DNA of 64,000 nt from an uncultured Cohaesibacter sp. (GTDB taxonomy: Bacteria; Pseudomonadota; Alphaproteobacteria; Rhizobiales; Cohaesibacteraceae), in assembly GCF_963676485.1 (NCBI RefSeq), contig NZ_OY781114.1:4418501-4482500 (forward strand), written 5' to 3'. The translations under genes and the position numbers were made by a program. Position 1 is the stretch's first letter. Every line of letters begins with the position of its first letter. A model generated the notes under the pieces. The model saw only the letters and a list, made by a program, of their open reading frames with translations. It did no database searches and had not been told where the DNA came from. This document shows positions 1 through 64,000 of the stretch, piece after piece.

Positions 1-1
1 T

Positions 2-505
2 ATCGACAATTATGCCCTGCAGGGCATTGAACTCGTTGGCAAATATCTAAAACGGGCTGTCGCTGATGGGACTGATGTAGAGGCTCGCACAGGATTGGCG
101 CTGGCGGCCTTTTATGGCGGGGTATGCCTTGGGCCTGTTAATACGACATCGGGGCATGCCCTTTCCTATCCGTTGGGGCCCCGTTACAAACTTGCTCATG
201 GCATCGCCAATGCATTGATCTTTCCCCACACGCTTGCGGCCAACGCTTCGGCTGTTCCTGAGAAAACCGCAAAGATTTGCAACGCTCTTGGCTTCTCTGG
301 TACCTCGGCGTCGGATGTGTTGGCGGGCGCTCGCGCATTCTGTGAAACACTCGGTCTTGATATGCGCCTGCGCGCCCATGGAGTGATGGAAGACGACCTT
401 GCCTCAATGGCCAAGGAAGCGCATGAGATTCGCCGTTTGCTCGATTGGAATCCGGTCGATCTGTCCGTCGCAGATATCGAAGCCATATATCGACAAGCAT
501 ACTGA
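2..505 (+). CDS. Iron-containing alcohol dehydrogenase, C-terminal part
   Basis: The reading frame is open from the window edge to a TGA at 503-505, so only the last 167 residues are present. They match the all-helical C-terminal domain of group III iron-dependent alcohol dehydrogenases and maleylacetate reductases. A GHALSYPLG segment and an AHGIANALIFPH segment supply the metal-binding histidines expected of the family. The substrate cannot be told from this part. A strong terminator follows directly, so the gene ends its transcription unit. The family is well supported, the exact reaction is not. Confidence 0.85.
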   Translation: MDNYALQGIELVGKYLKRAVADGTDVEARTGLALAAFYGGVCLGPVNTTSGHALSYPLGPRYKLAHGIANALIFPHTLAANASAVPEKTAKICNALGFSGTSASDVLAGARAFCETLGLDMRLRAHGVMEDDLASMAKEAHEIRRLLDWNPVDLSVADIEAIYRQAY

Positions 506-551
506 TCAAGATGCTCCATTTATGGCTCACATCCTCCCTTGTGAGTCTTCT

Positions 552-597
552 AAGCGCTCTCTTTTGTCCTTCAATGGATAGGGAGCGCTTCTTTTTT
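552..597 (+). terminator. Rho-independent terminator after the alcohol dehydrogenase
   Basis: An inverted repeat AAGCGCTC (552-559) / GAGCGCTT (583-590), extended by a G-U and a G-C pair, is followed by CTTTTTT. It lies 47 bases after the stop codon on the plus strand. Confidence 0.85.
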
Positions 598-722
598 GTC
601 CCGCTTTTCGTGCCGCGCGTTACCCGATTGCTTCCTCTTGCTCTACCAGCTCGAGCGTGCAAAAGTGGGGCAGCTGCACTCCTGCAGGCGTTTTTCCTTG
701 AAAAAATTGTGAGGCAATCCCC

Positions 723-1439
723 GTGACCAAAGATCTGTTCCGTAGTGATTCTTACCTGACCAGCTGTAATGCAAAAGTCGTCGATATCACGGAAGATGGC
801 GCAATCGTTCTGGATCAAACGGTGTTCTATCCCACCGGTGGTGGCCAGCCTGGCGACGCGGGTATTCTTACGCTTGTAGACGGAAGCAAAATTGAAATTG
901 CGACGACATTAAAAGGCAAAGAAGGGTCTGACATCCTTCATATTCCAGCTGAAGGGCAGACCTATTCACTGACCGTGGGCGACGAGGTGACTTGTGAAAT
1001 CAACTGGGACCTCCGCTATAAATATATGCGGTTTCACACGGCTCTGCATTTGCTCTCTGTTGCCGTCCCCTACCCTGTGACTGGCGGACAAGTGAGCGAA
1101 AAGGAAGCCCGTCTAGACTTCAAGTTGCCGGACCCGGATTTTACCAAGGAATCTCTGACCGAGACGCTGATGGCGTTGATCAAGCGGGATCACGCGGTTT
1201 CGACACGCTGGATCTCGGATGAAGAGCTGGATGCGCAGCCTGATCTGGTCAAGACCATGTCCGTGCAGCCACCTCGCGGATCGGGCAAGGTGCGGCTCGT
1301 GGCCATCGGGGACGTTGATCTACAGCCTTGTGGCGGATCTCATGTCAAGAACACATCGGAAATCGGCTCCGTTTTCGTTTCCAAGATCGAAAATAAGGGG
1401 AAGCAGAACCGACGCATCCGAATCAAGTTTGCAGACTGA
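723..1439 (+). CDS. AlaX-type alanyl-tRNA editing protein
   Basis: A 238-residue free-standing editing domain homologous to the AlaRS editing domain; such proteins hydrolyse mischarged Ser-tRNA(Ala) or Gly-tRNA(Ala) in trans. Visible family marks are the N-terminal FYPTGGGQPGD segment (near residue 37), the zinc-type HTALH motif (near residue 104) and the CGGSHVKNTSEIG motif near residue 204. No aminoacylation domain is present, so this is a trans-editing factor and not alaS. The start is a GTG at 723; the sequence just upstream is only weakly SD-like (GTGAGGCAA). It stands alone between terminators. Confidence 0.9.
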   Translation: MTKDLFRSDSYLTSCNAKVVDITEDGAIVLDQTVFYPTGGGQPGDAGILTLVDGSKIEIATTLKGKEGSDILHIPAEGQTYSLTVGDEVTCEINWDLRYKYMRFHTALHLLSVAVPYPVTGGQVSEKEARLDFKLPDPDFTKESLTETLMALIKRDHAVSTRWISDEELDAQPDLVKTMSVQPPRGSGKVRLVAIGDVDLQPCGGSHVKNTSEIGSVFVSKIENKGKQNRRIRIKFAD

Positions 1440-1763
1440 TGGATGAGCGGACTGTCGGTCGAAACAACCTGTTTTGATCGTTGAGGCTGACTTGCGTCCC
1501 TTTATCGCGATATTGTTAGTTCAAAACTCAGGTTGCCCTGTCCTTTCAGAGGCCAAAGGGCGCTATACTGAACACTAGGCGCCGGAGATGGACGGGCGTC
1601 GATTATGCGCATTCGGGGAAATCGCGAAATGCGGGTTTTAAACAAGCAGAATAAATACTCAATATTTATACCTGTTTATGTTTGAAACTATTGAAATAAA
1701 GAGAGAGAGCGCGTAATACATTAGTCTACCATCATGGTTCACAATTCCAAAAAGAGGTTCGTA
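1440..1763. other. Intergenic region, no gene seen
   Basis: About 320 bases with stops in all frames. The 3' half is AT-rich (around 1640-1710) and probably holds the promoter of the AhpD-like gene. An AGAGG ribosome-binding site is visible just before 1764. No convincing terminator for the AlaX gene was found here. Confidence 0.5.
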
Positions 1764-2105
1764 ATGGCTTCCGATTACAAACAAATGATGAAAGACGTTT
1801 CTTCGCAAGTGTCCGTTCTTAAGAAGGACCAGCCAGACACCATTTCCGGCTTTTATGCCATGGCTGGTGGCGCTACCAAGAATGGTGCTCTTGACGAAAA
1901 AACAAAAGAGCTGATTACCTTGGCAATCGCAGTTGCCCTGCGCTGCGAGCCTTGCATGGCTTTCCATACAGCAGCATTGGTTCGCCTTGGTGTAACCAAG
2001 GAAGAGCTCGAAGAAACACTCGGTTGCGCCATTTATATGGGCGGCGGCCCTGCTCTGATGTATGCGGCTCATGCCATGGAAGCATTCGATCAGATTTCCA
2101 AGTAG
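1764..2105 (+). CDS. AhpD/carboxymuconolactone decarboxylase-like family protein
   Basis: A 113-residue protein of the alkylhydroperoxidase AhpD-like (CMD) fold. The redox motif CEPC followed by MAFHTAALV lies near residues 59-70, the arrangement used for peroxidase or thiol-disulfide chemistry in AhpD-like proteins. The start at 1764 is preferred over an in-frame ATG at 1734 because AGAGG lies about 8 bases before it and family homology begins there. The gene is monocistronic and closed by a terminator. The true substrate is unknown. Confidence 0.88.
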   Translation: MASDYKQMMKDVSSQVSVLKKDQPDTISGFYAMAGGATKNGALDEKTKELITLAIAVALRCEPCMAFHTAALVRLGVTKEELEETLGCAIYMGGGPALMYAAHAMEAFDQISK

Positions 2106-2147
2106 GGTTGATCGATCAGCAGGATCAATCAATGCCTATAGACAGAG

Positions 2148-2174
2148 AGGTCGGCTTGCGCCGGCCTTTTTTTA
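2148..2174 (+). terminator. Rho-independent terminator
   Basis: Stem AGGTCGGC / GCCGGCCT (one T-G wobble) with a TTGC loop and a run of seven T follows the CMD-family gene. Confidence 0.9.
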
Positions 2175-2330
2175 TGGTTGTCTGCGCTTTGAGCAGCCAT
2201 CTTATTTTGTCGTGATTTGTTTCCCGTAGAGATGGCAACTTCTGTCGAAAAAATGCTATGCCTCAGAAAGGCTTGCGACCCTTTTGTCGCGGCATCGGGC
2301 CCTTTGTGCGTAACTATTCGGAGATTGATT

Positions 2331-3179
2331 ATGGCTGAGCGAACCAAGTGGTTGGTAGATACGGAGTGGCTGGAAGCCAACCTTGACAATCCCGACGTCG
2401 TCATTCTGGATGGCTCATGGTATCTGCCGCAGCTGCAGCGCGATCCGAAAGCGGAATTTGCAAGGGCCCACATTCCTGGCGCCATGTTTTTCGATATCGA
2501 TGAGATTGCCGATCTGTCTACGGATTTGCCTCATATGCTGCCAAGCGCCGAGCTGTTTAGCACGGAGCTCTCCAAGATGGGGATGAGCAATGGGCAAACA
2601 GTGGTGGTCTATGACGGTGTTGGGATTGGGTCTGCGCCGCGCCTTTGGTGGACATTCCGAGTTATGGGTGTCAAGGATGTTTATATCCTGGATGGCGGCT
2701 TGCCAAAATGGAAGGCTGAAAAGCGTCCGGTAACGGATGTGACCCAAACAAGGGCTCCCGGTCATTTCACTGCCAAGTTGGATCATCAGGCGGTTCGCAA
2801 TTTTGATGACATGCTCGAGGCTATCAAGGATGATGGCGTGGAGATTGTTGATGCTCGCTCAACAGAGCGCTGGCGCGGCATTGGCCCAGAGCCCCGCCCC
2901 AACCTTTCCTCCGGGCGCATGCCCGGCTCGAAGAATGTGCCGTTCCAGGACCTTGTCGATGACAATGGGCAAATGAAGGATGTCGATTTTCTAAAGCAAC
3001 GCTTTGTTGCTGCAGGTGTTGATCTCTCCAAGCCGATCATCACGTCATGCGGATCTGGTTCTACGGCAGCGATCCTGTTTCTCGCGCTTGATACAATAGG
3101 ACAGAAGCAGCTGTCGCTCTATGACGGCTCCTGGACAGAATGGGCTTCACGGGAAGGTAGCATCATCGAAAAAGATTAG
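2331..3179 (+). CDS. sseA: 3-mercaptopyruvate/thiosulfate sulfurtransferase
   Basis: A 282-residue protein with two rhodanese domains. It transfers sulfur from 3-mercaptopyruvate or thiosulfate to a thiophilic acceptor. The N-terminal inactive rhodanese domain (roughly 1-145) carries the conserved HIPGAMFFDID segment. The C-terminal domain carries SGRMPGSKNVPF and the active-site loop TSCGSGSTAAI with the persulfide-forming Cys near residue 236. The CGSGxT loop favours mercaptopyruvate over thiosulfate, by family rule. The ATG at 2331 is chosen because GGAG precedes it and the homologous WLVDTEWL segment starts just after. An upstream in-frame extension to 2217 has no support. Confidence 0.9.
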   Translation: MAERTKWLVDTEWLEANLDNPDVVILDGSWYLPQLQRDPKAEFARAHIPGAMFFDIDEIADLSTDLPHMLPSAELFSTELSKMGMSNGQTVVVYDGVGIGSAPRLWWTFRVMGVKDVYILDGGLPKWKAEKRPVTDVTQTRAPGHFTAKLDHQAVRNFDDMLEAIKDDGVEIVDARSTERWRGIGPEPRPNLSSGRMPGSKNVPFQDLVDDNGQMKDVDFLKQRFVAAGVDLSKPIITSCGSGSTAAILFLALDTIGQKQLSLYDGSWTEWASREGSIIEKD

Positions 3180-3379
3180 TTTCCCGATGTTATCAACCGC
3201 TCACTGCCCCGCGTTTCCCTCTTTCTGCCGGTTCAGCATGACAACTGTTGCAAAGTTGTCACTGCGCTTGGCTGTCACAATATTGGCCTATTTCAAACAC
3301 TTTTGGAACAACTCTTGCTGCTAGACGTTGTCCTGTCACGTAATTCACACGACAAGACAACAAACTAGCGGTGATTAAA

Positions 3380-4033
3380 ATGAAAAGAGTAATTGTTTCA
3401 AGTGCGGTTGTTTTGATGGCTGCGACCGGGGCTAGCATGGCAGCGGATCTGCCGCAATCTGACCCTATCTACACAGCCCCTCCTGCTCCGGCAGAAGTCA
3501 TGTCGGGTAATCCTTGGGAAGGTGCCTACGCCGGTGTTGCAATTGGCGGAATTTGGAGCGAAACAAACTCCAATGGTGGTGCGTCTTCCGTGGATGGTGA
3601 TGGCATGTCGCTCGGCGGTTATGCCGGTTACAATATGGTCTATGACCATGTCGTATTTGGTCCGGAGTTGCTCGCCAACTACAACACCATCAACGACAAA
3701 AGCAGCACCACGCGCTTTGAAAGCAACTGGGATGCCGAGCTTCGTGCCCGTGCTGGCTACGATATGGGCTTCTTTATGCCTTATGCCGCTGTCGGCGTTG
3801 GCTTCCAGGATGGTGAGCTCACCGACCGTGCAACAGATGCAAATGACGACAATGTCCATACATTCGTAGGTCTGACGGGTGGTGTGGAAGCCATGGTTAC
3901 AGAGAATGTTTCCATGCGCGCTGAAGCCGGTTATCGCTGGTCTGATGAAAAGACCTATAACTTGGGTGGAACGAGCAGCAAGACCGACATTGATGGCACA
4001 GTAGCCAAAGTCGGCCTTTCCTACCACTTCTAA
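3380..4033 (+). CDS. Outer-membrane beta-barrel protein, Omp25/Omp31-like
   Basis: A 217-residue protein with a clear signal peptide (cleavage after SMAA, about residue 20) and a short Pro/Ala-rich linker. An 8-strand-type barrel follows, with alternating aromatic and small residues and repeated GxxxGYN or Y(R)W patterns, and it ends in the typical C-terminal F (SYHF). This matches the small surface-antigen barrels of Rhizobiales (Omp25/31, RopB-like). It is flanked by a terminator. A GTG nine bases upstream (3371) is an alternative start; ATG 3380 gives the better signal peptide. Confidence 0.85.
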   Translation: MKRVIVSSAVVLMAATGASMAADLPQSDPIYTAPPAPAEVMSGNPWEGAYAGVAIGGIWSETNSNGGASSVDGDGMSLGGYAGYNMVYDHVVFGPELLANYNTINDKSSTTRFESNWDAELRARAGYDMGFFMPYAAVGVGFQDGELTDRATDANDDNVHTFVGLTGGVEAMVTENVSMRAEAGYRWSDEKTYNLGGTSSKTDIDGTVAKVGLSYHF

Positions 4034-4094
4034 GGTCGCATCATGTGCGACAGAGCCTGATCGGCTCTTATCTGACCTTTGTATTTGAAAAAAG

Positions 4095-4124
4095 AGCCCG
4101 GGCAAATTGTCCGGGCTTTGTTAT
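4095..4124 (+). terminator. Rho-independent terminator, possibly bidirectional
   Basis: Stem AGCCCGG (4095-4101) / CCGGGCT (4111-4117) is followed by TTGTTATTT on the plus strand and, read from the other side, by T-rich sequence. It serves the Omp gene and may also end the aap operon that converges here. Confidence 0.8.
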
Positions 4125-4144
4125 TTCCAGCTAGAGGGGCACCC

Positions 4145-4939
4145 CTAGTGAAGGATCTGGCTAAGAAACAGCTTCGTGCGCTCATGTTGAGGATTTGTGA
4201 AGAATTCCTCGGGCTCGTTCTGTTCCACAATCTGGCCCGCATCCATGAAAATGACGCGGTTGGCAACCTGACGGGCAAAGCCCATTTCGTGGGTGACGCA
4301 AAGCATGGTCATGCCTTCTTCAGCCAGAGAGACCATCACATCGAGCACTTCCTTGATCATTTCAGGGTCAAGGGCTGACGTTGGTTCATCAAACAGCATG
4401 ATACGCGGGTTCATGCAAAGTGAACGGGCAATCGCCACACGCTGTTGCTGACCTCCGGAGAGCTGTCCGGGATATTTCAAAGCCTGTTCTGGGATCTTAA
4501 CGCGTTCGAGATAGTGCATGGCGATCTCTTCGGCTTCTTTCTTGGGCATATTACGCACCCAGATCGGTGCCAGCGTCAGGTTTTCCAGGATTGTCAGATG
4601 CGGGAAGAGATTGAAGTGCTGGAACACCATGCCCACTTCCCGACGGATTTCGTCGATCTTCTTCAAGTCGTTTGTCAGCTCGATGCCGTCGACGATGATT
4701 TTGCCTTCCTGATGCTCTTCAAGGCGGTTGATGCACCGAATCATCGTGGATTTACCCGATCCGGATGGACCGGCGATAACGATGCGTTCGCCTCGCATGA
4801 CTTTCAGGTTGATGTCTCTTAGTACATGGAAGTCACCGTACCATTTGTTCATGCCGTCGATTTCGATGGCAACATCGGTCTCGGAGATTTGCATTTTTTT
4901 GACTTCGGACGGAGACGCTTCGACTGCGTTGTCACTCAT
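4145..4939 (-). CDS. aapP: General L-amino acid ABC transporter, ATP-binding protein
   Basis: A 264-residue ATPase of the polar amino acid uptake family. Walker [10 protein letters not shown] lies near residue 58, the signature [15 protein letters not shown] near 160, and Walker B with [11 protein letters not shown] near 185. It energises uptake of many L-amino acids through AapQM. The start at 4939 has AGGAG seven bases upstream. It is the last gene of the aapJQMP operon, 18 bases after aapM. Confidence 0.93.
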
Positions 4940-4957
4940 TTTATTACTCCTGACGGC

Positions 4958-6262
4958 TTATCTTTTATGACCGGTGTGCAGCCGGTTTTCCATGAAGATT
5001 GAATATCGGGACATACCAAAGCAGAAGATCCAATATGTCATAGCTGCAAACAGGTAACCCGTATGAGATGTAACCGGTGTCGACCAAGTCGGATCTGTGA
5101 AGGAGGATTGCACCTGCCCTAGAAGATCAAACAGACCAATGATCAAAACCAGTGTCGTATCCTTGAATAGCCCGATGAATGTGTTCACGATGCCCGGAAT
5201 GACGAGTTTGAGAGCCTGCGGCATGATAATCAAGCCGGTTGACTGCCAAAATGTCAGTCCAAGAGCGTCGGCTCCTTCATACTGTCCTTTGGGTATGGCT
5301 TGCAAGCCTCCTCGGACAACCTCAGCCATATAGGCAGCAGAGAAAAGGGCTACACCGATCAACGCGCGTAAAAGCTTATCGAAATTGACGCCTTCAGGCA
5401 GGAAGAGCGGCAGAACAACCGACGACATGAAGAGCACGGTGATCAGAGGAACGCCTCGCCAGAACTCGATAAAGATGATCGAGACGAGACGCACAATCGG
5501 CATCTTGGATCGCCGCCCCAGAGCTAGCACGATACCTAGAGGCAAGGATGCCACGATACCGGTAATCGCAATGACAAGCGTGACGAGGAAGCCGCCCCAA
5601 TTGGCCGTTTCGACAGGTTCGAGACCGAAGTCGATGGACATGATGGCATAAATGATGGCAATGGCGATGCCGATGGCTGACAAGGTCAGGAGAACCGGCT
5701 TCATTTTCCCGTGCGTGGCGTAGGTGATCAGAGCTCCCAAACCGAGAATGATGGCAAATCCTACAATGAAGCTCACAATATGATCTTCAAAGGACAGATT
5801 GCCACCGGTCAGCAAAATGAATGTCATGACCGGGAAGACCAGAAGCATGAACAGAACGTTTGCCCGCTTGAAAGGGAGCGACGGGATAAGCGCCGGGATC
5901 AACCCCAATGCGCCGACAATGAAAACGATATTGACGCGCCAAATCTGGTCGTCCGGATATCGCCCATAGACGAACTGCGGAAAATAGGCTTTCACATAGG
6001 CCCAGCAGGCACCATGCGCGGCACCATTTGCGATGCAGGCTTCGCGATCTGAGCCTTCCCAAACTGCGTTGAGCAGGGCAAAGGGAATGACGGCGCTCAG
6101 GATCTGATAAATCACGAAGATGCCGAAAAGCGTCATCATAGCGTTCGGAACCGAGGATAGAAGATTCTGATGCACCCAATAGAGTGGCCCTTGCGATGAA
6201 ATCGGGGCAGGCCTTTCATCGACCATATCTTTGCGAACAAAGGAGAGAGGCATATTTGACAT
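4958..6262 (-). CDS. aapM: General L-amino acid ABC transporter, permease AapM
   Basis: A 434-residue inner-membrane permease. As in other AapM proteins, a long N-terminal part with several hydrophobic segments and a large periplasmic loop (EGSDREACIANGAAHGACW) precedes the conserved His/Glu/Gln-type permease domain. The EAA-type loop ADALGLTFWQSTGLIIMPQA lies near residue 340. The start at 6262 follows AGGAGAACCTC. It forms a heterodimer with AapQ; the two genes are nine bases apart. Confidence 0.92.
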   Translation of the reverse strand: MSNMPLSFVRKDMVDERPAPISSQGPLYWVHQNLLSSVPNAMMTLFGIFVIYQILSAVIPFALLNAVWEGSDREACIANGAAHGACWAYVKAYFPQFVYGRYPDDQIWRVNIVFIVGALGLIPALIPSLPFKRANVLFMLLVFPVMTFILLTGGNLSFEDHIVSFIVGFAIILGLGALITYATHGKMKPVLLTLSAIGIAIAIIYAIMSIDFGLEPVETANWGGFLVTLVIAITGIVASLPLGIVLALGRRSKMPIVRLVSIIFIEFWRGVPLITVLFMSSVVLPLFLPEGVNFDKLLRALIGVALFSAAYMAEVVRGGLQAIPKGQYEGADALGLTFWQSTGLIIMPQALKLVIPGIVNTFIGLFKDTTLVLIIGLFDLLGQVQSSFTDPTWSTPVTSHTGYLFAAMTYWIFCFGMSRYSIFMENRLHTGHKR

Positions 6263-6271
6263 GAGGTTCTC

Positions 6272-7465
6272 CTATCTCTCTACCAATGCAATGGACCGGT
6301 TGTACCAGTTCATCAGGATCGATGTGAAAAGCGAAATACTGAGATAGACGATCATCCAGATGCCAATCACTTCGATGGCCTGTCCTGTCTGGTTGAGCAC
6401 CGTTCCGCCAACAGACACGATGTCAGGATAGGCGATGGCGACGGCCAGAGATGAGTTTTTCGTCAGGTTCAGATATTGGCTGGTGAGCGGTGGAATGATG
6501 ACCCGCATGGCCTGGGGGATTATGACCAAGCGCAAGGTCGGGCCGTTGCGCAAACCAAGTGCATGGGCGGCTTCCGTTTGGCCATGGTTCACAGCCAGAA
6601 TACCAGCCCGCACAATCTCGGCGATAAAGGCGCCGGTATAGATGGTCAAGGCCAGCAACAAACCAACAAACTCGGGAATGACCTTCATTCCGCCCTTGAA
6701 GTTGAAGCCCTTGAGCTGGGCATAATCATAGCTGATTGGCATGCCGGAGAGGAGATAGGCCAAAACGGGCAGAATAATAATCAGGCCCAGACTGGTCAGG
6801 AAAGCCGGAAAACGCTCGCCTGTTGCCATCTGTCGGCGCTTTGCCCAAATACTGACACCGACGCTGATGACGATTGCGATGACAAGGGCAATCATAATAT
6901 TGGCCGACCCATCTTCAAAAACAGGGCGTGGCATATAGAGGCCACGGTTGTTGAGGAAGAATGTATCAAATATCGATGATGAATTCTTGGGGTGCGGCAG
7001 CGAACGCAATACTGCGAAATACCAGAAGAAAAGCTGCAACAACAAGGGAATGTTGCGCACGATTTCAATATACATCGTAGCGAGTTTTGAGATGACCCAG
7101 TTGTTGGAAAGACGTGCAATCCCCATTACGAAGCCAACGATCGTAGCAAAGAAAATACCAATTACTGCGATGAGAAGCGTGTTTAGCAGGCCAGCGATCA
7201 GGGCCTGTCCGTAGGTGGATGTTGCAGAAAGGTCAATAAGGGTCTGGTTGGGCAAAAAGCCCGCTGTGTTTCCCAGGAAACTGAACCCGGAAGCAATATT
7301 CTGTTTTTCCAGGTTATGGGAAGCATTCTGAATGATGCTCCAGAAAAAATATATAAGTCCGGCGACCAGCAAGAGCTGATAAATAACGCCCCTCACCTTC
7401 GGATCGTTGAATATGGATCCTTTGGCAGAGCTTCGCTCGGCGGTCTGTTGAGGTTTAGCAGCCAT
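6272..7465 (-). CDS. aapQ: General L-amino acid ABC transporter, permease AapQ
   Basis: A 397-residue integral membrane permease with the amino-acid-type domain: EIVRNIPLLLQLFFWYF in the middle and EAAHALGLRNGPTLRLVIIPQA as the ATPase-contacting EAA loop. The start at 7465 (MAAKPQQ) follows CGAGGATAAT. An ATG at 7525 would add 20 residues but has no ribosome-binding site. The gene is separated from aapJ by a strong hairpin, so its expression is probably lower than that of the binding protein. Confidence 0.9.
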   Translation of the reverse strand: MAAKPQQTAERSSAKGSIFNDPKVRGVIYQLLLVAGLIYFFWSIIQNASHNLEKQNIASGFSFLGNTAGFLPNQTLIDLSATSTYGQALIAGLLNTLLIAVIGIFFATIVGFVMGIARLSNNWVISKLATMYIEIVRNIPLLLQLFFWYFAVLRSLPHPKNSSSIFDTFFLNNRGLYMPRPVFEDGSANIMIALVIAIVISVGVSIWAKRRQMATGERFPAFLTSLGLIIILPVLAYLLSGMPISYDYAQLKGFNFKGGMKVIPEFVGLLLALTIYTGAFIAEIVRAGILAVNHGQTEAAHALGLRNGPTLRLVIIPQAMRVIIPPLTSQYLNLTKNSSLAVAIAYPDIVSVGGTVLNQTGQAIEVIGIWMIVYLSISLFTSILMNWYNRSIALVER

Positions 7466-7570
7466 ATTATCCTCGTGTGACACCGACCTATCTAAAGAGG
7501 TCAGTCTATCGAGTGCGACATCCAAACAGTATGCGCGTTTAGATTTTTGTTATTCTTTAGATGACGCTTA

Positions 7571-7606
7571 TAAAAAACCCCGGCGGACGGATTTGTCCTG
7601 CCGGGG
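7571..7606 (-). terminator. Intercistronic hairpin/terminator between aapJ and aapQ
   Basis: On the minus strand the arms CCCCGGC and GCCGGGG close a stem with an inner GGAC/GTCC pair, followed by TTTTTT. It sits inside the operon after the binding-protein gene, where partial termination or mRNA protection would give more AapJ than permease. Confidence 0.85.
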
Positions 7607-7620
7607 ATCTTTATTGCCAA

Positions 7621-8637
7621 TTAGCGGATAGGCGGTGCGTACTGGAAGCCACCATTTGACCACAAGGCGTTTACGCCGCGGGAAATTTTCAGCGGCGTAT
7701 CCGGGCCGACGTTATTGTCGAAAATTTCAGCGTAGTTACCAACCTGCTTGACGATGTTATAAGCCCAGTCGTTAGACAGGCCGATATTTTCGCCGAAAGC
7801 ACCTTCAACGCCGACAAGACGGCGGATTGCAGGGTTTTTGCTTTCTTTCATTTCATCAACATTGGCAGACGAAACACCGAGTTCTTCTGCGTTGATCATT
7901 GCGAACAGAGACCATTTCACAATGTTGAACCATTCGTCATCGCCCTGACGGACAACCGGGCCGAGAGGCTCTTTGGAAATAATTTCTGGCAGAACAACAT
8001 GTTCGTCAGGGTTGGTGAGTTTCAGACGCTGAGCATAGAGGCCGGAAGCGTCCGTGGTGTAAACGTCGCAACGACCGCTGTCATAAGCCTGTACAACCTC
8101 GTCAGACTTTTCGAACTGAACCAATTCCAGCTGCATGCCATGGGAGCGGAAATAGTCGGTTACGTTCAGCTCCGTGGTGGTGCCGGTGTTGGTGCAGACA
8201 GAAGCCCCATCCAGCTCTAGAGCCGAGGTGATGCCCAGAGACTTGCGAACCATGAAGCCCTGACCATCATAATAGTTCACGCCAGCGAAGTTCAGCCCCA
8301 GAGATGTGTCGCGGGTCATGGTCCAGGTGGTGTTGCGGGACAGAAGATCGATTTCGCTGGACTGCAGGGCCGTGAAACGCTCTTTTGCAGACAGCGGAGT
8401 GTATTTGACAGCCGTAGCATCACCAAATACAGCAGCAGCAACAGCGCGGCAAACATCAACGTCGATGCCGGTCCAGTTGCCCTGATCGTCCGGGTTGGAG
8501 AAGCCTGGCAGGCCCTGGCTCACACCGCACTGAACAGCGCCTTTGGCTTTAACATCTTCAAGGGTCGTTGCGCTGGCAGCGGACGCCGCAACAGCCATAG
8601 CGGACCCCATAAGTACGGAAATAAGAACTTTCTTCAT
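7621..8637 (-). CDS. aapJ: General L-amino acid-binding periplasmic protein AapJ
   Basis: A 338-residue solute-binding protein (family 3) with a signal peptide of about 23 residues ending in ASA. The mature domain begins TLEDVKAKGAVQCGVSQGLPGFS and carries the WTGIDVDVCRAVAAAVFG segment typical of AapJ. It captures L-amino acids in the periplasm and hands them to AapQMP. The ATG at 8637 has AAGG nine bases before it. First gene of the operon; it is divergent from metC. Confidence 0.95.
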   Translation of the reverse strand: MKKVLISVLMGSAMAVAASAASATTLEDVKAKGAVQCGVSQGLPGFSNPDDQGNWTGIDVDVCRAVAAAVFGDATAVKYTPLSAKERFTALQSSEIDLLSRNTTWTMTRDTSLGLNFAGVNYYDGQGFMVRKSLGITSALELDGASVCTNTGTTTELNVTDYFRSHGMQLELVQFEKSDEVVQAYDSGRCDVYTTDASGLYAQRLKLTNPDEHVVLPEIISKEPLGPVVRQGDDEWFNIVKWSLFAMINAEELGVSSANVDEMKESKNPAIRRLVGVEGAFGENIGLSNDWAYNIVKQVGNYAEIFDNNVGPDTPLKISRGVNALWSNGGFQYAPPIR

Positions 8638-8959
8638 TTTGCAGCCTTCGTTTGTTGCCCAAATAGAATAGGATTGTTTAGAAAGGTTTCAGATGACAAT
8701 GGATTGCATGAACAGCCCTTGCCCCTGTTATTTTTTGTTGGTCAAGCGTTGAATATACCGCCCGACAAGGGGTATCTCAGAAAATTATTGGACTTGGGTC
8801 AAGAGACAAAATGCAGTCACGCGGGTAATAAGACAAATTTCGCACGAAAATTGTGCAAGAACATCGTAAAACTGAAACTATCTGTTCTTTTTTGCCGTGT
8901 ATACAACTAATAATGCTAAATTGCATTCGGACTAATGGTGTTAGGAGGGCCAAATAAAA
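8638..8959. promoter_or_regulatory. Divergent promoter region of aapJ and metC
   Basis: About 320 bases between two divergent start codons with no plausible reading frame on either strand. It is AT-rich around 8820-8930 and must hold the promoters of both transcription units. AGGAGG at 8943-8948 is the metC ribosome-binding site. No operator or riboswitch could be assigned by eye. Confidence 0.6.
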
Positions 8960-10138
8960 ATGGCAAAAAACGAAAACTGCACAAATAATTATCACACTGA
9001 CACAAGATTAGTCATTACCGGACGGAACCCAGAAGAAAATGATGGATTTGTCAATCCGCCCGTGATTCATGCTTCAACGGTCGTTTTCAAGTCTACAGAA
9101 GAACTTTACTATGGCAAGCCTAAGTATTATTACGGGCGCTGTGGCACTCCAACGACCAACGCATTATGTGATGCGCTCACAGATCTTGAAGGGGCCAAGG
9201 GAACTGTTTTGGTGCCTTCGGGGCTGGCCGCCTGCTCGCTTGCGCTTCTCTCTGCCTGCAAGAGCGGCGATCATGTTTTGATCACTGATAGCGCCTATGA
9301 ACCGACGCGCAATTTCGCGAACACAATGCTGCTGCCGATGGGTGTTGAGGTGGAGTATTATGATCCCCTTATTGGTGCCGAGATTGCGACGCTCTTTAAA
9401 GACAATACAAGCGCAGTCTTTACCGAGGCGCCAGGTTCTCAGACTTTCGAGATGCAGGATATTCCTGCCATCGTGAAAGCGGCACATGCACGCGATATTC
9501 TGGTTTTGCTCGACAACACCTGGTCATCGCCGCTCTATTTCGACAGCATGGCACATGGGGTCGATTTGACCATTCAGGCTGGAACAAAATATATCGTAGG
9601 GCATTCCGATGTTATGCTGGGCACAGTCTCTGCCAATGAGAAGGCTTGGCCGCGTCTGGAAGAAGTACATGGTGCGATGGGATATCATGTGGGGCCAAAT
9701 GATGTGTATCTCGCCTTGCGGGGCTTGCGAACCATGGGCCTTCGCTTGCGACAACATCAGGAAAGTGCTCTGGAGATTGCCAAATGGCTTGAGACGCGGC
9801 CCGAAGTCGACCGTGTGCTCTATCCGCCGCTTGAAAGTGATCCGGGACACGCTATTTGGAAACGGGATTTCAAGGGCGGCTGCGGGTTGTTCGGTGTCAT
9901 CCTAAAGGATTGTACACAAAAGCAGGCCTTTGCCTTCATAGATGCTCTAGAGCTGTTCGGGCTTGGCTTCAGCTGGGGTGGTTTTGAAAGCCTCATTACC
10001 TATGTTGATCCACGCAACTACCGTACGGCTACCAAATGGGACGAACCGGGCCAGCTAATCCGGCTGCATGTGGGGCTTGAAGATGTGGCTGATTTGAAAG
10101 CCGATCTGGAAAAGGGGTTCGAGGCTCTCAAAAGCTGA
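8960..10138 (+). CDS. metC: Cystathionine beta-lyase (PLP-dependent)
   Basis: A 392-residue Cys/Met-metabolism PLP enzyme that cleaves cystathionine to homocysteine, pyruvate and ammonia. Visible marks are the YYGRCGTPTTNAL segment near residue 55, VPSGLAACSLALLS (cofactor phosphate loop), DNTWSSPLYF, and QAGTKYIVGHSD with the Schiff-base lysine near residue 210. The GRCGTPT and GFSWGGFESL segments are typical of the MetC subgroup, not of gamma-synthases. The start has AGGAGG 11 bases upstream. It is divergent from aapJ and followed by a terminator-like hairpin. Confidence 0.92.
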   Translation: MAKNENCTNNYHTDTRLVITGRNPEENDGFVNPPVIHASTVVFKSTEELYYGKPKYYYGRCGTPTTNALCDALTDLEGAKGTVLVPSGLAACSLALLSACKSGDHVLITDSAYEPTRNFANTMLLPMGVEVEYYDPLIGAEIATLFKDNTSAVFTEAPGSQTFEMQDIPAIVKAAHARDILVLLDNTWSSPLYFDSMAHGVDLTIQAGTKYIVGHSDVMLGTVSANEKAWPRLEEVHGAMGYHVGPNDVYLALRGLRTMGLRLRQHQESALEIAKWLETRPEVDRVLYPPLESDPGHAIWKRDFKGGCGLFGVILKDCTQKQAFAFIDALELFGLGFSWGGFESLITYVDPRNYRTATKWDEPGQLIRLHVGLEDVADLKADLEKGFEALKS

Positions 10139-10168
10139 TGCGCCCCTTTGGCAGAGCTCAAGAAAAGC

Positions 10169-10199
10169 GGGTTGCCTTTTACTGGCAATCCCCCTTTTG
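10169..10199 (+). terminator. Probable terminator after metC
   Basis: GGGTTGCC pairs with GGCAA-T-CCC (one bulged T), followed by CCTTTTGTTG. The T run is short, so efficiency is uncertain. Confidence 0.55.
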
Positions 10200-10296
10200 T
10201 TGAGAACAAATCTGCTGCCTGGGTGTTATAGTAAGTTAATCTATTTTTTTGGTTATCGTGGCTTGCAACAGGCTACATTTTTCTGAGACATGATTC

Positions 10297-11499
10297 ATGA
10301 CACAAATAGCCTTTTTCGTTGTAGCGATAGCCGTTGTCGCTTTTCTGGAATTTTCCAATTTTTCCCGTGGCAAAGAGTGGCGCGCAACCATAACGCCGCT
10401 GGCATCGATCATCGGGAGTGGTTTCCTTGTTTCTGCGCCGCTGCTTGTCAGGTCCTTTGGCGGGTTCGCGGGCCCGGCCATGATGGTTCTTGTGGTGCTG
10501 GCTTTTTTCTTCGGCTGGGCCATTCGCTATAATATTGTGGTTGTTGAAAGCGAGTTGGATAAAGGCAAGGACAGGCTCCTCTCCTCCGTTGAAGAGCTTA
10601 GTCATATCATTCTTGCTTTTGCCTATTTCATTTCTGTCGCCTACTATTTGTCCCTGTTGGGAAGCTTTCTGCTCACATCCCTTGGCATTCGCAGCACCCT
10701 TTGGGGCACTGTCATCGCCTTGGGGTTGCTGTTGGCCATTGGTGTTCTGGGCTGGATGGGCGGCGCAGAAAAAGTTGCAAAACTTGAAAGGTTTGCCACG
10801 ACTTTCAATCTCGCCGTGATCGCTGGATTTCTGGTTGCCCTCGCTGTTATGAATTCCCAGATGTTGCTCAATGGGGAGCATTTTTCTTTGCTTGCAGGAA
10901 AGCTCTCTACGGCGACGATTCCCGTCTTGTTGGGGCTTTTGGTCGTTGTGCAAGGGTTTGAAACAACCCGTTTTACCGGTGGGCGCTTTAAGGCGAATAC
11001 GCGCACCAAGGCGATGAGAGACGCACAGATTATCTCCGGTATCGTCTATCTTGTATTCTTTCTGCTGCTCTTGCCTCTTTATAAAGACCTGCAACAGGGA
11101 GAAGGCGTGGCGGCTGTCATTACCGTTGCCGGATCTGTTGGGTTAATCCTGCCTGCAGCTCTCACGATTGCTGCTATGGGGAGCCAGATATCGGCCTCTC
11201 TTGCTGATGGAATTGGCAATGTCGGCCTCATCCGCGAGGTAACACACGGGAAGGTCGATGCAAGACATGCCTATCTTCTGGTGACCATTATTGGCATGGG
11301 CATCTTGCTGGCAACGAATGTGAATGAGGTCATCTCGCTTGCCAGTCGTGCATTTGCCCTGTTTTATGCCCTCCAGTGCTTCGTTGCTTTCGAGGCTGCC
11401 AGAAAACGCCCGCAGGACAAATGGCGCAGTTTTGCTTTTCTGCTGCTTGCCATGGTTGCTGCTGCGATCTTTATGTTTGGTCAGGCCGCAGCAGCCTGA
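10297..11499 (+). CDS. Polytopic membrane protein, APC permease-like
   Basis: A 400-residue protein with about eleven hydrophobic segments. The first segments contain TPLASIIGSGFLVSAPLL, which resembles the broken first helix (GxGxF region) of APC-superfamily amino-acid transporters. The family assignment rests on this motif and on the overall topology only. The substrate is unknown. It follows metC in the same direction but with a terminator between, and converges tail to tail with the LAB_N gene eight bases away. Confidence 0.7.
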   Translation: MTQIAFFVVAIAVVAFLEFSNFSRGKEWRATITPLASIIGSGFLVSAPLLVRSFGGFAGPAMMVLVVLAFFFGWAIRYNIVVVESELDKGKDRLLSSVEELSHIILAFAYFISVAYYLSLLGSFLLTSLGIRSTLWGTVIALGLLLAIGVLGWMGGAEKVAKLERFATTFNLAVIAGFLVALAVMNSQMLLNGEHFSLLAGKLSTATIPVLLGLLVVVQGFETTRFTGGRFKANTRTKAMRDAQIISGIVYLVFFLLLLPLYKDLQQGEGVAAVITVAGSVGLILPAALTIAAMGSQISASLADGIGNVGLIREVTHGKVDARHAYLLVTIIGMGILLATNVNEVISLASRAFALFYALQCFVAFEAARKRPQDKWRSFAFLLLAMVAAAIFMFGQAAAA

Positions 11500-11506
11500 T
11501 GGATTG

Positions 11507-11854
11507 CTATTCGACCGGAGCGTTTTCCATCAGCTTCTTGGCTTTATGTTCCTTGACGATCAGCCACACATTGCGCAGATAGATCAACAGGCCGGCCCCC
11601 TGCCCCACAATAAACACTGGGTCGGCCCGTTTGAGCGCATAGACAAACAACAGTGCGCCACCACCAATCGAGAAAAACCAGAATGCCACGGGCATGATGG
11701 ACTTTCCGGCGCGCTCACTGGCGATCCACTGGACTACGAAGCGCATGGTGAACATGGCTTGAGCCACAAATCCGAGAACAAGCCAAACGTCCCACTGCGC
11801 AACAAATACGGTATTGAGCCAGGCTTGAATGTCGTTCCACAAAGTTGAGTGCAT
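11507..11854 (-). CDS. Lipid A biosynthesis N-terminal domain (LAB_N) protein
   Basis: A 115-residue membrane protein with three to four hydrophobic helices. The pattern FVAQAMFTMRFVVQW and the closing GQGAGLLIYLRNVWLI are the LAB_N domain found at the N-terminus of some LpxB proteins and in stand-alone form beside polyprenyl-phosphate glycosyltransferases. The ATG at 11854 is chosen over a TTG one codon upstream. It is the last gene of the ArnT/PAP2/GT2 cluster and probably helps in handling of the lipid-linked sugar; its precise role is unknown. Confidence 0.82.
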   Translation of the reverse strand: MHSTLWNDIQAWLNTVFVAQWDVWLVLGFVAQAMFTMRFVVQWIASERAGKSIMPVAFWFFSIGGGALLFVYALKRADPVFIVGQGAGLLIYLRNVWLIVKEHKAKKLMENAPVE

Positions 11855-11897
11855 CAAAGAGTCTTTCTAAACGGTCTATACGGCCTTAAGCGCGGCA

Positions 11898-12680
11898 CTA
11901 GTGCTGATCGTGGCCAGAGGCTGGTGTGGATAGGTCAATCTCGGATATCACCGGTATCTTCTTGCGGCGTTTACGCAGCCAGAGGACACCGAACAGGTCT
12001 ATAATGCCGACCCAGAGGCGGTCAAAAATGCCATATTTGGAAACGCCGTGGCTGCGGCCGCGATCGATCACGTCGATATGAACAACCTTCAAGCCCTCGC
12101 GCACCACGAGAGCGGGCAGAAAACGGTGCCACGCCTCAAAGAATGGTAGATTGAGAAATACCTGACGGCGGATCACCTTGAGGCCACAGCCGGAATCGCG
12201 AGTGTTGTCCTTCAACAGGGACTGACGGATCTTGTTGGCAAGGCGCGAGCCGTGTTTTTTGACAAAACCATCGGTGCGCTTCATGCGCTGCCCGGCGGCA
12301 AGGGCATGATCGGGGCCTCCCTCTTTGAGGGCATCAATCATCTGGGGAAAGAAGGCCGGATCATTCTGCCCATCTCCATCCAGCGTCGCGATGAACTCAC
12401 CTTTGGCCAGGAGCAAGCCGGTCCTTACGGCATTGGATTGCCCGCAGGAGGCTTCATGGCGCACATGGCGCAGCCATGGGCGCGTAGCGGCAGCCTCTTT
12501 CAGAAAAGGCCCCGTGTCGTCTGTAGATCCATCATCAACGATGATCAGCTCGAATGAACGGCCATCTAGCGCGGCGTGAACCTCATCGATGAGAAAAGCC
12601 AGATTTTCTCTTTCATTCTTGCATGGAATAACCACACTGACTTCAAGAGCATGATTGAGCGGTGGCAAGGTGGATAGCAT
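11898..12680 (-). CDS. Family 2 glycosyltransferase, polyprenyl-phosphate sugar synthase-like
   Basis: A 260-residue GT-A enzyme. It shows VSVVIPCKNERENL at the N-terminus, the nucleotide-binding IIVDDGSTDDTG, TLDGDGQNDPAFF with the metal-binding DGD, and the acceptor-proximal GCGLKVIRRQVF. This is the dolichol-phosphate mannosyltransferase/ArnC-like subgroup, but there are no C-terminal membrane helices. It would load a sugar from a nucleotide donor onto a polyprenyl phosphate, which the ArnT-like enzyme in the same cluster then uses. The sugar is not predictable; galacturonate or aminoarabinose are the known cases in related bacteria. Confidence 0.85.
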   Translation of the reverse strand: MLSTLPPLNHALEVSVVIPCKNERENLAFLIDEVHAALDGRSFELIIVDDGSTDDTGPFLKEAAATRPWLRHVRHEASCGQSNAVRTGLLLAKGEFIATLDGDGQNDPAFFPQMIDALKEGGPDHALAAGQRMKRTDGFVKKHGSRLANKIRQSLLKDNTRDSGCGLKVIRRQVFLNLPFFEAWHRFLPALVVREGLKVVHIDVIDRGRSHGVSKYGIFDRLWVGIIDLFGVLWLRKRRKKIPVISEIDLSTPASGHDQH

Positions 12681-12835
12681 GGCGCATTCCCGACGCTGAT
12701 TTTGGTTTCGATAAGTCTTGCATCGTCGTCTGAATGCAAACAGGACCGTTTGATAGCCCAGTCAATGCGACAGCTAGAAGATGCTCAGCCTTGCGAGGTG
12801 ATCATTTCGGCACTTTATGCCGAGTGGCTCACTCT

Positions 12836-13684
12836 TTATGCTTTTTGCACCAGCATGTGAAGAGCTTTCATCAATTTGGCAAAGGAAAAACCGCCGGTTT
12901 CGGGCAATCGGATCAATCCATCTTGCACACGGAACAGCAGTCTGCGTTTTGCGCTGTATTTGGCAAGCAACCACGCAAAAACGGCTCCATAGACGAAACC
13001 GGCAACAATATCTGACGGATAGTGCGCCCCAACAACAATGCGGGAAAAAGCGATCCACATCCCGGCCGCAATCCAGAGCCACTTGAGGCGTGGAAAGAGC
13101 AGTGTAAGAGCAATCGCCATGGCTCCGACTGTTGTCGAATGCCCTGAAGGAAAGCTCTGAAAAGAAGACGCAAATCCCGGCGAATTGAAATAGTGTGGCC
13201 CAAATTCTTCAAAATAGCGGGGCCTGCCACGGCCAATGAGAATTTTCAGAATGTTGTTCGACAATCCGGCTCCGGCGACCGCGATAAAGATGAATAGCCC
13301 CGCCATTTGCAATTGGCACAGGGCCGCCTTGGCGCTCATGGTCAATCGTTGCCATGGCAGCAAAGCGGTGACGAGAACTGCCAGACCCGATGGAACAAGA
13401 TAATTCTCGGATTTGCCCCAGCGTGTCACGCTTTGGAAAAGATCATAGGTCTCTTTGGGCAGAGTTGCCTTCCAATAGCCGGCCGCTTCATCGACAAAGA
13501 GCATGCCCAGTGCGATGAAGCTGAATGTAATCACCAGAACCAGAACCCAATCAGGTTCCCTGATGGTTGGATCATACCGTTTTGATCTGGCATGAAAGGC
13601 GCGTATGGCGCGCAGATTTGAAAAGGCAGAATATTGGCTTTTCAACTGGCTCAGAGAGCTCTTCATATTGGTAAACAGAGACAT
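12836..13684 (-). CDS. PAP2-family membrane phosphatase
   Basis: A 282-residue protein with about six membrane helices and the three phosphatase motifs: KILIGRGRPR, SFPSGHSTT and RIVVGAHYPSDIVAG. Such enzymes remove phosphate from lipid A (LpxE/LpxF type) or from polyprenyl diphosphates at the periplasmic face. The location between ArnT-like and GT2 genes suggests a lipid A or carrier-lipid substrate. An alternative start at the seventh residue exists; neither has a strong ribosome-binding site. Confidence 0.85.
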   Translation of the reverse strand: MSLFTNMKSSLSQLKSQYSAFSNLRAIRAFHARSKRYDPTIREPDWVLVLVITFSFIALGMLFVDEAAGYWKATLPKETYDLFQSVTRWGKSENYLVPSGLAVLVTALLPWQRLTMSAKAALCQLQMAGLFIFIAVAGAGLSNNILKILIGRGRPRYFEEFGPHYFNSPGFASSFQSFPSGHSTTVGAMAIALTLLFPRLKWLWIAAGMWIAFSRIVVGAHYPSDIVAGFVYGAVFAWLLAKYSAKRRLLFRVQDGLIRLPETGGFSFAKLMKALHMLVQKA

Positions 13685-13711
13685 GTGTCTTTTGGCTTCG
13701 ATTTTCTGTGG

Positions 13712-15463
13712 TTACATCTTGTAGCGATAGAGCCCAAAACTCTGCCACTTGCCACCGTTGAGCTTGTAGCCTTCTACGGTTGAGGCTTGTTCGAAATCGT
13801 CTTTTCTATCCCCCAAGGCTTCAAGGAAAGCGGCCTGTTGGCTTTTTTCCACGATAGCCAGCCGACAACCAGCCTCCTTTATAAACTTTGCGGCACCCTG
13901 GCCATTGGTCAACAAGGTGTCAGTGCCAACGAGGAAGACAAGGCTTGGCTCGCTATAGCCCGCACTTGCCACTTCAACGCTTTCACACGGTTTGACCATG
14001 TTGATGCTTTCCTGCAGCTGGTTTGATATCCAAACAGAACGCAATTCCGGGAAAATGGTTCCGTGCAGCGAGAGATATAGTACCGGCGCAATGAGGCAGG
14101 TGAGAGCGAAAGCTGCCATGACGCGCCCACGGGTCAATATGGCATAGCTAAGCAGACCAAGGCCGGAAGCCACCAGCCCCAGGCCAAAAGCGGCCGGATT
14201 GATTGACCCTTGCATGAAAATCAGTCCGATGGGCGCCCCTAACCCCAGAATGATCGCGACAATGGGGATGAGAAGAGCCACGATGCGTCCCCACAGGCTC
14301 GCCCAGCTGGTGGCGCGAGCCTCCAGAGCTTCTGCCATGAGAATGGCGAGCGCGGGCATTGCGGGCAAAACATAGTGAGGCAACTTGGTCGGCACGAGTT
14401 CAAAAATGATCCAGGCAGGCAGAACCCAAGCGAGCGCAAAGAAAACCGTTCGTTGCGCCCTTTGTTTCCAGATCCAGACCACTGACAAAATGAAGAAAAC
14501 CGAGATCGGCCAGAAAGTGCCGATGCTGGCCGCCAGATAGGTACCCGGAGGCGCGCCGTGCGACTCCTTGCCGGAGGCAACCTTGGCCATCATGTCCTTG
14601 CCGATGGAGTCCATATAAAAAGCCCAGTCAGTCTTGATGCCGATAGCCAGAAACCACGGGATGGTGATGACAAGAAACATGGGAATTCCATACTTCCAGC
14701 CCGAGCCCTTTAGCCAACCAACAGAGCGTTCGCGGATGGACAGGATAATGACGGTCGGGATGCTAACCATCAGAATGATCGGCCCCTTGATCAACACACC
14801 GAATGCGAGAGCCGCCCAGAGCAAGGCGCCCTTCCCTTTGCTCAATCCGCTGCGCAGATCATAGAGCTCCCAAAGAAGCCACTGCACCGCCAGAATCGTA
14901 GCGAGCAGCATGGCGTCGGTTTTTGCCAAGCGCGCCTCGACGCCGAGCAAGATCGCTGCCGCCATACCCAATCCTGCCAGAAAGCCGCTGCGCACGGACC
15001 CCATGCGCATGCCGACAAGGACGGTCAGACCGACGCTGAGCAACGCCCCAACAAGAGATGGAATGCGGTAGGCCCAAATTGGCGCATCCCAATCTTGCCC
15101 AGTTGCCTTGACGCTGGCGACTTGTAGCCAATAGATGCCAACCGGCTTTTTATACCGGGTTTCATCTTGAAACCGAATGTCGACATAGTCACCGGTTTCC
15201 ATCATCTGTTTTGAAGCCTGAGCAAAGCGGGCTTCATCACGATCAACCGGAGGAATGGAGTTGAACCCGGGTAGAAAGCAGACGAGCGCAAAGAGCATCA
15301 AGGCAATGAAGGCCTTGGTACGCGAAGAACAAAGAGACGAAAGATGATGTTCGAGGGAATCACTCAGTGACGTGATCCAGTCCGTTTCCGGCTTTTGCGG
15401 CCCTCTTGACTGATAGCCTGGAGGACTGTTTGGATCGACAGAAAACGGGCCAAAATCTGACAT
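13712..15463 (-). CDS. ArnT-like lipid A glycosyltransferase (GT83/GT39 type)
   Basis: A 583-residue GT-C enzyme with about twelve membrane helices and a C-terminal periplasmic domain. After the first helix comes PPVDRDEARFAQASKQMMETGDYVDIRF with the conserved acidic DRDE motif, then ETRYKKPVGIYWLQV. Those are hallmarks of ArnT and the rhizobial Rgt galacturonosyltransferases, which move a sugar from polyprenyl phosphate to lipid A or core at the periplasmic side. The ATG at 15463 has GAGGAG six bases upstream, so the nine-codon upstream extension is rejected. First gene of the cluster. Confidence 0.87.
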   Translation of the reverse strand: MSDFGPFSVDPNSPPGYQSRGPQKPETDWITSLSDSLEHHLSSLCSSRTKAFIALMLFALVCFLPGFNSIPPVDRDEARFAQASKQMMETGDYVDIRFQDETRYKKPVGIYWLQVASVKATGQDWDAPIWAYRIPSLVGALLSVGLTVLVGMRMGSVRSGFLAGLGMAAAILLGVEARLAKTDAMLLATILAVQWLLWELYDLRSGLSKGKGALLWAALAFGVLIKGPIILMVSIPTVIILSIRERSVGWLKGSGWKYGIPMFLVITIPWFLAIGIKTDWAFYMDSIGKDMMAKVASGKESHGAPPGTYLAASIGTFWPISVFFILSVVWIWKQRAQRTVFFALAWVLPAWIIFELVPTKLPHYVLPAMPALAILMAEALEARATSWASLWGRIVALLIPIVAIILGLGAPIGLIFMQGSINPAAFGLGLVASGLGLLSYAILTRGRVMAAFALTCLIAPVLYLSLHGTIFPELRSVWISNQLQESINMVKPCESVEVASAGYSEPSLVFLVGTDTLLTNGQGAAKFIKEAGCRLAIVEKSQQAAFLEALGDRKDDFEQASTVEGYKLNGGKWQSFGLYRYKM

Positions 15464-16000
15464 AAAGGTCTCCTCAATGCTATCAAGCACCAGCGAACAA
15501 GCAGGACTGTTTTCTGTTGTTTACCGGATTCCGAGTGGGTTGCACAGAGCACTTGCGCTGCCTGCATGAAAAAGATTGTTCAGGACATAGCCGCACCATA
15601 GTAAGGACCATGAATGTCAGACCATAGGTTTCGCCAGAATGATCAAATTTTGCCAGCAGCCCGGTCGAATGGAAGGATCATTCTTGGCTACGGAAGCTGG
15701 GAAGAGTGAAAATTATATACTTTATGGTACAAAAATTTCCATTGCGAATAATGGTGATTTCTTTTGGCTTTCAGCCATCTTGAAAGATGATTTTTTCAAT
15801 AAATTCAATGTTGTATAAAATCCCATTGCGTAGCCATGCTTGGCTACATAGAGCTCGGTGGGGGCTATTGTCATCTGTTTTCTTAAAACCAGACGCACTG
15901 CGGTCATGAAATAGTAATTTTTATTTCCTATTTCCAAGGCCTCCTATTCAGGGCTTTGATTTTTCTTCTCAATTTTAATTTTTCTCCAGAGCTAGATGAT
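15464..16000. other. Divergent intergenic region, AT-rich
   Basis: About 540 bases between the ArnT-like gene (minus) and the receiver protein (plus). Small frames exist on the minus strand around 15722-15937, but none has a ribosome-binding site and protein-like composition. The region should hold both promoters. Nothing else was recognised. Confidence 0.5.
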
Positions 16001-16900
16001 ATGATTTCTCCGAAAAAGATTCATCACGGATCTCAGGTTCTTCATAAAATGCTTCATGTGCTTGTTGCAGATGACAGCGCGGTAACACGCGACGTCATCA
16101 GGCGCGGGATTCAGGCGCACAAGAACGAGCATTATCTTGATGTCACCTTCGTTGCAGACGGAGCCGAGGCATTGAAGATTCTCAAGTCCAAAAAGATTGA
16201 TCTGGCTTTCATCGACATTCAAATGCCCGGCCTTTCCGGCCCGCAGCTTGTTTCCCAATTGCCGAGAACGCTTTCAAAAGAGTGCCTGACCATCGCCATG
16301 TCAGGTCGGTTGGATGAAAGATCGGAATCTGTATTGAAGAAATTTGGCGTTTATCATTTCATGAAGAAACCATTTCGGTCTCAGGATGTGGCAGATGCTT
16401 TCATGAACTATATTGTCATGACAAAGACCAATCGCATTCTTGTCGTTGATGATTCTGCCACCATGCGCAAATTGACCAAGAAAGTTCTGGGAAAGAGTCG
16501 CTTCTGTTTTGACGTGCTTGAGGCGGATAGTGCGCGTGCGGCGCTTCAGTCGATTGTCGTTGAGCGCCCCGATATTATCCTTACCGATTTCCATATGCCG
16601 GAATTTGACGGACTTGAGCTTGCCGGCATGATCCGAAGCGTTTCCGAGCGCATTGGCATCTATATGATGTCGACAAATGATACCGACCATCTGGAACGGT
16701 CTGCAGCTTTTGTGGGGATCTCAGGCTTCTTGAAAAAGCCCTTTACGGCGGCTGACATTGATTGCCTCATGCACAAGAGGCTAGGTCTTGAGACGCCCGA
16801 GTTTGGCAAGACACGACCCATGTTTACCTTCCTTGAGCAGCCTTACATTGAGCCGTCATTTATTGAGCCGCCAGTTGAAAGCAACCAGATTTTTCTTTGA
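16001..16900 (+). CDS. Orphan protein with two CheY-like receiver domains
   Basis: A 299-residue protein made of two response-regulator receiver domains. Domain 1 shows VADDS, the phospho-acceptor Asp in FIDIQMPG and the KKPF lysine. Domain 2 shows VVDDSATMRK, TDFHMPEFDG and a second KKPF. There is no DNA-binding or enzymatic output domain; a short tail ends with a duplicated YIEPSFIEPP motif. Such proteins act as phosphorelay intermediates or bind a partner on phosphorylation. No sensor kinase lies nearby. An ATG at 16049 (MLHVLV), directly before domain 1, is an equally possible start. Confidence 0.85.
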   Translation: MISPKKIHHGSQVLHKMLHVLVADDSAVTRDVIRRGIQAHKNEHYLDVTFVADGAEALKILKSKKIDLAFIDIQMPGLSGPQLVSQLPRTLSKECLTIAMSGRLDERSESVLKKFGVYHFMKKPFRSQDVADAFMNYIVMTKTNRILVVDDSATMRKLTKKVLGKSRFCFDVLEADSARAALQSIVVERPDIILTDFHMPEFDGLELAGMIRSVSERIGIYMMSTNDTDHLERSAAFVGISGFLKKPFTAADIDCLMHKRLGLETPEFGKTRPMFTFLEQPYIEPSFIEPPVESNQIFL

Positions 16901-16930
16901 GACCTACACCAACAGCCATAACTTCCCCTC

Positions 16931-18265
16931 CTACCCCAGATAGACCGTGCCTGCGGGATAGGATATCCGTTTTGATTTTTGTGCAGCAAGCAAGAAGCCA
17001 ACGGTCAGAGGACCAACGCGCCCGACAAACATGATGAACATGATGATGGCGCGTCCGACCTGATCGAGGTCCCCAGTCACGCCTCTGGACAAGCCAACCG
17101 TTCCAAATGCGGATACGGTCTCAAAGGCAATGTCCAGAAAGTTTCCTTCATGGAACACCAGCATTGCAAACATGGCGGCCAAAATCAGGCCCATTGAGAC
17201 CATTGTTAGGGCAAGCACTTTCATGATCTGGTCTGCACCAAGCCTGCGCCCGAAAATATCAATCGCCGTTTGGCGCTTGAAGAAGGCTATTGTCGCAAGC
17301 AGGAGCACAATGAAGGTGGTGACTTTGATCCCTCCTCCGGTCGATGTGCTACCTGCGCCAATCACCATCAGGATCATGAACATCAGCGTGGTGCTATCAT
17401 TAAGGGACGCCATGTCGACGGTGTTGAAACCGGCCGTTCTTGGCGTGGCCGCCTGAAACAGGCTCGCCTGCACTTTGCTTGCCCAATCCAGTTTGCCGAT
17501 GGTTTCAGGATTGTTCCATTCCATCAATGCGAAAGCCAATGTGGCAAGCACGAGCAAGACAATCGTGCCAAAAAGCATCAACTTGGTATGAAGGGAATAT
17601 TTGCGCCATGAACGAAACTGCCAGACATCTGTAATAACGGTAAAGCCCATCCCTCCAACCACAAAAAGCATGATGATTGTGAGATTGAGCAGCGGATTGC
17701 CCGCCCAGTGACTGAGGCTGTCTGAATAGAGCGAGAAGCCGGCATTGTTGAAAGCGGAAACCGCATGGAACACTGCGCTCCAGATCCCTCGGGCCACGCC
17801 AACGTCGGGAATGAAGACGAAGGCAAGGATGATCGCGCCAATCAGTTCGCACAAAAGCACAATGCGCATAATGACCTTTGTCAGCGCCATCAGATCTGTT
17901 GCGGAGGTCTGGTTCAGATCCTCTCGCAGATAGATCCGATTGGTAAATCCGATGGATATCCCGAGCATTGAAAGGATCAAGACAGCAAAGGTCATCAGCC
18001 CCAACCCACCAAGCTGGATCAAGATACAGATGAGGATCTGGCCATAGATCGTAAAGTCCTTGCCGGTATCAAGGACGGCAAGGCCGGTGACTGTTACGGC
18101 TGATGTTGCGGTGAAGATGGCGTCAGACCAAGAGATTGAGCCGACCGTTGCGATGGGAAGTTTGAGCCCCAAGGTTCCGGCCACGATGAGGGACGCATAA
18201 AGAAAGACAAGCACCATCGGCGGCGGCAATTGCGTCGCTTTGCGTTGGGTATGCGATACAACCAT
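16931..18265 (-). CDS. ktrB: Potassium uptake protein, KtrB/TrkH family
   Basis: A 444-residue cation-transporter subunit with four membrane-pore-membrane repeats. The pore loops with the selectivity glycine are visible as TVTGLAVLDTG, AFNNAGFSLYSD, TPRTAGFNTVDM and AFGTVGLSRGVTG. The length and compact N-terminus fit KtrB better than the longer TrkH. It works with the nucleotide-binding KtrA encoded just upstream (five bases). It takes up K+, probably coupled to Na+, in osmotic adaptation. Confidence 0.88.
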   Translation of the reverse strand: MVVSHTQRKATQLPPPMVLVFLYASLIVAGTLGLKLPIATVGSISWSDAIFTATSAVTVTGLAVLDTGKDFTIYGQILICILIQLGGLGLMTFAVLILSMLGISIGFTNRIYLREDLNQTSATDLMALTKVIMRIVLLCELIGAIILAFVFIPDVGVARGIWSAVFHAVSAFNNAGFSLYSDSLSHWAGNPLLNLTIIMLFVVGGMGFTVITDVWQFRSWRKYSLHTKLMLFGTIVLLVLATLAFALMEWNNPETIGKLDWASKVQASLFQAATPRTAGFNTVDMASLNDSTTLMFMILMVIGAGSTSTGGGIKVTTFIVLLLATIAFFKRQTAIDIFGRRLGADQIMKVLALTMVSMGLILAAMFAMLVFHEGNFLDIAFETVSAFGTVGLSRGVTGDLDQVGRAIIMFIMFVGRVGPLTVGFLLAAQKSKRISYPAGTVYLG

Positions 18266-18270
18266 ATGCG

Positions 18271-18939
18271 TTAGCTCCGATCGCGCAGAATGTCTCCGAA
18301 TTGACGTAGATCGTCGCGTTTGCCCAGCAGAAGCAGTTTGTCGCCTTCCTTCAGGGTGGCATTTGGATTGTCACCCGAGAAATACTGACTTTCTCTCATG
18401 AAGCCGAGCACACGAAGCTCGCCATGGGTAAACCATTCAGGATCGGAAATGGATTTGCCTTCCAGCAGCTCCGGAACCTTGTAGTCAACGACATGAAAAC
18501 CGTTACCAAGGCTGACATAGTCGCGCACTTGCGGGTTATGAAGCATTTGCGCGACATGCCGACCGACTTCTTGTTCAGGCAGTATGACGCGGTCTGCACC
18601 AAGACGCGACAAAATCCTGTGGTGGGTCTTGTTGAGGGCCTTAACCCAGATGGTTTCTACCCCTATCAGCTTGATATTCATGGTGCAAAGGATATTGGCC
18701 TCCAGGTCTTCCCCAATGGCGATGATTGCAACATCATAATCAGCCAGACCAGCTTCCTTGAGGGCCGCTTCATCCTTGCCATCGGCGATGATGGCTTCGC
18801 TTAGGGTATCGGCCAAGCGGGCAACATTTTGTTCATTGCAGTCAATACCAAGCACATGGTTGCCAAAATTGGACAGCTCGCTGGCAACTGTGCTGCCAAA
18901 TGTTCCAAGGCCAATGACGGCAAAGCTGCGGCTTTTCAT
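18271..18939 (-). CDS. ktrA: Ktr system potassium uptake regulator KtrA (RCK domain)
   Basis: A 222-residue cytoplasmic gating subunit. The N-terminal RCK_N Rossmann domain starts FAVIGLGTFGSTVASEL and continues VLGIDCNEQNV; the C-terminal RCK_C domain contains SISDPEW and GDKLLLLGKRDDL. It binds ATP/ADP or NAD and gates KtrB. The ATG at 18939 lies nine bases after GAGG; an upstream TTG in frame is rejected. Confidence 0.88.
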   Translation of the reverse strand: MKSRSFAVIGLGTFGSTVASELSNFGNHVLGIDCNEQNVARLADTLSEAIIADGKDEAALKEAGLADYDVAIIAIGEDLEANILCTMNIKLIGVETIWVKALNKTHHRILSRLGADRVILPEQEVGRHVAQMLHNPQVRDYVSLGNGFHVVDYKVPELLEGKSISDPEWFTHGELRVLGFMRESQYFSGDNPNATLKEGDKLLLLGKRDDLRQFGDILRDRS

Positions 18940-19009
18940 TTTATCAAACCTCAAATGAATTCATGGTCCATCATCATAGCGGCAGAAATCGGAGAAATAC
19001 AATCGCAGA

Positions 19010-20062
19010 TCAGATGTCTCGTCCGTTGCTGTCTTCAGACAGATGGCCGGAGAGAAGCTGCAAGGCGTTGCGGGCTGAGAGTTCGCCAACGATCTTATTC
19101 TCTTTTGTTACACCAAGCGGGTCTTGGGCGGCTAGCAAATGATCAAGGCTATCGGAAAGCAGCGTATCGTGGGAGATGGTCTTCTCATACCTGCTTTGGC
19201 TGGGTTTGACCATGCCATCGCAAACCCTGAGGACACCCAGAGGGTTCATATTGGCGACGAATTCAGAGACATAATCATCGGCTGGTCTGGAAAAGATCGT
19301 TTGTGGCGTACCAATCTGCTTGATGAGGCCGCCTTCCATGATGGCGATCCGATTGCCTAGTTTAAAGGCTTCATCAAGATCGTGGCTGACAAACAGGATC
19401 GTGCGCTTGAGCTTTTGCTGCAAATCGAGCAGCTCATCCTGAAGCTTGCAGCGGATCAGCGGATCGAGAGCTGAGAATGGTTCATCCATCAACAGAATTG
19501 GAGCTTGAGTGGCGAAAGCCCGCGCAAGCCCTACCCGCTGTTGCATTCCTCCCGAAAGCTCGCTGACCTGATTATCGGCCCAGTTTTCCAAACCAACGAG
19601 GGCAAGTTGTTCCAAAACGGCTTCGCGCCTGTGGCGTTTGGGCATTCCGGCCAATTCAAGCCCCAGACCAACATTCTCGGCGACCGTGCGCCAAGGCAAG
19701 AGCGCGAACTGCTGAAACACCATGGCGACCCGATTGCGTCTGATTTTGCGCAACTGCATGGAAGAGGCCTTGGTCACGTCCATAAGTGCATCACCGTTAT
19801 TGACATGCACCGAGCCACGGATGACCGGATTAAGGCCGTTGACAGCCCGAAGAAGCGTTGACTTGCCAGACCCGGAGAGCCCCATCAACACGAAGATTTC
19901 GCCCTCTTCGACCTCCAGAGAACAATCACGAACGGCCATAAGTTGATTGGTCTTTTCCTGAATAGCCGCGCGATCCCATTGCTGGTCCATATAGGGCAAT
20001 GCGGCTTCAGGAGAGTCTCCAAAAACGATAGAGACCTGATCCAGTTTGATGGCGGTAGTCAA
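19010..20062 (-). CDS. choV: Choline/glycine betaine ABC transporter, ATP-binding protein
   Basis: A 350-residue ATPase of the ProV/OpuAA/ChoV family. Walker A GLSGSGKST, signature LSGGMQQRVGLARAF, Walker B LLMDEPFSALDP, then a C-terminal extension resembling a regulatory CBS region. It shares four bases with choW (translational coupling). Family role: energises uptake of choline or betaine, as osmoprotectant or carbon source. Last gene of the choXWV operon. Confidence 0.88.
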   Translation of the reverse strand: MTTAIKLDQVSIVFGDSPEAALPYMDQQWDRAAIQEKTNQLMAVRDCSLEVEEGEIFVLMGLSGSGKSTLLRAVNGLNPVIRGSVHVNNGDALMDVTKASSMQLRKIRRNRVAMVFQQFALLPWRTVAENVGLGLELAGMPKRHRREAVLEQLALVGLENWADNQVSELSGGMQQRVGLARAFATQAPILLMDEPFSALDPLIRCKLQDELLDLQQKLKRTILFVSHDLDEAFKLGNRIAIMEGGLIKQIGTPQTIFSRPADDYVSEFVANMNPLGVLRVCDGMVKPSQSRYEKTISHDTLLSDSLDHLLAAQDPLGVTKENKIVGELSARNALQLLSGHLSEDSNGRDI

Positions 20063-20904
20063 TTTTCGCGTTTCCTGTTCAAGATGCGATCAAGGATGAT
20101 AGCGACCACGACGATAACAAGGCCACTTTCAAACCCGAGGCTCGTATTGACCTGATTGAGCGCCCGAACCACGGGGACACCAAGCCCATCAGCGCCGACA
20201 AGGGCCGAGATCACCACCATCGATAATGCCAGCATAATGGTCTGGTTGAGGCCGGCCATGATTTGCGGCATCGCATAAGGCAGCTCGGCTTTGAACAGAA
20301 CATCCTTTCTGGTGCCGCCAAAGGCCTTTACCGCTTCAATGAGCGTAGGCGGTGTCGATGAAATACCCAATTGGGTCAACCGGATCGGAGCAGGCAAAAC
20401 AAAGACCACAGTCGCGATAAGCCCCGGCACCATACCGATTCCAAAAAAAACGATTGCGGGAATGAGATAAACGAAGGTTGGTAGGGTTTGCATCAGATCG
20501 AGGATCGGACGCATGACAGCATAAAGGCGCGGACGGTGAGCGGATGCGATGCCAATGGGTACGCCAAGAGCCATGCAAACGGCGCAAGATGAGAGAACGA
20601 GAGTCAGGCTTTCTGTGGTTTCGCGCCAATAGCCTTGGTTGAGGATGAAGAGAAAACCAGCGCCGACAAGCAGGCAAGTCTTCCAACTGCGCTGCAAAAC
20701 CCAAGTAATGGCGACAAAAACTGCGATGACGATGAGCGGATGCGGCGTATGCAACAGCCACAATATTCCGTCAATGACATTTTCGATGGTGATGCTCAGC
20801 GCATCAAGGGCGCCTTCCAGATTCCAGCGGATCCATTCAAAGATCGCACTTGCCCAGTCCCCTACAGGGATTTTGTGGGAATAGAGCCATTCCAAAACTG
20901 GCAT
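20059..20904 (-). CDS. choW: Choline/glycine betaine ABC transporter, permease
   Basis: A 281-residue membrane protein with about six to seven helices. It contains DLMQTLPTFVYLIPAIVFF and the EAVKAFGGTRKDVLFKAELP coupling loop of the ProW/ChoW permeases. It lies 85 bases after choX and overlaps choV by four bases. Confidence 0.88.
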   Translation of the reverse strand: MPVLEWLYSHKIPVGDWASAIFEWIRWNLEGALDALSITIENVIDGILWLLHTPHPLIVIAVFVAITWVLQRSWKTCLLVGAGFLFILNQGYWRETTESLTLVLSSCAVCMALGVPIGIASAHRPRLYAVMRPILDLMQTLPTFVYLIPAIVFFGIGMVPGLIATVVFVLPAPIRLTQLGISSTPPTLIEAVKAFGGTRKDVLFKAELPYAMPQIMAGLNQTIMLALSMVVISALVGADGLGVPVVRALNQVNTSLGFESGLVIVVVAIILDRILNRKREN

Positions 20905-20989
20905 TCCTTTTGTCTTGATCCGCTAACGTCTCAGCGCATCTTGTCGGCGAATCTGGTCCCATATCGAACGGGATCAGTCGCTCGCGAAA

Positions 20990-21913
20990 TTACAGCCCCA
21001 AAGACGTCTTGGCTGCGGGCAACCCGTCTTCGCCCTCGCGTGTTTTTACACCATCAAGCCATTGATCCAAAACAGAAGGATTGTCTTTCAACCAAATCTT
21101 TGCCGCTTTTTCAGGCTTCATGCCATCATCCAAGATATATCCCATAATCTCGTTCTCCATTTTGAGAGAAAATTCAAGATTATTCAGCAGCTTGCCGACG
21201 TTGGGGCATTCTTTGGTGTAGCCTGCGCGTGTGTTGGTATATACGGTGGCGCCGCCATAATCAGGGCCAAAAAAATCGTCCCCGCCACTCAGATAGGTGA
21301 GTTTGAAGCTGGAATTCATCGGATGGGGTTCCCAGCCAAGAAAAACGACAGGCTTGTCGCGTTTGGATAGACGCTGCACCTGGCTGAGCATACCCTGCTC
21401 GGAGCTCTCGCGGAGCTTGAAATCACCAAGGTCAAAGGCGTTTTTTTCGATCATCGACATGATCAGGCGGTTGCCATCATTGCCCGGTTCGATGCCGTAG
21501 ATCGTATCCTTTAGGGCATCTCCATGTTTGGCAATTGATTCAAAACTGGTTATGCCCAGCTTGGCACCGGCTTCGTTTGTTGCGAGCGTATATTTCGCGC
21601 CTTGCAGATTGGCCCGGACGGTATCCACCGTACCCTTTTCTCGATAAGGCTTGATGTCTGCTTCCATTGTAGGCAGCCAAGTGCCTAGAAACACATCCAC
21701 CTTACCTTCTTCCAGCGAGATATAGGTGACGGGCAAGGAAAGCATGCGCGTTTCGGTCTTGTAGCCGAGCGCCTGCAACACTGTGGCGGTGGTTGCCGTT
21801 GTTGCGGTGATGTCCGTCCAGCCGACGTCCGAGAATGTCACTTCAGAACAATCCGCAAATGCGGCTGATGTTGACATAACCAAAATGGTGGCGGCTGTAG
21901 ACAGTTTCATCAT
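20990..21913 (-). CDS. choX: Choline-binding periplasmic protein ChoX-like
   Basis: A 307-residue type II solute-binding protein with a signal peptide ending near AAFA. The mature part shows VGWTDITATTATTATVLQALGY, VDVFLGTWLPTME, and FLGWEPHPMNSSF, the aromatic positions that form the quaternary-ammonium box in ChoX and OpuAC-like proteins. Two adjacent ATG codons (21913, 21910) follow GGAAAGAGAGAG; the upstream TTG is rejected. Its promoter region ends about 170 bases upstream at the prophage attL, so the prophage is its upstream neighbour but does not break the gene. Confidence 0.9.
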   Translation of the reverse strand: MMKLSTAATILVMSTSAAFADCSEVTFSDVGWTDITATTATTATVLQALGYKTETRMLSLPVTYISLEEGKVDVFLGTWLPTMEADIKPYREKGTVDTVRANLQGAKYTLATNEAGAKLGITSFESIAKHGDALKDTIYGIEPGNDGNRLIMSMIEKNAFDLGDFKLRESSEQGMLSQVQRLSKRDKPVVFLGWEPHPMNSSFKLTYLSGGDDFFGPDYGGATVYTNTRAGYTKECPNVGKLLNNLEFSLKMENEIMGYILDDGMKPEKAAKIWLKDNPSVLDQWLDGVKTREGEDGLPAAKTSLGL

Positions 21914-22084
21914 TCTCTCTCTTTCCAAATCGCTACGGAATTTTCCGCAATGCTATTGATTGCCGCCGCGATTAACAAGGGACCCCGCAAAGAAATTGAA
22001 TGACTATTTCTAAAGTTGTGAAACGCGCGCATACACATCTGTGCCAAAGGCACATTTTCTTTCCGAAACGAGAAGATGTGTGGA

Positions 22085-22108
22085 AAATGGTGACCCCTGA
22101 AGGATTCG
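22085..22108. repeat. attL core, 24-bp direct repeat of the tRNA-Arg 3' end
   Basis: These 24 bases are identical to 60191-60214, which form the 3' end of the tRNA-Arg(UCU) gene including its CCA. The sequences diverge right after the repeat. This is the displaced tRNA 3' end left by site-specific integration and defines the left prophage boundary. Confidence 0.95.
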
Positions 22109-22173
22109 GAATCAAAAGTCAATATAGCTAACTTGTTGACATTTATGTAATAATGATAAATCTAAAAATTCCT

Positions 22174-22209
22174 GTAGTACAAAATGTAGTACAATTCGTA
22201 GTACAAAAT
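22174..22209. repeat. Left integrase arm-type sites (three 12-bp repeats)
   Basis: GTAGTAC occurs at 22174, 22186 and 22198, each followed by AAAAT or AATTC, giving an exact 12-bp period. The same array in the same orientation lies near the other prophage end (60081-60115). Position, spacing and symmetry fit arm-binding sites of a lambda-type integrase; this role is inferred. Confidence 0.8.
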
Positions 22210-22239
22210 ATGGAGCCGAATTTGTCCGGCCCCAATATG

Positions 22240-22431
22240 TCACTTATCCGCTTTCCCGTCCAGCTTTTCCTCAATGCGGCTTAAGCTTTCGAAGATGCGT
22301 TTCATGGCTTCTGAATAGCCCTTGATTCGTTCTTCCAGAACCATGACGCGGGCGCGCAGCATGAAGTGAGAGCCAGCAACGGCCACAACGATTCCCCCGA
22401 TATAGACCAAATCTTTAATCTCAGTGCTCAT
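22240..22431 (-). CDS. Small phage membrane protein, lysis region
   Basis: A 63-residue protein with one N-terminal membrane segment (LVYIGGIVVAVAGSHFML) and a charged, coiled-coil-like C-terminus. The ATG at 22431 overlaps the stop of the o-spanin gene (ATGA) and follows GGGCAGGG. It is the last gene of the late operon. Function unknown; a role in lysis is suggested only by position. Confidence 0.65.
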   Translation of the reverse strand: MSTEIKDLVYIGGIVVAVAGSHFMLRARVMVLEERIKGYSEAMKRIFESLSRIEEKLDGKADK

Positions 22432-22694
22432 CGCCCTGCCCCTTTGCTGCAATTGCTTTTGATAAGGTCATTGTTAGCCTTTAGGCCTTTAAGGAATGCC
22501 GCTGCGCCCTTGGGCGCATTGGCTTTGAGTTTCCCGTCAGGCGTTAGCCAGGAGCGCATTAGCGCCTTGATTTCTGGCGAAACAGGCACCGCCCGTGCTT
22601 CGCATAGGCTGTCTATCGTGATGGTCCGGGAAGGACAGCCCGCCAGCAACAGGCTAAAGGCCATCAATAAGAGCGTTAAGGTCAGTTTCCGCAT
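22428..22694 (-). CDS. Rz1-like outer-membrane lipoprotein (o-spanin)
   Basis: An 88-residue protein with a lipoprotein signal peptide: charged start, hydrophobic LLMAFSLLLAG and lipobox LLAGC with the lipidated Cys near residue 19. It begins inside the end of the upstream coiled-coil membrane gene (41-base overlap), the typical Rz/Rz1 arrangement. With that partner it would bridge the periplasm and fuse the two membranes in the last step of lysis. Confidence 0.75.
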   Translation of the reverse strand: MRKLTLTLLLMAFSLLLAGCPSRTITIDSLCEARAVPVSPEIKALMRSWLTPDGKLKANAPKGAAAFLKGLKANNDLIKSNCSKGAGR

Positions 22695-22875
22695 CCACCT
22701 TGTCCCTTATGGTTTGCGCCTGTTGATTGATGGTGAGTTGCCTTTCAAGAGCGGCCTTTTGCTCTTTGAGCCTGCCATTCTCCTGCAAGGTCCGGCTGGC
22801 GGTATGGTCGGCATAAAGTGAGCGCAAAAGCTCACCCAGAAAGCCAAGCAACGCGCCTATGATCCATTCCCACAT
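22654..22875 (-). CDS. Rz-like inner-membrane spanin (i-spanin)
   Basis: A 73-residue protein with an N-terminal membrane segment (IIGALLGFLGELLRSLY) followed by a long charged coiled coil rich in E, K and Q. It is shorter than lambda Rz. The overlap with a lipoprotein gene and the place after holin and endolysin support the i-spanin call. No sequence homology was needed or seen. Confidence 0.65.
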   Translation of the reverse strand: MWEWIIGALLGFLGELLRSLYADHTASRTLQENGRLKEQKAALERQLTINQQAQTIRDKVDAETDLNALIDGL

Positions 22876-22893
22876 GTCGCCAGCCCTCCCATA

Positions 22894-23373
22894 TTATGCG
22901 CTTGGCTGCGCGGCCAGATCCAAATCAAGCATGAAGCGCTCACCGAATTTGGCCTTGATCAGGTCGGCAAGCTTGTCCGGTGTCAGCTTGAAGTATTTCA
23001 CCGCGTCAGGGCTCATTTTGACAACGTAATTGGCAACGAGCGCCACGGCTTCATTGTCAATCTCGATTCCGGCCTTGCCATCCAGCTTTTTGAGAAGCGT
23101 TTCAAGGGCGCTGCCGATGCCGCGCTCAATAGCCCCGTGCAGGCTTTCGCGCTGTTTGGCTTCCATCTGTAGGCCAAACCAGCGTTTTGCCGCCCACGCC
23201 GCCGCCCCAACGATCACAGAGGCCAATAGACTGACAAGGGACTGCACAAAGTCATTTGCAAGGGACGTTAGCGGGGAAAGGTCGATAGTGGCCGCGCTGG
23301 CCGGTGCTGCAAACATGCAGGCCGTGGCAAGACCGATAAGGAACGCGGGAAAAAATGAAAGTCGGAAAGTCAT
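22894..23373 (-). CDS. LLH-family holin-like protein
   Basis: A 159-residue protein with a hydrophobic N-terminus (possible signal-arrest segment), a second helix SLVSLLASVIVGAAAWAAKRWF and a helical C-terminal domain containing VVKMSPDAVKYFKLTPDKLADLIKAKF. That layout matches LLH-type (superfamily 6) phage holins of alphaproteobacterial phages. Holins set lysis time by opening the inner membrane to the endolysin. It lies between endolysin and spanins. Confidence 0.72.
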   Translation of the reverse strand: MTFRLSFFPAFLIGLATACMFAAPASAATIDLSPLTSLANDFVQSLVSLLASVIVGAAAWAAKRWFGLQMEAKQRESLHGAIERGIGSALETLLKKLDGKAGIEIDNEAVALVANYVVKMSPDAVKYFKLTPDKLADLIKAKFGERFMLDLDLAAQPSA

Positions 23374-23447
23374 GATAGTTGCTCCATTTGAGAGTTAAAA
23401 ACCTTCCCACAAAGAGTCTCATGGCTTTCCGCCCCGTTGATATCTTT

Positions 23448-24197
23448 TCACGCTTCGTTGATTGAAAGCGTTCCATCCGAGTTGACCTGAGGCAAACTTT
23501 CAAAGCCGCCCCCACTATATGGGATATCATTTGCAGGCCAGTGATAGGACAAGACGCGATCTGTCGAGAATGGCCGGATGGTCACCGCGTCCCCTTGGTT
23601 GCCGCCGATCACCATCAAATTGCCATGCTGATCACGCCCGACCACAAAGCCAACATGCCCCTTTGTTCCGGCGCGACTGCCCCGCCAGAACACCACCACA
23701 GCGCCCACACAAGGCCCCTTTAGCTGCAAGCCCCAATGCTGCCAGAGGTAAGAGCGTGCGCCCGCTGATCTGGTCGAGCGAATCCCGCATTCTTCCAGCA
23801 CCCCGCCAACAAAACCCGCACACCATGGCGTCTCATCATCGGTGAAAGGCATGCGTATTTTGATCCACCATTCCAGAATTTTCGGATTGTGCCGGTTGCC
23901 CTTATATTCGCGCAAGCCCAGATAAGAGCGCGCCACCTGAAGCCATTTTGGTTCATCCAGCCCTGCAATGGCCTTTTGGCGTCTGGTCCGGCCTGCAGTC
24001 ACCTGATCAACGCGCCCGTCAAACAAAGCCGCCTTGGTGAGCGGCCCCACATAGGAGCGGGCGCGATAGCCAATCGAGCGCTTGAAATCGATTATCGCCC
24101 GGTTGGTCAGTCGCCCGCGCACTCCGTCAATAGCCCCTTTGTAAAAGCCCTTTGCCTTTAGCGCTTTCTGGATGGCCTTAATTTCCTTTTTGGTCAT
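23448..24197 (-). CDS. Endolysin: peptidoglycan-binding domain plus CHAP-like (TIGR02594) peptidase
   Basis: A 249-residue lysin. Residues 1-60 form a PG_binding_1-type repeat (IQKALKAKGFYKGAIDGVRG). From about residue 82 comes a cysteine peptidase domain of the TIGR02594 type, with the nucleophile in DDETPWCAGFVG near residue 126 and the histidine in GTKGHVGFVVG. It cuts the peptide part of murein at lysis. Its ribosome-binding site (GAGG at 24209-24206) lies in the 3' arm of a 9-bp hairpin at 24203-24235, so translation may be controlled. There is no signal peptide, so it depends on a holin. Confidence 0.85.
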   Translation of the reverse strand: MTKKEIKAIQKALKAKGFYKGAIDGVRGRLTNRAIIDFKRSIGYRARSYVGPLTKAALFDGRVDQVTAGRTRRQKAIAGLDEPKWLQVARSYLGLREYKGNRHNPKILEWWIKIRMPFTDDETPWCAGFVGGVLEECGIRSTRSAGARSYLWQHWGLQLKGPCVGAVVVFWRGSRAGTKGHVGFVVGRDQHGNLMVIGGNQGDAVTIRPFSTDRVLSYHWPANDIPYSGGGFESLPQVNSDGTLSINEA

Positions 24198-24202
24198 GAA
24201 AT

Positions 24203-24235
24203 TACCCTCGGTTGAGTTTGATCAATCCGAGGGTA
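24203..24235 (-). promoter_or_regulatory. Hairpin sequestering the endolysin ribosome-binding site
   Basis: On the minus strand TACCCTCGG (24235-24227) pairs perfectly with CCGAGGGTA (24211-24203), extended inside by TTGA/TCAA across a bulged A. The second arm contains the GAGG Shine-Dalgarno, eight bases before the ATG at 24197. A close relative precedes the DUF2793 gene (25590-25620). Confidence 0.75.
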
Positions 24236-24278
24236 AAAGCTGGCTTGGTCTGGTTGATATGTAGGTGAATGACGAAAG

Positions 24279-24479
24279 CTATGTCAGCAAGGCTATGGCT
24301 TTTTCCTTCGCGGTTTCATCAATCGCAAGGGAGCGGATATCGCTTAAAATCGCCTCAATCGGTCTTTGTTCAAGCCCTCCCTCTTCGGTCTCATCAAACA
24401 AGGCTATCGCAGCCCTAAAGACTTGACCGTCAAGGATCGCTTTGAAATGAAGCCCTTTGTCGGTTTTGGTAATGTCCAT
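24279..24479 (-). CDS. Hypothetical phage protein, 66 aa
   Basis: A small acidic soluble protein (KTDKGLHFKAILDGQVFRAAI). It starts seven bases after the DUF2793 gene and sits before the endolysin, in the late operon. No recognised domain. Tail-fibre operons often carry such short chaperone or cap proteins, but nothing here proves it. Confidence 0.65.
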   Translation of the reverse strand: MDITKTDKGLHFKAILDGQVFRAAIALFDETEEGGLEQRPIEAILSDIRSLAIDETAKEKAIALLT

Positions 24480-24485
24480 GAAAAT

Positions 24486-25583
24486 CTACTCCGCCATATA
24501 GGTTGCTGTCATATAAAGCGTAACGTTGCCCGTCAGGTTCGCCGCCGTGACATAGGTGTCACCACCCGAGGCATCAGCCGACATCAGCCGGATCCTGCTC
24601 GTATCCTGCATAAAGCCGTTCAATGTGGTGCCGGGTATCGTCAAGCCGCTCCAGAAACCGGCTAAGGCCGTTGCCCTGTTGGGAACACCGGTGAATGATT
24701 TTCGAAGAAACGGGAGCCCACCAATAGCCAACTGACCAGCAAGGGAACTGACATCACTGGTCACCAAATGAATCCCCAAGTAAACAAGCGCCCCGATTTT
24801 GGTATAGACGCCATAATCAGATGACAGAGTGGCAACGCCGCCACTCAAGCCAATCAGCGTGGGCGTCCAGATCCCCTCTTCGTAAGAGTTCAACTCATTG
24901 GCTGCGCTATCCGCACCAAGGCGCAAATGATTGGGCAGATACACCGCGCCGCTGTCTTTTTTGACAACAAGACCATTATACCAGCTAGACCCGTCACTGA
25001 CCTTGATGGAAAAATCATCATTGCCCGCGCAGCCCATTTCCGCGCGGCCAGACCAATTGGTCTGAAACAACAGGCTATTTGTGTCACTCGCCGCCGCCTT
25101 GTTGACCTTGATCTGATGCCCGTTTCCGGCATGGTTGAAAAGGCTTGCGCTGGAGGAAAGAGCAAGCCGGTTGGTTGCGTCCGCCGAGGCGTTCACGCCG
25201 ATCTTGTCAAAAGACCCATCAGCCAGAGCTGTGCCAAGACTTGTTGAGATGAAATCAGACCAGCCCGCCCCGTCATAGCAAAGCAGTTTGCTTTCATCTT
25301 CCAGCCATGAGAGCCAGCCAGCCAAAGGCACAAATTCAATCCATGCCCCGTCTTGATAGGCTGCGATGCTGCCATCCCATCCGGTCCAGGCCCCGCTTGC
25401 CCCATCGGCCACGATATAGCGCGCACCATCAGCAGGTGCATCGGGTGGCGCTGAAAGATCCCGATCCAATACGGAAAGCTGCACAAGCGCATCCAGCATC
25501 CGCAAGGCTTCATTGTGGGTGATATGCTTCTGATTCTGGTTGCTCGCAATGTAAGGCAATTGCAAAAGCGCTGTAGACGTCAT
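24486..25583 (-). CDS. DUF2793-domain tail/appendage protein
   Basis: A 365-residue protein. The N-terminal 100 residues (LPYIASNQNQKHITHNEALRMLDALVQLSV and GARYIVADGASGAW) match DUF2793, a domain found in tail or fibre proteins of alphaproteobacterial phages and GTAs. The C-terminal part is Gly/Ser/Thr-rich and beta-like, as in receptor-binding appendages. The start is 25583, with its Shine-Dalgarno inside a hairpin (25590-25620). It would define host range, by inference. Confidence 0.8.
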   Translation of the reverse strand: MTSTALLQLPYIASNQNQKHITHNEALRMLDALVQLSVLDRDLSAPPDAPADGARYIVADGASGAWTGWDGSIAAYQDGAWIEFVPLAGWLSWLEDESKLLCYDGAGWSDFISTSLGTALADGSFDKIGVNASADATNRLALSSSASLFNHAGNGHQIKVNKAAASDTNSLLFQTNWSGRAEMGCAGNDDFSIKVSDGSSWYNGLVVKKDSGAVYLPNHLRLGADSAANELNSYEEGIWTPTLIGLSGGVATLSSDYGVYTKIGALVYLGIHLVTSDVSSLAGQLAIGGLPFLRKSFTGVPNRATALAGFWSGLTIPGTTLNGFMQDTSRIRLMSADASGGDTYVTAANLTGNVTLYMTATYMAE

Positions 25584-25589
25584 GAAAAG

Positions 25590-25620
25590 ACCCTCGGTTG
25601 AAATCTATCAATCCAAGGGT
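25590..25620 (-). promoter_or_regulatory. Hairpin sequestering the DUF2793 gene ribosome-binding site
   Basis: ACCCTTGG (25620-25613) pairs with CCGAGGGT (25597-25590) with one U-G pair in place of the C-G pair seen at 24203-24235. The 15-base loop again has the inner TTGA/TCAA pair. Homology to the first copy continues upstream past 25640 (GGGTAAAGGCTGG). Structure is kept while loop bases vary. Confidence 0.72.
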
Positions 25621-25895
25621 AAAGGCTGGTTCTGGATGGTTGAGAAGTGGGAGTGCTACAAATGGCCTCTTGGCGGACTATTGAGACGTTCGCTGTATCG
25701 TCGAAACTTCATGGCAACTGAAATCGCTTCTGGCAAAAGGGCGGATAGCTACCATTTCCTGCAGCTGCGAGATCTCAGATGCCATAGACAAAAAGTAGCC
25801 ATTCGATAGATCATCATTGATAAGATAATATATACACAATATTATGAAATAGGCTTCTGTTAAAAACATTTTTCTTTTTAGTATGGAGGGATCAA

Positions 25896-26435
25896 GTGGC
25901 TTTTGGGGGCTTCATAATTTTTCTTGTTATTCTTATAAGTTTTATCGGAAACATCTGCGATTTTTTTGGAGAGGAAGAAATTCCAAGTACAGGAGATGTT
26001 GACTTTGATGACTGCAATTATATGATGTCGATATCAGATAGATTAATAGGGTTTCTGATAGTGTTTACACCTATAGTATTTATAATTGGGCTAATTATTC
26101 ATCTGAAAATAATATGGTATACAATTTTATTTATGGTAATTTTGCTATCTTTATCTTTCTATACCAATAATAAATATGGAAAAAAACTCGAAATGCTAAA
26201 AAAAGGCTTTGTGTTTGACGGGAGAAAGATAACGCTAAAAAGCTACAACCATTACTGTTACAATGAGTATTTAAAAAGATATGGAAAAAATGAAATAATT
26301 AGTAATTATTACTATGAAGGCGTGTTGATTTCAAAAGTAATTGACGGTTATTTAACATGCGAGAATTTCTATAAAGAATTAAAGGAAGCTGAAAAAAAGG
26401 CCGCCAAAGACGTAAAAAAATACAGTAGAAAGTAA
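25896..26435 (+). CDS. AT-rich accessory membrane protein of unknown function
   Basis: A 179-residue protein read against the late operon. One N-terminal helix, an acidic loop (GEEEIPSTGDVDFDDCNY), two adjacent membrane segments near residues 50-90, then a Tyr/Lys-rich soluble part. The start is GTG at 25896, with GGAGGG six bases before. Base composition is strikingly AT-rich and codon use (AAA, AAT, TAT, ATA) unlike any neighbour, so this is a recent horizontal insertion (moron). No family recognised; superinfection exclusion is one possibility for such membrane morons. Confidence 0.75.
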   Translation: MAFGGFIIFLVILISFIGNICDFFGEEEIPSTGDVDFDDCNYMMSISDRLIGFLIVFTPIVFIIGLIIHLKIIWYTILFMVILLSLSFYTNNKYGKKLEMLKKGFVFDGRKITLKSYNHYCYNEYLKRYGKNEIISNYYYEGVLISKVIDGYLTCENFYKELKEAEKKAAKDVKKYSRK

Positions 26436-26808
26436 TTTCCAATAATTAGAGTGTTATTCAAAACCAAATTCTAGCCTCAATCATAGCCACGACGCCAAAA
26501 GAATTGCCACTCGAACCAAATCAGTCTTGCAGGACGGCTACAATTTATTAGTAAGTTGGGGCCAACATGAACAAGGTTACAAATAAACACTCCCAAATAT
26601 CTAATACCATCCGGTTGCCTATACTTTAACGATACTAAGGTTGTTCAAATATCAAGAAAGGGATAATTGGCTTTGCGGCGTATACTCGTTTGTGACCGTC
26701 AGCATTGGGCTTGCGTGGATGTCGAGACCTCTGAGCAGACCTTCAAGCGCTGCGACCAACCATTGGAAACACAGTTCTGATCTACGCTGAAACTCACGTT
26801 TCAGCCCG
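26436..26808. other. Intergenic, no gene seen
   Basis: About 370 bases between two convergent accessory genes. Composition shifts from AT-rich to phage-like around 26470. Short frames on the minus strand (26652-26927) overlap the next gene and lack support. No clear terminator. Confidence 0.4.
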
Positions 26809-27621
26809 CTAGTCTTTACAATCAGCCCACTGAATGAGCTCAGGATCAGTGCGGAAGTCTCCCACTTGGAACAGAGCATCGATCTTCTGCAGTTTTGCCA
26901 TTTCGTCGGCAGGTAGTTCGACCTCAATTCCGAATTTCTCGTGCAAACCCTGCGTTATTTGTTCTACATTATTCAAAACAAGGCGTGCAACATTCTCAGT
27001 CTCAGAGATTTCGAACAGGTTGTTAGTTCTAAACCTTAGCTTTCCAAGTTCCTGTCTGCGTTTATCATAGCCTGCAGCATCCTTGATAGGTGTGCCAAAT
27101 TCCGCTGAGATCGTTGTTTGCGCTTTCGAGAGCGCCTCCGAGAGAGGTCGCTCTATTTTTGGATACAGGTGATTAACGGCATCAAACACCATCACTCTAT
27201 AGACTTTCTCCTTAAGTGGCAAAAAGTCTATATGTTGACCAAGTGTGTCGTGCTGGTCGACGAGTTCGTCATAAAGTGCCCAGCGATCTGGCCATTTCGA
27301 GCCTCCGCCCCATCTCCCTGCCATTACTTTCATCATCACGATTTCGTGGGTATAAACTTGTACGATGCTTTTCAGGCGTTCGATAAGGTCGGCGGCCTCT
27401 TTCTGCTTGTCTTCCCAGAGTTCGGCTTCGAACCCCAATCCCTTGAATCTCTTGAAACGAGAGAAGTTGCCATAGACCAAACAAAGAAAAAACATGACGA
27501 AAGCCGCAGTGGCCCCTGTCACTTCGGCTTTGAGGAAAAACTGGATACTGAAGGCTAGGAAAATTAATGCGATCAAGAACAGGAAGCAGCGTTCCCAGTT
27601 TGTTTTAGTCCAGGCCCACAT
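26809..27621 (-). CDS. Accessory protein with two N-terminal membrane helices
   Basis: A 270-residue protein: WERCFLFLIALIFLAFSIQFFL and a second helix ATAAFVMFFLCLVYGNF, then a cytoplasmic helical domain of about 200 residues (coiled-coil start ELWEDKQKEAADLIERLKSI). The ATG at 27621 follows GGGAGG by five bases. It lies between the tail hub gene and the AT-rich moron, separated from the late operon by about 300 bases on the left and 270 on the right. Function unknown. Confidence 0.7.
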   Translation of the reverse strand: MWAWTKTNWERCFLFLIALIFLAFSIQFFLKAEVTGATAAFVMFFLCLVYGNFSRFKRFKGLGFEAELWEDKQKEAADLIERLKSIVQVYTHEIVMMKVMAGRWGGGSKWPDRWALYDELVDQHDTLGQHIDFLPLKEKVYRVMVFDAVNHLYPKIERPLSEALSKAQTTISAEFGTPIKDAAGYDKRRQELGKLRFRTNNLFEISETENVARLVLNNVEQITQGLHEKFGIEVELPADEMAKLQKIDALFQVGDFRTDPELIQWADCKD

Positions 27622-27916
27622 TTCATCCTCCCTCGTGTGAAACAAGGATCAGGATATAGGAATAAAAGTGAGTTGTGAACAGATAGGAATTACAGCCTGA
27701 CAGGAACGTCTCCTCCGTCCGTACCCGTCAACTGATTGCTGAAAATGCTGCACCTCATTCGAATGACTGCAATGGGGAGGTGGCGTTGATAAACCGATCA
27801 GTCCATGAGAGTCCGGTAAGGGACGCGATTTCTAGGGGCCTATTTCGCTGGCTCAGCCGGCCCACCATTTGCAATGTCGAGTTTGGGCTCAAAGTTGCCG
27901 AGCCTAATCCACCCAA

Positions 27917-30900
27917 TCACCCCCACATCACCTTCAGCCCATCCCCGCGCCCGATTGTTTGACTGATTTGATAGATTGCCACCTCATAGCCAGCCGTTGC
28001 GCTGCCTAGATCCGCTTGTCTTTGTGTGGCGCTGTAGCTGGCTTCAGGCGTGCTTGTCTCGATGGTGCGTACAACATCGCCGCCGCTTATGATATCGACT
28101 TCATAGGCTTCCAGCGCTTCGCCCAGCGGCACTTGATAGAGCGCCCAGCTATCGCCATCCAGTCGCGTGCGCCTGATCCATGTGATGGTATGGTTGCCCG
28201 CCTCATCGCTTGCCCATCTGGCATGGACTGGCGCATAGGGCTTGAGCGCCCGCCCGCTAAAGGCGTGTTGCTCGGTCGTGAAGAGATCCGAGCCAACCGT
28301 TTCGCCTTCCGGTCCATAGCGCCAATAATAGCTGATGCCAATATCAGAGAGCCCCATATCTGCTTGCGCTATGCCCTGATCAAGATAGACCAACGCAGCC
28401 CCCGCCGCGACGGTCTCCAGCATGGCGCTTTCAGTGCCAAGCTGGCCGCGCAAAAGGTTGGTCAGGCGATAGCGTTTCGAGCCGATCAGCTCCACAGTTT
28501 GCGCTTGGATGATTTCCCAAACGCCCGCGCTCGTTTCAATGGCAAAGGCATTGCTGCCAGAGAATAATTCCTCTTCAGAGACAGAGAGAAGCGCCCCGCT
28601 GTAAATCTCGATTTCCAGCGCGTTGGCTTTGTCAAACACATAAAGCGGCCCTTTGCCCAAGGCATTGAGGGTCTCGCCAATGATCGCCGAGTGGGAAAAT
28701 TCAATATTGCTTTGCCAACTGCTTTCATTGGTCGAGCGCAACACCAGCCCCGCCCCCGGCCATCGCTTGGCTGAAAGCGCCACATAGCCCGCATTCGGGT
28801 CATTATCCGGCTGGAGCAAGGGCAAGTCCATGAAGCGGGCAATCATGCGCGTTAGGCCTGCATCGGCTTTGCTGAACCGCAAGGAATAGCGCGCCCCGGA
28901 AACCGACAAGCCGGCATCAATAAAGCCGCTTGCCTCACAGGCTCGCCCTTCCCCGTCCTTTACATCGGTCAAGCGCATTTCCCGCGCACCCTTTTGCGTT
29001 GTCACTTCCAGAACGTCGCCCGGTTCCAAGGCCAGCAGGGAAGGCATAAGCGCAAACTGTCCGCTTTCCCGTGCCGCCCAGACATCTTGCAAAAGATACT
29101 CAGCCACGCCCCGCGCCCTATCCTCATCCATGACAATAGCAAGCTGACTTTCCGACACATTCGTTGCATCTGCAAAATTGTTCCAGGCGGTCACCGTGCC
29201 GGAATTATAGGCCTTGTTTGCATTGAGATAGGTAATGCGCACCCCGCGAGCCAGTTCGCTTTCTTGCGCCCGCGTGAGCGTGACCAACTCGCCGCCGCGC
29301 TCGCCGTTCGTATCCTGCAAGCGCTCTTGATCGACATCAGCACAAAGCGGAATGGCCTTTCTGGAAACAGCTTTGATGATGCCGCCTGTCTCGATCAGGT
29401 CAAACGCGAAAGCCAGTTCCAGCGGTTGCCAAGCGCTGCGCAAACTCATCGTTCTATCGATCACATAGCCATCACAAGCGCCGTAAGCCTCACTAAAATC
29501 ATAGGCCGCAAAGCCATATTCTTGAGCAATATGGCCCATCAGATCGGGCATATAGACCATGCCCACCCGTGAGGATAGCCAATGCCCATATTGCCAATTG
29601 TCCGCATCGGCCCAGCTTGCCCCGTCCAGAGGCCAGGAGGGGAAAGGCCGCGCGTCCCAACTCCACACATGCACAGCGTCCATGTCGATCATGGAGCCGC
29701 CATAAAGGCTTGAGGCCGGATTGTTGGCATCATCGGCCCAATAGTCGATCACGGCCCTTAAATGGCTATGCTGTTGCACATCATCCCGCGCCCCGCTGGA
29801 GAAATAGGGCAAGGCGCTTTCACTGGATTTGGGATCAAAGAACACGTTCGGCTGATTGCTGCCCAGATCAAGCGCCGGACAGCCCAACTCGGTAAACCAG
29901 ATAGGCTTGCTTTCTGGTGTCCAGCCGGTTGCCGCGCCATCGCGCACGCCGCCCGGTCTGTTGTGGTGGCTGTTGGCCCACCAGTTCTTCAAATCCTTCT
30001 GGCGGTAAATCCAGTCTTCCCCATGCGCCCCGTCGCTGATCGCGGTGCGCTCTTGCGCCACGCGCGCGGCATTATCCGCATAATAGAAATCATAATATTC
30101 CCCGCCCTCGATGTTGGCCTTGAGATAGTCAAGGCTGTAAGGCGTCACAAAGCCGCGTTCCTGATCATAATCAAGATGGTCCCTACCCCGCCGCCAGTCG
30201 GACAGTGGGAAATAATTATCAATTCCAATGAAATCAATAGCAGGATCGGACCATAGCGGGTCCATGTTGAAAATCACGTCGCCCGACCCGTCGCCCGGTC
30301 TATGGCTGTGATATTCGCTCCAGTCCGCCGCATAGCCGATTTTGGCCGTTGCCCCAAGGATCGCCCGCACGTCAGCAGCCAAGGCCTTAAGGCCCGTTAC
30401 AAACGGATAGTGTGTTGCGTCCTCGCGTACCGTGGTCAGCGCCACCATTTCCGAACCAATGCAGATGGACGCCACACCGCCCGCCGCTTTGGCCAGATTG
30501 GCCAGATGCAACACAAAGCGCCTATAGCTCCACTCATCCGCGCCGGTATAGATGATTGTTTCATTTGCAATGGAAAAGTCACTCACAGCCGCCAAGCCCA
30601 GAAAGGCGCTCACCTGATCGCCCGCCGCGCTCGTCTGGTCAGGGCTTCCAGCTTGCCCCGGTGCCGGGTGGCAAGTGATCCGGCCTCGCCATGGGAATAG
30701 GGCTTGCTCTTCCCCGCCCCAAGGATCGGGCAGCCCGTTACCTTCAGGGATATCGCCCATAATGAAGGGGTAAAGCATGACATCATAGCCACGCTCTTTT
30801 AGCTCGGTAATGGCATGAATGACGGCTTTGTCTGAAGGCGTGCCCCCATAAACCGGATAGCTGTTGCCATCATCATCGGTCAATTGCGTGATCAAAAGCG

Positions 30901-31861
30901 CCGTGTCGCGCGTAAGGCCCGCAACTTGCCAGTTATAGGGTGAGGTTGCCTTGCCCCTGATTTCCACCTTTGGCCGGATGCTGCAGTCACCACAGCGCAA
31001 ATCATCGAAAAACCACGCCACCACGAGGCAAACGCTTTTGACATTCGGCATCACGGTTTGAAGCTGATCAAGGGAAACGGACAAATCAGACGTGCCCTGT
31101 TTCTGATGCACATTCTCGTATTCTTGCCCGATCACCGCCCCACTTGATGACAGCTCTTGCTTGAGCATCACGTCAGGCTCATAGCCAAATTCGGTTGATC
31201 CGGGAATGAGATTAACGCCACGAATGGCGCTTTCAAGCTGTCGGGTTGGCGCTGGTCGGATAATTTCAAAGGTGAATTGCGGAATGCGGTTTCCGTAGTC
31301 GGTCAGCTCCAGCCGGTCAAAAACGATATAGCAAAGCCCGCGATAGGCTGGCGCCATCCCGTCGCCTTCCACGCTTTCAATCAGGCTGTCAGGCTGTTGG
31401 CTCTCGCTGCCATCATGAAAGCGAAAGTCGATTTTTGACATGTCGATTTCTTTGCCATCGGCAAAAATCCGATTGAGATAAACCCCCGGCCCTTCACAAA
31501 GGCCAACCGCAAAATTGGCATAATAGGTGTAGCTTGTCGTTTTGGCCGTTGGCCCGCCGCCCTTGCCGCCCCGCTTGGTCGTGGTGGCCACCTCTTCCAA
31601 GGTGGTGGCCCAGATCACTTGACCGCCAATGCGCGCCCGCCCGTAAGCCCTGTTGATCGCGCTTCCCTCGGTCGAGCTGGTCACCTCCAGGCTATCAAGT
31701 CGCGGCCCTTGGCTATGTGTATCCTTGCCACCGGCCAAAAGCATAGTGTCGATCACAGCCCCGCTCACCGCGCCAATCGTGCCGCCGATCATCGCCCCGA
31801 CCGGACCCAGCAAAGCCCCGCCAAGCACCGTGCCGACCTTTGACAAAACCAGCGTTGACAT
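27917..31861 (-). CDS. GTA gp15/'megatron'-like tail tip and host-specificity protein
   Basis: A 1314-residue baseplate protein. It starts with a hydrophobic Gly-rich segment (VGTVLGGALLGPVGAMIGGTIGAVSGAVI), then the tail-tip beta domain with SAINRAYGRARIGGQVIW. Around residues 400-720 lies a TIM-barrel-like glycosidase-type domain (YAADWSEYH, DPAIDFIGIDNYFPLSD, PIWFTELGCPALD), then putative phage tail (Phage-tail_3-like) beta domains. This is the order in RcGTA gp15. It forms the central tail tip that contacts and pierces the cell surface. The ATG at 31861 follows GGAGG by seven bases. Largest phage gene. Confidence 0.9.
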   Translation of the reverse strand: MSTLVLSKVGTVLGGALLGPVGAMIGGTIGAVSGAVIDTMLLAGGKDTHSQGPRLDSLEVTSSTEGSAINRAYGRARIGGQVIWATTLEEVATTTKRGGKGGGPTAKTTSYTYYANFAVGLCEGPGVYLNRIFADGKEIDMSKIDFRFHDGSESQQPDSLIESVEGDGMAPAYRGLCYIVFDRLELTDYGNRIPQFTFEIIRPAPTRQLESAIRGVNLIPGSTEFGYEPDVMLKQELSSSGAVIGQEYENVHQKQGTSDLSVSLDQLQTVMPNVKSVCLVVAWFFDDLRCGDCSIRPKVEIRGKATSPYNWQVAGLTRDTALLITQLTDDDGNSYPVYGGTPSDKAVIHAITELKERGYDVMLYPFIMGDIPEGNGLPDPWGGEEQALFPWRGRITCHPAPGQAGSPDQTSAAGDQVSAFLGLAAVSDFSIANETIIYTGADEWSYRRFVLHLANLAKAAGGVASICIGSEMVALTTVREDATHYPFVTGLKALAADVRAILGATAKIGYAADWSEYHSHRPGDGSGDVIFNMDPLWSDPAIDFIGIDNYFPLSDWRRGRDHLDYDQERGFVTPYSLDYLKANIEGGEYYDFYYADNAARVAQERTAISDGAHGEDWIYRQKDLKNWWANSHHNRPGGVRDGAATGWTPESKPIWFTELGCPALDLGSNQPNVFFDPKSSESALPYFSSGARDDVQQHSHLRAVIDYWADDANNPASSLYGGSMIDMDAVHVWSWDARPFPSWPLDGASWADADNWQYGHWLSSRVGMVYMPDLMGHIAQEYGFAAYDFSEAYGACDGYVIDRTMSLRSAWQPLELAFAFDLIETGGIIKAVSRKAIPLCADVDQERLQDTNGERGGELVTLTRAQESELARGVRITYLNANKAYNSGTVTAWNNFADATNVSESQLAIVMDEDRARGVAEYLLQDVWAARESGQFALMPSLLALEPGDVLEVTTQKGAREMRLTDVKDGEGRACEASGFIDAGLSVSGARYSLRFSKADAGLTRMIARFMDLPLLQPDNDPNAGYVALSAKRWPGAGLVLRSTNESSWQSNIEFSHSAIIGETLNALGKGPLYVFDKANALEIEIYSGALLSVSEEELFSGSNAFAIETSAGVWEIIQAQTVELIGSKRYRLTNLLRGQLGTESAMLETVAAGAALVYLDQGIAQADMGLSDIGISYYWRYGPEGETVGSDLFTTEQHAFSGRALKPYAPVHARWASDEAGNHTITWIRRTRLDGDSWALYQVPLGEALEAYEVDIISGGDVVRTIETSTPEASYSATQRQADLGSATAGYEVAIYQISQTIGRGDGLKVMWG

Positions 31862-31863
31862 GT

Positions 31864-32304
31864 TCAAACCTCCAGATTGGGAAAGCGGAAAGCAGCGGCA
31901 ATCATGCGACGCCAGTGAGGTGACAAGCTCACCTCAACGACACCACATTTTTCGTATGCGTGGATAAATCGCGCTTCACCGGTCAGGATGCCCAGATGCT
32001 TGGCGCTCTTTGCCCCGCGCCACCGGATCGCGAACACATCCCCCGGCCCCATGTTATCAAGGGCGATTTCCTGCAAATAGGTCCGCCCCGCAGCCAATAG
32101 GCTTTCTGAATTGGTGGCATCGCCCCAATCTGGCGAATAGGCAGGAATATTCGCAGCTTCATAGCCGTAAAGCGCGCGCCATACGCCCCGCACCAATCCA
32201 AGGCAATCACAGCCAACGCCCTTGACGCTGGCTTGATGGTGGTAAGGCGTGCCAAGCCAGCCGCGCGCACTCCCTATGATCTGATCCCGCTTAATATTGG
32301 TCAT
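31864..32304 (-). CDS. NlpC/P60 cell-wall peptidase of the tail (GTA gp14-like)
   Basis: A 146-residue NlpC/P60 peptidase (TIGR02219-type phage cell-wall peptidase). The catalytic Cys is in GVGCDCLGLVRGVWR near residue 33, the His in SAKHLGIL. It is delivered with the tail tip and opens murein during DNA entry. It overlaps the DUF2163 gene by 14 bases. The ATG at 32304 follows GGTGG; a GTG at 32331 is an alternative. Confidence 0.9.
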   Translation of the reverse strand: MTNIKRDQIIGSARGWLGTPYHHQASVKGVGCDCLGLVRGVWRALYGYEAANIPAYSPDWGDATNSESLLAAGRTYLQEIALDNMGPGDVFAIRWRGAKSAKHLGILTGEARFIHAYEKCGVVEVSLSPHWRRMIAAAFRFPNLEV

Positions 32305-33190
32305 AGCGATGCCCACCGGATAAATCGTCACTGTCAGGGCTTGGATAGGTGGTCATAAAGTCATTGCCCGGCATATGCGGGCACCCGCGAAAATTCGCCC
32401 CGTTGTCAAATTTCTTGACGCATGTCGCAAAATGCTTGTCACAACCCGCAACAAGCGTGAGCCGATCCCCCACAGCAACCGGCTTGAGGAATGGCGACCA
32501 GACGCCAACAGAGACAATGCCGCTCGTTACCAAATGACTTTGCAGCGCGTAGCTTTTCCCCGCATTTGCGCCACTGGTAAAGGTGAGAGTGCCACGGTCA
32601 AACCAATTGGCCTCATAACCTTCAGCCCCGGCAATCTGGAGCACTTGCCCGCCGGTCTGTCCTGTCACCACCACATCGACTGAATAGGCCCCGCTTGTTA
32701 GATCAAGCCCGCAGCGCTCATCCCCCAAGCTGGCATCACAACCGGCCTGATAAACACGCCCTTGCTTTTGCTGTAGCTCAGCGGCCAGCCCGCGCACCTC
32801 TGCACTGAAATAGGTATCCCCGCGCGTGATTTCGCCAAGATTGCCCGCCTGCATCAAAAGGCGTTGGGCAAGATCCATCCAGTTCACCCGCCAGACCTCA
32901 ACGCGGGCCCCGTCATAAAGCCCCGCCGCAATATCTTCCTCAGTGATGAAATCAGCAGAAAGCGCGCCCTCTACATCCACATTATCAACGGACAGCCCAA
33001 GGCTTGATTGCAGTTCGGTTGCTGTAAAGCCGCTGTCTGCCGAATAGGTCACCCCGTCAAAAGATAGATCGCAATCATGGTCAGTAAAGCCATAGATTGC
33101 CCCATCGCGTCGGGTCAGTTTCCAGCACCAACAAAGCGTTGTGGCCCCGCTGTCAAGATGGGCCTGCATGCCATCGGGCAAAGTCTTCAT
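32291..33190 (-). CDS. DUF2163 baseplate hub protein (GTA gp13-like)
   Basis: A 299-residue hub protein. An N-terminal DUF2163 domain (CWCWKLTRRDGAIYGFTDHDCDL) precedes the conserved C-terminal beta domain with AGCDKHFATCVKKFDNGANFRGCPHMPG. The Cys set QAGCDASLGDERCG plus CDKHFATC matches the cysteines that bind an iron-sulfur cluster in the RcGTA hub. It overlaps its neighbour on the DUF2460 side by four bases. Confidence 0.88.
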   Translation of the reverse strand: MKTLPDGMQAHLDSGATTLCWCWKLTRRDGAIYGFTDHDCDLSFDGVTYSADSGFTATELQSSLGLSVDNVDVEGALSADFITEEDIAAGLYDGARVEVWRVNWMDLAQRLLMQAGNLGEITRGDTYFSAEVRGLAAELQQKQGRVYQAGCDASLGDERCGLDLTSGAYSVDVVVTGQTGGQVLQIAGAEGYEANWFDRGTLTFTSGANAGKSYALQSHLVTSGIVSVGVWSPFLKPVAVGDRLTLVAGCDKHFATCVKKFDNGANFRGCPHMPGNDFMTTYPSPDSDDLSGGHRYDQY

Positions 33191-33816
33191 AAGATCAGCT
33201 CCACAATGGGGATGGAAGGAACAGAGACAAGCGCGTTATTTTCCCAAGCAATAGACAAACCATCTGTGTCAAAACGCACAGGCACAAAAAAATCAAAGCC
33301 AGCCGTGACCGCAGCGCCCGCCGCTGGCGGAGCCGCCAAGGTCACAAGGCCGGTTGTGTGATCGACACTGAAATCAGTTTCATCAAGCGCCACGCCATCA
33401 ACAGCCACCAGAACCGAATCCGGTTTCGGCTTGCTGATTTTGCGCCTGTATGGGTTGGCGCTGCCATACATCTTGGTAAGCTGAAAGGCCGTTGCGATCC
33501 CGTCGCCGGTGCCTATCGCCTGATCCATTGCCCCCGGTTTGCCCAGAATGGCGCAAGAGCGCAAATCAAACGGATCACAAAAGAGAAAGCCGGAAAGCCG
33601 CCCGCGCACATCCTCGAAGAAAGAAAGCACCTGTTCGGCCTCGTAAATATCGCGGATGCCGGTGCCGACATCCCAAGAGCGCCGAGAGTTCGCCCATTGT
33701 TGGTTTCTTTCTTCCTTGCCCGATCCGCTTTGCACCACTTGCGTTTTGCGTTGTGGTCCGCCTGTCGCGCCAAAGCCGACCTTCACCGGGAAGACAATGT
33801 CCAAGAATGCCGCCAT
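33187..33816 (-). CDS. DUF2460 distal tail protein (GTA gp12-like)
   Basis: A 209-residue distal-tail protein of the TIGR02217/DUF2460 family. FLDIVFPVKVGFGATGGPQRKTQVVQSGSG at the start, then RRSWDVGTGIRDIYEAEQVLSFFEDVRGRLSGFLFCDPFD are almost family-diagnostic. It forms the ring between tail tube and hub. It lies 12 bases after the tape-measure gene. Confidence 0.9.
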   Translation of the reverse strand: MAAFLDIVFPVKVGFGATGGPQRKTQVVQSGSGKEERNQQWANSRRSWDVGTGIRDIYEAEQVLSFFEDVRGRLSGFLFCDPFDLRSCAILGKPGAMDQAIGTGDGIATAFQLTKMYGSANPYRRKISKPKPDSVLVAVDGVALDETDFSVDHTTGLVTLAAPPAAGAAVTAGFDFFVPVRFDTDGLSIAWENNALVSVPSIPIVELIL

Positions 33817-33828
33817 GTTAGAAAGCCC

Positions 33829-35802
33829 CTATTGATTGCGCCCGCCCTGTGCCACAATGCGCGCCATGGTCGTGGCTATCTGGCCTTTGGACTGTTTGAA
33901 GCTTTGAGCGTCAGGCGTGGAAATATACCAGTTGTGTGTGTCGCCCTGCCTGCCCGCGCCATCATGCGCCGAGCCAAATGGCCGATATGGTTCAATCCGT
34001 CCGGCCACGTTGGGCGAAAAAAGCTCTTGCCCGGTTTCGTTCACCTCATAGAGATGCCCAGGCAAAGCAATGCCGCCACCAGCGCGGCCACCGGTTACAA
34101 AGGAAGACAGATCAAGCGCAGAACCGCTTGACGTGATCGCCCCCGCAGCAGAAGTGAAAAGACCGGTAAGAGCGCCGCCAGAGGTTCCCGTCAAGGCAGA
34201 CATGAAAGCCGCCATTGGCCCGGAGCCAAAGAGCGCCGCTTGCGCCGCCGCATTGGCGATCTGTAAGGCAAAGGAGCGCATAGCATCCTCAGCCGAGGAC
34301 GCCCCGCTCACAATGTCCGTAAGTGTATCGAGCCCCGCTTGCCCCAGATATTCGAAATTCTGCGCCAGCTCTTCGGTTTCAAGCTGCATGGCCCTTGCGG
34401 TGCTGATTGCCTCTTGCATCGCCAAGCGTTTTGCCTGAAGGCCCCCAACAGCCGCCGCAATGGCTTGCCCTTGCTCGCTTTCAAGGCTCACACCGGCTTT
34501 TGCCAATGCGTTGTAAAGCTCCTGCTCATCGGACGTGCGCCCAAGCTGCGCGGCTTGATGTTCCAAGGCTAGAATGACCTCTTGCACCTTGTCGGTTTGC
34601 GCCCTGCTTTTCTTGTCATCACCGCCGCCAGTGCCAGAGCCCCCGCCGCCATTGTCGTCAGGCTTGGGTTTTGGGGTGCGCGTTTCTTGCGGAATAAGGC
34701 CAAGTTCGCGCTGTTTGGCCTTGATATCCAGACCAGCCACGCTAATCACCCCGCCGCCCAGATCATAATCAGCCTGCGCAATCAATTTCGCAGTGCGTTT
34801 AATCTCCTGCCATTGCCGGTCAGCCCGCGCGCGCGCCGCTTTGAGATCGTCCGAATATGTCCCTTGCGCCCGTAGTCCGATCAAGTCCTTTTGGGCGCGC
34901 TTATAGTTCTCTTGCGCTTCCCTATATTGATCAGCAAGCCGAAAAACCGTGTCGACCTGCCCACCACCGGAATCCCCCAGAACGCTATCATCAAAGCTGT
35001 TTTTAAGCTGGATCAACGCCGCCGTGACAGAAACAACCGAGCCTTTGATTTTGGTGCCAATGATGGTTGAAAGGGTGTCAAATTCGCGGTTGATCTGTTG
35101 CGCCTGTTGGGCAACTTTTTCGTCAAGTACAATGCCCAGCCGCCGCGCTTCTTCACGCGCATTTTTAAGCCCCTTTTCGCCCCGCTCGATCATTTGAACG
35201 AATTGTTCGCCACCCGTGCCGCCGAAAACCTCGTCCGCAATACGAATTTGCGCTGCTTTATCAAACTGTTGCAACCGTCCGACAATGTCTTCAAAGAGCT
35301 TGTCAGGCTCTTTTAGCCGTTCCTTTAGATCGTCTGCGCCATAGCCTAGCCGCTTAAAGGCATCCGCGCCGCTGCCCTTGCCGGTCAAAATGAATTCATC
35401 AGCCCTAAGCTGCATTTCCTTAAGGCCATCGGTCAGAGCATCAATGGAAACACCGCTTTTTGAGGCTGCAAATTCCAGCTCTTGAAAGGCTTCAAAGCTC
35501 ACACCGGCCCGCTTGGCTTCTGTTGCCATCTCGCCAATTTGCTCAGCCGAATTTTTCGCCAGCGCGGCAACTCCAGCCAACCCGCCGCCCACAGCAATGC
35601 CAGCAAAACCACCAACAGCAGAAACAGCCCTCGTTGCTGCCTTGCCCAATCCGCCAAGGCGCGACGTGAATTTGAGGACGCTTTTCTCACTTCGGTCCAT
35701 GCTGGACGCGGTGTTTTTCTCGATTTTCTTTAAGGCCTTGTTGAATTGGGTGGTGTTCGCCTCAATCCGCAAGACCAGTTTTTCAAGATCTTTCTCAGCC
35801 AT
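33829..35802 (-). CDS. Tail tape-measure protein
   Basis: A 657-residue protein with long helical stretches, a Gly/Ala-rich hydrophobic segment near residues 50-85 (GGFAGIAVGGGLAGVAALA), and Ala/Gln-rich coiled coils. It is about three times the length of the RcGTA counterpart. By the usual 1.5 angstrom per residue rule that implies a tail near 100 nm, so a phage-sized tail. It begins inside the end of the frameshifted tail-chaperone reading frame (8-base overlap). Confidence 0.88.
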   Translation of the reverse strand: MAEKDLEKLVLRIEANTTQFNKALKKIEKNTASSMDRSEKSVLKFTSRLGGLGKAATRAVSAVGGFAGIAVGGGLAGVAALAKNSAEQIGEMATEAKRAGVSFEAFQELEFAASKSGVSIDALTDGLKEMQLRADEFILTGKGSGADAFKRLGYGADDLKERLKEPDKLFEDIVGRLQQFDKAAQIRIADEVFGGTGGEQFVQMIERGEKGLKNAREEARRLGIVLDEKVAQQAQQINREFDTLSTIIGTKIKGSVVSVTAALIQLKNSFDDSVLGDSGGGQVDTVFRLADQYREAQENYKRAQKDLIGLRAQGTYSDDLKAARARADRQWQEIKRTAKLIAQADYDLGGGVISVAGLDIKAKQRELGLIPQETRTPKPKPDDNGGGGSGTGGGDDKKSRAQTDKVQEVILALEHQAAQLGRTSDEQELYNALAKAGVSLESEQGQAIAAAVGGLQAKRLAMQEAISTARAMQLETEELAQNFEYLGQAGLDTLTDIVSGASSAEDAMRSFALQIANAAAQAALFGSGPMAAFMSALTGTSGGALTGLFTSAAGAITSSGSALDLSSFVTGGRAGGGIALPGHLYEVNETGQELFSPNVAGRIEPYRPFGSAHDGAGRQGDTHNWYISTPDAQSFKQSKGQIATTMARIVAQGGRNQ

Positions 35803-36007
35803 ACCGCGCCTTCAATTCTTCAAATCGTTCCTTGGACATGCTTGGTTTTTCCGGCTTGCCGTACCGCTGATTAAAGCCCTCGATCGCGTCGACATAATCA
35901 CGCAAGGTTGCTTGATTGAACTCGCTAGGACTCCAGCCAAGAAAGGCAAAGGCAACCTGCTTTATGCGTCTGAAGGGGATGCGGTCGCTTCCCCTTCCGG
36001 CTTTCCC
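35795..36007 (-). CDS. Tail assembly chaperone extension, -1 frame (GTA gp10.1-like)
   Basis: This frame has no ATG, GTG or TTG start in its first 60 codons downstream of its last upstream stop (TGA, about 20 bases before the slip site). It encodes a conserved-looking sequence RRIKQVAFAFLGWSPSEF and ends KERFEELKARYG, stop at 35797-35795. It is reached by a -1 shift from the upstream chaperone at G GGA AAG (36007-36001). The fusion product would be 172 residues: 104 from the first frame and 68 from this one. This mirrors gpG-gpGT of lambda, which coats the tape measure before tube assembly. Confidence 0.82.
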   Translation of the reverse strand, partial: GKAGRGSDRIPFRRIKQVAFAFLGWSPSEFNQATLRDYVDAIEGFNQRYGKPEKPSMSKERFEELKARYG

Positions 36008-36312
36008 GGCTGGCTTTTTGCCTCAGGCATGCCCGCCGCCAGAGCGGCCACGATTGCCGCGTCCGCCTCTTCACTGGTCGCGCCAAAAAGCAACCCATCC
36101 GCCGCGCCCTTGCTGTCTGGTCCGGCAAGACATTTGACGCCCGCATAAGTCAAACGCGGATCATGCACCGCCGCCATGAAATGCAGTTGCTTAAGGCCGG
36201 TAATCTGAAGATCAGCCATCAAAGCGGCCACCCTTGGCAGGGTGGCTTGAAGTGTGAAGTCTTTCCCGCCCAAGGTAACGGAAACCTCACCGGTCAATTC
36301 ATTGATTTGCAT
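35962..36312 (-). CDS. Tail assembly chaperone (GTA gp10-like)
   Basis: A 116-residue protein of the GTA TtAC/gp10 family (MQINELTGEVSVTLGGKDFTLQ and the KQLHFMAAVHDPRLT region). Located between major tail protein and tape measure, the fixed place for tail chaperones. The ATG at 36312 follows GGAGG by five bases; the longer upstream frame overlaps the major tail gene and is rejected. The last 13 codons contain the slip site for the fusion form. Confidence 0.88.
   Translation of the reverse strand: MQINELTGEVSVTLGGKDFTLQATLPRVAALMADLQITGLKQLHFMAAVHDPRLTYAGVKCLAGPDSKGAADGLLFGATSEEADAAIVAALAAGMPEAKSQPGKPEGEATASPSDA
35972..36007 (-). promoter_or_regulatory. Programmed -1 frameshift signal (slippery GGGAAAG plus stem-loop)
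   Basis: In the chaperone frame the codons read CCG GGA AAG, giving the heptamer G GGA AAG, the same as in lambda gene G. Three bases later GAAGGGG (35997-35991) pairs with CCCCTTC (35978-35972) over a 12-base loop. Upstream of the heptamer the -1 frame is closed by a TGA; downstream it is open to the tape-measure start. Confidence 0.88.
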
Positions 36313-36322
36313 GATCGCCTCC

Positions 36323-36748
36323 TTAAGCCGCAGCCGCCCAGGTCGGCACGCTTTCCCACCCGAACTCAGCAGAAATCGCCAAATCTTCGTTGGTGTTGCC
36401 GGTAAAGGTGATTTTGACATAGGCAGGCCCGGTAAAGCTGCCATAGGCGGGCACAGTCACCTTGAATTTCATGGTGACGCCTGTGCGCGCAGCGTCAAAA
36501 ATAGCTTTTGTGCGTGTGTTGATTTCAGCGATGCCGGAGCCGCTAAAGCTCAGATCAATATTGCCCGCCCGCTTGGTCACCTGTGCCGGTTTCGTCCGAT
36601 CCCCGTCACATTCAGGGACAATTCGGTCGACCATATCCGGCCCCATGGAAAAGTCAGTGCTGGTAATGCCGCAAAAGTCGACATAGGAATCCGGTGTTTC
36701 AGGGTCTTCAACCTGAATAAACAGCTCTTGACCAAGATGCTTTGTCAT
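36323..36748 (-). CDS. Major tail protein (GTA gp9-like)
   Basis: A 141-residue tube protein of the phage major tail/TP901-1-like family. TKHLGQELFIQVEDPETPDSYVDFCGITSTDFSM and CDGDRTKPAQVTKRAGNIDLSFSGSG are typical. Polymerises into the tail tube. The ATG at 36748 overlaps the previous stop and follows GAGG by seven bases. Confidence 0.88.
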   Translation of the reverse strand: MTKHLGQELFIQVEDPETPDSYVDFCGITSTDFSMGPDMVDRIVPECDGDRTKPAQVTKRAGNIDLSFSGSGIAEINTRTKAIFDAARTGVTMKFKVTVPAYGSFTGPAYVKITFTGNTNEDLAISAEFGWESVPTWAAAA

Positions 36749-37170
36749 GTGCAAGCCTCATAGAGTTTGATTTCAAATCGCATGTCACAAAAATAGACCC
36801 TGTTTTCAGGTCCGTTGATATCTTCCCCGCGCCAAATGACCCGCATGCTTGCCCCATCGGCCAACGTGAAAGAGGCCTTGTGCAGGCTGTTGCGAATTTG
36901 CGCAGCAATGGCCATGGCTTCGGCCTTGCCTCTATCGCGGCTATGCACCTCCAGCATTTGGAAAATGACTTCTCCAAGCCGGTTGCCGACGTCATTTTCA
37001 TCACCGGCAAAGTTGCCCAGAACACAGAAAGGATAATGTTGCCCCATATGGCCCGGACGCCCCTTTGAGGGACTTTCGGGCATAAAGTCATAGATCCGCC
37101 CCTCACAGATCCCCGCCGCCTTAAGCGCGCTTACAAGCTGCTCTTGCGCCTTTGTGAAATCGAGCGCCAT
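36745..37170 (-). CDS. Tail terminator protein, DUF3168 family (GTA gp8-like)
   Basis: A 141-residue DUF3168 protein (LVSALKAAGICEGRIYDFMPESP, HPFCVLG-like QHYPFCVLGNF, RLGEVIFQMLEVHSRDRG). The family caps the tail tube at its head-proximal end. The ATG at 37170 follows GGTGAGG. It overlaps the major tail gene by four bases. Confidence 0.85.
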   Translation of the reverse strand: MALDFTKAQEQLVSALKAAGICEGRIYDFMPESPSKGRPGHMGQHYPFCVLGNFAGDENDVGNRLGEVIFQMLEVHSRDRGKAEAMAIAAQIRNSLHKASFTLADGASMRVIWRGEDINGPENRVYFCDMRFEIKLYEACT

Positions 37171-37174
37171 GGCC

Positions 37175-37606
37175 TCACCTTCTGACAACCGTCTTGATTG
37201 CCTTGTTTATCGTTCTGGATGTTCTGTATTTGATGCGCCGTTGCAAAACTCTGTAAGCTGGCCACAAGTGCGGTTGGGCCTTGGCGCCGGGATGACGAAC
37301 AAGTGTTCCAATGCGTGGCCCTTTCTTCTCAATGCGTTTACCTGCTCTGGTGCCAAACTCGATAAAGCGCCAAATGAAATCAGCAAACACCCCCCAAGCT
37401 GGCGTTTGCTTGTCTTCCTCGATCTGGTCCGTCTCGATGGATCGGGCATAATCTCCGCTTTTCTTGGGCGCATAACGTCGCGCCAGACCGACCAATTCAT
37501 CGGCGCTTTTTTCAAGGCCGGGTCCAAGCTGCTTTTCAACTTCTGGCGCAAGCTGCTTAAGCTTTCTGAAGGCCCTTTCCTTGCCGATCCATTTTGTTTT
37601 TGCCAT
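37175..37606 (-). CDS. HK97 gp10-like head-tail connector protein
   Basis: A 143-residue protein of the HK97-gp10_like family: LEKSADELVGLARRYAPKKSGDYARSI near residue 35 and the PHLWPAYRVLQRR region at the end. Probably a head-tail joining or tail-completion factor. Its ATG at 37606 overlaps the stop of the head-closure gene (TGATG). Confidence 0.82.
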   Translation of the reverse strand: MAKTKWIGKERAFRKLKQLAPEVEKQLGPGLEKSADELVGLARRYAPKKSGDYARSIETDQIEEDKQTPAWGVFADFIWRFIEFGTRAGKRIEKKGPRIGTLVRHPGAKAQPHLWPAYRVLQRRIKYRTSRTINKAIKTVVRR

Positions 37607-37941
37607 CAAACCAACTCCCCGCGCGTAACCGTCATGTGCAATTCACGCCCGCGTTGGTCCGGGTTGATGATGCCGCCGATGCTGTAGATTTCGCCATCAA
37701 TCAAAACCCGCCAATCTTCATTAATGGATAGGGTTTCATTCGATCCGCGCACCCGCAAAAGGCCGGTCACTGTTGCTTCAAGCCGCCCGCCGCCTTCCTT
37801 CTCGTTGGCGCGATCTGGTCGAAAGCCGCCCCACACGGTCAAATCATTGCCCCAGCTCTCAGCTTGCCCGCCGCTTGCGGTGTCTGTATGCAAGGGCTCT
37901 TGAAACGTCACCCGCTTGTTAAGCTTGCCCGCCTGCATCAT
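37606..37941 (-). CDS. Head-tail adaptor/head closure protein
   Basis: A 111-residue protein of the SPP1 gp16-like head-tail joining family (AGKLNKRVTFQEP at the start, SWGNDLTVWGGF, closing HMTVTRGELV). It seals the capsid after packaging. The ATG at 37941 follows AAGGGGG and starts within the end of the small membrane gene; the longer frame is rejected. Confidence 0.83.
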   Translation of the reverse strand: MMQAGKLNKRVTFQEPLHTDTASGGQAESWGNDLTVWGGFRPDRANEKEGGGRLEATVTGLLRVRGSNETLSINEDWRVLIDGEIYSIGGIINPDQRGRELHMTVTRGELV

Positions 37942-38110
37942 GGCCCCCTTTGATTTCTTCCAGCTCAAACTTGGTATGTTTGCAAAGGAAAGCCGCCGCT
38001 CTTTCGCCATCAATGCCGCCTATGGTGCTCTCAAAGAAAACAGCGCCTGCCATGTAGAGACGCCACCACCAAGGATATTTGATTTTCAGCGCGACCCGAA
38101 CATCAGCCAT
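37919..38110 (-). CDS. Small hypothetical phage protein
   Basis: A 63-residue protein with a tryptophan-rich segment (IKYPWWWRLYMAGAVFF) that may touch a membrane. Its ATG overlaps the stop of the connector gene (TGATG) and its end overlaps the head-closure gene. No family recognised; tight packing argues it is translated. Confidence 0.65.
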   Translation of the reverse strand: MADVRVALKIKYPWWWRLYMAGAVFFESTIGGIDGERAAAFLCKHTKFELEEIKGGHDAGGQA

Positions 38111-38688
38111 CAGAAGACCTTTCTATGCGTTGACAGCAGAGCATCAACGGCGAGTGGAACCTGTGACGTTATGGTGCCAATGACCACAGCCTCACGATTT
38201 TCAAACCAATGCCCGACCATCAACTTGATAGCGTGCCGGATCCCCGCAGGCACCGCCGCCGCGTCCTCATATCCAACCCGCCAAGTAACCGTAATAGGCC
38301 CCGCGTCCGGGTCAGCATCTGGCCAGCTCGCGCCCACCTTGAGGCAAGCAAAAGCCCCAAGCACGCGCCGCTCAATCCGCACGCTTGAAAGGTCCACCGT
38401 CTGGCTTTCCCCATCCCCGTCAAAATAGGCAATCGAAGCCAGGTCAATGACAGGCCCAAGGCAAAGCGGAAAGTCGCCCCACCATTCAAATTCTTGTGCC
38501 CATTCCTGCACCATCAGGCATTTGCCCAAGATGCCGCTGTAACCATCCAGATAACTGACAGCGGCTTGCAAAAGGCCCGTCAAATAATCGTCTTCACTCT
38601 CACCATCAACGCGGCAATGCGCCTTGATTTCGTCCAACGTGACCGGCAATTGAGCCGGTGCCGTTATCTGGTATGGCGCGAATTTCAT
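38110..38688 (-). CDS. Head-tail connector, gp6-like (GTA gp6-like)
   Basis: A 192-residue protein matching the phage gp6-like connector fold: VTLDEIKAHCRVDGESEDDYLTGLLQAAVSYLDGY at the N-terminus and VPAGIRHAIKLMVGHWFENREAV at the C-terminus. Forms the ring below the portal. It overlaps the preceding gene by four bases. Confidence 0.87.
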   Translation of the reverse strand: MKFAPYQITAPAQLPVTLDEIKAHCRVDGESEDDYLTGLLQAAVSYLDGYSGILGKCLMVQEWAQEFEWWGDFPLCLGPVIDLASIAYFDGDGESQTVDLSSVRIERRVLGAFACLKVGASWPDADPDAGPITVTWRVGYEDAAAVPAGIRHAIKLMVGHWFENREAVVIGTITSQVPLAVDALLSTHRKVF

Positions 38689-39047
38689 TTTACGGCCTCG
38701 CTTTCAGCCTTGGCGCTCTTGGCAGTCTTTGCCGCCGTTTCCGCGACTGAGAACAAAGAGCCCTTTGTTTCCGGCACGCTCGCCGCTGCCTTGTTGTCGG
38801 GTGCCGCGCTTGCGGTTTCCGCCTTGTCAGGCTTGCCTGCATCATCCTTGGGCTGATCTGCCCCATCTTGCGCCGGTTCATTATCCCCGCCGCCGATTTT
38901 AGCCGGTGCTTCGTCCTTGACCTCAGCCAACACACCCGCTTTGACAAGGTGGCGCACGCTGGACTCTTCGGCTGTGCGTGTGTCGCCTTTTTCATACATT
39001 TTGTCGCCCAAATGCTGGCGCAAAACCGCGTAATCTCGCTTTACCAT
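38685..39047 (-). CDS. Hypothetical Ala/Lys/Asp-rich head-region protein
   Basis: A 120-residue protein with an ordered N-terminal part (LRQHLGDKMYEKGDTRTAEESSVRHLVKAGVLAE) and a low-complexity A/K/P/D/E tail. Sits between capsid and connector where many phages carry a head decoration or fibre-like protein. No family assignment from sequence alone. Confidence 0.7.
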   Translation of the reverse strand: MVKRDYAVLRQHLGDKMYEKGDTRTAEESSVRHLVKAGVLAEVKDEAPAKIGGGDNEPAQDGADQPKDDAGKPDKAETASAAPDNKAAASVPETKGSLFSVAETAAKTAKSAKAESEAVK

Positions 39048-39109
39048 GATCGTTCCTTTGATTTCTGGAAGAGGGACAGCGCGCCGCCCCTCTTGGTCAT
39101 TGCCTGCCG

Positions 39110-40312
39110 TTACTCGGTGACGTTGCCCAAATCGCCATAAATGAACGCTTCTGGCCGATAGACAGCCAGCGCAAGACGCTCTTCGCCCAGAATGGTGACT
39201 AGGTTTTTGGTGAAGTCGTCATTTTCAAAGCCGACTTCAACGCGCGCCTGCCAAAGGTCAAAGACCTGTGCAGCCATCTTGAAAGCGCCGGTCAGGAATT
39301 TATCGACCGAAATGGCCTGTGTCTGGACCACCGGCAAATTCCAGAGCGTGGGCGTGATCGAGCCTTGCGGCTGACCAATGATATATTTGCCCTGCCCGTC
39401 CTTGGTCAGCTCGATGCGTGCCCAATCAATCGGGTTGAGCACATGACCGGTTGCCGGATATTCCGCCAGCACGGCTTGCAACATGGCAAGGCGCAAGGTG
39501 TCGATATTGGTACCGGAGTCGGGCGTAAACGGCTCCGCATAGGCCGAGGCTTGCGGAATGATGCCATGCAGGTTCTGACCGGTACCGTCACCACTCAAAA
39601 GCTGCAATTCTTCCTTGAAGGCCAACCCGTAAAGCAGGCGATTGTCGATTAGTGAACGCAATTGCGGCACGTCATCAAGCGACTGCTTGGACGCCTTGAA
39701 CCAATGGGCAATCACCTTGGCGCTCGTGCTTTTCAGATCAAGCTGAATGTCCGAGGATGGCTTTGCAGCCCCTTCGGCCACCGGTGCCGCATTGTTGGAA
39801 AAACCGGTTTCCTGCACATATTCAAGGCTAGGCGATGACATATCACCGGGCGAAAGCAGGTCGCGTACCGTCATGCGGCGCTGTGGCAGTTCCTGAATGC
39901 CAGGCACACGCTGTGGCGCAATCGCCCCACCAACAGAACCAGCCGCGTCTGTGGTGGCCGTGGTGATGGTGGCCTTGATCTTCATATCGGCCTTGCCCTT
40001 GGTCGGGCCATCCGCAATCCATGATTTGACCTGCTCATCATCAGTAAACTGCTCACCGATGCTTTTTGCACGCTCAGCAGGGTTTGAGCCGATCCGCGCC
40101 ATCTTCTGCTCGAATTCTTCAAACTGGCCTTTCAGCTCATTCATTTTAAGCAAGGCTTCGTCTGCCGTTTCCTTGGTGGTCTCGGTCAGCTTTTCGCCCT
40201 TTGCCGCTTTGCCCAAAGCCTCTTCAGCAACTTCCTTCACTTTGTCGATTGCTGTTTCAAAACCGGCTTTCACTTCCGCTGCCAGTTCTTCAGGTGTTTT
40301 TTTATCAGCCAT
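39110..40312 (-). CDS. HK97-fold major capsid protein
   Basis: A 400-residue capsid protein. The first 75 residues are an acidic/basic coiled coil, the scaffolding delta domain removed by the protease. The mature domain begins after the IKATITTATT segment and shows the HK97 features VRDLLSPGDMSSPSLEYVQETG and FLTGAFKMAAQVFDLWQARVEVG. The ATG at 40312 follows AGGAG; the longer frame overlaps the protease gene and is rejected. Confidence 0.93.
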   Translation of the reverse strand: MADKKTPEELAAEVKAGFETAIDKVKEVAEEALGKAAKGEKLTETTKETADEALLKMNELKGQFEEFEQKMARIGSNPAERAKSIGEQFTDDEQVKSWIADGPTKGKADMKIKATITTATTDAAGSVGGAIAPQRVPGIQELPQRRMTVRDLLSPGDMSSPSLEYVQETGFSNNAAPVAEGAAKPSSDIQLDLKSTSAKVIAHWFKASKQSLDDVPQLRSLIDNRLLYGLAFKEELQLLSGDGTGQNLHGIIPQASAYAEPFTPDSGTNIDTLRLAMLQAVLAEYPATGHVLNPIDWARIELTKDGQGKYIIGQPQGSITPTLWNLPVVQTQAISVDKFLTGAFKMAAQVFDLWQARVEVGFENDDFTKNLVTILGEERLALAVYRPEAFIYGDLGNVTE

Positions 40313-40337
40313 GATATTTACTCCTGTAGGTGCTGAA

Positions 40338-41012
40338 TTAGTGCAACAAGGCTTGCAAGAAAGCCCGGTCATCATCCGCTTTGGCAGGATCCCCCTGCCC
40401 GATCAGGTGGAGCCGCACGGCACGTTCCGCCTGTGAGTTTGAAAAGCCCAATCCCTTGAGCCACACTTCAAACTCGCGCTCTGTCAGCTGGTCCCCAGCC
40501 TTGAGCCGTTCTGTCAAATCGTGTGATTGTTTGAGTGCCTTGACGCTGCCAATCAGCGCGTTTGGATTGGCCCCGATGGAAACAACGGAGATTTCGCGCA
40601 AGTCGATCTTCTCAAGCGTCCAGACGCCGGTTTCCGTATCAACAGAATATTCCTTGATCCGGTAGCCAATCGAGAGTCCGTCAATGTCGCCTTCCTTCAA
40701 AAGCTCATGGGCTTCGCGTGCGCACTGCACGCCCATATTGAGCTTGCCCCGAACGAAAAGCCCCTTGTCGTCTTCCTGCATTTTGAGCCAGCGCCCGATT
40801 GGCTGGTCCCTGTTATGCTGCCAGAACATCTTTGGCATGGTGCCGTTGGCTGAATGCTCTGCGATGCTGTCGACATAAGCGCCCGCTGCGATGATATCGC
40901 CATAATCGTCAGGCTCACCGCCGAAGGTGCTGGCATAGCCTTCAAATTCCCCCTTCTCGGAAAGCGATTTCACATCCAGAATTGGCGCTGTAATTTTGGT
41001 ATCAATTTGCAT
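40338..41012 (-). CDS. HK97-family prohead protease (S78)
   Basis: A 224-residue serine protease that cleaves capsid delta domains. FEGYASTFGGEPDDYGDII near residue 22, histidine in FWQHNRDQPIG and the Ser in DGLSIGYRI are the catalytic region of the U35/S78 family. The ATG at 41012 follows GGAGGCGGGAA and overlaps the portal gene by 11 bases. Confidence 0.9.
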   Translation of the reverse strand: MQIDTKITAPILDVKSLSEKGEFEGYASTFGGEPDDYGDIIAAGAYVDSIAEHSANGTMPKMFWQHNRDQPIGRWLKMQEDDKGLFVRGKLNMGVQCAREAHELLKEGDIDGLSIGYRIKEYSVDTETGVWTLEKIDLREISVVSIGANPNALIGSVKALKQSHDLTERLKAGDQLTEREFEVWLKGLGFSNSQAERAVRLHLIGQGDPAKADDDRAFLQALLH

Positions 41013-42201
41013 TTCCCGCCTCCGTAATCGGCACATTCTGCATTTGCATGCGCGGCACATTGCCCCCCTCAACAGGTGGCAGATTTTCGCGCTGTCTCAC
41101 TTCGTTGATGGTCAGCCAGCCGTTATTCAAGCCCGATTGGTAGAAGTTGGCGCGCCCCTTGCTGTCACCGCGCAACAGGCCTTCAAGATTGAATTCGACA
41201 TAGAAGCCCGCCGCGCGATCTGCAGGGCTTAAAAGCTGTTTCTTCAAAGCCTGCTCGATGCGCTTCAAACGCCGCCGCAAAGTGAATTTGATGAAACTGA
41301 GGGTTTGCTGCTCAAGGCCGGTGCCGAATGACGTGTTCTTTTCCGTATGGCCGACCATATGCGGCGGCACCCCGAAAAACCGGCAAATCTCTTCAACCGA
41401 GAATTTGCGGCTTTCCAGCATTTGCGCGTCTTCAGGATTGATCGTAAGCGGCTCCCATTTGGTGCCGCCTTCCAGAATGAGCGGACGCCCCGAATTGACC
41501 GCACCAAGGAATTTTTCGACGAGCCGTTCTTCAACAATCTTGCGTTGCTCTTCATTGAGGAACCTCTCAAAGGTCAGGGCACCGCTCGGACGCAAACCAT
41601 TTTTAAAGGTCGAGCCCGCCGACTTGTCCACGGCCCGTGCGATCCCGAAGGAATTGCGTGCAAAACGCAGCGTCGAAAAGCCGCCAAGCGCATTGCCGCC
41701 AAAGCCTCGAATATGCAAGACATCAGTCTCAGATGTATCAAAACTGATCCCGTCTTCTGTCCAGCGATAGCGCAAGCTGCCATCTTTGTTTTTTGTGACA
41801 AGTATCTCGGCATAGATCGGCTCAAGCGAAACAATCCGGTTGCCTGTCTTCACCTTGCGAGCATAGGCGTTGCCTTTCAGCTCAAGCGACGCGGCCATGA
41901 ATTCCCAAAAATCAACCGCAGTTTGATTGAAGTTCGGACTTTCATGCAGCACCGAATAGAGAGGGTGATTGACCGCTTCAACCCGGCTATCGCCTTTCTT
42001 CTGATAGATGGATAGCGGCAAGGTGCCGATTGTGCCGGAAAGCAGATTGACACAGGACCAGACCGCAGAAAGCGCCATGGCGGTTTCAAAGGTGACAAGT
42101 TCGCCACTGTCTGCGCGCGATGCATCAGACACCCAGCCATTCGGCTCGCGTATCGTCAGGCTGCGAACAACAGCCGACTTGATGCGATTGATTAGGTCCA
42201 C
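41002..42201 (-). CDS. HK97-family portal protein
   Basis: A 399-residue portal. The family pattern is clear: TFETAMALSAVWSCVNLLSGTIGTLPLSIY, RNSFGIARAVDKSAGSTFKNG, KFSVEEICRFFGVPPHMVG and NTSFGTGLEQQTLSFIKFTLRRRLKRIEQAL. Forms the dodecameric DNA channel at the capsid vertex. Followed by the protease gene; a 130-base gap separates it from the terminase. Confidence 0.93.
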   Translation of the reverse strand: MDLINRIKSAVVRSLTIREPNGWVSDASRADSGELVTFETAMALSAVWSCVNLLSGTIGTLPLSIYQKKGDSRVEAVNHPLYSVLHESPNFNQTAVDFWEFMAASLELKGNAYARKVKTGNRIVSLEPIYAEILVTKNKDGSLRYRWTEDGISFDTSETDVLHIRGFGGNALGGFSTLRFARNSFGIARAVDKSAGSTFKNGLRPSGALTFERFLNEEQRKIVEERLVEKFLGAVNSGRPLILEGGTKWEPLTINPEDAQMLESRKFSVEEICRFFGVPPHMVGHTEKNTSFGTGLEQQTLSFIKFTLRRRLKRIEQALKKQLLSPADRAAGFYVEFNLEGLLRGDSKGRANFYQSGLNNGWLTINEVRQRENLPPVEGGNVPRMQMQNVPITEAGNAN

Positions 42202-42334
42202 TCTGCACCTCCACTTGATGCAAATTTGATTGCGTTTGTTGGCAACAAACCTGATGAAACGAGGCTAACACCGCCCCCGCTTTGGTTGATATCTTCTGCG
42301 CACAGCAGGCCGCCAAGACCAGAAAAGTGAGCAT

Positions 42335-44047
42335 TTACAGGGATGCGAAATAGCTATCCATGTCCCCGTCCTCGTTCTGGTCCTCAGCCATGGCCAGCCC
42401 TAGCGCCATGATCAGAGCAACCGCCCCGTCAATCTTCTTTTCGTCAGATGGTTTGCGTGGGAACACATTGTCGTTGGCGTCAGGCTTGGCGATGACGTTG
42501 GAAATCATCCAGGTCAAAACCGGGTTGCCATCATGGTGCAATCGGCCATCTTTCAAGAGCGCCTCAACCCATTTCATTGGTTCTGAAAGCGTGGCGACGC
42601 GTTGCGGATACTCGGTCACCTCGATATTCAGTTCATTCTGGATTTCCAAAGCCAACTGTGTTGCGCCCCAAGGGTCATAACCGATCCGCTCAAAGGGGAA
42701 GACTTCGTGATCGTCTTCAATGTCATCCTTGATCACGTTGTAATCGATGATATTGCCATCGGTCACAGTGAGCGCGCCGGTCTCGGACCATTCCAGATAA
42801 TGCTTTTTCTCAGGGTCTTGGGCTGTCTCTTCTGGCAGATAAAAGCGCGGTGCGATCACATAGTAATGATGCTTGCCATTCACCAACTTGCGCCACAGGT
42901 CAAGACGCGCGGTGATATCCAACTTGCTGGAAAGGTCGAGCGCCCCAAAGCGCGCCACCTCGTCCCCTTCAGGGATGCAAAGCTCTCTATCGGCCTGCTT
43001 GTTCCAATCTTCCATATTGAAATAGGCAGTCTTGGCCGAGATCCAGACGTTGAGATGCTTTGTCTTGAATCGCGCCTGATTGCGTGGCGTGCGGATTGCT
43101 TTTTGCTGCTCAGAGCGCAAAAACTCATCCCCGACCGACACCCCGAAATTCGGGTTAGCCTTGATCAGGTTCGCCGGGTCCGTCCAGTCGTCGCCATCGT
43201 CAATGGTATAGATCAGCCCGAAAAGCTCATCATCTTCAATCACGCCCTCAAGAACATTCTTCAGCTCATCAAAGGCCATGTAACACGGCCCCGCGATGTT
43301 ATCGCCCGCCGTGGTAATCACCAGCATTAGGGGCTGATCGCGCGCGCCCATGCCGGTTTTAAGCGTGTCATAAAGCTTGTCGGTTGTGTGTTCGTGATAT
43401 TCGTCAACGATACCGCAAGAAGGCGATGCACCGTCGCCCGGATCGCCCACAAGCGGCTCAAACACCCCGCCCATTTTGGTAGTCAGCTTTTGCGCGGCCA
43501 CCTCGACGCCCAAGGTGCGCCGAAACATGGGCGTGTTTTTCGCCATCAGGCGCGCCGGTTTAAAGACCTCGAAGGCCTGCTTTTGCGTGGTTGCACCGCT
43601 ATAGACCTCAGCCCCATATTCACCGTCAGCAGAAAGCATATAGTTGCCAATGCCAGCCGCCAGAGCCGATTTTCCGTTTTTACGCGGCACCATGAGCCGC
43701 CCTTCACGAAAGCGCCGCAACCCGTCCAGCTTGCGCACCCACCCGAAGAGGGACGTCACAAAAAAGCGCTGCCATGGTTCCAACACAAGCCTTTTGCGTT
43801 GTGCTGCCCACCTGCCCTTTGTGTGGGGCATGGCCTCGATAAAGATAAGCACCTTTTCAGATTTGGCAGGGTCGAACCGAAAGCCGAACAAATCCCCCGC
43901 CGCTTGCTCCAGGTCGCGCCGGTGCCGCTCGCACGCCAGCCGCACCCAGCGACAAGCCGGAATCACACCGCTTAGAATGTCGTCCACATATTGGAAGGCC
44001 GACGCGGTGCGTGGGTATAGCTCAGCATCGATTACAAGCGCGCTCAT
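42335..44047 (-). CDS. Terminase large subunit
   Basis: A 570-residue packaging motor. The ATPase domain shows the Walker A-like VPRKNGKSALAAG near residue 127 and Walker B GIVDEYHEHTTD near 212. The nuclease domain follows with FGALDLSSKLDITARL near residue 365 and GYDPWGATQLALEI. It belongs to the HK97/P27-associated TerL group. It overlaps the small subunit by four bases. Confidence 0.93.
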   Translation of the reverse strand: MSALVIDAELYPRTASAFQYVDDILSGVIPACRWVRLACERHRRDLEQAAGDLFGFRFDPAKSEKVLIFIEAMPHTKGRWAAQRKRLVLEPWQRFFVTSLFGWVRKLDGLRRFREGRLMVPRKNGKSALAAGIGNYMLSADGEYGAEVYSGATTQKQAFEVFKPARLMAKNTPMFRRTLGVEVAAQKLTTKMGGVFEPLVGDPGDGASPSCGIVDEYHEHTTDKLYDTLKTGMGARDQPLMLVITTAGDNIAGPCYMAFDELKNVLEGVIEDDELFGLIYTIDDGDDWTDPANLIKANPNFGVSVGDEFLRSEQQKAIRTPRNQARFKTKHLNVWISAKTAYFNMEDWNKQADRELCIPEGDEVARFGALDLSSKLDITARLDLWRKLVNGKHHYYVIAPRFYLPEETAQDPEKKHYLEWSETGALTVTDGNIIDYNVIKDDIEDDHEVFPFERIGYDPWGATQLALEIQNELNIEVTEYPQRVATLSEPMKWVEALLKDGRLHHDGNPVLTWMISNVIAKPDANDNVFPRKPSDEKKIDGAVALIMALGLAMAEDQNEDGDMDSYFASL

Positions 44048-44511
44048 GCGCCCATCCCCGCAAAGGGATTGTCAGCATCCGGGAATAGGTCGCCTTGCCC
44101 TTCTGCAAGTCCGCGTTCATCGGTTGGCGATAGGCCAAGCGCTGCAGTCAGGTTGCGCCATTGCCGCCAAGTCTCGTTGAGCTGCGCCACTTCTGGCCGT
44201 GATTTATACTGCGTGCCATTGCGCCCAGAGACCGAATAAGTCTCGCCCTCTTCCTGCAAGGTTGAACGCAAGGCCCGCATGCGGATCAACGCGCGGCAAT
44301 ATTCGGCCACCGTGTCCACATAATAGGGCTTGAGCCTGCCTTGCTGTGCCAACTGTGGCGCGATCCTATCCCAGATTTGCGCTTCATATTCGGTCAGGTC
44401 GAACGGTTTCAGCGCCGCCGCGTCCCGTTCTGCACGCTCTTCATGCGTCAACCCGTCTGTTGCCTTCATAGGGACAACATTTTCAAGATCCGGTTTTCTG
44501 CCTCTAGCCAT
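44044..44511 (-). CDS. P27-family terminase small subunit
   Basis: A 155-residue DNA-recognition subunit of the phage_terminase_P27 family: ALKPFDLTEYEAQIWDRIAPQLAQQGRL and SGRNGTQYKSRPEVAQLNETWRQWRNLTAALGLSPTDE are typical. Its start lies 14 bases from a large hairpin (44525-44561). In most phages of this type an HNH gene precedes it directly; here the TPR gene sits between. Confidence 0.9.
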   Translation of the reverse strand: MARGRKPDLENVVPMKATDGLTHEERAERDAAALKPFDLTEYEAQIWDRIAPQLAQQGRLKPYYVDTVAEYCRALIRMRALRSTLQEEGETYSVSGRNGTQYKSRPEVAQLNETWRQWRNLTAALGLSPTDERGLAEGQGDLFPDADNPFAGMGA

Positions 44512-44524
44512 ATCAACCCCAAGC

Positions 44525-44561
44525 GGCCTGCCCGGTTCGGGTGCAAGGAACCGGGCAGGCC
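44525..44561. other. Perfect 14-bp hairpin before the terminase genes
   Basis: GGCCTGCCCGGTTC (44525-44538) and GAACCGGGCAGGCC (44548-44561) form a 14-bp GC-rich stem with a nine-base loop. On the plus strand it is followed by TTT only; on the minus strand no T run follows. It may limit read-through between the TPR gene and the packaging operon, or mark the packaging (cos/pac) region; both are inference. Confidence 0.7.
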
Positions 44562-44678
44562 TTTCCAGTCACAAGAAAGGGCCAGCAGTCACCCGCCAGC
44601 CCGCACATGATGGAATTGGATTTCATTTGGTTGATAAGTCGTGGTTTTCGGAGCAAATTAGCTAAAGCGTTTAAAGAT

Positions 44679-47552
44679 CTAGCCAAGATTTTTACGGCAA
44701 TCCTCCCAGATAGCTCTCACGATTTCTGTATCAGGATGCTCCTTGCCCAACACGCGCTCAAAGATTTCAAGACCCTGTCTATAAAGCGGCTCAGCTTCCT
44801 CATAACGGCCCTGATCATCTAGGTTAAAAGCAATATTGTTGTAGCTCGTGGCCGTTGATGGATGCTTCTTGCCCAACACGCGCTCGCAGATTTCAAGACC
44901 CTGTCTAAAAAGCGGCTCGGCTTCCTCATAACGGCCCTGCGCATGCAAGTTAGAAGCAACATTGCTGTAGCTATCGGCCGTTGATGGATGCTCCTTGCCT
45001 AACACACGCTCGCGGATTTCAAGCCCCTGTCTATAAAGCGGCTCGGCTTCCTCATAACGGCCCTGATCATCTAGGTTAGAAGCAACATTGTTGTAGCTCG
45101 TGGCCGTTGACGGATGCTCCTTCCCCAACACACGCTCGCGGATTTCAAGCCCCTGTCGATAAAGCGGCTCGGCTTCCTCATAACGGCCCTGCGCATTCAA
45201 GTTAGAAGCAACATTGTTGTAGCTCGTGGCCGTTGACGGATGCTCCTTGCCCAACACACGCTCGCGGATTTCAAGCCCCTGTCTATAAAGCGGCTCGGCT
45301 TCCTCATAACGGCCCTGATCATCTAGGTTAGAAGCAACATTGTTGTAGCTATCGGCCGTATCTGGATGCTCCTTGCCCAAGATACGCTCGCGGATTTCAA
45401 GCCCCTTTCTATAAAGCGGCTCGGCTTCCTCATATCGGCCCCGCGCATCCAAGTTAGAAGCAACATTGTTGTAGCTATCGGCCGTATCTGGATGCTCCTT
45501 GCCCAACACACGCTCGCGGATTTCAAGCCCCTTTCTATAAAGCGGCTCGGCTTCCTCATAACGGCCCTGATCATCTAGGTTAGAAGCAACATTGTTGTAG
45601 CTCGTGGCCGTTGATGGATGCTCCTTGCCCAAAACTCGCTCGAGGATTTCAAGCCCCTGTCGATAAAGCGGCTCGGCTTCCGAATAACGCCCCTGCGCAT
45701 TCAAGTTAGAAGCAACATTGTTGTAGCTCGTGGCCGTTGATGGATGCTCCTTGCCCAACACGCGCTCGCAGATTTCAAGACCCTGTCTAAAAAGCGGCTC
45801 GGCTTCCTCATAACGGCCCTGCGCATGCAAGTTAGAAGCAACATTGTTGTAGCTCGTGGCCGTATCTGGATGCTCCTTGCCTAACACACGCTCGCGGATT
45901 TCAAGCCCCTTTCTATAAAGCGGCTCGGCTTCCTCATATCGGCCCCGCGCATTCAAGTTAGAAGCAACATTGTTGTAGCTCGTGGCCGTTGATGGATGCT
46001 CCTTGCCCAACACACGCTCGCGGATTTCAAGCCCCTTTCGAAAAAGCGGCTCGGCTTCTTCATAACGGCCCTGCGCATCCAAGTTAGAAGCAACATTATT
46101 ATAGCTCGTGGCCGTATCTGGATGCTCCTTACCCAACACACACTCGAATATTTCAAGCCCCTGTCTATAAAGCGGCTCGGCTTCTTCATAACGGCCCTGC
46201 GCATCCAAGTTAGAAGCAACATTATTATAGCTCGTGGCCGTATCTGGATGCTCCTTACCCAACACACACTCGAATATTTCAAGCCCCTGTCTCAAAAGCG
46301 GCTCGGCTTCTTCATAACGGCCCTGCGCATCCAAGTTAGAAGCAACATTATTATAGCTCGTGGCCGTTGATGGATGCTTCTTACCCAACACACGCTCGCT
46401 GATTTCAAGCCCCTGTCTCAAAAGCGGCTCGGCTTCCTCATAACGGCCCTTCGCATTCAAGTTCATTGCAACATTGTTGTAGCTTGCGGCCGTTGATGGA
46501 TGCTCCTTGCCAAAACAGTCTTCAAATAGTTTGCTCTGTTGGCGATAGAGATCGACAGCTTTAGAATATTGAAACTTGATCACGGCAATGTCTGCGCGTT
46601 TCCCCAATATCTTTGCGCGGTTTTCTTTGTCTATTTTTACCTGCTCTTCACGCTCGGAGATGATCTCCATGTAACGCGTATCAGCTTTTTCTAGCGCGCT
46701 TTCAGCTTTATCGAGTGAGAAGCTTGCACCTTCATTTAGCGCCCTGTCAGCTGCTTCCAAAAGCGGCATGATCTCCGGAACCTCATTTGACAGTGATCTC
46801 AAATCACCCAAACCGGCCCGCAACTCTTTCAGCTTTTCGTAGGCTCGTTCTACTTCTGCGACGATATTCTCGCGTACAATAGGCTTTTCCAGAATAAACC
46901 CGACAAGTTGAATCAAATCGCTTTCGCTTGCGTCCCGCTGGTTGGCTCTGATTTCTTGCACAATCTGTTCAATGTTGAAGACTTTTTGTTCAACGACTCC
47001 AAGAGTTCTTGCCATCTCAAACATCAATTCGGGTTCAAGTTCGGCGTAATAGTCCTTATTTTGAACAGCAGCTTCAATCCCGGCCTTGATCACGTCATGA
47101 GCATATTGATAGGGCAACGTATCCTTCTTGTCCTTGCCGAACAGATCTGCCCGTTGCTCCCCCAATTCTTTCAGAAGAATTGTCACAGCTTCCTCAGGAA
47201 AGCCCTTTGCTGTCACTGCCGACTTGGCCAATTTATGACGGTCAATGAAGCTTTTTCCCAGACACTTACTCAAAGCTTGATCGGCAGCTTTAAGGTCAGC
47301 ACTAAGCGCCCAACTATCACCCTCAACTTCAAGAAAACTCTTGTAGTTTTTAAAGACGTCTTTTTGGATACGATCTCGAACACGTGCGCATTCAGGCCCA
47401 AACTTCTGCTTTTTGCCTAAAACAAAACTAGCAATCCCAGCAATCCCGATAAGAGCCTCTATTCCGCCAGTAGGAAGTGCACCAAACGCAACCGAGGTCG
47501 AGCCAACACAAATAGCAGCCAGCCGTTCAAAACCGTTCTCATAAAATCCCAT
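44679..47552 (-). CDS. Large TPR-repeat accessory protein (kinesin-light-chain type)
   Basis: A 957-residue protein. Residues 1-45 hold hydrophobic, Gly/Ala-rich segments (probable membrane anchor). Residues 46-347 are helical and charged without a recognised domain. Residues 348-935 are fourteen consecutive 42-residue TPR units of the form GKEHP(S/D)TATSYNNVASNL-AQGRYEEAEPL-RQGLEI-ERVL. Units are nearly identical, showing recent expansion. No catalytic domain was found, so it is likely a scaffold or sensor. The ATG at 47552 is chosen over a TTG at 47564. It splits HNH and terminase genes and is probably a moron; defence or exclusion is possible but unproven. Confidence 0.85.
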   Translation of the reverse strand: MGFYENGFERLAAICVGSTSVAFGALPTGGIEALIGIAGIASFVLGKKQKFGPECARVRDRIQKDVFKNYKSFLEVEGDSWALSADLKAADQALSKCLGKSFIDRHKLAKSAVTAKGFPEEAVTILLKELGEQRADLFGKDKKDTLPYQYAHDVIKAGIEAAVQNKDYYAELEPELMFEMARTLGVVEQKVFNIEQIVQEIRANQRDASESDLIQLVGFILEKPIVRENIVAEVERAYEKLKELRAGLGDLRSLSNEVPEIMPLLEAADRALNEGASFSLDKAESALEKADTRYMEIISEREEQVKIDKENRAKILGKRADIAVIKFQYSKAVDLYRQQSKLFEDCFGKEHPSTAASYNNVAMNLNAKGRYEEAEPLLRQGLEISERVLGKKHPSTATSYNNVASNLDAQGRYEEAEPLLRQGLEIFECVLGKEHPDTATSYNNVASNLDAQGRYEEAEPLYRQGLEIFECVLGKEHPDTATSYNNVASNLDAQGRYEEAEPLFRKGLEIRERVLGKEHPSTATSYNNVASNLNARGRYEEAEPLYRKGLEIRERVLGKEHPDTATSYNNVASNLHAQGRYEEAEPLFRQGLEICERVLGKEHPSTATSYNNVASNLNAQGRYSEAEPLYRQGLEILERVLGKEHPSTATSYNNVASNLDDQGRYEEAEPLYRKGLEIRERVLGKEHPDTADSYNNVASNLDARGRYEEAEPLYRKGLEIRERILGKEHPDTADSYNNVASNLDDQGRYEEAEPLYRQGLEIRERVLGKEHPSTATSYNNVASNLNAQGRYEEAEPLYRQGLEIRERVLGKEHPSTATSYNNVASNLDDQGRYEEAEPLYRQGLEIRERVLGKEHPSTADSYSNVASNLHAQGRYEEAEPLFRQGLEICERVLGKKHPSTATSYNNIAFNLDDQGRYEEAEPLYRQGLEIFERVLGKEHPDTEIVRAIWEDCRKNLG
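44748..46511 (-). repeat. Fourteen tandem 126-bp repeats inside the TPR gene
   Basis: Exactly 14 x 126 bp, each one 42-residue TPR. Neighbouring copies differ mainly at the variable positions (S/D after HP, Y/F/L after EPL, residue after GLEI). Copy number is prone to change by slippage or recombination, and short-read assemblies could collapse it. Confidence 0.92.
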
Positions 47553-47816
47553 GGTATTTCTCAATATCTAAAGTAGTGAACCAGATATATTTTTAGATAT
47601 TTTCTCTGCACTCGCAATACGGGAAATTGCTTTATGTCCGCCGCGATCAAAACCTCTCGTTTCTCACAACGCATTCGACCAAGATAAATCCAACCATCAT
47701 ATTGAATTAATTGCAAAAATGGGTTTTCTCTTTTGAATTACAGCCTCATAAAATTACTTCTACCCCGCCGGTCCGCAGGGGGTGGAGTTGGGAAGATTTG
47801 ACCTCCCCCCTCCCCA

Positions 47817-48203
47817 TCAGAAATAGAAATCAGGTTCGGGTTTTGGTCTTGGCGATGGGCTTGGCGTTTCGCCGTTTGCTTCCATGCGCTGCTTGTCTCT
47901 GTTGTGGTGCGTCTCGCATAGGCTTTGCGTGTTGGCGTAGCTGAAGAACAAATCCCGATTGCCTCGATGCGGCTCGATATGGTCAACCACGGTTGCCGCT
48001 GTCGTCTTGCCTTCAGCCAAACACATCACGCAAAGCGGATCGCTAGCCAGCCTTCGCGCCCTTATTTTCTTCCACGCCGCCAGCTTGTACCAACTGCGCC
48101 ATGGATGCCGCTTGCGCCGTTCCTTGTCGTTTGTCCGTTCCCTGTCCTGCTTGGTTCGCTTTGCTGCCCATGGAGCCTTGAATGTGCCTGGTGCTGTTGG
48201 CAT
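47817..48203 (-). CDS. HNH endonuclease, packaging-associated type
   Basis: A 128-residue HNH nuclease. Zinc and catalytic features: DPLCVMC, VVDHIEPHRGN with the metal-binding His pair, and SLCETHHNRDKQ. Small HNH proteins next to P27/HK97 terminases help terminase cutting in packaging. Here the gene is 3.3 kb upstream of terS because of the TPR insertion. A basic N-terminal arm (AKRTKQDRERTNDKERRKR) may bind DNA. Confidence 0.87.
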   Translation of the reverse strand: MPTAPGTFKAPWAAKRTKQDRERTNDKERRKRHPWRSWYKLAAWKKIRARRLASDPLCVMCLAEGKTTAATVVDHIEPHRGNRDLFFSYANTQSLCETHHNRDKQRMEANGETPSPSPRPKPEPDFYF

Positions 48204-48235
48204 GGTGGTTCCCCCTTTCCCTGTCTTGCCGAGCC

Positions 48236-49087
48236 TTACGAGCCTTCAGCCCAGCCCGGAGGCCAGAGGGTATCGAACCACCATCCGGTCAGGAAACGCC
48301 CTGTCTCAGGATCGCGATAGTTGCCGGTTGGAATGGCCCTGCCGCGATGTTTGACCCAAGCCTCCCACTGAGGCGAATACTGCACCACGAACACACGCTG
48401 TCGCTCAGGAGGCACTGGCGTTCCGGCCTTCGCTTTGGCCCTCGGGTTTTGCTTGAGCGCTCTCGGATTGAGCCCCATCTCTCGCGCTGTCTTGCCAAAG
48501 CTGGCAGGCGTCAGCCCCCAACGCTTCATCGCCTTGGCCCGTTCTTGCGGTTCCATCGCCATCAAGGCGCTGAAGTCAGGCGGATCTTGGGATTTAGGGT
48601 TATTAATATAATTATTTATTATATAATCATTACTTGTTAGGTGCGGATTTGCCGACTCCGGCTTACCCGTATCCGGCTCAGCCGTATCCGGCTCAGCCGT
48701 ATCCGGCTTTTCCGGCGACGGCTTTTCAGGGCGTGGCTTTGCACTCTCTTCGGTTTCACAGTCTAGCTCGCCCTCTTCATCCGCCACTGGCTGGTCATAG
48801 ACACAGAATTCCGTCTTCTGGAAAGACTTTGTTTCAGGGTCGCGCAACCTGCGCCGAACGATATAGCCAACGCCTTCCAGCTCTTTCAAGATGCGCAGAA
48901 GCTTGTCACGCCCGATCCCGAATTGCTTGCGAAGCTGGCCTTGCGAAACCTTCCAGTTGGCCGGTCGCGAGATAAGATATGTCAGCAGCCCCAGCGCCTC
49001 CATGCCAAGCCCAGCATCGAAGATCTCATTGCGCACAACCGTATAGTTCGCTGAAGGCGTTGAACGATGAATGAGAATGTCAGTCAT
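48236..49087 (-). CDS. Phage replication initiator, O-like, with winged-helix N-terminal domain
   Basis: A 283-residue protein. Residues 1-95 form a winged helix (NEIFDAGLGMEALGLLTYLISRPANWKVSQGQLRKQFGIGRDK), as in phage helix-turn-helix replication proteins. A Pro/Glu/Asp repeat linker follows (PDTAEPDTAEPDT), then an Asn/Ile-rich turn (NDYIINNYINN) and a C-terminal domain ending GRFLTGWWFDTLWPPGW. The DNA for the linker is an iteron array next to an AT-rich tract, as in lambda O with its internal origin. The ATG at 49087 follows GGAGG by ten bases. Confidence 0.78.
   Translation of the reverse strand: MTDILIHRSTPSANYTVVRNEIFDAGLGMEALGLLTYLISRPANWKVSQGQLRKQFGIGRDKLLRILKELEGVGYIVRRRLRDPETKSFQKTEFCVYDQPVADEEGELDCETEESAKPRPEKPSPEKPDTAEPDTAEPDTGKPESANPHLTSNDYIINNYINNPKSQDPPDFSALMAMEPQERAKAMKRWGLTPASFGKTAREMGLNPRALKQNPRAKAKAGTPVPPERQRVFVVQYSPQWEAWVKHRGRAIPTGNYRDPETGRFLTGWWFDTLWPPGWAEGS
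48600..48726. other. Candidate phage replication origin inside the initiator gene
   Basis: Five 15-bp repeats of the type CCGTATCCGGCTCAG (48652-48726; the middle three nearly identical) lie beside an AT-only-like tract at 48600-48635. Iterons plus AT-rich DNA inside the initiator gene is the lambda ori layout. Origin function is inferred. Confidence 0.6.
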
Positions 49088-49301
49088 GCTTATGAGCCTC
49101 CTTGCGCAAATAAATCTCTGTGCCAACCAGCCACAGCCCGAATGCTCCATAACCTAGCGCCCTGAAAGCATCCGGCAGCCAAGCAGGAGCGCTCACAAGC
49201 CCGTCAGGACAAAGGTAAGCCAGAGCTGGAACACCGACCAAAACCAAGGCAACAAAGCCCCACAGCAGCGCCACAGCGGCCATCGTTACAGCGTTGCGCA
49301 T
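49080..49301 (-). CDS. Small phage membrane protein
   Basis: A 73-residue protein with two hydrophobic helices (AAVALLWGFVALVLVGVPALAYL and ALGYGAFGLWLVGTEIYL). Its end overlaps the replication gene start by eight bases and its start overlaps the gene before by 16, so it belongs to the leftward early operon. Function unknown. Confidence 0.65.
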   Translation of the reverse strand: MRNAVTMAAVALLWGFVALVLVGVPALAYLCPDGLVSAPAWLPDAFRALGYGAFGLWLVGTEIYLRKEAHKHD

Positions 49302-49519
49302 TGCAGCTCCCCTTTTCTGAAGTTATGAACCTCGGTGAAGAACGTCACGGCATCGCCGCCAAACAGCCACACAGTACCCAAGTGCGCTGAAAAGATGCTG
49401 CCGAGGTCAACCAACGTTGGCGCATCGAGCAGCTCTTCGCAGGCGTCGAGAAACGCCGCCTCGGTAACAACCCCGATTTTATTGGCCCGCTGCACAAGCC
49501 CCGCGTTGTAGCTTTTCAT
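49286..49519 (-). CDS. Hypothetical phage protein, 77 aa
   Basis: A small soluble protein (NKIGVVTEAAFLDACEELLDAPTLVDLG) translated just before the membrane protein with which it overlaps. No family recognised. Confidence 0.6.
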   Translation of the reverse strand: MKSYNAGLVQRANKIGVVTEAAFLDACEELLDAPTLVDLGSIFSAHLGTVWLFGGDAVTFFTEVHNFRKGELQCATL

Positions 49520-49614
49520 GCCGACGCCCTTCCGCTTTGGAAAAGCACAAAACCTCTAGTTGCTTTTAGCGCGTTGTTGTCGTTTGCTGGATGTAGAGGC
49601 ATCAGTGGAGACAG

Positions 49615-50784
49615 ATGAACATGCTCAACAAGATCAAGGCGATGGCGCGAACTGTGAAAGAAAGTACTGTTTCTCGCGACAGCAACATAGGCAATTACGC
49701 AATCTTGCTGGTGAAGCGCCTCTATTTTCTGGTCTCGAATTATTGGGGCTGGCCGGTTTCCTTTGTCTGGATCGGTGCCGTCGGCTTCATCATCTTGCAG
49801 CCTCAGATCGCGCAAGATTGGGACAAAATCGATACCATCGCCCAATGGAAGCAACTGACGGGCGGCACTACTGATCCCTCTTCTATGTTGCGCAATCTTG
49901 GTTGGCTCTTGATCACAGCGGTTGGATTGCCGTTGCTTATCTGGCGCACCTTTGTAGCGGCTAAACAGGCGAAGACAGGGATTAAGAGAACCGAGCAGGT
50001 TGCCAACCAACTCGAACTCACCCGGCAAGGCCAATCGGCTGATCGTTATGTCAAAGCGGCAGCCATGTTGAGTGATGAAAAAATCTCTGTCCGCGAAGCT
50101 GGCATTTTTGCTTTGCGTCAATTGGCGATTTCTGATCCAGATGAATATTATTTTCCGGTGCAGGATCTTTTTTGCAGCTTTATGCGCGCCGAAGGAATGA
50201 GAAGCCGGCTGGAGGCAGGAAACGAAGAGCAGCCAGTTCGCTGCAAGCCTTGCGACAGCGATGTGATCTCGGCCTTGCGCGCATTTTCTGAGCTTAGAAC
50301 CGTGCAAAATATGGAAAGGGAGGAAGCGCGAGACTGGGAGCCCAATTTGCGACAATGCAATTTCAATAGACTCCCCGAACATAGAAAAATGATCAACCTT
50401 GAAGGAGCGAACCTGCAGGGTACCCAGTTTCAAATGGCCTTCCTTATGTTCGCAAATCTCCAGAAAGCCTTCCTCTTTCAAGCAGAGCTTCAGGACGCAG
50501 ACCTCTTCCATGCACAGCTCCAGGGGGCTGATTTTACGGACGCAAAGCTCCAGAGCTGCGACCTCATGAGCACGCAGCTCCAAGGAGCGGAACTCAGAAA
50601 CACGTGCCTCGATAAGGGGCAACTGGATAAGTCGGCCGATTTGACCGATGCGAAATTCTCGCTTCCAATCTGGCCGAAAGAAAATTGGCCTAAAGGTTGG
50701 CAGCCTTCGGGTATTCTGGAGGATGAATGGGGGGGGCAAGAGTATTTCACCTTCATCCGTACGGAGGTGCGCGATGAAGAATAA
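49615..50784 (+). CDS. Membrane-anchored pentapeptide-repeat protein
   Basis: A 389-residue protein read against the phage operon. Two membrane helices (WPVSFVWIGAVGFIIL near 45-60; WLLITAVGLPLLIW near 102-116) are followed by a helical segment with SADRYVKAAAMLSDEKISVREAGIFALRQLA. From about residue 262 comes a pentapeptide-repeat solenoid (LEGANLQGTQF, FANLQKAFLFQAELQDADL, LQGADF, LQSCDL). The start follows GGAG by four bases. Similar proteins are frequent in proteobacterial accessory DNA, with no settled function. The orientation suggests a lysogenically expressed moron. Confidence 0.82.
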   Translation: MNMLNKIKAMARTVKESTVSRDSNIGNYAILLVKRLYFLVSNYWGWPVSFVWIGAVGFIILQPQIAQDWDKIDTIAQWKQLTGGTTDPSSMLRNLGWLLITAVGLPLLIWRTFVAAKQAKTGIKRTEQVANQLELTRQGQSADRYVKAAAMLSDEKISVREAGIFALRQLAISDPDEYYFPVQDLFCSFMRAEGMRSRLEAGNEEQPVRCKPCDSDVISALRAFSELRTVQNMEREEARDWEPNLRQCNFNRLPEHRKMINLEGANLQGTQFQMAFLMFANLQKAFLFQAELQDADLFHAQLQGADFTDAKLQSCDLMSTQLQGAELRNTCLDKGQLDKSADLTDAKFSLPIWPKENWPKGWQPSGILEDEWGGQEYFTFIRTEVRDEE

Positions 50785-50870
50785 CCGCTCACGAGGCTTG
50801 CATGAATGCCGCATTCGGAAGCGATAATTTACCTTTCGAGGTTTTGCCTCTAAACCGAAGTGCTCAACCA

Positions 50871-51131
50871 TCACGAAACCTCGCTTTGTTTGAGATTACG
50901 GAGCGCTCTATGCGCGTCGGCGCTGGCTTGTTCGGTTTTGGCTTGGTGCTCGCTTAGGAGATTGAGAAGACCATGCAGCATTGGACCCTCACGGCCATCG
51001 CAAAGTGTTTCATTGGCAACGAACAGCATCGCATCAATCAGCGTGCGTTCGGCCTCCAGCGCAAGATCTATCTGGTCTAGATATATGGATAGGTGTGTGG
51101 GCGGATTCCGCCTGTTTGCCGCCAAAGCCAT
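50871..51131 (-). CDS. Hypothetical phage protein, 86 aa
   Basis: A soluble helical protein (HLSIYLDQIDLALEAERTLIDAML). Although a much longer frame runs upstream, AGGAGG lies six bases before the ATG at 51131 and the upstream part is antisense to three plus-strand genes. The 86-residue form is therefore chosen. No family known. Confidence 0.7.
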   Translation of the reverse strand: MALAANRRNPPTHLSIYLDQIDLALEAERTLIDAMLFVANETLCDGREGPMLHGLLNLLSEHQAKTEQASADAHRALRNLKQSEVS

Positions 51132-51147
51132 GGCAAGCCTCCTCGTA

Positions 51148-51357
51148 TCAGATTTTCCAAACCTGACCGCTGAGAGGCCAATCTCGGGCGGCCAGACGAA
51201 CAGGATTGGCCTTACCGCTACGAGGAACGGCGCACTTTCGTGCTCCTGAACGCCTGACCATACGAAAACACCACGCACACATAGATGTGTCGTGGCGCAG
51301 CTCAAGCGCCTCGTACCAGAAGGGAGGCCAATCCCCGCGCGCCCTTTTGCGACGCAC
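51148..51357 (-). CDS. Possible small Cys-containing phage protein
   Basis: A 69-residue frame with GTG start and no ribosome-binding site. The protein WPPFWYEALELRHDTSMCAWCFRMV has a CxxC pair and looks protein-like, and it ends 17 bases before the next minus-strand gene. It fills an otherwise empty 360-base stretch. Weakly supported. Confidence 0.35.
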   Translation of the reverse strand: MRRKRARGDWPPFWYEALELRHDTSMCAWCFRMVRRSGARKCAVPRSGKANPVRLAARDWPLSGQVWKI

Positions 51358-51494
51358 TCACTGGAAAATATCCAGCGTTCCGGAATCATGACGCGATTAT
51401 TTGGAATTGTCAAATATTGAAGTTTTGGACTCGACTCCCCCTCTGGTTGCAATGCATGAAGATGACAGCAATGGGGAATGCAACGGGGGATACA

Positions 51495-51890
51495 ATGAAA
51501 AAGCTCACTATCATTTGCGTTTGCTGCTTTTTGGCCGGATGCTCGGGCGTGAACCGAGCTATGCAATTTGACCCGAAAGTGCATCATGTTCGCGTGGGCG
51601 ATACTGCTTATCGTGTTTTTGAGCATCCCAAAGAAAATGTGATCATGACCACCCCTCCTGTCGCAGGCGCTGCTGCACGCGGTTTTGCAAAAGGATTGAC
51701 CCTTGGCTTGGCAAATACAATGCCCTCGGAAAAGGTCCATGAGCAAGCTGCTAGAGACTACTTGGACCAAACAGGCCGGTCGCACTGTAAAATCACAAAA
51801 GGCTACCTTGTCGTTGAGCCGCAATATGAGTTTACTTACGATTGCACAACCGAGCCTGACGAAAAACAACTCATTAAAACAGAGAGTTAG
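51495..51890 (+). CDS. Accessory lipoprotein
   Basis: A 131-residue protein with a lipoprotein signal peptide (MKKLTIICVCCFLAGCSG; lipidated Cys near residue 16). The mature part is a small alpha/beta domain with HVRVGDTAYRVFEHPKENVIM, a Gly/Ala-rich AAARGFAKGLTLGLANT helix and a final CKITKGYLVVEPQYEFTYDC. The start follows GGGGGA. It is the first gene of a plus-strand cassette opposite to the phage operon. Function unknown. Confidence 0.75.
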   Translation: MKKLTIICVCCFLAGCSGVNRAMQFDPKVHHVRVGDTAYRVFEHPKENVIMTTPPVAGAAARGFAKGLTLGLANTMPSEKVHEQAARDYLDQTGRSHCKITKGYLVVEPQYEFTYDCTTEPDEKQLIKTES

Positions 51891-52521
51891 GACATTGTTA
51901 GAGCAAGAAAGACCATCTGATTTTATGCTTAATTTATACAACAAAAAGCGCCTTGACGAACGGCAGGTCACTGAGTTGGTCGGCATTTCTCGCGGGCTGC
52001 TTGCGGATGGAAAGCTAGATGATGGCGAAATTGAATATCTGCATAAATGGCTTATTTCCCAAGCAGAGCTTACAGAAAATCCGCTCATCAATATCCTGTA
52101 TGCGCGTATCCGCGATACATTGGCTGATGGTGTCGTCGATGAAGACGAAAGAAGAGATCTGCTGGACACGCTGGTTGAATTTACCGGCTCAGACTTTGAA
52201 ATCGGTGAAGACGTAAAATCGACAAGCCTACCGCTGGATCGCCCTACTCCGCAGATTTCCTTTGAAGGGAGCCATTTCACATTTACGGGTACCTTCGTTT
52301 CCATGAAGCGCAGAGAATGCGAAGCCGCTGTATTGGAGCGTGGGGCAACTGCGGGAAGCCTGACCAAGAAAACCAGATTTCTGGTTATCGGATCGTATGC
52401 TACGCAAAGCTGGATCCAGTCTTCATATGGTCGTAAAATCGAAAAGGCCTGCCAATTAAAGGCAAAAGGCGCTCCGATCGCTCTTGTTTCTGAAGACGAC
52501 TGGCTGCAAGCTCTCAGGTGA
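51826..52521 (+). CDS. TerB-like plus BRCT-domain protein
   Basis: About 231 residues. The N-terminal helical domain (NLYNKKRLDERQVTELVGISRGLLADGKLDDGEIEYLHKWL) has the acidic repeats of TerB-like modules. The C-terminal domain (GSHFTFTGTFVSMKRRECEAAVLERGATAGSLTKKTRFLVIG) is a BRCT domain like the one of NAD-dependent DNA ligase. There is no ligase domain. BRCT domains bind DNA ends or phosphopeptides; the role here is unknown. The start is uncertain: ATG 51826 overlaps the lipoprotein gene, while TTG 51895 or ATG 51925 are alternatives. Confidence 0.75.
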   Translation: MSLLTIAQPSLTKNNSLKQRVRTLLEQERPSDFMLNLYNKKRLDERQVTELVGISRGLLADGKLDDGEIEYLHKWLISQAELTENPLINILYARIRDTLADGVVDEDERRDLLDTLVEFTGSDFEIGEDVKSTSLPLDRPTPQISFEGSHFTFTGTFVSMKRRECEAAVLERGATAGSLTKKTRFLVIGSYATQSWIQSSYGRKIEKACQLKAKGAPIALVSEDDWLQALR

Positions 52522-52547
52522 GTAAAGACCAAACCAGCAAGTAATCC

Positions 52548-53207
52548 ATGTTCAAACCATCCCACATCTTCGCCTTCAGCCTCGGAGCAGGCCTGACGCT
52601 CATTTTGATGCTGTTCATCGGCTATCAGCTCGATGGCGACATGGGCCTGTGCAAGCTTGAAGCTGCCGGAAACCCTGCCGAAACACCCGTCACCTGCGCC
52701 CGCGAATGGATCGGCGCCCTTAGCGGCTGGATCGCCGCATCTGGCGCACTGATTGTCGGATTGCCCACCCTGAAATTGCTTCAGCAGCAGATTAAAATAC
52801 CCGTAATTGAAAAACAGATCCAAGACAATTATGAAGTAGCCGACTGGATAAGCCGATGTATTTCCGACATCCGATCCTATATAGAGAGTGCTCCGACTGA
52901 AACTCGGAGTGCGAAGGGATGGGATACGTTTATAAAAGACCGAATGGTTCTGCAATACTCTGGATTTCCATCCAGTCTCGCGATTGAAGCATTGAACGAA
53001 GTCGCAATTCGCAAATACTATTACGATGGAAATTATTTGATAAAAAAGGACAAGAAAGAAAAATCGATCAACATTCAAAGCATGTCGGTCGAAGACGCCA
53101 AAGAAGGGATAGATTTCACACTTGGAAATTTGCAAGAGTTCTCTAGAAACCTCTTTTCCGAGAACGAAAAATTCTACAAATGGCGGCGTAAGCATATGCC
53201 AAAGTAG
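52548..53207 (+). CDS. Accessory membrane protein with two helices and soluble domain
   Basis: A 219-residue protein. Helices FAFSLGAGLTLILMLFIGYQ (8-27) and WIGALSGWIAASGALIVGLP (about 56-75) flank a short loop with two cysteines; the remaining 140 residues are cytoplasmic and helical. The third gene of the plus-strand cassette, 26 bases after the BRCT gene. It converges on the phage operon with six bases between stops. The second half is AT-richer than its neighbours. Function unknown. Confidence 0.72.
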   Translation: MFKPSHIFAFSLGAGLTLILMLFIGYQLDGDMGLCKLEAAGNPAETPVTCAREWIGALSGWIAASGALIVGLPTLKLLQQQIKIPVIEKQIQDNYEVADWISRCISDIRSYIESAPTETRSAKGWDTFIKDRMVLQYSGFPSSLAIEALNEVAIRKYYYDGNYLIKKDKKEKSINIQSMSVEDAKEGIDFTLGNLQEFSRNLFSENEKFYKWRRKHMPK

Positions 53208-53213
53208 CCCCAT

Positions 53214-53486
53214 TCACCCCTCCCCCTTCTCATCCCGGATCCGCTCAAGCGCCACAAAGCGCGGAAGAGTAACCCTGTTCACCCCGCCGCCATTGCCGCA
53301 TTGCATGCGGGTGTAGCAGAGCTGCACACGGCCCTTTTCGTCGCGCTCTACCGCCGCAGCCTCACGCTCACGCCTGACGCGCTCTTGCACCCGCTTCGGT
53401 GCTTCAGCACGCAACGTCGGGCCCATCAGAGGAACACCGCCAGAAAGCAGCTGTGCGCTGCGATTGCCCCGATCATTGATCATCAC
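53214..53486 (-). CDS. Hypothetical early phage protein, 90 aa
   Basis: A basic protein with an Arg/Glu helix (APKRVQERVRREREAAAVERDEKGRVQLC) and a CGNGGGVNRVTLPRFVALERI end. It overlaps the next upstream gene by 14 bases. Part of the leftward early operon. No family recognised. Confidence 0.6.
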   Translation of the reverse strand: MMINDRGNRSAQLLSGGVPLMGPTLRAEAPKRVQERVRREREAAAVERDEKGRVQLCYTRMQCGNGGGVNRVTLPRFVALERIRDEKGEG

Positions 53487-53718
53487 TCACGCCCTTCATT
53501 GCTGGCTCTAGCGGCAACAGCTCGTTGAGCCGATCCCGCACCGCGATTGCTTCATGTAAAAAGAGATTGCGCTCGCGCCAGTCGGGTGAGTTCCACGGCC
53601 CGTGCATGGTCACAACTGGCGGATTAAGTCCGCGCTGCTCAATCAGATTGATTTGAATGCGCCGCGTCTCCAACCTGTCGAAGGATGGCCGATAAGGACG
53701 CCGCCTTGGCTTCAACAT
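53473..53718 (-). CDS. Hypothetical early phage protein, 81 aa
   Basis: A basic N-terminus (KPRRRPYRPSFDRLETRRIQINLIEQRG) and a conserved-looking HGPWNSPDWRERNLFLHEAIAVRDRLNELL segment. Seven-base overlap with the preceding gene. Function unknown. Confidence 0.6.
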   Translation of the reverse strand: MLKPRRRPYRPSFDRLETRRIQINLIEQRGLNPPVVTMHGPWNSPDWRERNLFLHEAIAVRDRLNELLPLEPAMKGVSDDQ

Positions 53719-53993
53719 AGCCGCCCCCTACCCTCAATCGCCCGCTGTGCGATCTGGTCAACAAAGGCGGCACAGGCTGTGCAGCTATCAAAGCGAAAGG
53801 CTTTTGGTTCCCTATTGCCAAGCCCGCTTTGAACGTATGAAGCCACGACATAGTGCGAAGAAATTGCAGAGACACGCACATCACACAGAGCTTCAAAAGC
53901 ATGAACCGCCAGCCCTACATCTTCGTAAAAGTCGATCACCACGCGCATTGGATCTTCAATGCCATCCAGCAATTCAAGATAAGTGCTTCGCAT
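53712..53993 (-). CDS. Hypothetical early phage protein, 93 aa
   Basis: A soluble protein (STYLELLDGIEDPMRVVIDFYEDVGLAVHAFEALCDV) with a mixed alpha/beta pattern, third in a run of overlapping small genes. Nothing in the sequence identifies a function. Confidence 0.62.
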   Translation of the reverse strand: MRSTYLELLDGIEDPMRVVIDFYEDVGLAVHAFEALCDVRVSAISSHYVVASYVQSGLGNREPKAFRFDSCTACAAFVDQIAQRAIEGRGRLC

Positions 53994-54002
53994 GGCTACC
54001 CC

Positions 54003-54614
54003 TCACGCAATCAAGGCGATGCGCTTGCGAAGGCTTTCGCCCTCGTCAGCCAAGGCCCAGAGGTCTAGAACAACATTTTCAAGATTGCTGACTTCCGCTT
54101 CCAGCGCAGGGCTTGCCAGCCGCAACACGGCCACGCGGTCCACCGCATTGCGCACGCTGGCGTGGTGCCGGTCAAAAACCTGCCCCACCATCACCGTTGA
54201 GCATTTACCAATCTCCACCGCCAGGTGCTGCGCAATATGGCGCGCACCGCTGATTTCGATCTGGTCGCGCTTTTCTACGAAAATCTCTTCAGGCTTCAAA
54301 AAATAGCGCTCGCTAACCGCCGAAGCCGCAATGATGCAATAGGCAAAATCGCGAAAGCGCTTGCCCTCTGGCAAAACCGTGTATTTCAGCGCAAAGGAGG
54401 CATATTCGCCCAAAGCGTATGAGCGCCGAAAGCCAAGTTGACGTTGACAGCGAAAGGCACACAGCTTGTAAGGATCGGCGCTGCATGCGGTTGGTTGCTG
54501 TGCGCTCTTGTGCTTTTTGCGCTTGAAGACATGCGGCACCTTATCCAGCATATCCGGCCCGAAGCCGAGCGCATCAAAGGTGAGTTGCAAGGGTGGAAGG
54601 GGTTTAGCAGCCAT
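54003..54614 (-). CDS. DnaA domain IV-like DNA-binding phage protein
   Basis: A 203-residue protein. The C-terminal half contains EISGARHIAQHLAVEIGKCSTVMVGQVFDRHHASVRNAVDRV, which resembles the DnaA C-terminal helix-turn-helix (the FGxRDHSTV signature replaced by FDRHHASV). No AAA+ domain is present. It may take part in phage replication or regulation. The ATG at 54614 lies inside the end of the upstream gene (GATGGCTGCTAA). Confidence 0.7.
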   Translation of the reverse strand: MAAKPLPPLQLTFDALGFGPDMLDKVPHVFKRKKHKSAQQPTACSADPYKLCAFRCQRQLGFRRSYALGEYASFALKYTVLPEGKRFRDFAYCIIAASAVSERYFLKPEEIFVEKRDQIEISGARHIAQHLAVEIGKCSTVMVGQVFDRHHASVRNAVDRVAVLRLASPALEAEVSNLENVVLDLWALADEGESLRKRIALIA

Positions 54615-55164
54615 CACCGCCCCTTTGCTGCCCGTTTGGGCTTTGGGCGCTGGCGGCGGCAACCTTGGCCTTGAAGCTTTCCTGGAGGGATAGCGCATTG
54701 AGATGCAGCCGCTCCGCAGCCTCGATCAGATTATAATCAAGGATTTCGTGAACCGAGATTTGCGCATCATCTTCCAGCGCCTTGCTCATGCCAGCCAAAA
54801 GACCGGCAAAATCCGAGCTTACACCGGCCACAGCACCGGCCCCCGCAGGCACCGGATTGCAATCCGAGCGCGGCACGGCCTGAAGCCCCGCCAGCTCCAG
54901 CAACACCCGCAGTACCCGCAGCGCTTCCCCATCAGAGAAGGCGATCAAATCGGCCAACATAAAGAGCGAAAGCGATTGCTGGCGCATATCGTCTTGGCTG
55001 GAGCGCCGCCGCAAACAGCGATCTATGCTTTGCTTTCGATAGCCGGTCACTTCTGCAAGCGCATCACTGCCAACCGTTTTGACGTCCAGCTTGCTTGCTG
55101 CCAGCAGCTCGCCGTAAATGTCGCGCCCGTTGAAATTGCTTAAAAGCTTGTGTTCGCCGCTCAT
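54604..55164 (-). CDS. Hypothetical early phage protein, 186 aa
   Basis: A mainly helical protein. A possible helix-turn-helix lies at residues 30-52 (GSDALAEVTGYRKQSIDRCLRRR), then Leu-rich helices. It is placed directly after the Cro-like gene with a four-base overlap, where phages often carry CII- or replication-type factors. No family recognised. Confidence 0.65.
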   Translation of the reverse strand: MSGEHKLLSNFNGRDIYGELLAASKLDVKTVGSDALAEVTGYRKQSIDRCLRRRSSQDDMRQQSLSLFMLADLIAFSDGEALRVLRVLLELAGLQAVPRSDCNPVPAGAGAVAGVSSDFAGLLAGMSKALEDDAQISVHEILDYNLIEAAERLHLNALSLQESFKAKVAAASAQSPNGQQRGGDGC

Positions 55165-55421
55165 GTGCCATCCACCACGCCTGAAACATGGAATTCAACC
55201 TCACAGCCTCGCAGACTGTGAGCATCAACAGAGCGCCAGCGGAAAAGGGAAACAGGAACGGAAACACCCTTCTCTAACCCCATGAGGAAGAGAGGAACGA
55301 ACCAGGAAGCAGGGAAAGACCCCAAGACAACATTATTGGAAACAGCAGACGCGCCAACGCCCAACCGCTTCGCTACGGCCCCGGCCCCCAAATCATCTAC
55401 GATGCATTTTGCTGTGCTCAT
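55161..55421 (-). CDS. Cro-like early regulator
   Basis: An 86-residue protein with a Cro-like helix-turn-helix: CIVDDLGAGAVAKRLGVGASAVSNNVVLGSFPASWF. It is divergent from the CI-like repressor and starts the leftward operon. The -10 TATAAG at 55430-55425 places the predicted transcript start at or within a few bases of this ATG, so the mRNA may be leaderless. An in-frame GTG at 55436 lies upstream of the -10 and is rejected. Confidence 0.78.
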   Translation of the reverse strand: MSTAKCIVDDLGAGAVAKRLGVGASAVSNNVVLGSFPASWFVPLFLMGLEKGVSVPVSLFRWRSVDAHSLRGCEVEFHVSGVVDGT

Positions 55422-55424
55422 ACT

Positions 55425-55455
55425 CTTATAGTTCACGTTACGTGAACTAAGTCAA
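55425..55455 (-). promoter_or_regulatory. Leftward early promoter (PR-like) with operator in the spacer
   Basis: On the minus strand -35 TTGACT (55455-55450) and -10 TATAAG (55430-55425) are 19 bases apart. The spacer holds the perfect palindrome GTTCAC-GTTAC-GTGAAC (55431-55447). Repressor bound here would block RNA polymerase. Confidence 0.8.
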
Positions 55456-55472
55456 GTACACACCAAAATTCT

Positions 55473-55489
55473 GTTCACAATATATGAAC
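55473..55489. promoter_or_regulatory. Second immunity operator
   Basis: GTTCAC-AATAT-ATGAAC, one base from the perfect GTTCAC-N5-GTGAAC. It lies 42 bp (about four helical turns) from the operator at 55431-55447 and 18 bases before the repressor ATG, so it probably serves autoregulation. Confidence 0.75.
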
Positions 55490-55506
55490 TGTGGCATTCT
55501 TTAAGA

Positions 55507-55827
55507 ATGGAAAACGATAGAGAAAATCACCCGGACGACACAAGCCAGCGCCTTAGATGGCTCATTGAGGACTATCTCAAAATTGAGCATCAAGATTTTG
55601 CGCGCAGCATTAATGTGAAAAAGTCAACGGTAAGCAATTGGATTGGCAACGGAGCCAGAGGACTAACTCTTACCGGAGCAAAGCGGATTTGCGAAGTTTA
55701 CGGCACGTCTTTGGATTTTCTGTTTTTGGGCAAGGTTGATGCATTGTCACAGCAAATGCGCACTGCTTGGCTATCCAGACCATTCGTTAATACCTCCAGC
55801 ACATCGAGTGAAATACCAGACGCATGA
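55507..55827 (+). CDS. CI-like HTH repressor of the prophage
   Basis: A 106-residue XRE-type regulator. The helix-turn-helix is HQDFARSINVKKSTVSNWIGNGARGLTLTGAKRICEVYGTSLDFLFLG. There is no LexA-like peptidase domain, so induction by RecA-driven self-cleavage is not expected for this protein. The extreme C-terminus after about residue 78 loses protein-like character where the minus-strand frame 55698-55892 overlaps. Flanking operators fit its role as master repressor. Confidence 0.85.
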   Translation: MENDRENHPDDTSQRLRWLIEDYLKIEHQDFARSINVKKSTVSNWIGNGARGLTLTGAKRICEVYGTSLDFLFLGKVDALSQQMRTAWLSRPFVNTSSTSSEIPDA

Positions 55828-55892
55828 CAGGCTTTAAGCAATAGCCGGAGCCTTTGCTTTTCTTCCTCGCTATCTTCTGCACTATCCAGCAT
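55698..55892 (-). CDS. Possible small protein overlapping the repressor 3' end
   Basis: A 64-residue acidic frame (LDSAEDSEEEKQRLRLLLKACHASGISLDVLEVLTNGL) with GGAGGG four bases before its ATG at 55892. It overlaps the repressor tail in the opposite direction by 130 bases. Composition is protein-like. It may instead be chance; no homologue is known to me. Confidence 0.45.
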   Translation of the reverse strand: MLDSAEDSEEEKQRLRLLLKACHASGISLDVLEVLTNGLDSQAVRICCDNASTLPKNRKSKDVP

Positions 55893-56302
55893 ATCGCCCT
55901 CCATTACAAAAAGTTGCAATGATAGCGTCAGCACTTATCAGGGCGTTGCGCAGCTTTTCGCCTCTTGTTAAGTGTTTCCAAGCAGAAAATTGACGAAAAA
56001 ACATGCTACGCTTGATCTGCAGATCAGGCGTATAAGCGGCATTTTTACGCATCACAAAAACCTCACCGTTGCCCGCGGGCGCGGGCGTAGCAATTTACGA
56101 TAAGGCGCTGATCCGCCGAAAGTGGGGTGTTGGAAGCACCTCACCCCGCAACTTTAGTGCGGAGTTGTGCAGCATGCAACCCAACCATTATACCTTAAGT
56201 TGAATTTGTGATCAACGGTTGCAGAAGCTTAACGCAGCCTTGCAACAGAAACGCGCAAGCTATACAATTTCGCATTCGGTGCACCACTTATATTGTTATA
56301 TT
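55893..56302. other. Intergenic between repressor and small membrane gene
   Basis: About 410 bases without a convincing gene. It contains a perfect 14-bp palindrome TGATCTGCAGATCA (56013-56026), GC-rich inverted repeats near 56075-56090 and a GTGGGGTG...CACCCC repeat near 56122-56152. Their function is not evident. Confidence 0.45.
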
Positions 56303-56638
56303 ATGATAGCAATTTACACAGAAATCGCCGTCTTGCTTTTCGTGTCGCTTTTTGCCTACCGGCTTTTGCGCGGGCAGCCCGACTTGCCAGAACACCCCAA
56401 TTTAACGAACGATCTTATGGCCGCCACACCAGTCTCCCAACCCACACCCCCAGGCAACGCTCAAGCACCCAAGATGGACAGTAACCGGCAAAAGCTAAGC
56501 GAGCTGGAAAGTCACATTTCTGAGGCATACAAAATAGCCGATGAAATGAATGAGCCCATTCTTTCATATACCCTCTATATGTCTCTTCAAGAAGCACAAA
56601 ACATCAAAGAGCAAATTAGGGTAACGGTGCGAAAATAG
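56303..56638 (+). CDS. Small membrane protein, probably accessory
   Basis: A 111-residue frame: one membrane helix (IYTEIAVLLFVSLFAYRLL), a Pro-rich linker and a charged helix (RQKLSELESHISEAYKIADEMNEP). The ATG at 56303 gives a normal type I layout; no clear ribosome-binding site. It lies between the repressor and the rightward early promoter, a usual place for lysogenic genes. Function unknown. Confidence 0.5.
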   Translation: MIAIYTEIAVLLFVSLFAYRLLRGQPDLPEHPNLTNDLMAATPVSQPTPPGNAQAPKMDSNRQKLSELESHISEAYKIADEMNEPILSYTLYMSLQEAQNIKEQIRVTVRK

Positions 56639-56734
56639 TCTATTTCGGCCATCGATTCATTCAATTTCATCTCTATTTAATTTGAATTTTGTTGAGCCAC
56701 CCGCTCCGCAACACTCTAACTTTGACCTATTTTA

Positions 56735-56787
56735 GTTCACATATTGAAAACTAATAGTTGACAGGTTCACATTTAGTGAACTATCAT
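56735..56787 (+). promoter_or_regulatory. Rightward early promoter (PL-like) with two operators
   Basis: -35 TTGACA (56758-56763) and -10 TATCAT (56782-56787) with an 18-base spacer that holds the perfect operator GTTCAC-ATTTA-GTGAAC (56765-56781). A degenerate copy GTTCAC-ATATT-GAAAAC lies at 56735-56751. The design is the same as at 55425-55455. Confidence 0.82.
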
Positions 56788-56832
56788 CCCCACAAGCTAA
56801 CCGCCTGTGACCTCCTCCCCACAGGCACAAAG

Positions 56833-56868
56833 GCGCAAGGGGTGTTTCTCCTCCCTCACCCCTTGCGC
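56833..56868. other. Perfect 12-bp hairpin in the early leader
   Basis: GCGCAAGGGGTG (56833-56844) and CACCCCTTGCGC (56857-56868) around a 12-base pyrimidine loop. No T run follows, so it is not a standard terminator. Confidence 0.75.
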
Positions 56869-57117
56869 AACAGGCAAGGCGCACCGCGCCGCTTATGGCA
56901 AGCCTGAAAGGCATCGCCAAATGCGAACGCAGATCGGTATCAGGGAGGGTGATAAGACTACTCATTCTTGTGCTTTGCGCCAAAGCAGCGAGAGAACAGA
57001 AGTTGCAAACGGCGCGCTAGAACAAAGCCCAGCGGCACCCAAACAATAATAACGGTGCTGTCGTGAAACTGAAACGAGAGTTCCATAGTCCGCATCCTTT
57101 CCTAGAGGGTGTTGGAC

Positions 57118-57157
57118 TGAGTGCCAGACCTGATGTCTGGAAAAGGTCTGGCACTCA
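57118..57157. other. Perfect 14-bp hairpin with an alternative fold
   Basis: TGAGTGCCAGACCT (57118-57131) pairs with AGGTCTGGCACTCA (57144-57157). Within it CCAGAC (57124-57129) can instead pair with GTCTGG (57135-57140). The two folds exclude each other, as in attenuators. Confidence 0.75.
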
Positions 57158-57281
57158 CCTGATCACAAGTCTGACAGCGGTTTTGAGTTGGTTGATATCT
57201 TTTCAAAAAGACTCAGCGAGACCACCCAAATCCGTTGATATCTTTTTTAGCGACAAAAACGCACACCTTCGGAGCAATGCC

Positions 57282-57410
57282 ATGCACCAAGTGTTTTACG
57301 ATTTAAAACAAGCGCTTGTCTTGCGCGAACTGTTGGCAATCGGCTCCCTGACCACCTTTGCCGCCGCCCTTCTTCATTGGGCGGCAATCCTCAAACCCGA
57401 AGCCTTTTAG
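57282..57410 (+). CDS. Small early membrane protein, 42 aa
   Basis: GGAG lies nine bases before the ATG. The protein is one helix (VLRELLAIGSLTTFAAALLHWAAIL) after a short charged start. First candidate gene of the rightward operon. Function unknown. Confidence 0.5.
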   Translation: MHQVFYDLKQALVLRELLAIGSLTTFAAALLHWAAILKPEAF

Positions 57411-57429
57411 GCCGAAAGGCCCTCTATCC

Positions 57430-57561
57430 ATGGATGACCAAGAATTGCTTCTGGCAACGGTTTTAACCGTCCTTTTGCTCACCCCCAAAAGTGCAAAACT
57501 GTTTCTAGTTGCCCTTGTCATCATTCACGCAACCAGCCAATTAAAGGAGTTTTTACCATGA
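57430..57561 (+). CDS. Small early membrane protein, 43 aa
   Basis: A hydrophobic helix ([14 protein letters not shown]) and second segment ([11 protein letters not shown]). Its stop overlaps the start of the UPF0335 gene (ATGA), which suggests translational coupling and supports it being real. Confidence 0.55.
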
Positions 57562-57815
57562 CCAACAATGGTGGCGTCGCAGCCGACCAACTGCGCGCGT
57601 TCATCGAGCGCATCGAGCGACTTGAAGAAGAGAAAAAGTGCCTTTCTGACGATATCAAGGATGTTTACGCCGAAGCCAAGGGCAACGGCTACGATACCAA
57701 GGCAATGCGTGCAGTGGTTCGCCTGCGCAAACAAGACGCCCATGAACGGCAAGAGATGGAAGCCTTACTAGACCTTTACCTCCATGCGCTAGGAATGACA
57801 GGCAAGAGCACGTAG
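57558..57815 (+). CDS. UPF0335/DUF2312 family protein
   Basis: An 85-residue helical protein matching the UPF0335 family common in alphaproteobacteria and their phages: [56 protein letters not shown] lies eight bases before the ATG. The molecular role of the family is not established; GapR, a nucleoid-associated protein that binds overtwisted DNA, belongs to this DUF2312 group, so DNA binding is likely. Confidence 0.88.
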
Positions 57816-57919
57816 CGTTCAACGCCGAAGCAAGCGGCCCTGCTGCTCGCCAGTTCGTTGTGCAGCAATGAACAAGAGCCATAAGACCGAATGAGTTTCA
57901 ACGCAAAGAGGCAACCATC

Positions 57920-58354
57920 ATGAGAAATCTGGGAATTTGGGCAGTGCTTTCCTTTGCCGCCTATGGCCTTTACATGATAAATGAAAATCAGGCCACCGTA
58001 ACGAGCAAAGGGCGCATTTCTATGCCGATCTGCTCCAGCGGCAAGCGCATCTCTTGTGTCATCGATGGCGACACCTTCTGGCTTAAAGGCACTAAATACC
58101 GCCTAAAGGATGTTGATACACCTGAAACGGATGGCCAATGCAGCGGCGAACAGCGCTTGGCAGCCAACGCCACCAGAGCCCTATCCAGCTTCCTCAGCAA
58201 AGGCGAAATCAGCTTGCGCACCTACGGAGAAGGCTACTATGGCCGAACCCTCGCCAAGGTTTCAGTCGATGGACAGGACGCAGGCAAATACCTTCTGCAA
58301 CAGCGCCTAGCCCGCCGCTGGCCCGATGGCCCCAAATTCTGGTGTAACGACTAA
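57920..58354 (+). CDS. Thermonuclease (SNase)-like secreted nuclease
   Basis: A 144-residue protein with an N-terminal hydrophobic segment (signal peptide or anchor) and an SNase OB-fold domain: CVIDGDTFWLKGTKYRLKDVDTPE with the Ca-binding Asp and catalytic Arg, EQRLAANATRALSSFL, and RTYGEGYYGRTLAKVSVDG. It would cut nucleic acids in the periplasm or outside. In a temperate phage this could degrade incoming DNA; inference only. Confidence 0.85.
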   Translation: MRNLGIWAVLSFAAYGLYMINENQATVTSKGRISMPICSSGKRISCVIDGDTFWLKGTKYRLKDVDTPETDGQCSGEQRLAANATRALSSFLSKGEISLRTYGEGYYGRTLAKVSVDGQDAGKYLLQQRLARRWPDGPKFWCND

Positions 58355-58458
58355 GCCCAGCAAATTAAATCATCTGTCTTATTTCAACTTGTTCAAACGC
58401 CAATGACCAAGCGAATTGTCACGTCTGCACAAAAGTAAAACAGGCCCGAAAGGGCAAC

Positions 58459-58507
58459 ACCAAACGAGGGACGCGGCCTTGCAGGAGATCCCCCGTTTGG
58501 TCTTTCA
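58459..58507 (+). terminator. Hairpin after the nuclease gene, possible terminator
   Basis: CCAAACGAGGGA (58460-58471) pairs with TCCCCCGTTTGG (58489-58500) with one A-C mismatch, followed by TCTTTC. The weak T run makes termination uncertain. Confidence 0.5.
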
Positions 58508-58519
58508 GGATAGAAAGCC

Positions 58520-58702
58520 ATGCCCGATCACAACATGACATTGGAAGAGCTGAAGCGCCACAGAGCGCAAGCGGCCAACCTTGTCAAGTTGCACGGCAAG
58601 GACTATCTGCCTTTCTTCAATGTCTTTCACGAAGCTGTTTTGCGCGCAGAAAGGCAGGAAAGCGAATTTGATTTAGCCATGCAGTTTGCTACCGCCGATT
58701 GA
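58520..58702 (+). CDS. Hypothetical early phage protein, 60 aa
   Basis: A small helical protein (MTLEELKRHRAQAANLVKLHGKDYLPFFNVFHEAVLRAERQ). Last gene of the rightward operon, converging on the integrase with three bases between stops. An excisionase role is conceivable by position but no winged-helix pattern is evident. Confidence 0.6.
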   Translation: MPDHNMTLEELKRHRAQAANLVKLHGKDYLPFFNVFHEAVLRAERQESEFDLAMQFATAD

Positions 58703-58705
58703 CCC

Positions 58706-60055
58706 TTACTTTGCCCAATCAGGCAAAGGGAAAGCCATTTGCTTTAGATAGCTCTCAGCCTGCTTAAAAATTTCCTCATTCTTAGCAGAACACCCAACCC
58801 CATATTTCGGACGCCCGATCCCATGGCCGAATAAGTCTGCTTGCATGCGTTCCGGCATCTGCCCCAATGACGGGTCTGGGTGGCGTACTGCGATCATGCG
58901 ATCCTGAAAGGCCGAGCGCAAAGAATAAAGCCGATGTTTCGGCGTTTCCTTCAGGCCATTGTTACGAAGGAATTTATTGATATTTCCGCTCACACTGTCT
59001 TCTTTGTCAGAAAGCTTTGGAAAGCCTTTAGGCTTTTGCTTTGCTGCCCAGAGAGATATTCCAACCAACGGGATATCTCTTTCAGCGTTGCGCGTTTTTA
59101 CTTCTCGCTTTGAAATTGACCGAATTTGTATATGCGGAATCGGATCCTTGAGCCTGATATTCTCAGGCCGTAGATTGACAATCTCGCCAGGGCGCGCGCC
59201 GGTCTCGATCAGCATATATAAAATCATGCGATGCTCTAGCGAGAGGCTTGCTAGAGCGTTCTTTTCTAGTATCCGGTCCATTATGAAGTTGTTGCTATAG
59301 GGTGGCGTGCGCTCGTTTTGCCTTGGCTTGAGCCGCAACCCCTTGAATGGTTCAATGCTCTTAAGCCGCAACGCTTGAGAAACTCTAGTTACGATAGAAT
59401 TCAGGTGCTGAATGTCCTTGTTTGCCGTGTCCGGCTGCATGTCTTCATTCAACACCCGATCAAGCCACCAATCGCGAAAATCAAGAGCCATCTCTCTTGA
59501 TATTTCCTCGATAGGAATATCACGCTCAATTAGCTTGGTGAAATTTCTAACCGCCTTAATGCGTGGGTTTTTCCATTTCCTAACTTGGTTCTCACTCTTG
59601 CGCGCCTGTATTTCGCCAGTTAGTGAAAAATAGCGCTCAAGGGCATCTGAGAGCGTTATGCTAGGTTGCTTTGCTGTACCTAGCAAAGCCTCAACCGTTG
59701 GCCTGTGGCTGGCCTTGCGCCCCATTTCAATAGCATCAAGCCTATTGGCTAGGTCTTTTATATTGCTTGGGTCTATCAGACTATCAGCACCAACAAATGC
59801 AAACCCGTAAGATTTGGCGATATCGTGTGCAGCTTGCCAACATTCCGCAGCTCTAGTGCTATCCGAAGCTAGCAGCGCATTCCAACGCTTTTCAATTTTT
59901 GAATTGATATTTGCGGCCTTGGCTTTGGCCTCTTCAAACGAATCGGTATTGAGGGAAATTTTTAAATCACCCCGCCCCTCGATATCGCGCAAATGTTTAG
60001 GCACGCGCCTATTATAATAATATTTTCTGCCGCGTTGCTGAATATAAAGCTTCAT
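58706..60055 (-). CDS. int: Tyrosine-type phage integrase
   Basis: A 449-residue recombinase. Residues 1-60 form the arm-binding domain (LYIQQRGRKYYYNRRVPKHLRDIEGRG). A core-binding helical domain follows (about 115-240). The catalytic domain has Arg in ETGARPGEIVNL near 292, the HxxR-like HRLYSLRSAFQDRM and the GHGIGRPKYG end with the nucleophilic Tyr. It inserts the phage at tRNA-Arg. It lies 26 bases from the arm-type repeats and 136 from attR, in the usual place beside the restored tRNA. Confidence 0.92.
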   Translation of the reverse strand: MKLYIQQRGRKYYYNRRVPKHLRDIEGRGDLKISLNTDSFEEAKAKAANINSKIEKRWNALLASDSTRAAECWQAAHDIAKSYGFAFVGADSLIDPSNIKDLANRLDAIEMGRKASHRPTVEALLGTAKQPSITLSDALERYFSLTGEIQARKSENQVRKWKNPRIKAVRNFTKLIERDIPIEEISREMALDFRDWWLDRVLNEDMQPDTANKDIQHLNSIVTRVSQALRLKSIEPFKGLRLKPRQNERTPPYSNNFIMDRILEKNALASLSLEHRMILYMLIETGARPGEIVNLRPENIRLKDPIPHIQIRSISKREVKTRNAERDIPLVGISLWAAKQKPKGFPKLSDKEDSVSGNINKFLRNNGLKETPKHRLYSLRSAFQDRMIAVRHPDPSLGQMPERMQADLFGHGIGRPKYGVGCSAKNEEIFKQAESYLKQMAFPLPDWAK

Positions 60056-60080
60056 AGAAAGCGCCTAACAGACTCAATAA

Positions 60081-60115
60081 ATAGTACATTTTGTAGTACA
60101 ATACGTAGTACAAAA
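60081..60115. repeat. Right integrase arm-type sites (three 12-bp repeats)
   Basis: ATAGTAC (60081), GTAGTAC (60093) and GTAGTAC (60105) with an exact 12-bp period, same orientation as the left array (22174-22209). They may also overlap the integrase promoter, giving autoregulation. Confidence 0.8.
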
Positions 60116-60190
60116 ATGCAAATTGGCTGCTTTTTGTTGGCGTTAAATGATGGATAAATCTAACAAAATCAGATACTTAAAACATCAAGC

Positions 60191-60214
60191 AAATGGTGAC
60201 CCCTGAAGGATTCG
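60191..60214. repeat. attR core, 24-bp direct repeat within tRNA-Arg
   Basis: Identical to 22085-22108. The phage copy restores the tRNA 3' end, so the tRNA stays functional. Confidence 0.95.
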
Positions 60215-60270
60215 AACCTTCGACCTGCTGATTAGAAGTCAGCTGCTCTATCCAACTGAGCTAAGGGGCC
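60194..60270 (-). tRNA. tRNA-Arg (anticodon UCU)
   Basis: A complete 77-base cloverleaf on the minus strand, 5' end at 60270. Acceptor GGCCCCU pairs with AGGGGUC; the anticodon loop CUUCUAA gives UCU; T-arm GGUUCGAAUCC; the CCA is encoded (60196-60194). It reads AGA codons. Its 3' end is the phage integration site. Confidence 0.96.
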
Positions 60271-60375
60271 ATCTTGTTGACTTTACTTATCTTTTCTTCG
60301 TTGCACAATTTGTCATGAGACACCTAAAAGTGCATCCAGTCTCATATGAGACACTTGCTAATTTGAGGCCCTCTT

Positions 60376-60552
60376 TTACGGATTTGAGTAACGCTTTTCA
60401 ATGAGATTCTTTAAATCCCGAATGTCCTGTGAAAGATTGTCGATTTTGGTCTCAAGGATTGTTACCCGACGGTCTTGTGAGCTGATGGTTTGAGACTGGG
60501 AATCCTGTCTCTGGAAGTCTGCTTCCAGCGTGCTGAAAAACTCATTTTGCAT
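60376..60552 (-). CDS. Small coiled-coil protein, 58 aa
   Basis: A frame from ATG 60552 to TAA 60378-60376 encoding MQNEFFSTLEADFQRQDSQS followed by a heptad-like helix (RVTILETKIDNLSQDIRDLKNLIEKRY). Composition is clearly protein-like and resembles SlyX-like short coiled coils. It is divergent from the DUF2975 gene, with a palindrome between. No strong ribosome-binding site is seen. Confidence 0.6.
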   Translation of the reverse strand: MQNEFFSTLEADFQRQDSQSQTISSQDRRVTILETKIDNLSQDIRDLKNLIEKRYSNP

Positions 60553-60570
60553 GTATTAATTATTGACTTG

Positions 60571-60586
60571 CGATAATTAATTATCG
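60571..60586. promoter_or_regulatory. Perfect 16-bp palindrome, candidate operator
   Basis: CGATAATTAATTATCG lies 33 bases before the DUF2975 start and 19 before the divergent small gene. An adjacent ATTAATTATTG extends the AT-rich symmetry. It could bind the XRE regulator encoded downstream (61198-61413). Confidence 0.55.
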
Positions 60587-60618
60587 TATATGAGCTTTCA
60601 TCAATAATGGAGGTTTCT

Positions 60619-61188
60619 ATGAATCAACGTATTCAACGCTTTGCCAAACTGTTTAGGGCGATCTTCCTTGCAATCCTTGTCTTGACCCCGGTGGTGGTGG
60701 CAGGCCTTTGGCTCTCTGGCGGAGACATAATGCTCGGAGACAGAGGGTGGTCAACGATTATCGGTCTGGCTACGAACGATGTGAATCTTGATGCAGCACA
60801 TGCTCCTTCGTTCCCGCTCGCCTGGGACCAACGCTGGCTGGGGCTGGCAGTTGACCTAATTCCGCTTGGGGTAACGATGCTTTGCCTATGGTGGCTTGTG
60901 CGCTTGTTCAGCCTGTTTTCAGCGGGCGAAATTTTTACCGGCAACACCGTCAAGTATATCCGCCGAACGGGTTGGACCATGCTGGCAGGCGTTGTTCTGA
61001 TGCCGTTTCACGAAGCCCTGCTAACCATGGTGCTGACGATGCATAATCTACCAGGCGAGCGCTTGATCTCTGTCTCCCTGGGAGCAGGAGATATCCGCGA
61101 CCTGCTGATCACTGGGATCATTATACTGGTGAGCTGGATTATGGATGAGGGCCGCGAGCTACGCGAATCCGACGAGCTGACAGTCTAG
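60619..61188 (+). CDS. DUF2975 membrane protein
   Basis: A 189-residue protein with four membrane helices typical of DUF2975: FRAIFLAILVLTPVVVAGLWL, LIPLGVTMLCLWWLVRLFSLFSAGEIFT, a third helix and a final LLITGIIILVSWIMDEGRELRE. The ATG at 60619 follows GGAGG by five bases. Usually paired with an XRE regulator, as here (nine bases apart). Function unknown. Confidence 0.85.
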   Translation: MNQRIQRFAKLFRAIFLAILVLTPVVVAGLWLSGGDIMLGDRGWSTIIGLATNDVNLDAAHAPSFPLAWDQRWLGLAVDLIPLGVTMLCLWWLVRLFSLFSAGEIFTGNTVKYIRRTGWTMLAGVVLMPFHEALLTMVLTMHNLPGERLISVSLGAGDIRDLLITGIIILVSWIMDEGRELRESDELTV

Positions 61189-61197
61189 GAGAACGGT

Positions 61198-61413
61198 ATG
61201 GGTATTATAATCGACCTCGACGTCATGCTTGCCAAACGCAAGACCAGTTCCAAGGAACTGGCGGCCGCCGTGGGCATAACTCCGCAAAACCTATCCATCC
61301 TGAAAACAGGGAAGGCCAAGGCCATTCGCTTTGCCACTCTTGATGCCATATGCCGGGTGCTCGATTGTCAACCCGGCGACATCCTCCGCTACGAAGCCAA
61401 TGGATCTGAATAG
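61198..61413 (+). CDS. XRE-family small regulator (YozG-like)
   Basis: A 71-residue helix-turn-helix protein: AKRKTSSKELAAAVGITPQNLSILKTGKAKAIRFATLDAICRVLDCQPGDILRY. The Cro/C1 type that pairs with DUF2975 genes, probably regulating its own operon. Confidence 0.9.
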   Translation: MGIIIDLDVMLAKRKTSSKELAAAVGITPQNLSILKTGKAKAIRFATLDAICRVLDCQPGDILRYEANGSE

Positions 61414-61645
61414 ACAGGGTCCAAAGGATCAAGAGAAGGGAAAAGCTTCTTCTTCCCCTTCTCCTGGCATTCCACTGCATGCGTCGGAAATCAGCACTAT
61501 GCTTCAGCAGGCGCGTAAAATCACCCGGCCAAACATTTTCGACCGGCTTGATCTGCGGCTCTATCTGGTCGAGCGAAGAATCGCCTATCAGAAAGGGAGA
61601 GATATCGTGGCTTTTCTATCGACAAGCACGAAAGGACTGGAGCTA

Positions 61646-61957
61646 TTAGTGGGTCCAGTTGCCTTCGACGCGAAGGGTGGAGAAATTATCCGAGTATGTC
61701 TTGAGAATTCTTTTACGTGTTTTGGGCTTCAAGACCAGATAATCCAGATTTTCGCGTTCAGCATAGGCAATGGCAGCTTCTTTGGTCGGGAATGACAAAT
61801 TGATCTGCTGGCGCGTATCCGTCGACGACATATGTCCCATCAGAGGGTCGATTTTTCGGGCGGAAGCGGGTTCAAAGGTCAAATGCCAGTCTTGGCTTGT
61901 TGCCTGACCGGACTGCATGGCATTTTTCGAAGGTTTGAAAATTCGCGCTTTTGTCAT
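61646..61957 (-). CDS. NADH dehydrogenase accessory subunit, NDUFS4-like (ETC complex I)
   Basis: A 103-residue protein of the ETC complex I subunit family (NDUFS4/18 kDa homologue of alphaproteobacteria): MTKARIFKPSKNAMQSG, WHLTFEP, DPLMGHMSSTDTRQQINLSFPTKEAAIAYAE. It stabilises complex I at the cytoplasmic side. The ATG at 61957 follows AAAGGGCACC; the longer frame is rejected. Confidence 0.9.
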   Translation of the reverse strand: MTKARIFKPSKNAMQSGQATSQDWHLTFEPASARKIDPLMGHMSSTDTRQQINLSFPTKEAAIAYAERENLDYLVLKPKTRKRILKTYSDNFSTLRVEGNWTH

Positions 61958-61998
61958 GGTGCCCTTTCTGACAAGTCTGTCAAATAACCCCATTTTAA

Positions 61999-62075
<77 letters not shown>

Positions 62076-62183
62076 TACCAAGCATCGGGCCAATCATGAA
62101 ATCAGTCCGAAGCGGAATGGCGCTTGCATAGCAACCGGTTGCCCCATGAGCAAGCGCAAAAGACGAGTCACCGTCCATTTTGA

Positions 62184-62717
62184 TCATTTGGGTGTGAACA
62201 ATTGATGAAGCAGCTTGTCACCCACTTTGATATTCAGCTTGTCTGTGGTTCCTTTCGGAACTTCAAGAACATATCGAACAGCCCCTGCCGAGCCGATAAC
62301 GGATTCGGAAAGCGGCGTGGTTCCGCGTACAATGTGATGGATACGGCCGTCCGGTTCGACAAAGATCATGTCGAGCGGAATATAGGTGTTCTTCATCCAC
62401 ATATAGACGGGCTCGTTTTTGCCGAAGTCAAAAAGCATGCCATGCCCGTCAGCGAGGCTCGTACGATACATGAGCCCCTTCATGCGGCTGGCATCATCAA
62501 GCGCCAATTCAATTTTAAAAGAATGGTTGGTCTGTCCGCTCTTTATGATCAGATGTGTATCATCTGACAAAAAGCGACTGACATCACCCTCTGAGATGGT
62601 AGTCGGGATCTGTGATGAATGCGCATGGTCCGTAAGCCATATGGCTAGAGCTGAATAGATGAGCAGTCCAACAAGGATCAGTGTTTGGAATGAGAACTGG
62701 CGTGCACGCATTTGCAT
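62184..62717 (-). CDS. DUF192 family exported protein
   Basis: A 177-residue protein with an N-terminal signal anchor (LILVGLLIYSALAIWL) and a DUF192 domain from about residue 65: ELALDDASRMKGLMYRTSLADGHGMLFDFG, VYMWMKNTYIPLDMIFVEPDGRIHHI and AVRYVLEVPKG. The family is periplasmic, of unknown function. Confidence 0.9.
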   Translation of the reverse strand: MQMRARQFSFQTLILVGLLIYSALAIWLTDHAHSSQIPTTISEGDVSRFLSDDTHLIIKSGQTNHSFKIELALDDASRMKGLMYRTSLADGHGMLFDFGKNEPVYMWMKNTYIPLDMIFVEPDGRIHHIVRGTTPLSESVIGSAGAVRYVLEVPKGTTDKLNIKVGDKLLHQLFTPK

Positions 62718-62854
62718 GGGAGTATACTTTCAGTGAAGCACCGGCAATGGATACAGAGGCCACGTCCCTTCGAAAAACGGAAGGGATGAGGCTCTACATC
62801 TATATAAGCTCAGAATCTTGCAATGAAATGACCGGCTCGCATGGAACCGCCGGA

Positions 62855-63436
62855 TTAATGGGATGACGGAATATGAGCCCCGGTGGACGGGCGGATTTCA
62901 GTGGCCATCTTGCCTTTCGGGCCGGGACCATATCTGACGAGCACTTCCTGATGCGGACGCAGTTCCGTAAGGCCATAAATCCGCAGGGTCTCCATATGAA
63001 TGAAGATATCATCCGTGCCCTCACCTTGCGTGAGAAAGCCAAAACCTTTTTCCCGATTGAACCACTTGACCCAAGCTGTTTCCAGCTCACTGGTCGGCGT
63101 CACCTGCACATGCGTGTTGGCTGGAGGCAATTGGGATGGATGGACAGCGCTGCTCTCATCCATGGAGAGGATGCGCAAAGCCTGCAAACCCTTTGGGCCT
63201 TGGAGCACCTCGCATACGACGCGTGCGCCTTCATATGCAGTGCGATATCCATCACGACGCAAGCAAGTTACATGCAGCAAAATATCAGGGCTGTTGTCGT
63301 CAGGAACGATGAAACCGAACCCTTTTGCGACATCAAACCACTTGATTTTACCTGCAATTTGCGTGACGTCCAATGCCGCATCATCGGCACAGCCGATATC
63401 CAAAGATTGCTGCTCTGGTACGATCTTCACACCCAT
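62855..63436 (-). CDS. Double cold-shock-domain protein
   Basis: A 193-residue protein with two cold-shock domains: KIKWFDVAKGFGFIVPDD near residue 30 and VKWFNREKGFGFLTQGE near 122, each with the RNP1-type KGFGF(I/L) motif. A flexible linker of about 30 residues separates them. Two-domain Csp proteins are typical of Rhizobiales and act as RNA chaperones. Confidence 0.92.
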   Translation of the reverse strand: MGVKIVPEQQSLDIGCADDAALDVTQIAGKIKWFDVAKGFGFIVPDDNSPDILLHVTCLRRDGYRTAYEGARVVCEVLQGPKGLQALRILSMDESSAVHPSQLPPANTHVQVTPTSELETAWVKWFNREKGFGFLTQGEGTDDIFIHMETLRIYGLTELRPHQEVLVRYGPGPKGKMATEIRPSTGAHIPSSH

Positions 63437-63656
63437 AGCCTTGCCTCAACGCTATTCGTAGCCTCGTTCCCGACTCAATACACTGGTCGATTCTCAAATT
63501 GAGGATATCATCTTGATCTGAGACCGCATCAATATTTTTTTAACTTTTTAAGCGAACAAGGCATGATGTGCTTCGGTTGGTGCGCACAATTGGCAAATGC
63601 CTAAATTATGGCCCCATATGTGATTAAACAATAACTTACAGCCATCCCAAATCGGG

Positions 63657-64000
63657 TCAGGCTATCAATTTCATGATCGATCCTATTTCTTGCTGAGATG
63701 TCATATCGGCAAGCTCATCAAGTGGCGTCGGATCTCTATTGATAATAACAAGCTTGGCACCATGCTGTTTGGCGATCTGAGGAAGCCCGGCGGCGGGATA
63801 GACCACCAGTGAAGACCCCAAAACGATAAAGAGATTACAATCGCCAGACAGTCTCATTGCACGCATCATCTTTTCTTCTGGCATCGCTTGCCCAAAATTG
63901 ATGATAGCCGTTTTGACCAGCCCTCCGCATTGCGGACAGATGGGTGAATGGCCCGTTTCTTCGATATGCTTTTTTGCCTCTGCAAGTGTCATTTCCGCAT
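63657..64000 (-). CDS. NAD-dependent sirtuin deacylase, C-terminal part
   Basis: The gene enters from beyond the window; the last 114 or so residues are seen. CPQCGGLVKTAIINFGQAMPEE holds a zinc-binding CxxC pair and the conserved NFGQ/FGE-type strand; IVLGSSLVVYPAAGLP and LVIINRDPTPLD are the NAD-binding Rossmann part. It removes acyl groups from lysines, like CobB. The zinc pair plus GSSL are family-diagnostic. Confidence 0.9.
   Translation of the reverse strand, partial: AEMTLAEAKKHIEETGHSPICPQCGGLVKTAIINFGQAMPEEKMMRAMRLSGDCNLFIVLGSSLVVYPAAGLPQIAKQHGAKLVIINRDPTPLDELADMTSQQEIGSIMKLIA

Follow-up and report, generated by a model that had tools for sequence, protein, structure and literature searches.

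A putative lambda-type G/GT tail chaperone pair in a Cohaesibacter prophage and its probable counterparts in alphaproteobacterial GTAs

Overlapping frames between the tail tube and tape measure genes

The late operon of a prophage lies on the minus strand of the window (the whole 64-kb stretch of Cohaesibacter DNA that was analyzed). Its head-side genes are arranged in the order HNH, small and large terminase, portal, protease, capsid, and connector, and head-completion, HK97 gp10-like, and tail-completion genes come before the tail tube gene. The HNH gene and that of the small terminase flank a possible cargo gene (44679-47564, minus strand) for a 961-aa protein that matches TPR_12 at least 14 times and has a PADLOC TPR match (E 2e-25). 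A pentapeptide-repeat protein (49615-50784) is encoded on the opposite, plus strand and adjoins the prophage module. The tail tube and tape measure genes enclose two overlapping ORFs, G and T, the second of which is in the −1 frame (Table 1). In phage lambda, the gene order is tail tube, G, T, tape measure, and gene G uses the heptamer G GGA AAG.

Table 1. Features of the G/T locus and of the neighboring tail genes, in window coordinates
Feature	Position	Strand	Remarks
G, tail assembly chaperone (0 frame), 116 aa	35962..36312	−	ATG 36312 to TAA 35964-35962; GTA gp10-like N-terminal part
Shine-Dalgarno AAGGAGG	36318..36324	−	Strong; 5 nt ahead of the G start codon (ATG); read from the sequence
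Slippery heptamer GGGAAAG	36001..36007	−	In phase near the end of G, read G GGA AAG
GAGG, SD-like core, candidate stimulator	36021..36024	−	13 nt upstream of the heptamer
7-bp stem-loop GAAGGGG (35997-35991)/CCCCTTC (35978-35972)	35972..35997	−	Begins three bases past the heptamer
T, continuation in the −1 frame (68 codons past the slip, then TGA)	35795..36001	−	Open from AAA to TGA 35797-35795
Major tail (tube) protein	36323..36754	−	Phage_tail_2 E 4.6e-10; phrog_1407
Tape measure protein, 657 aa	33829..35802	−	phrog_10574 E 2e-122
GTA-type tail-tip genes	27917..33816	−	DUF2460, baseplate hub, NlpC/P60, GTA_TIM protein

The first base of the heptamer (36007) is at codon position 3 of the G ORF, and the in-phase G GGA AAG pointed out in the initial annotation is borne out by the reading of this ORF. 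The rest of that description holds equally well: the 7-bp stem is present, and the −1 frame is shut by a TGA (36025-36023) five codons before the GGG, has no usual start, and continues for 68 codons to the tape measure gene, the ATG of which (35802) is overlapped by the end of T. The first ATG, GTG, or TTG of this frame, a TTG at 35905, is already within the conserved T domain, and none of these three codons precedes that domain in the window locus. GGGAAAG has 15 copies on both strands of the window, from which about 0.002 in-phase copies are expected by chance in the overlap of ~60 nt. The 56 nt that follow the heptamer have a predicted fold of −20.6 kcal/mol (z −2.1).

The −1 frame had also been described as protein-like, and its translation does match Phage_TAC_6 (PF09550) with an E-value of 2.9e-4 and a score of 21.6 bits, which is under the Pfam curated cut-off of 23.4. 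G has no Pfam match above the cut-off, and none to Phage_TAC_11/GTA gp10 (PF11836) even at E 1. In hhalign comparisons, a profile of seven window-type T sequences aligned with 123 GTA T domains at a probability of 97.7% over 58 columns, and a profile of the seven G sequences aligned with 115 GTA gp10 domains at a probability of 85% over 41 columns. Because of these two profile-profile matches, the pair is placed by its sequence as a distant relative of GTA gp10/gp10.1, although neither G nor T of the window reaches the Pfam threshold. AlphaFold models of G and T, with a mean pLDDT of 46 and 65, respectively, were too poor to use.

The element itself is a prophage and not the GTA of the host, because (i) its tape measure has 657 residues, which sets it apart from an RcGTA-like cluster with a short (~200 aa) tape measure, (ii) the Terminase_4 small subunit and HNH genes adjoin it, and (iii) the host genome carries a separate GTA-type cluster elsewhere (C1:49173, L001). 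In the host GTA cluster, T has no near start and the in-phase AAACCCC is a doubtful slip site; the family group of this cluster is mixed: T has an ATG in L098, L102, and L105, and L103 lacks an in-phase site.

Conservation of the heptamer in Cohaesibacter and in phages

A search for the G/T fusion in 199 genomes gave 12 matches, seven of which are from the genus group of the window, its own locus included; two of the seven are also found in named records (Cohaesibacter haloalkalitolerans and C. marisflavi). GGGAAAG is in phase and T is open in the −1 frame in all seven of these distinct window-type loci. Their G proteins are 53–97% identical, and whole codons have been inserted or deleted between the heptamer and the T domain while the heptamer itself is fixed. 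Among the 42 columns of the G alignment in which the residue is invariant, the codon is invariant in nine, and CCG-GGA-AAG is the sole run of three invariant codons. The glycine of the heptamer is encoded by GGA in 7/7 loci, compared to 22 of the 436 glycine codons (5%) in 11 other prophage genes. By its codons, the heptamer of the window-type loci looks selected.

An SD-like core (GGAG, GAGG, or AGGA) ends 8–14 nt upstream of the heptamer in five of the seven loci and is missing from the other two. A conserved stem-loop stimulator was considered and rejected: the z values of the 60 nt downstream of the heptamer (mononucleotide shuffle) range from −2.6 to +0.4, the stems are differently placed, and no notable fold follows the heptamer in two of the seven loci (G012 and G016). 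The downstream stem of the window, which is not conserved, is probably not essential. Among the five weaker matches of the fusion search, L013 and L015 have GGGAAAG in phase, L014 has AAAAAAG and GGGCCCG, L016 has CCCTTTC, and T was not found in L017.

The same heptamer is in phase in Sinorhizobium phage phi2LM21, within p42, and T (p43, L168 1888-2139), which is given a CTG start in the GenBank record, has no ATG, GTG, or TTG from the preceding stop to the T domain. With the tape measure of this phage as query, 74 viral loci were obtained, and 53 of the 56 loci L172-L227 yielded a T. The heptamer is in phase in 52 of these 53 phi2LM21-type rhizobial provirus loci (39/40 distinct ones), none of which has an ATG, GTG, or TTG within 25 codons upstream of T. 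At the heptamer glycine, GGA is used in 44/45 sequences, compared to 1/45 and 0/44 at two other conserved glycines. The lone exception, L172, has GGGGAAG instead, with the Gly and Lys of G unchanged. The check proposed in the initial annotation, conservation of the heptamer in related phages, is thus answered in its favor by both sets (7/7 window-type and 52/53 phi2LM21-type loci).

Other arrangements are found further afield. An in-phase GGGAAAC coexists with an ATG for T in Rhizobium phages RHph_Y3_1 and RHph_Y3_56_1, and an in-phase CCCAAAG with a downstream ATG in Alteromonas phage PB15. Among the distant viral loci, L228 (CCCTTTG) and L244 (GGGAAAC) have a site in phase and no start, L236 and L237 have an ATG and no slip site, and in L238, which has starts, nothing but a distant upstream A run is seen. 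In this wider viral set, 16 of the 81 loci gave no T.

GTA-like gp10/gp10.1 pairs with and without a start for T

Phage_TAC_6 matched 188/297 genomes of the order and 54/385 of the class. From the order, 110 loci were taken among the matches listed, nearly by score (one was skipped) plus eight from the family group of the window; from the class, 30 loci were taken from matching genomes, 28 of them new. G/T pairs were parsed in 154 of the 165 loci (L001-L165), 144 of which are distinct and 126 GTA-like, and the 11 loci that gave no G/T pair by profiles were left out of the count. L009-L012, L021-L024, and L027, which represent four divergent window-type prophages (one also a viral record), were dropped and read separately; L017, with no T match, and L164 were also dropped from the pair count. 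A pair was called GTA-like solely by an ORF of 150–300 aa after T (155–244 aa observed), and the class of L155 is doubtful as its downstream ORF looks spurious. Eight clusters, picked for their differing slip types and read over 18–19.5 kb, all contain gp8 to gp15 homologues in order and GTA_TIM.

The start state was defined by an ATG, GTG, or TTG at most 25 codons before the T domain. The 126 GTA-like pairs comprise 69 without a start (23 family groups), 22 with GTG/TTG, and 35 with ATG. L029 was counted in the GTG/TTG group; it reads AAACCCTTGA, as do MW091529 and MW462191, and the TTG that overlaps the stop could be a start. In all 69 pairs without a start, T is in the −1 frame. An XXXYYYZ site is in phase in 59 of them, compared to five and five in the other two phases, and absent from phase in ten. 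Such a site is in phase in 6/22 pairs with GTG/TTG and in 5/35 with ATG (no-start vs ATG, Fisher p 1e-12 with related loci counted separately). With one locus per family group, the mean is 18.0 of 23 in phase vs 0.7 and 1.1. Among the 144 distinct pairs, an in-phase GGGAAAG is carried by 16/79 that lack a start and by 0/65 that have one; in the stretch that was scanned, no copy was out of phase.

The type of slip site differs by family group. GGGAAAG is found in f12, f21, f31, f172, and f80 (the last through L155, of doubtful class), f11, f20, f32, and f35 have CCCTTTC/G ahead of the T domain, and CCCTTTC/G/T at the PFPW codons is the sole site in loci of f2, f35, f56, f61, and f177. The AAACCC sites are weak slip candidates in view of the TTG that could act as a start in L029, MW091529, and MW462191. 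GGGAAAG was counted as 18 sites in 16 loci, three of them in L155 at −60, −48, and −24 nt from the T domain; such a repetition of the slip site would be unusual. In eight GTA-like loci (L070, L081, L093, L107, L115, L124, L135, L147), a stop (TAA/TAG) directly follows the heptamer, so gpG would end in Gly-Lys.

SD-like cores ending 8–14 nt upstream of a site, a placing known for bacterial −1 sites (dnaX), were counted as GGAG, GAGG, or AGGA, with seven shifted windows as controls. They were found at 8/14 upstream CCCTTT sites (controls 0–1), 12/23 CCCTTT sites at PF codons (controls 0–5), 6/12 AAACCC sites (controls 0–2), and, in modest excess, 7/18 GGGAAAG sites (controls 0–4). RBS-like motifs are also treated in the PRFect paper (PMC10885494). 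A tree of the 126 GTA-like loci contains 25 changes of start state but yields only six independent pairs on supported branches. In these six, an in-phase site goes with start loss in 2.6, against it in 0.1, and makes no difference in 3.3 (median p 0.25), so the test is underpowered.

Probable programmed frameshifting, its alternatives, and known systems

The comparison of relatives, including the conservation of the rare GGA codon, strongly supports the −1 G/GT reading proposed in the initial annotation. In addition to the gene arrangement, an in-phase X XXY YYZ is kept among relatives and T has no independent usual start, a conserved ATC being a possible rare one. We put the probability that the window locus is a lambda-type G/GT chaperone pair with programmed −1 ribosomal frameshifting at about 0.9. 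Most ribosomes would stop at the TAA of G and release the 116-aa gpG, and a minority would slip one base back on G GGA AAG (to GGG AAA) and produce a gpGT of 172 aa that joins the first 104 residues of gpG to the Phage_TAC_6-like domain. We infer that the upstream GAGG stimulates the slippage; by analogy to lambda, gpG would coat the tape measure and the T domain would recruit the tail-tube protein. The predicted gpGT would escape ORF-by-ORF annotation.

T could instead be a separate gene that starts at the non-AUG codon ATC (35980-35978), coupled to the termination of G and aided by the purine-rich AAGGGGAAG upstream. This ATC begins the conserved IPF/IPW stretch of T in 7/7 window-type loci, most of which have purine-rich sequence upstream of it, and the T of phi2LM21 is, as mentioned, annotated from CTG. 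Nevertheless, such a start leaves the invariant in-phase heptamer and its rare codon unexplained, and the isoleucine belongs to a conserved IPW motif that is mostly FPW in the GTA relatives. Furthermore, in the T frame, 32 of the 69 GTA-like pairs that lack a usual start have a CTG, ATT, ATC, or ATA at a distance of 25 codons or less, which is below the 39 and 66 of the other two frames. We therefore consider a separate ATC-initiated gene very improbable, and it is harder still to credit that the heptamer is coincidental, the by-product of a conserved Gly-Lys in G beside a T that is unexpressed or a decayed gene. The 15 copies of GGGAAAG in the window and the conservation of PGK at the protein level would fit a coincidence, but it is the codons, beyond the residues, that are conserved, T is open and has 23 invariant columns in the seven window-type sequences, and the slip sites of the 79 pairs without a start are distributed over the phases as 69:6:6.

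The initial annotation had suggested that GTA gp10/gp10.1 may be a frameshift pair missed by annotation. The 59 in-phase sites in 69 pairs without a start support this suggestion, at the level of sequence, for many lineages. Because 35/126 pairs have an ATG and 22/126 a GTG or TTG near T, frameshifting is, on the sequences sampled, not universal among GTAs: other lineages give T its own start, and most of these show what the initial annotation had named as a refutation, an in-frame start without the heptamer, which confines the claim to part of the GTAs. We regard it as likely that g10/g10.1 is a G/GT frameshift pair in many alphaproteobacterial GTAs, with a repeated swap, in these domesticated particles, between a ratio control by frameshifting and a separate start. 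The sites used would be G GGA AAG and C CCT TTC/G, possibly also A AAC CCT/C, helped by an SD-like stimulator upstream. The in-phase XXXYYYZ sites, chiefly CCCTTTC at PFPW, could alternatively result from the amino acids and codon preference of T, since Pro-Phe codons in the T frame give an in-phase CCCTTT automatically. This kind of site is the sole one in 20 of the 59 GTA-like pairs with a site, PF is encoded by CCCTTT in 9/22 pairs that have a start as well, and the tree-based test, with its six usable pairs, is not significant. However, 39/69 vs 5 and 5 persist when CCCTTTC at PFPW is removed. PF is CCCTTT in 22/26 no-start pairs lacking another slip site (20/23 where PF is inside G) vs 4/20 having one (Fisher p 1.6e-5), the contrast to pairs with a start has a p of 0.002, and SD-like cores at the PF sites exceed those in the shifted windows. 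Codon preference is thus an unlikely source of these sites, and frameshifting in many GTAs is the reading that we prefer.

The window itself adds one more probable G/GT pair with a lambda-type heptamer; the claim on many GTAs, drawn from sequence comparison, is the more interesting part. If the claim is true, the short GTA tail-assembly gene g10.1 is the C-terminal half of a frameshift product in many lineages, and the G:GT ratio control of lambda operates in a system that has ceased to be viral and is now bacterial. The purpose of this ratio could then be tested directly by comparing natural GTA lineages that use the shift with those that do not.

Conserved tail frameshifts were reportedly surveyed by Xu and others in 2004, and that survey may contain an earlier remark on GTAs; in the open-access literature searched, part of it in incomplete text, we found no description of frameshifting in GTA g10/g10.1. 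Tail chaperone 1 (g10) and tail chaperone 2 (g10.5) of RcGTA are separate genes in PMC11409702, and the word frameshift is absent from the portion of that paper available. The available portion of PMC9765227 sets g10.1 aside as under 300 nt, and the words frameshift, chaperone, g10, gp10, rcc01692, and rcc01693 are all absent from that of PMC7296036. The accessible text of PMC8601537 implies a tail-chaperone frameshift in most R. capsulatus phages described there.

The alphaproteobacterial GTA g10/g10.1 (Phage_TAC_11/Phage_TAC_6) resembles the window locus in its related T, in the N-terminal part of G, and in the GTA-type tail-tip genes, but differs in the ORF that follows the pair, which has 155–244 aa in GTA-like pairs compared to the 657-aa tape measure of the window. 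Phage phi2LM21 and the rhizobial proviruses share the in-phase GGGAAAG and a T without a usual start; unlike in the window, the N-terminus of T is different, and GenBank gives separate proteins p42 and p43. The part of PMC5537653 that was searched names the phi2LM21 chaperone and does not contain the word frameshift. In Pseudomonas phage Adele, according to the available part of PMC12846349, an ORF annotated as separate is likewise a −1 extension of the tail assembly chaperone, but the slip motif is GTTTTT and the phage is a myovirus. Lambda G/GT, the mechanism of which is treated in the accessible part of PMC5009743, has the same gene order, a T in the −1 frame of G, and the heptamer G GGA AAG. 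In contrast to lambda, the T of the window is Phage_TAC_6-like and its G is GTA gp10-like; the likeness is one of arrangement and heptamer, as opposed to one drawn from a sequence comparison. G_GGA_AAG is highly shift-prone in E. coli and is also named for the archaeal virus HCTV-5, as stated in the same part of that source (PMC5009743).
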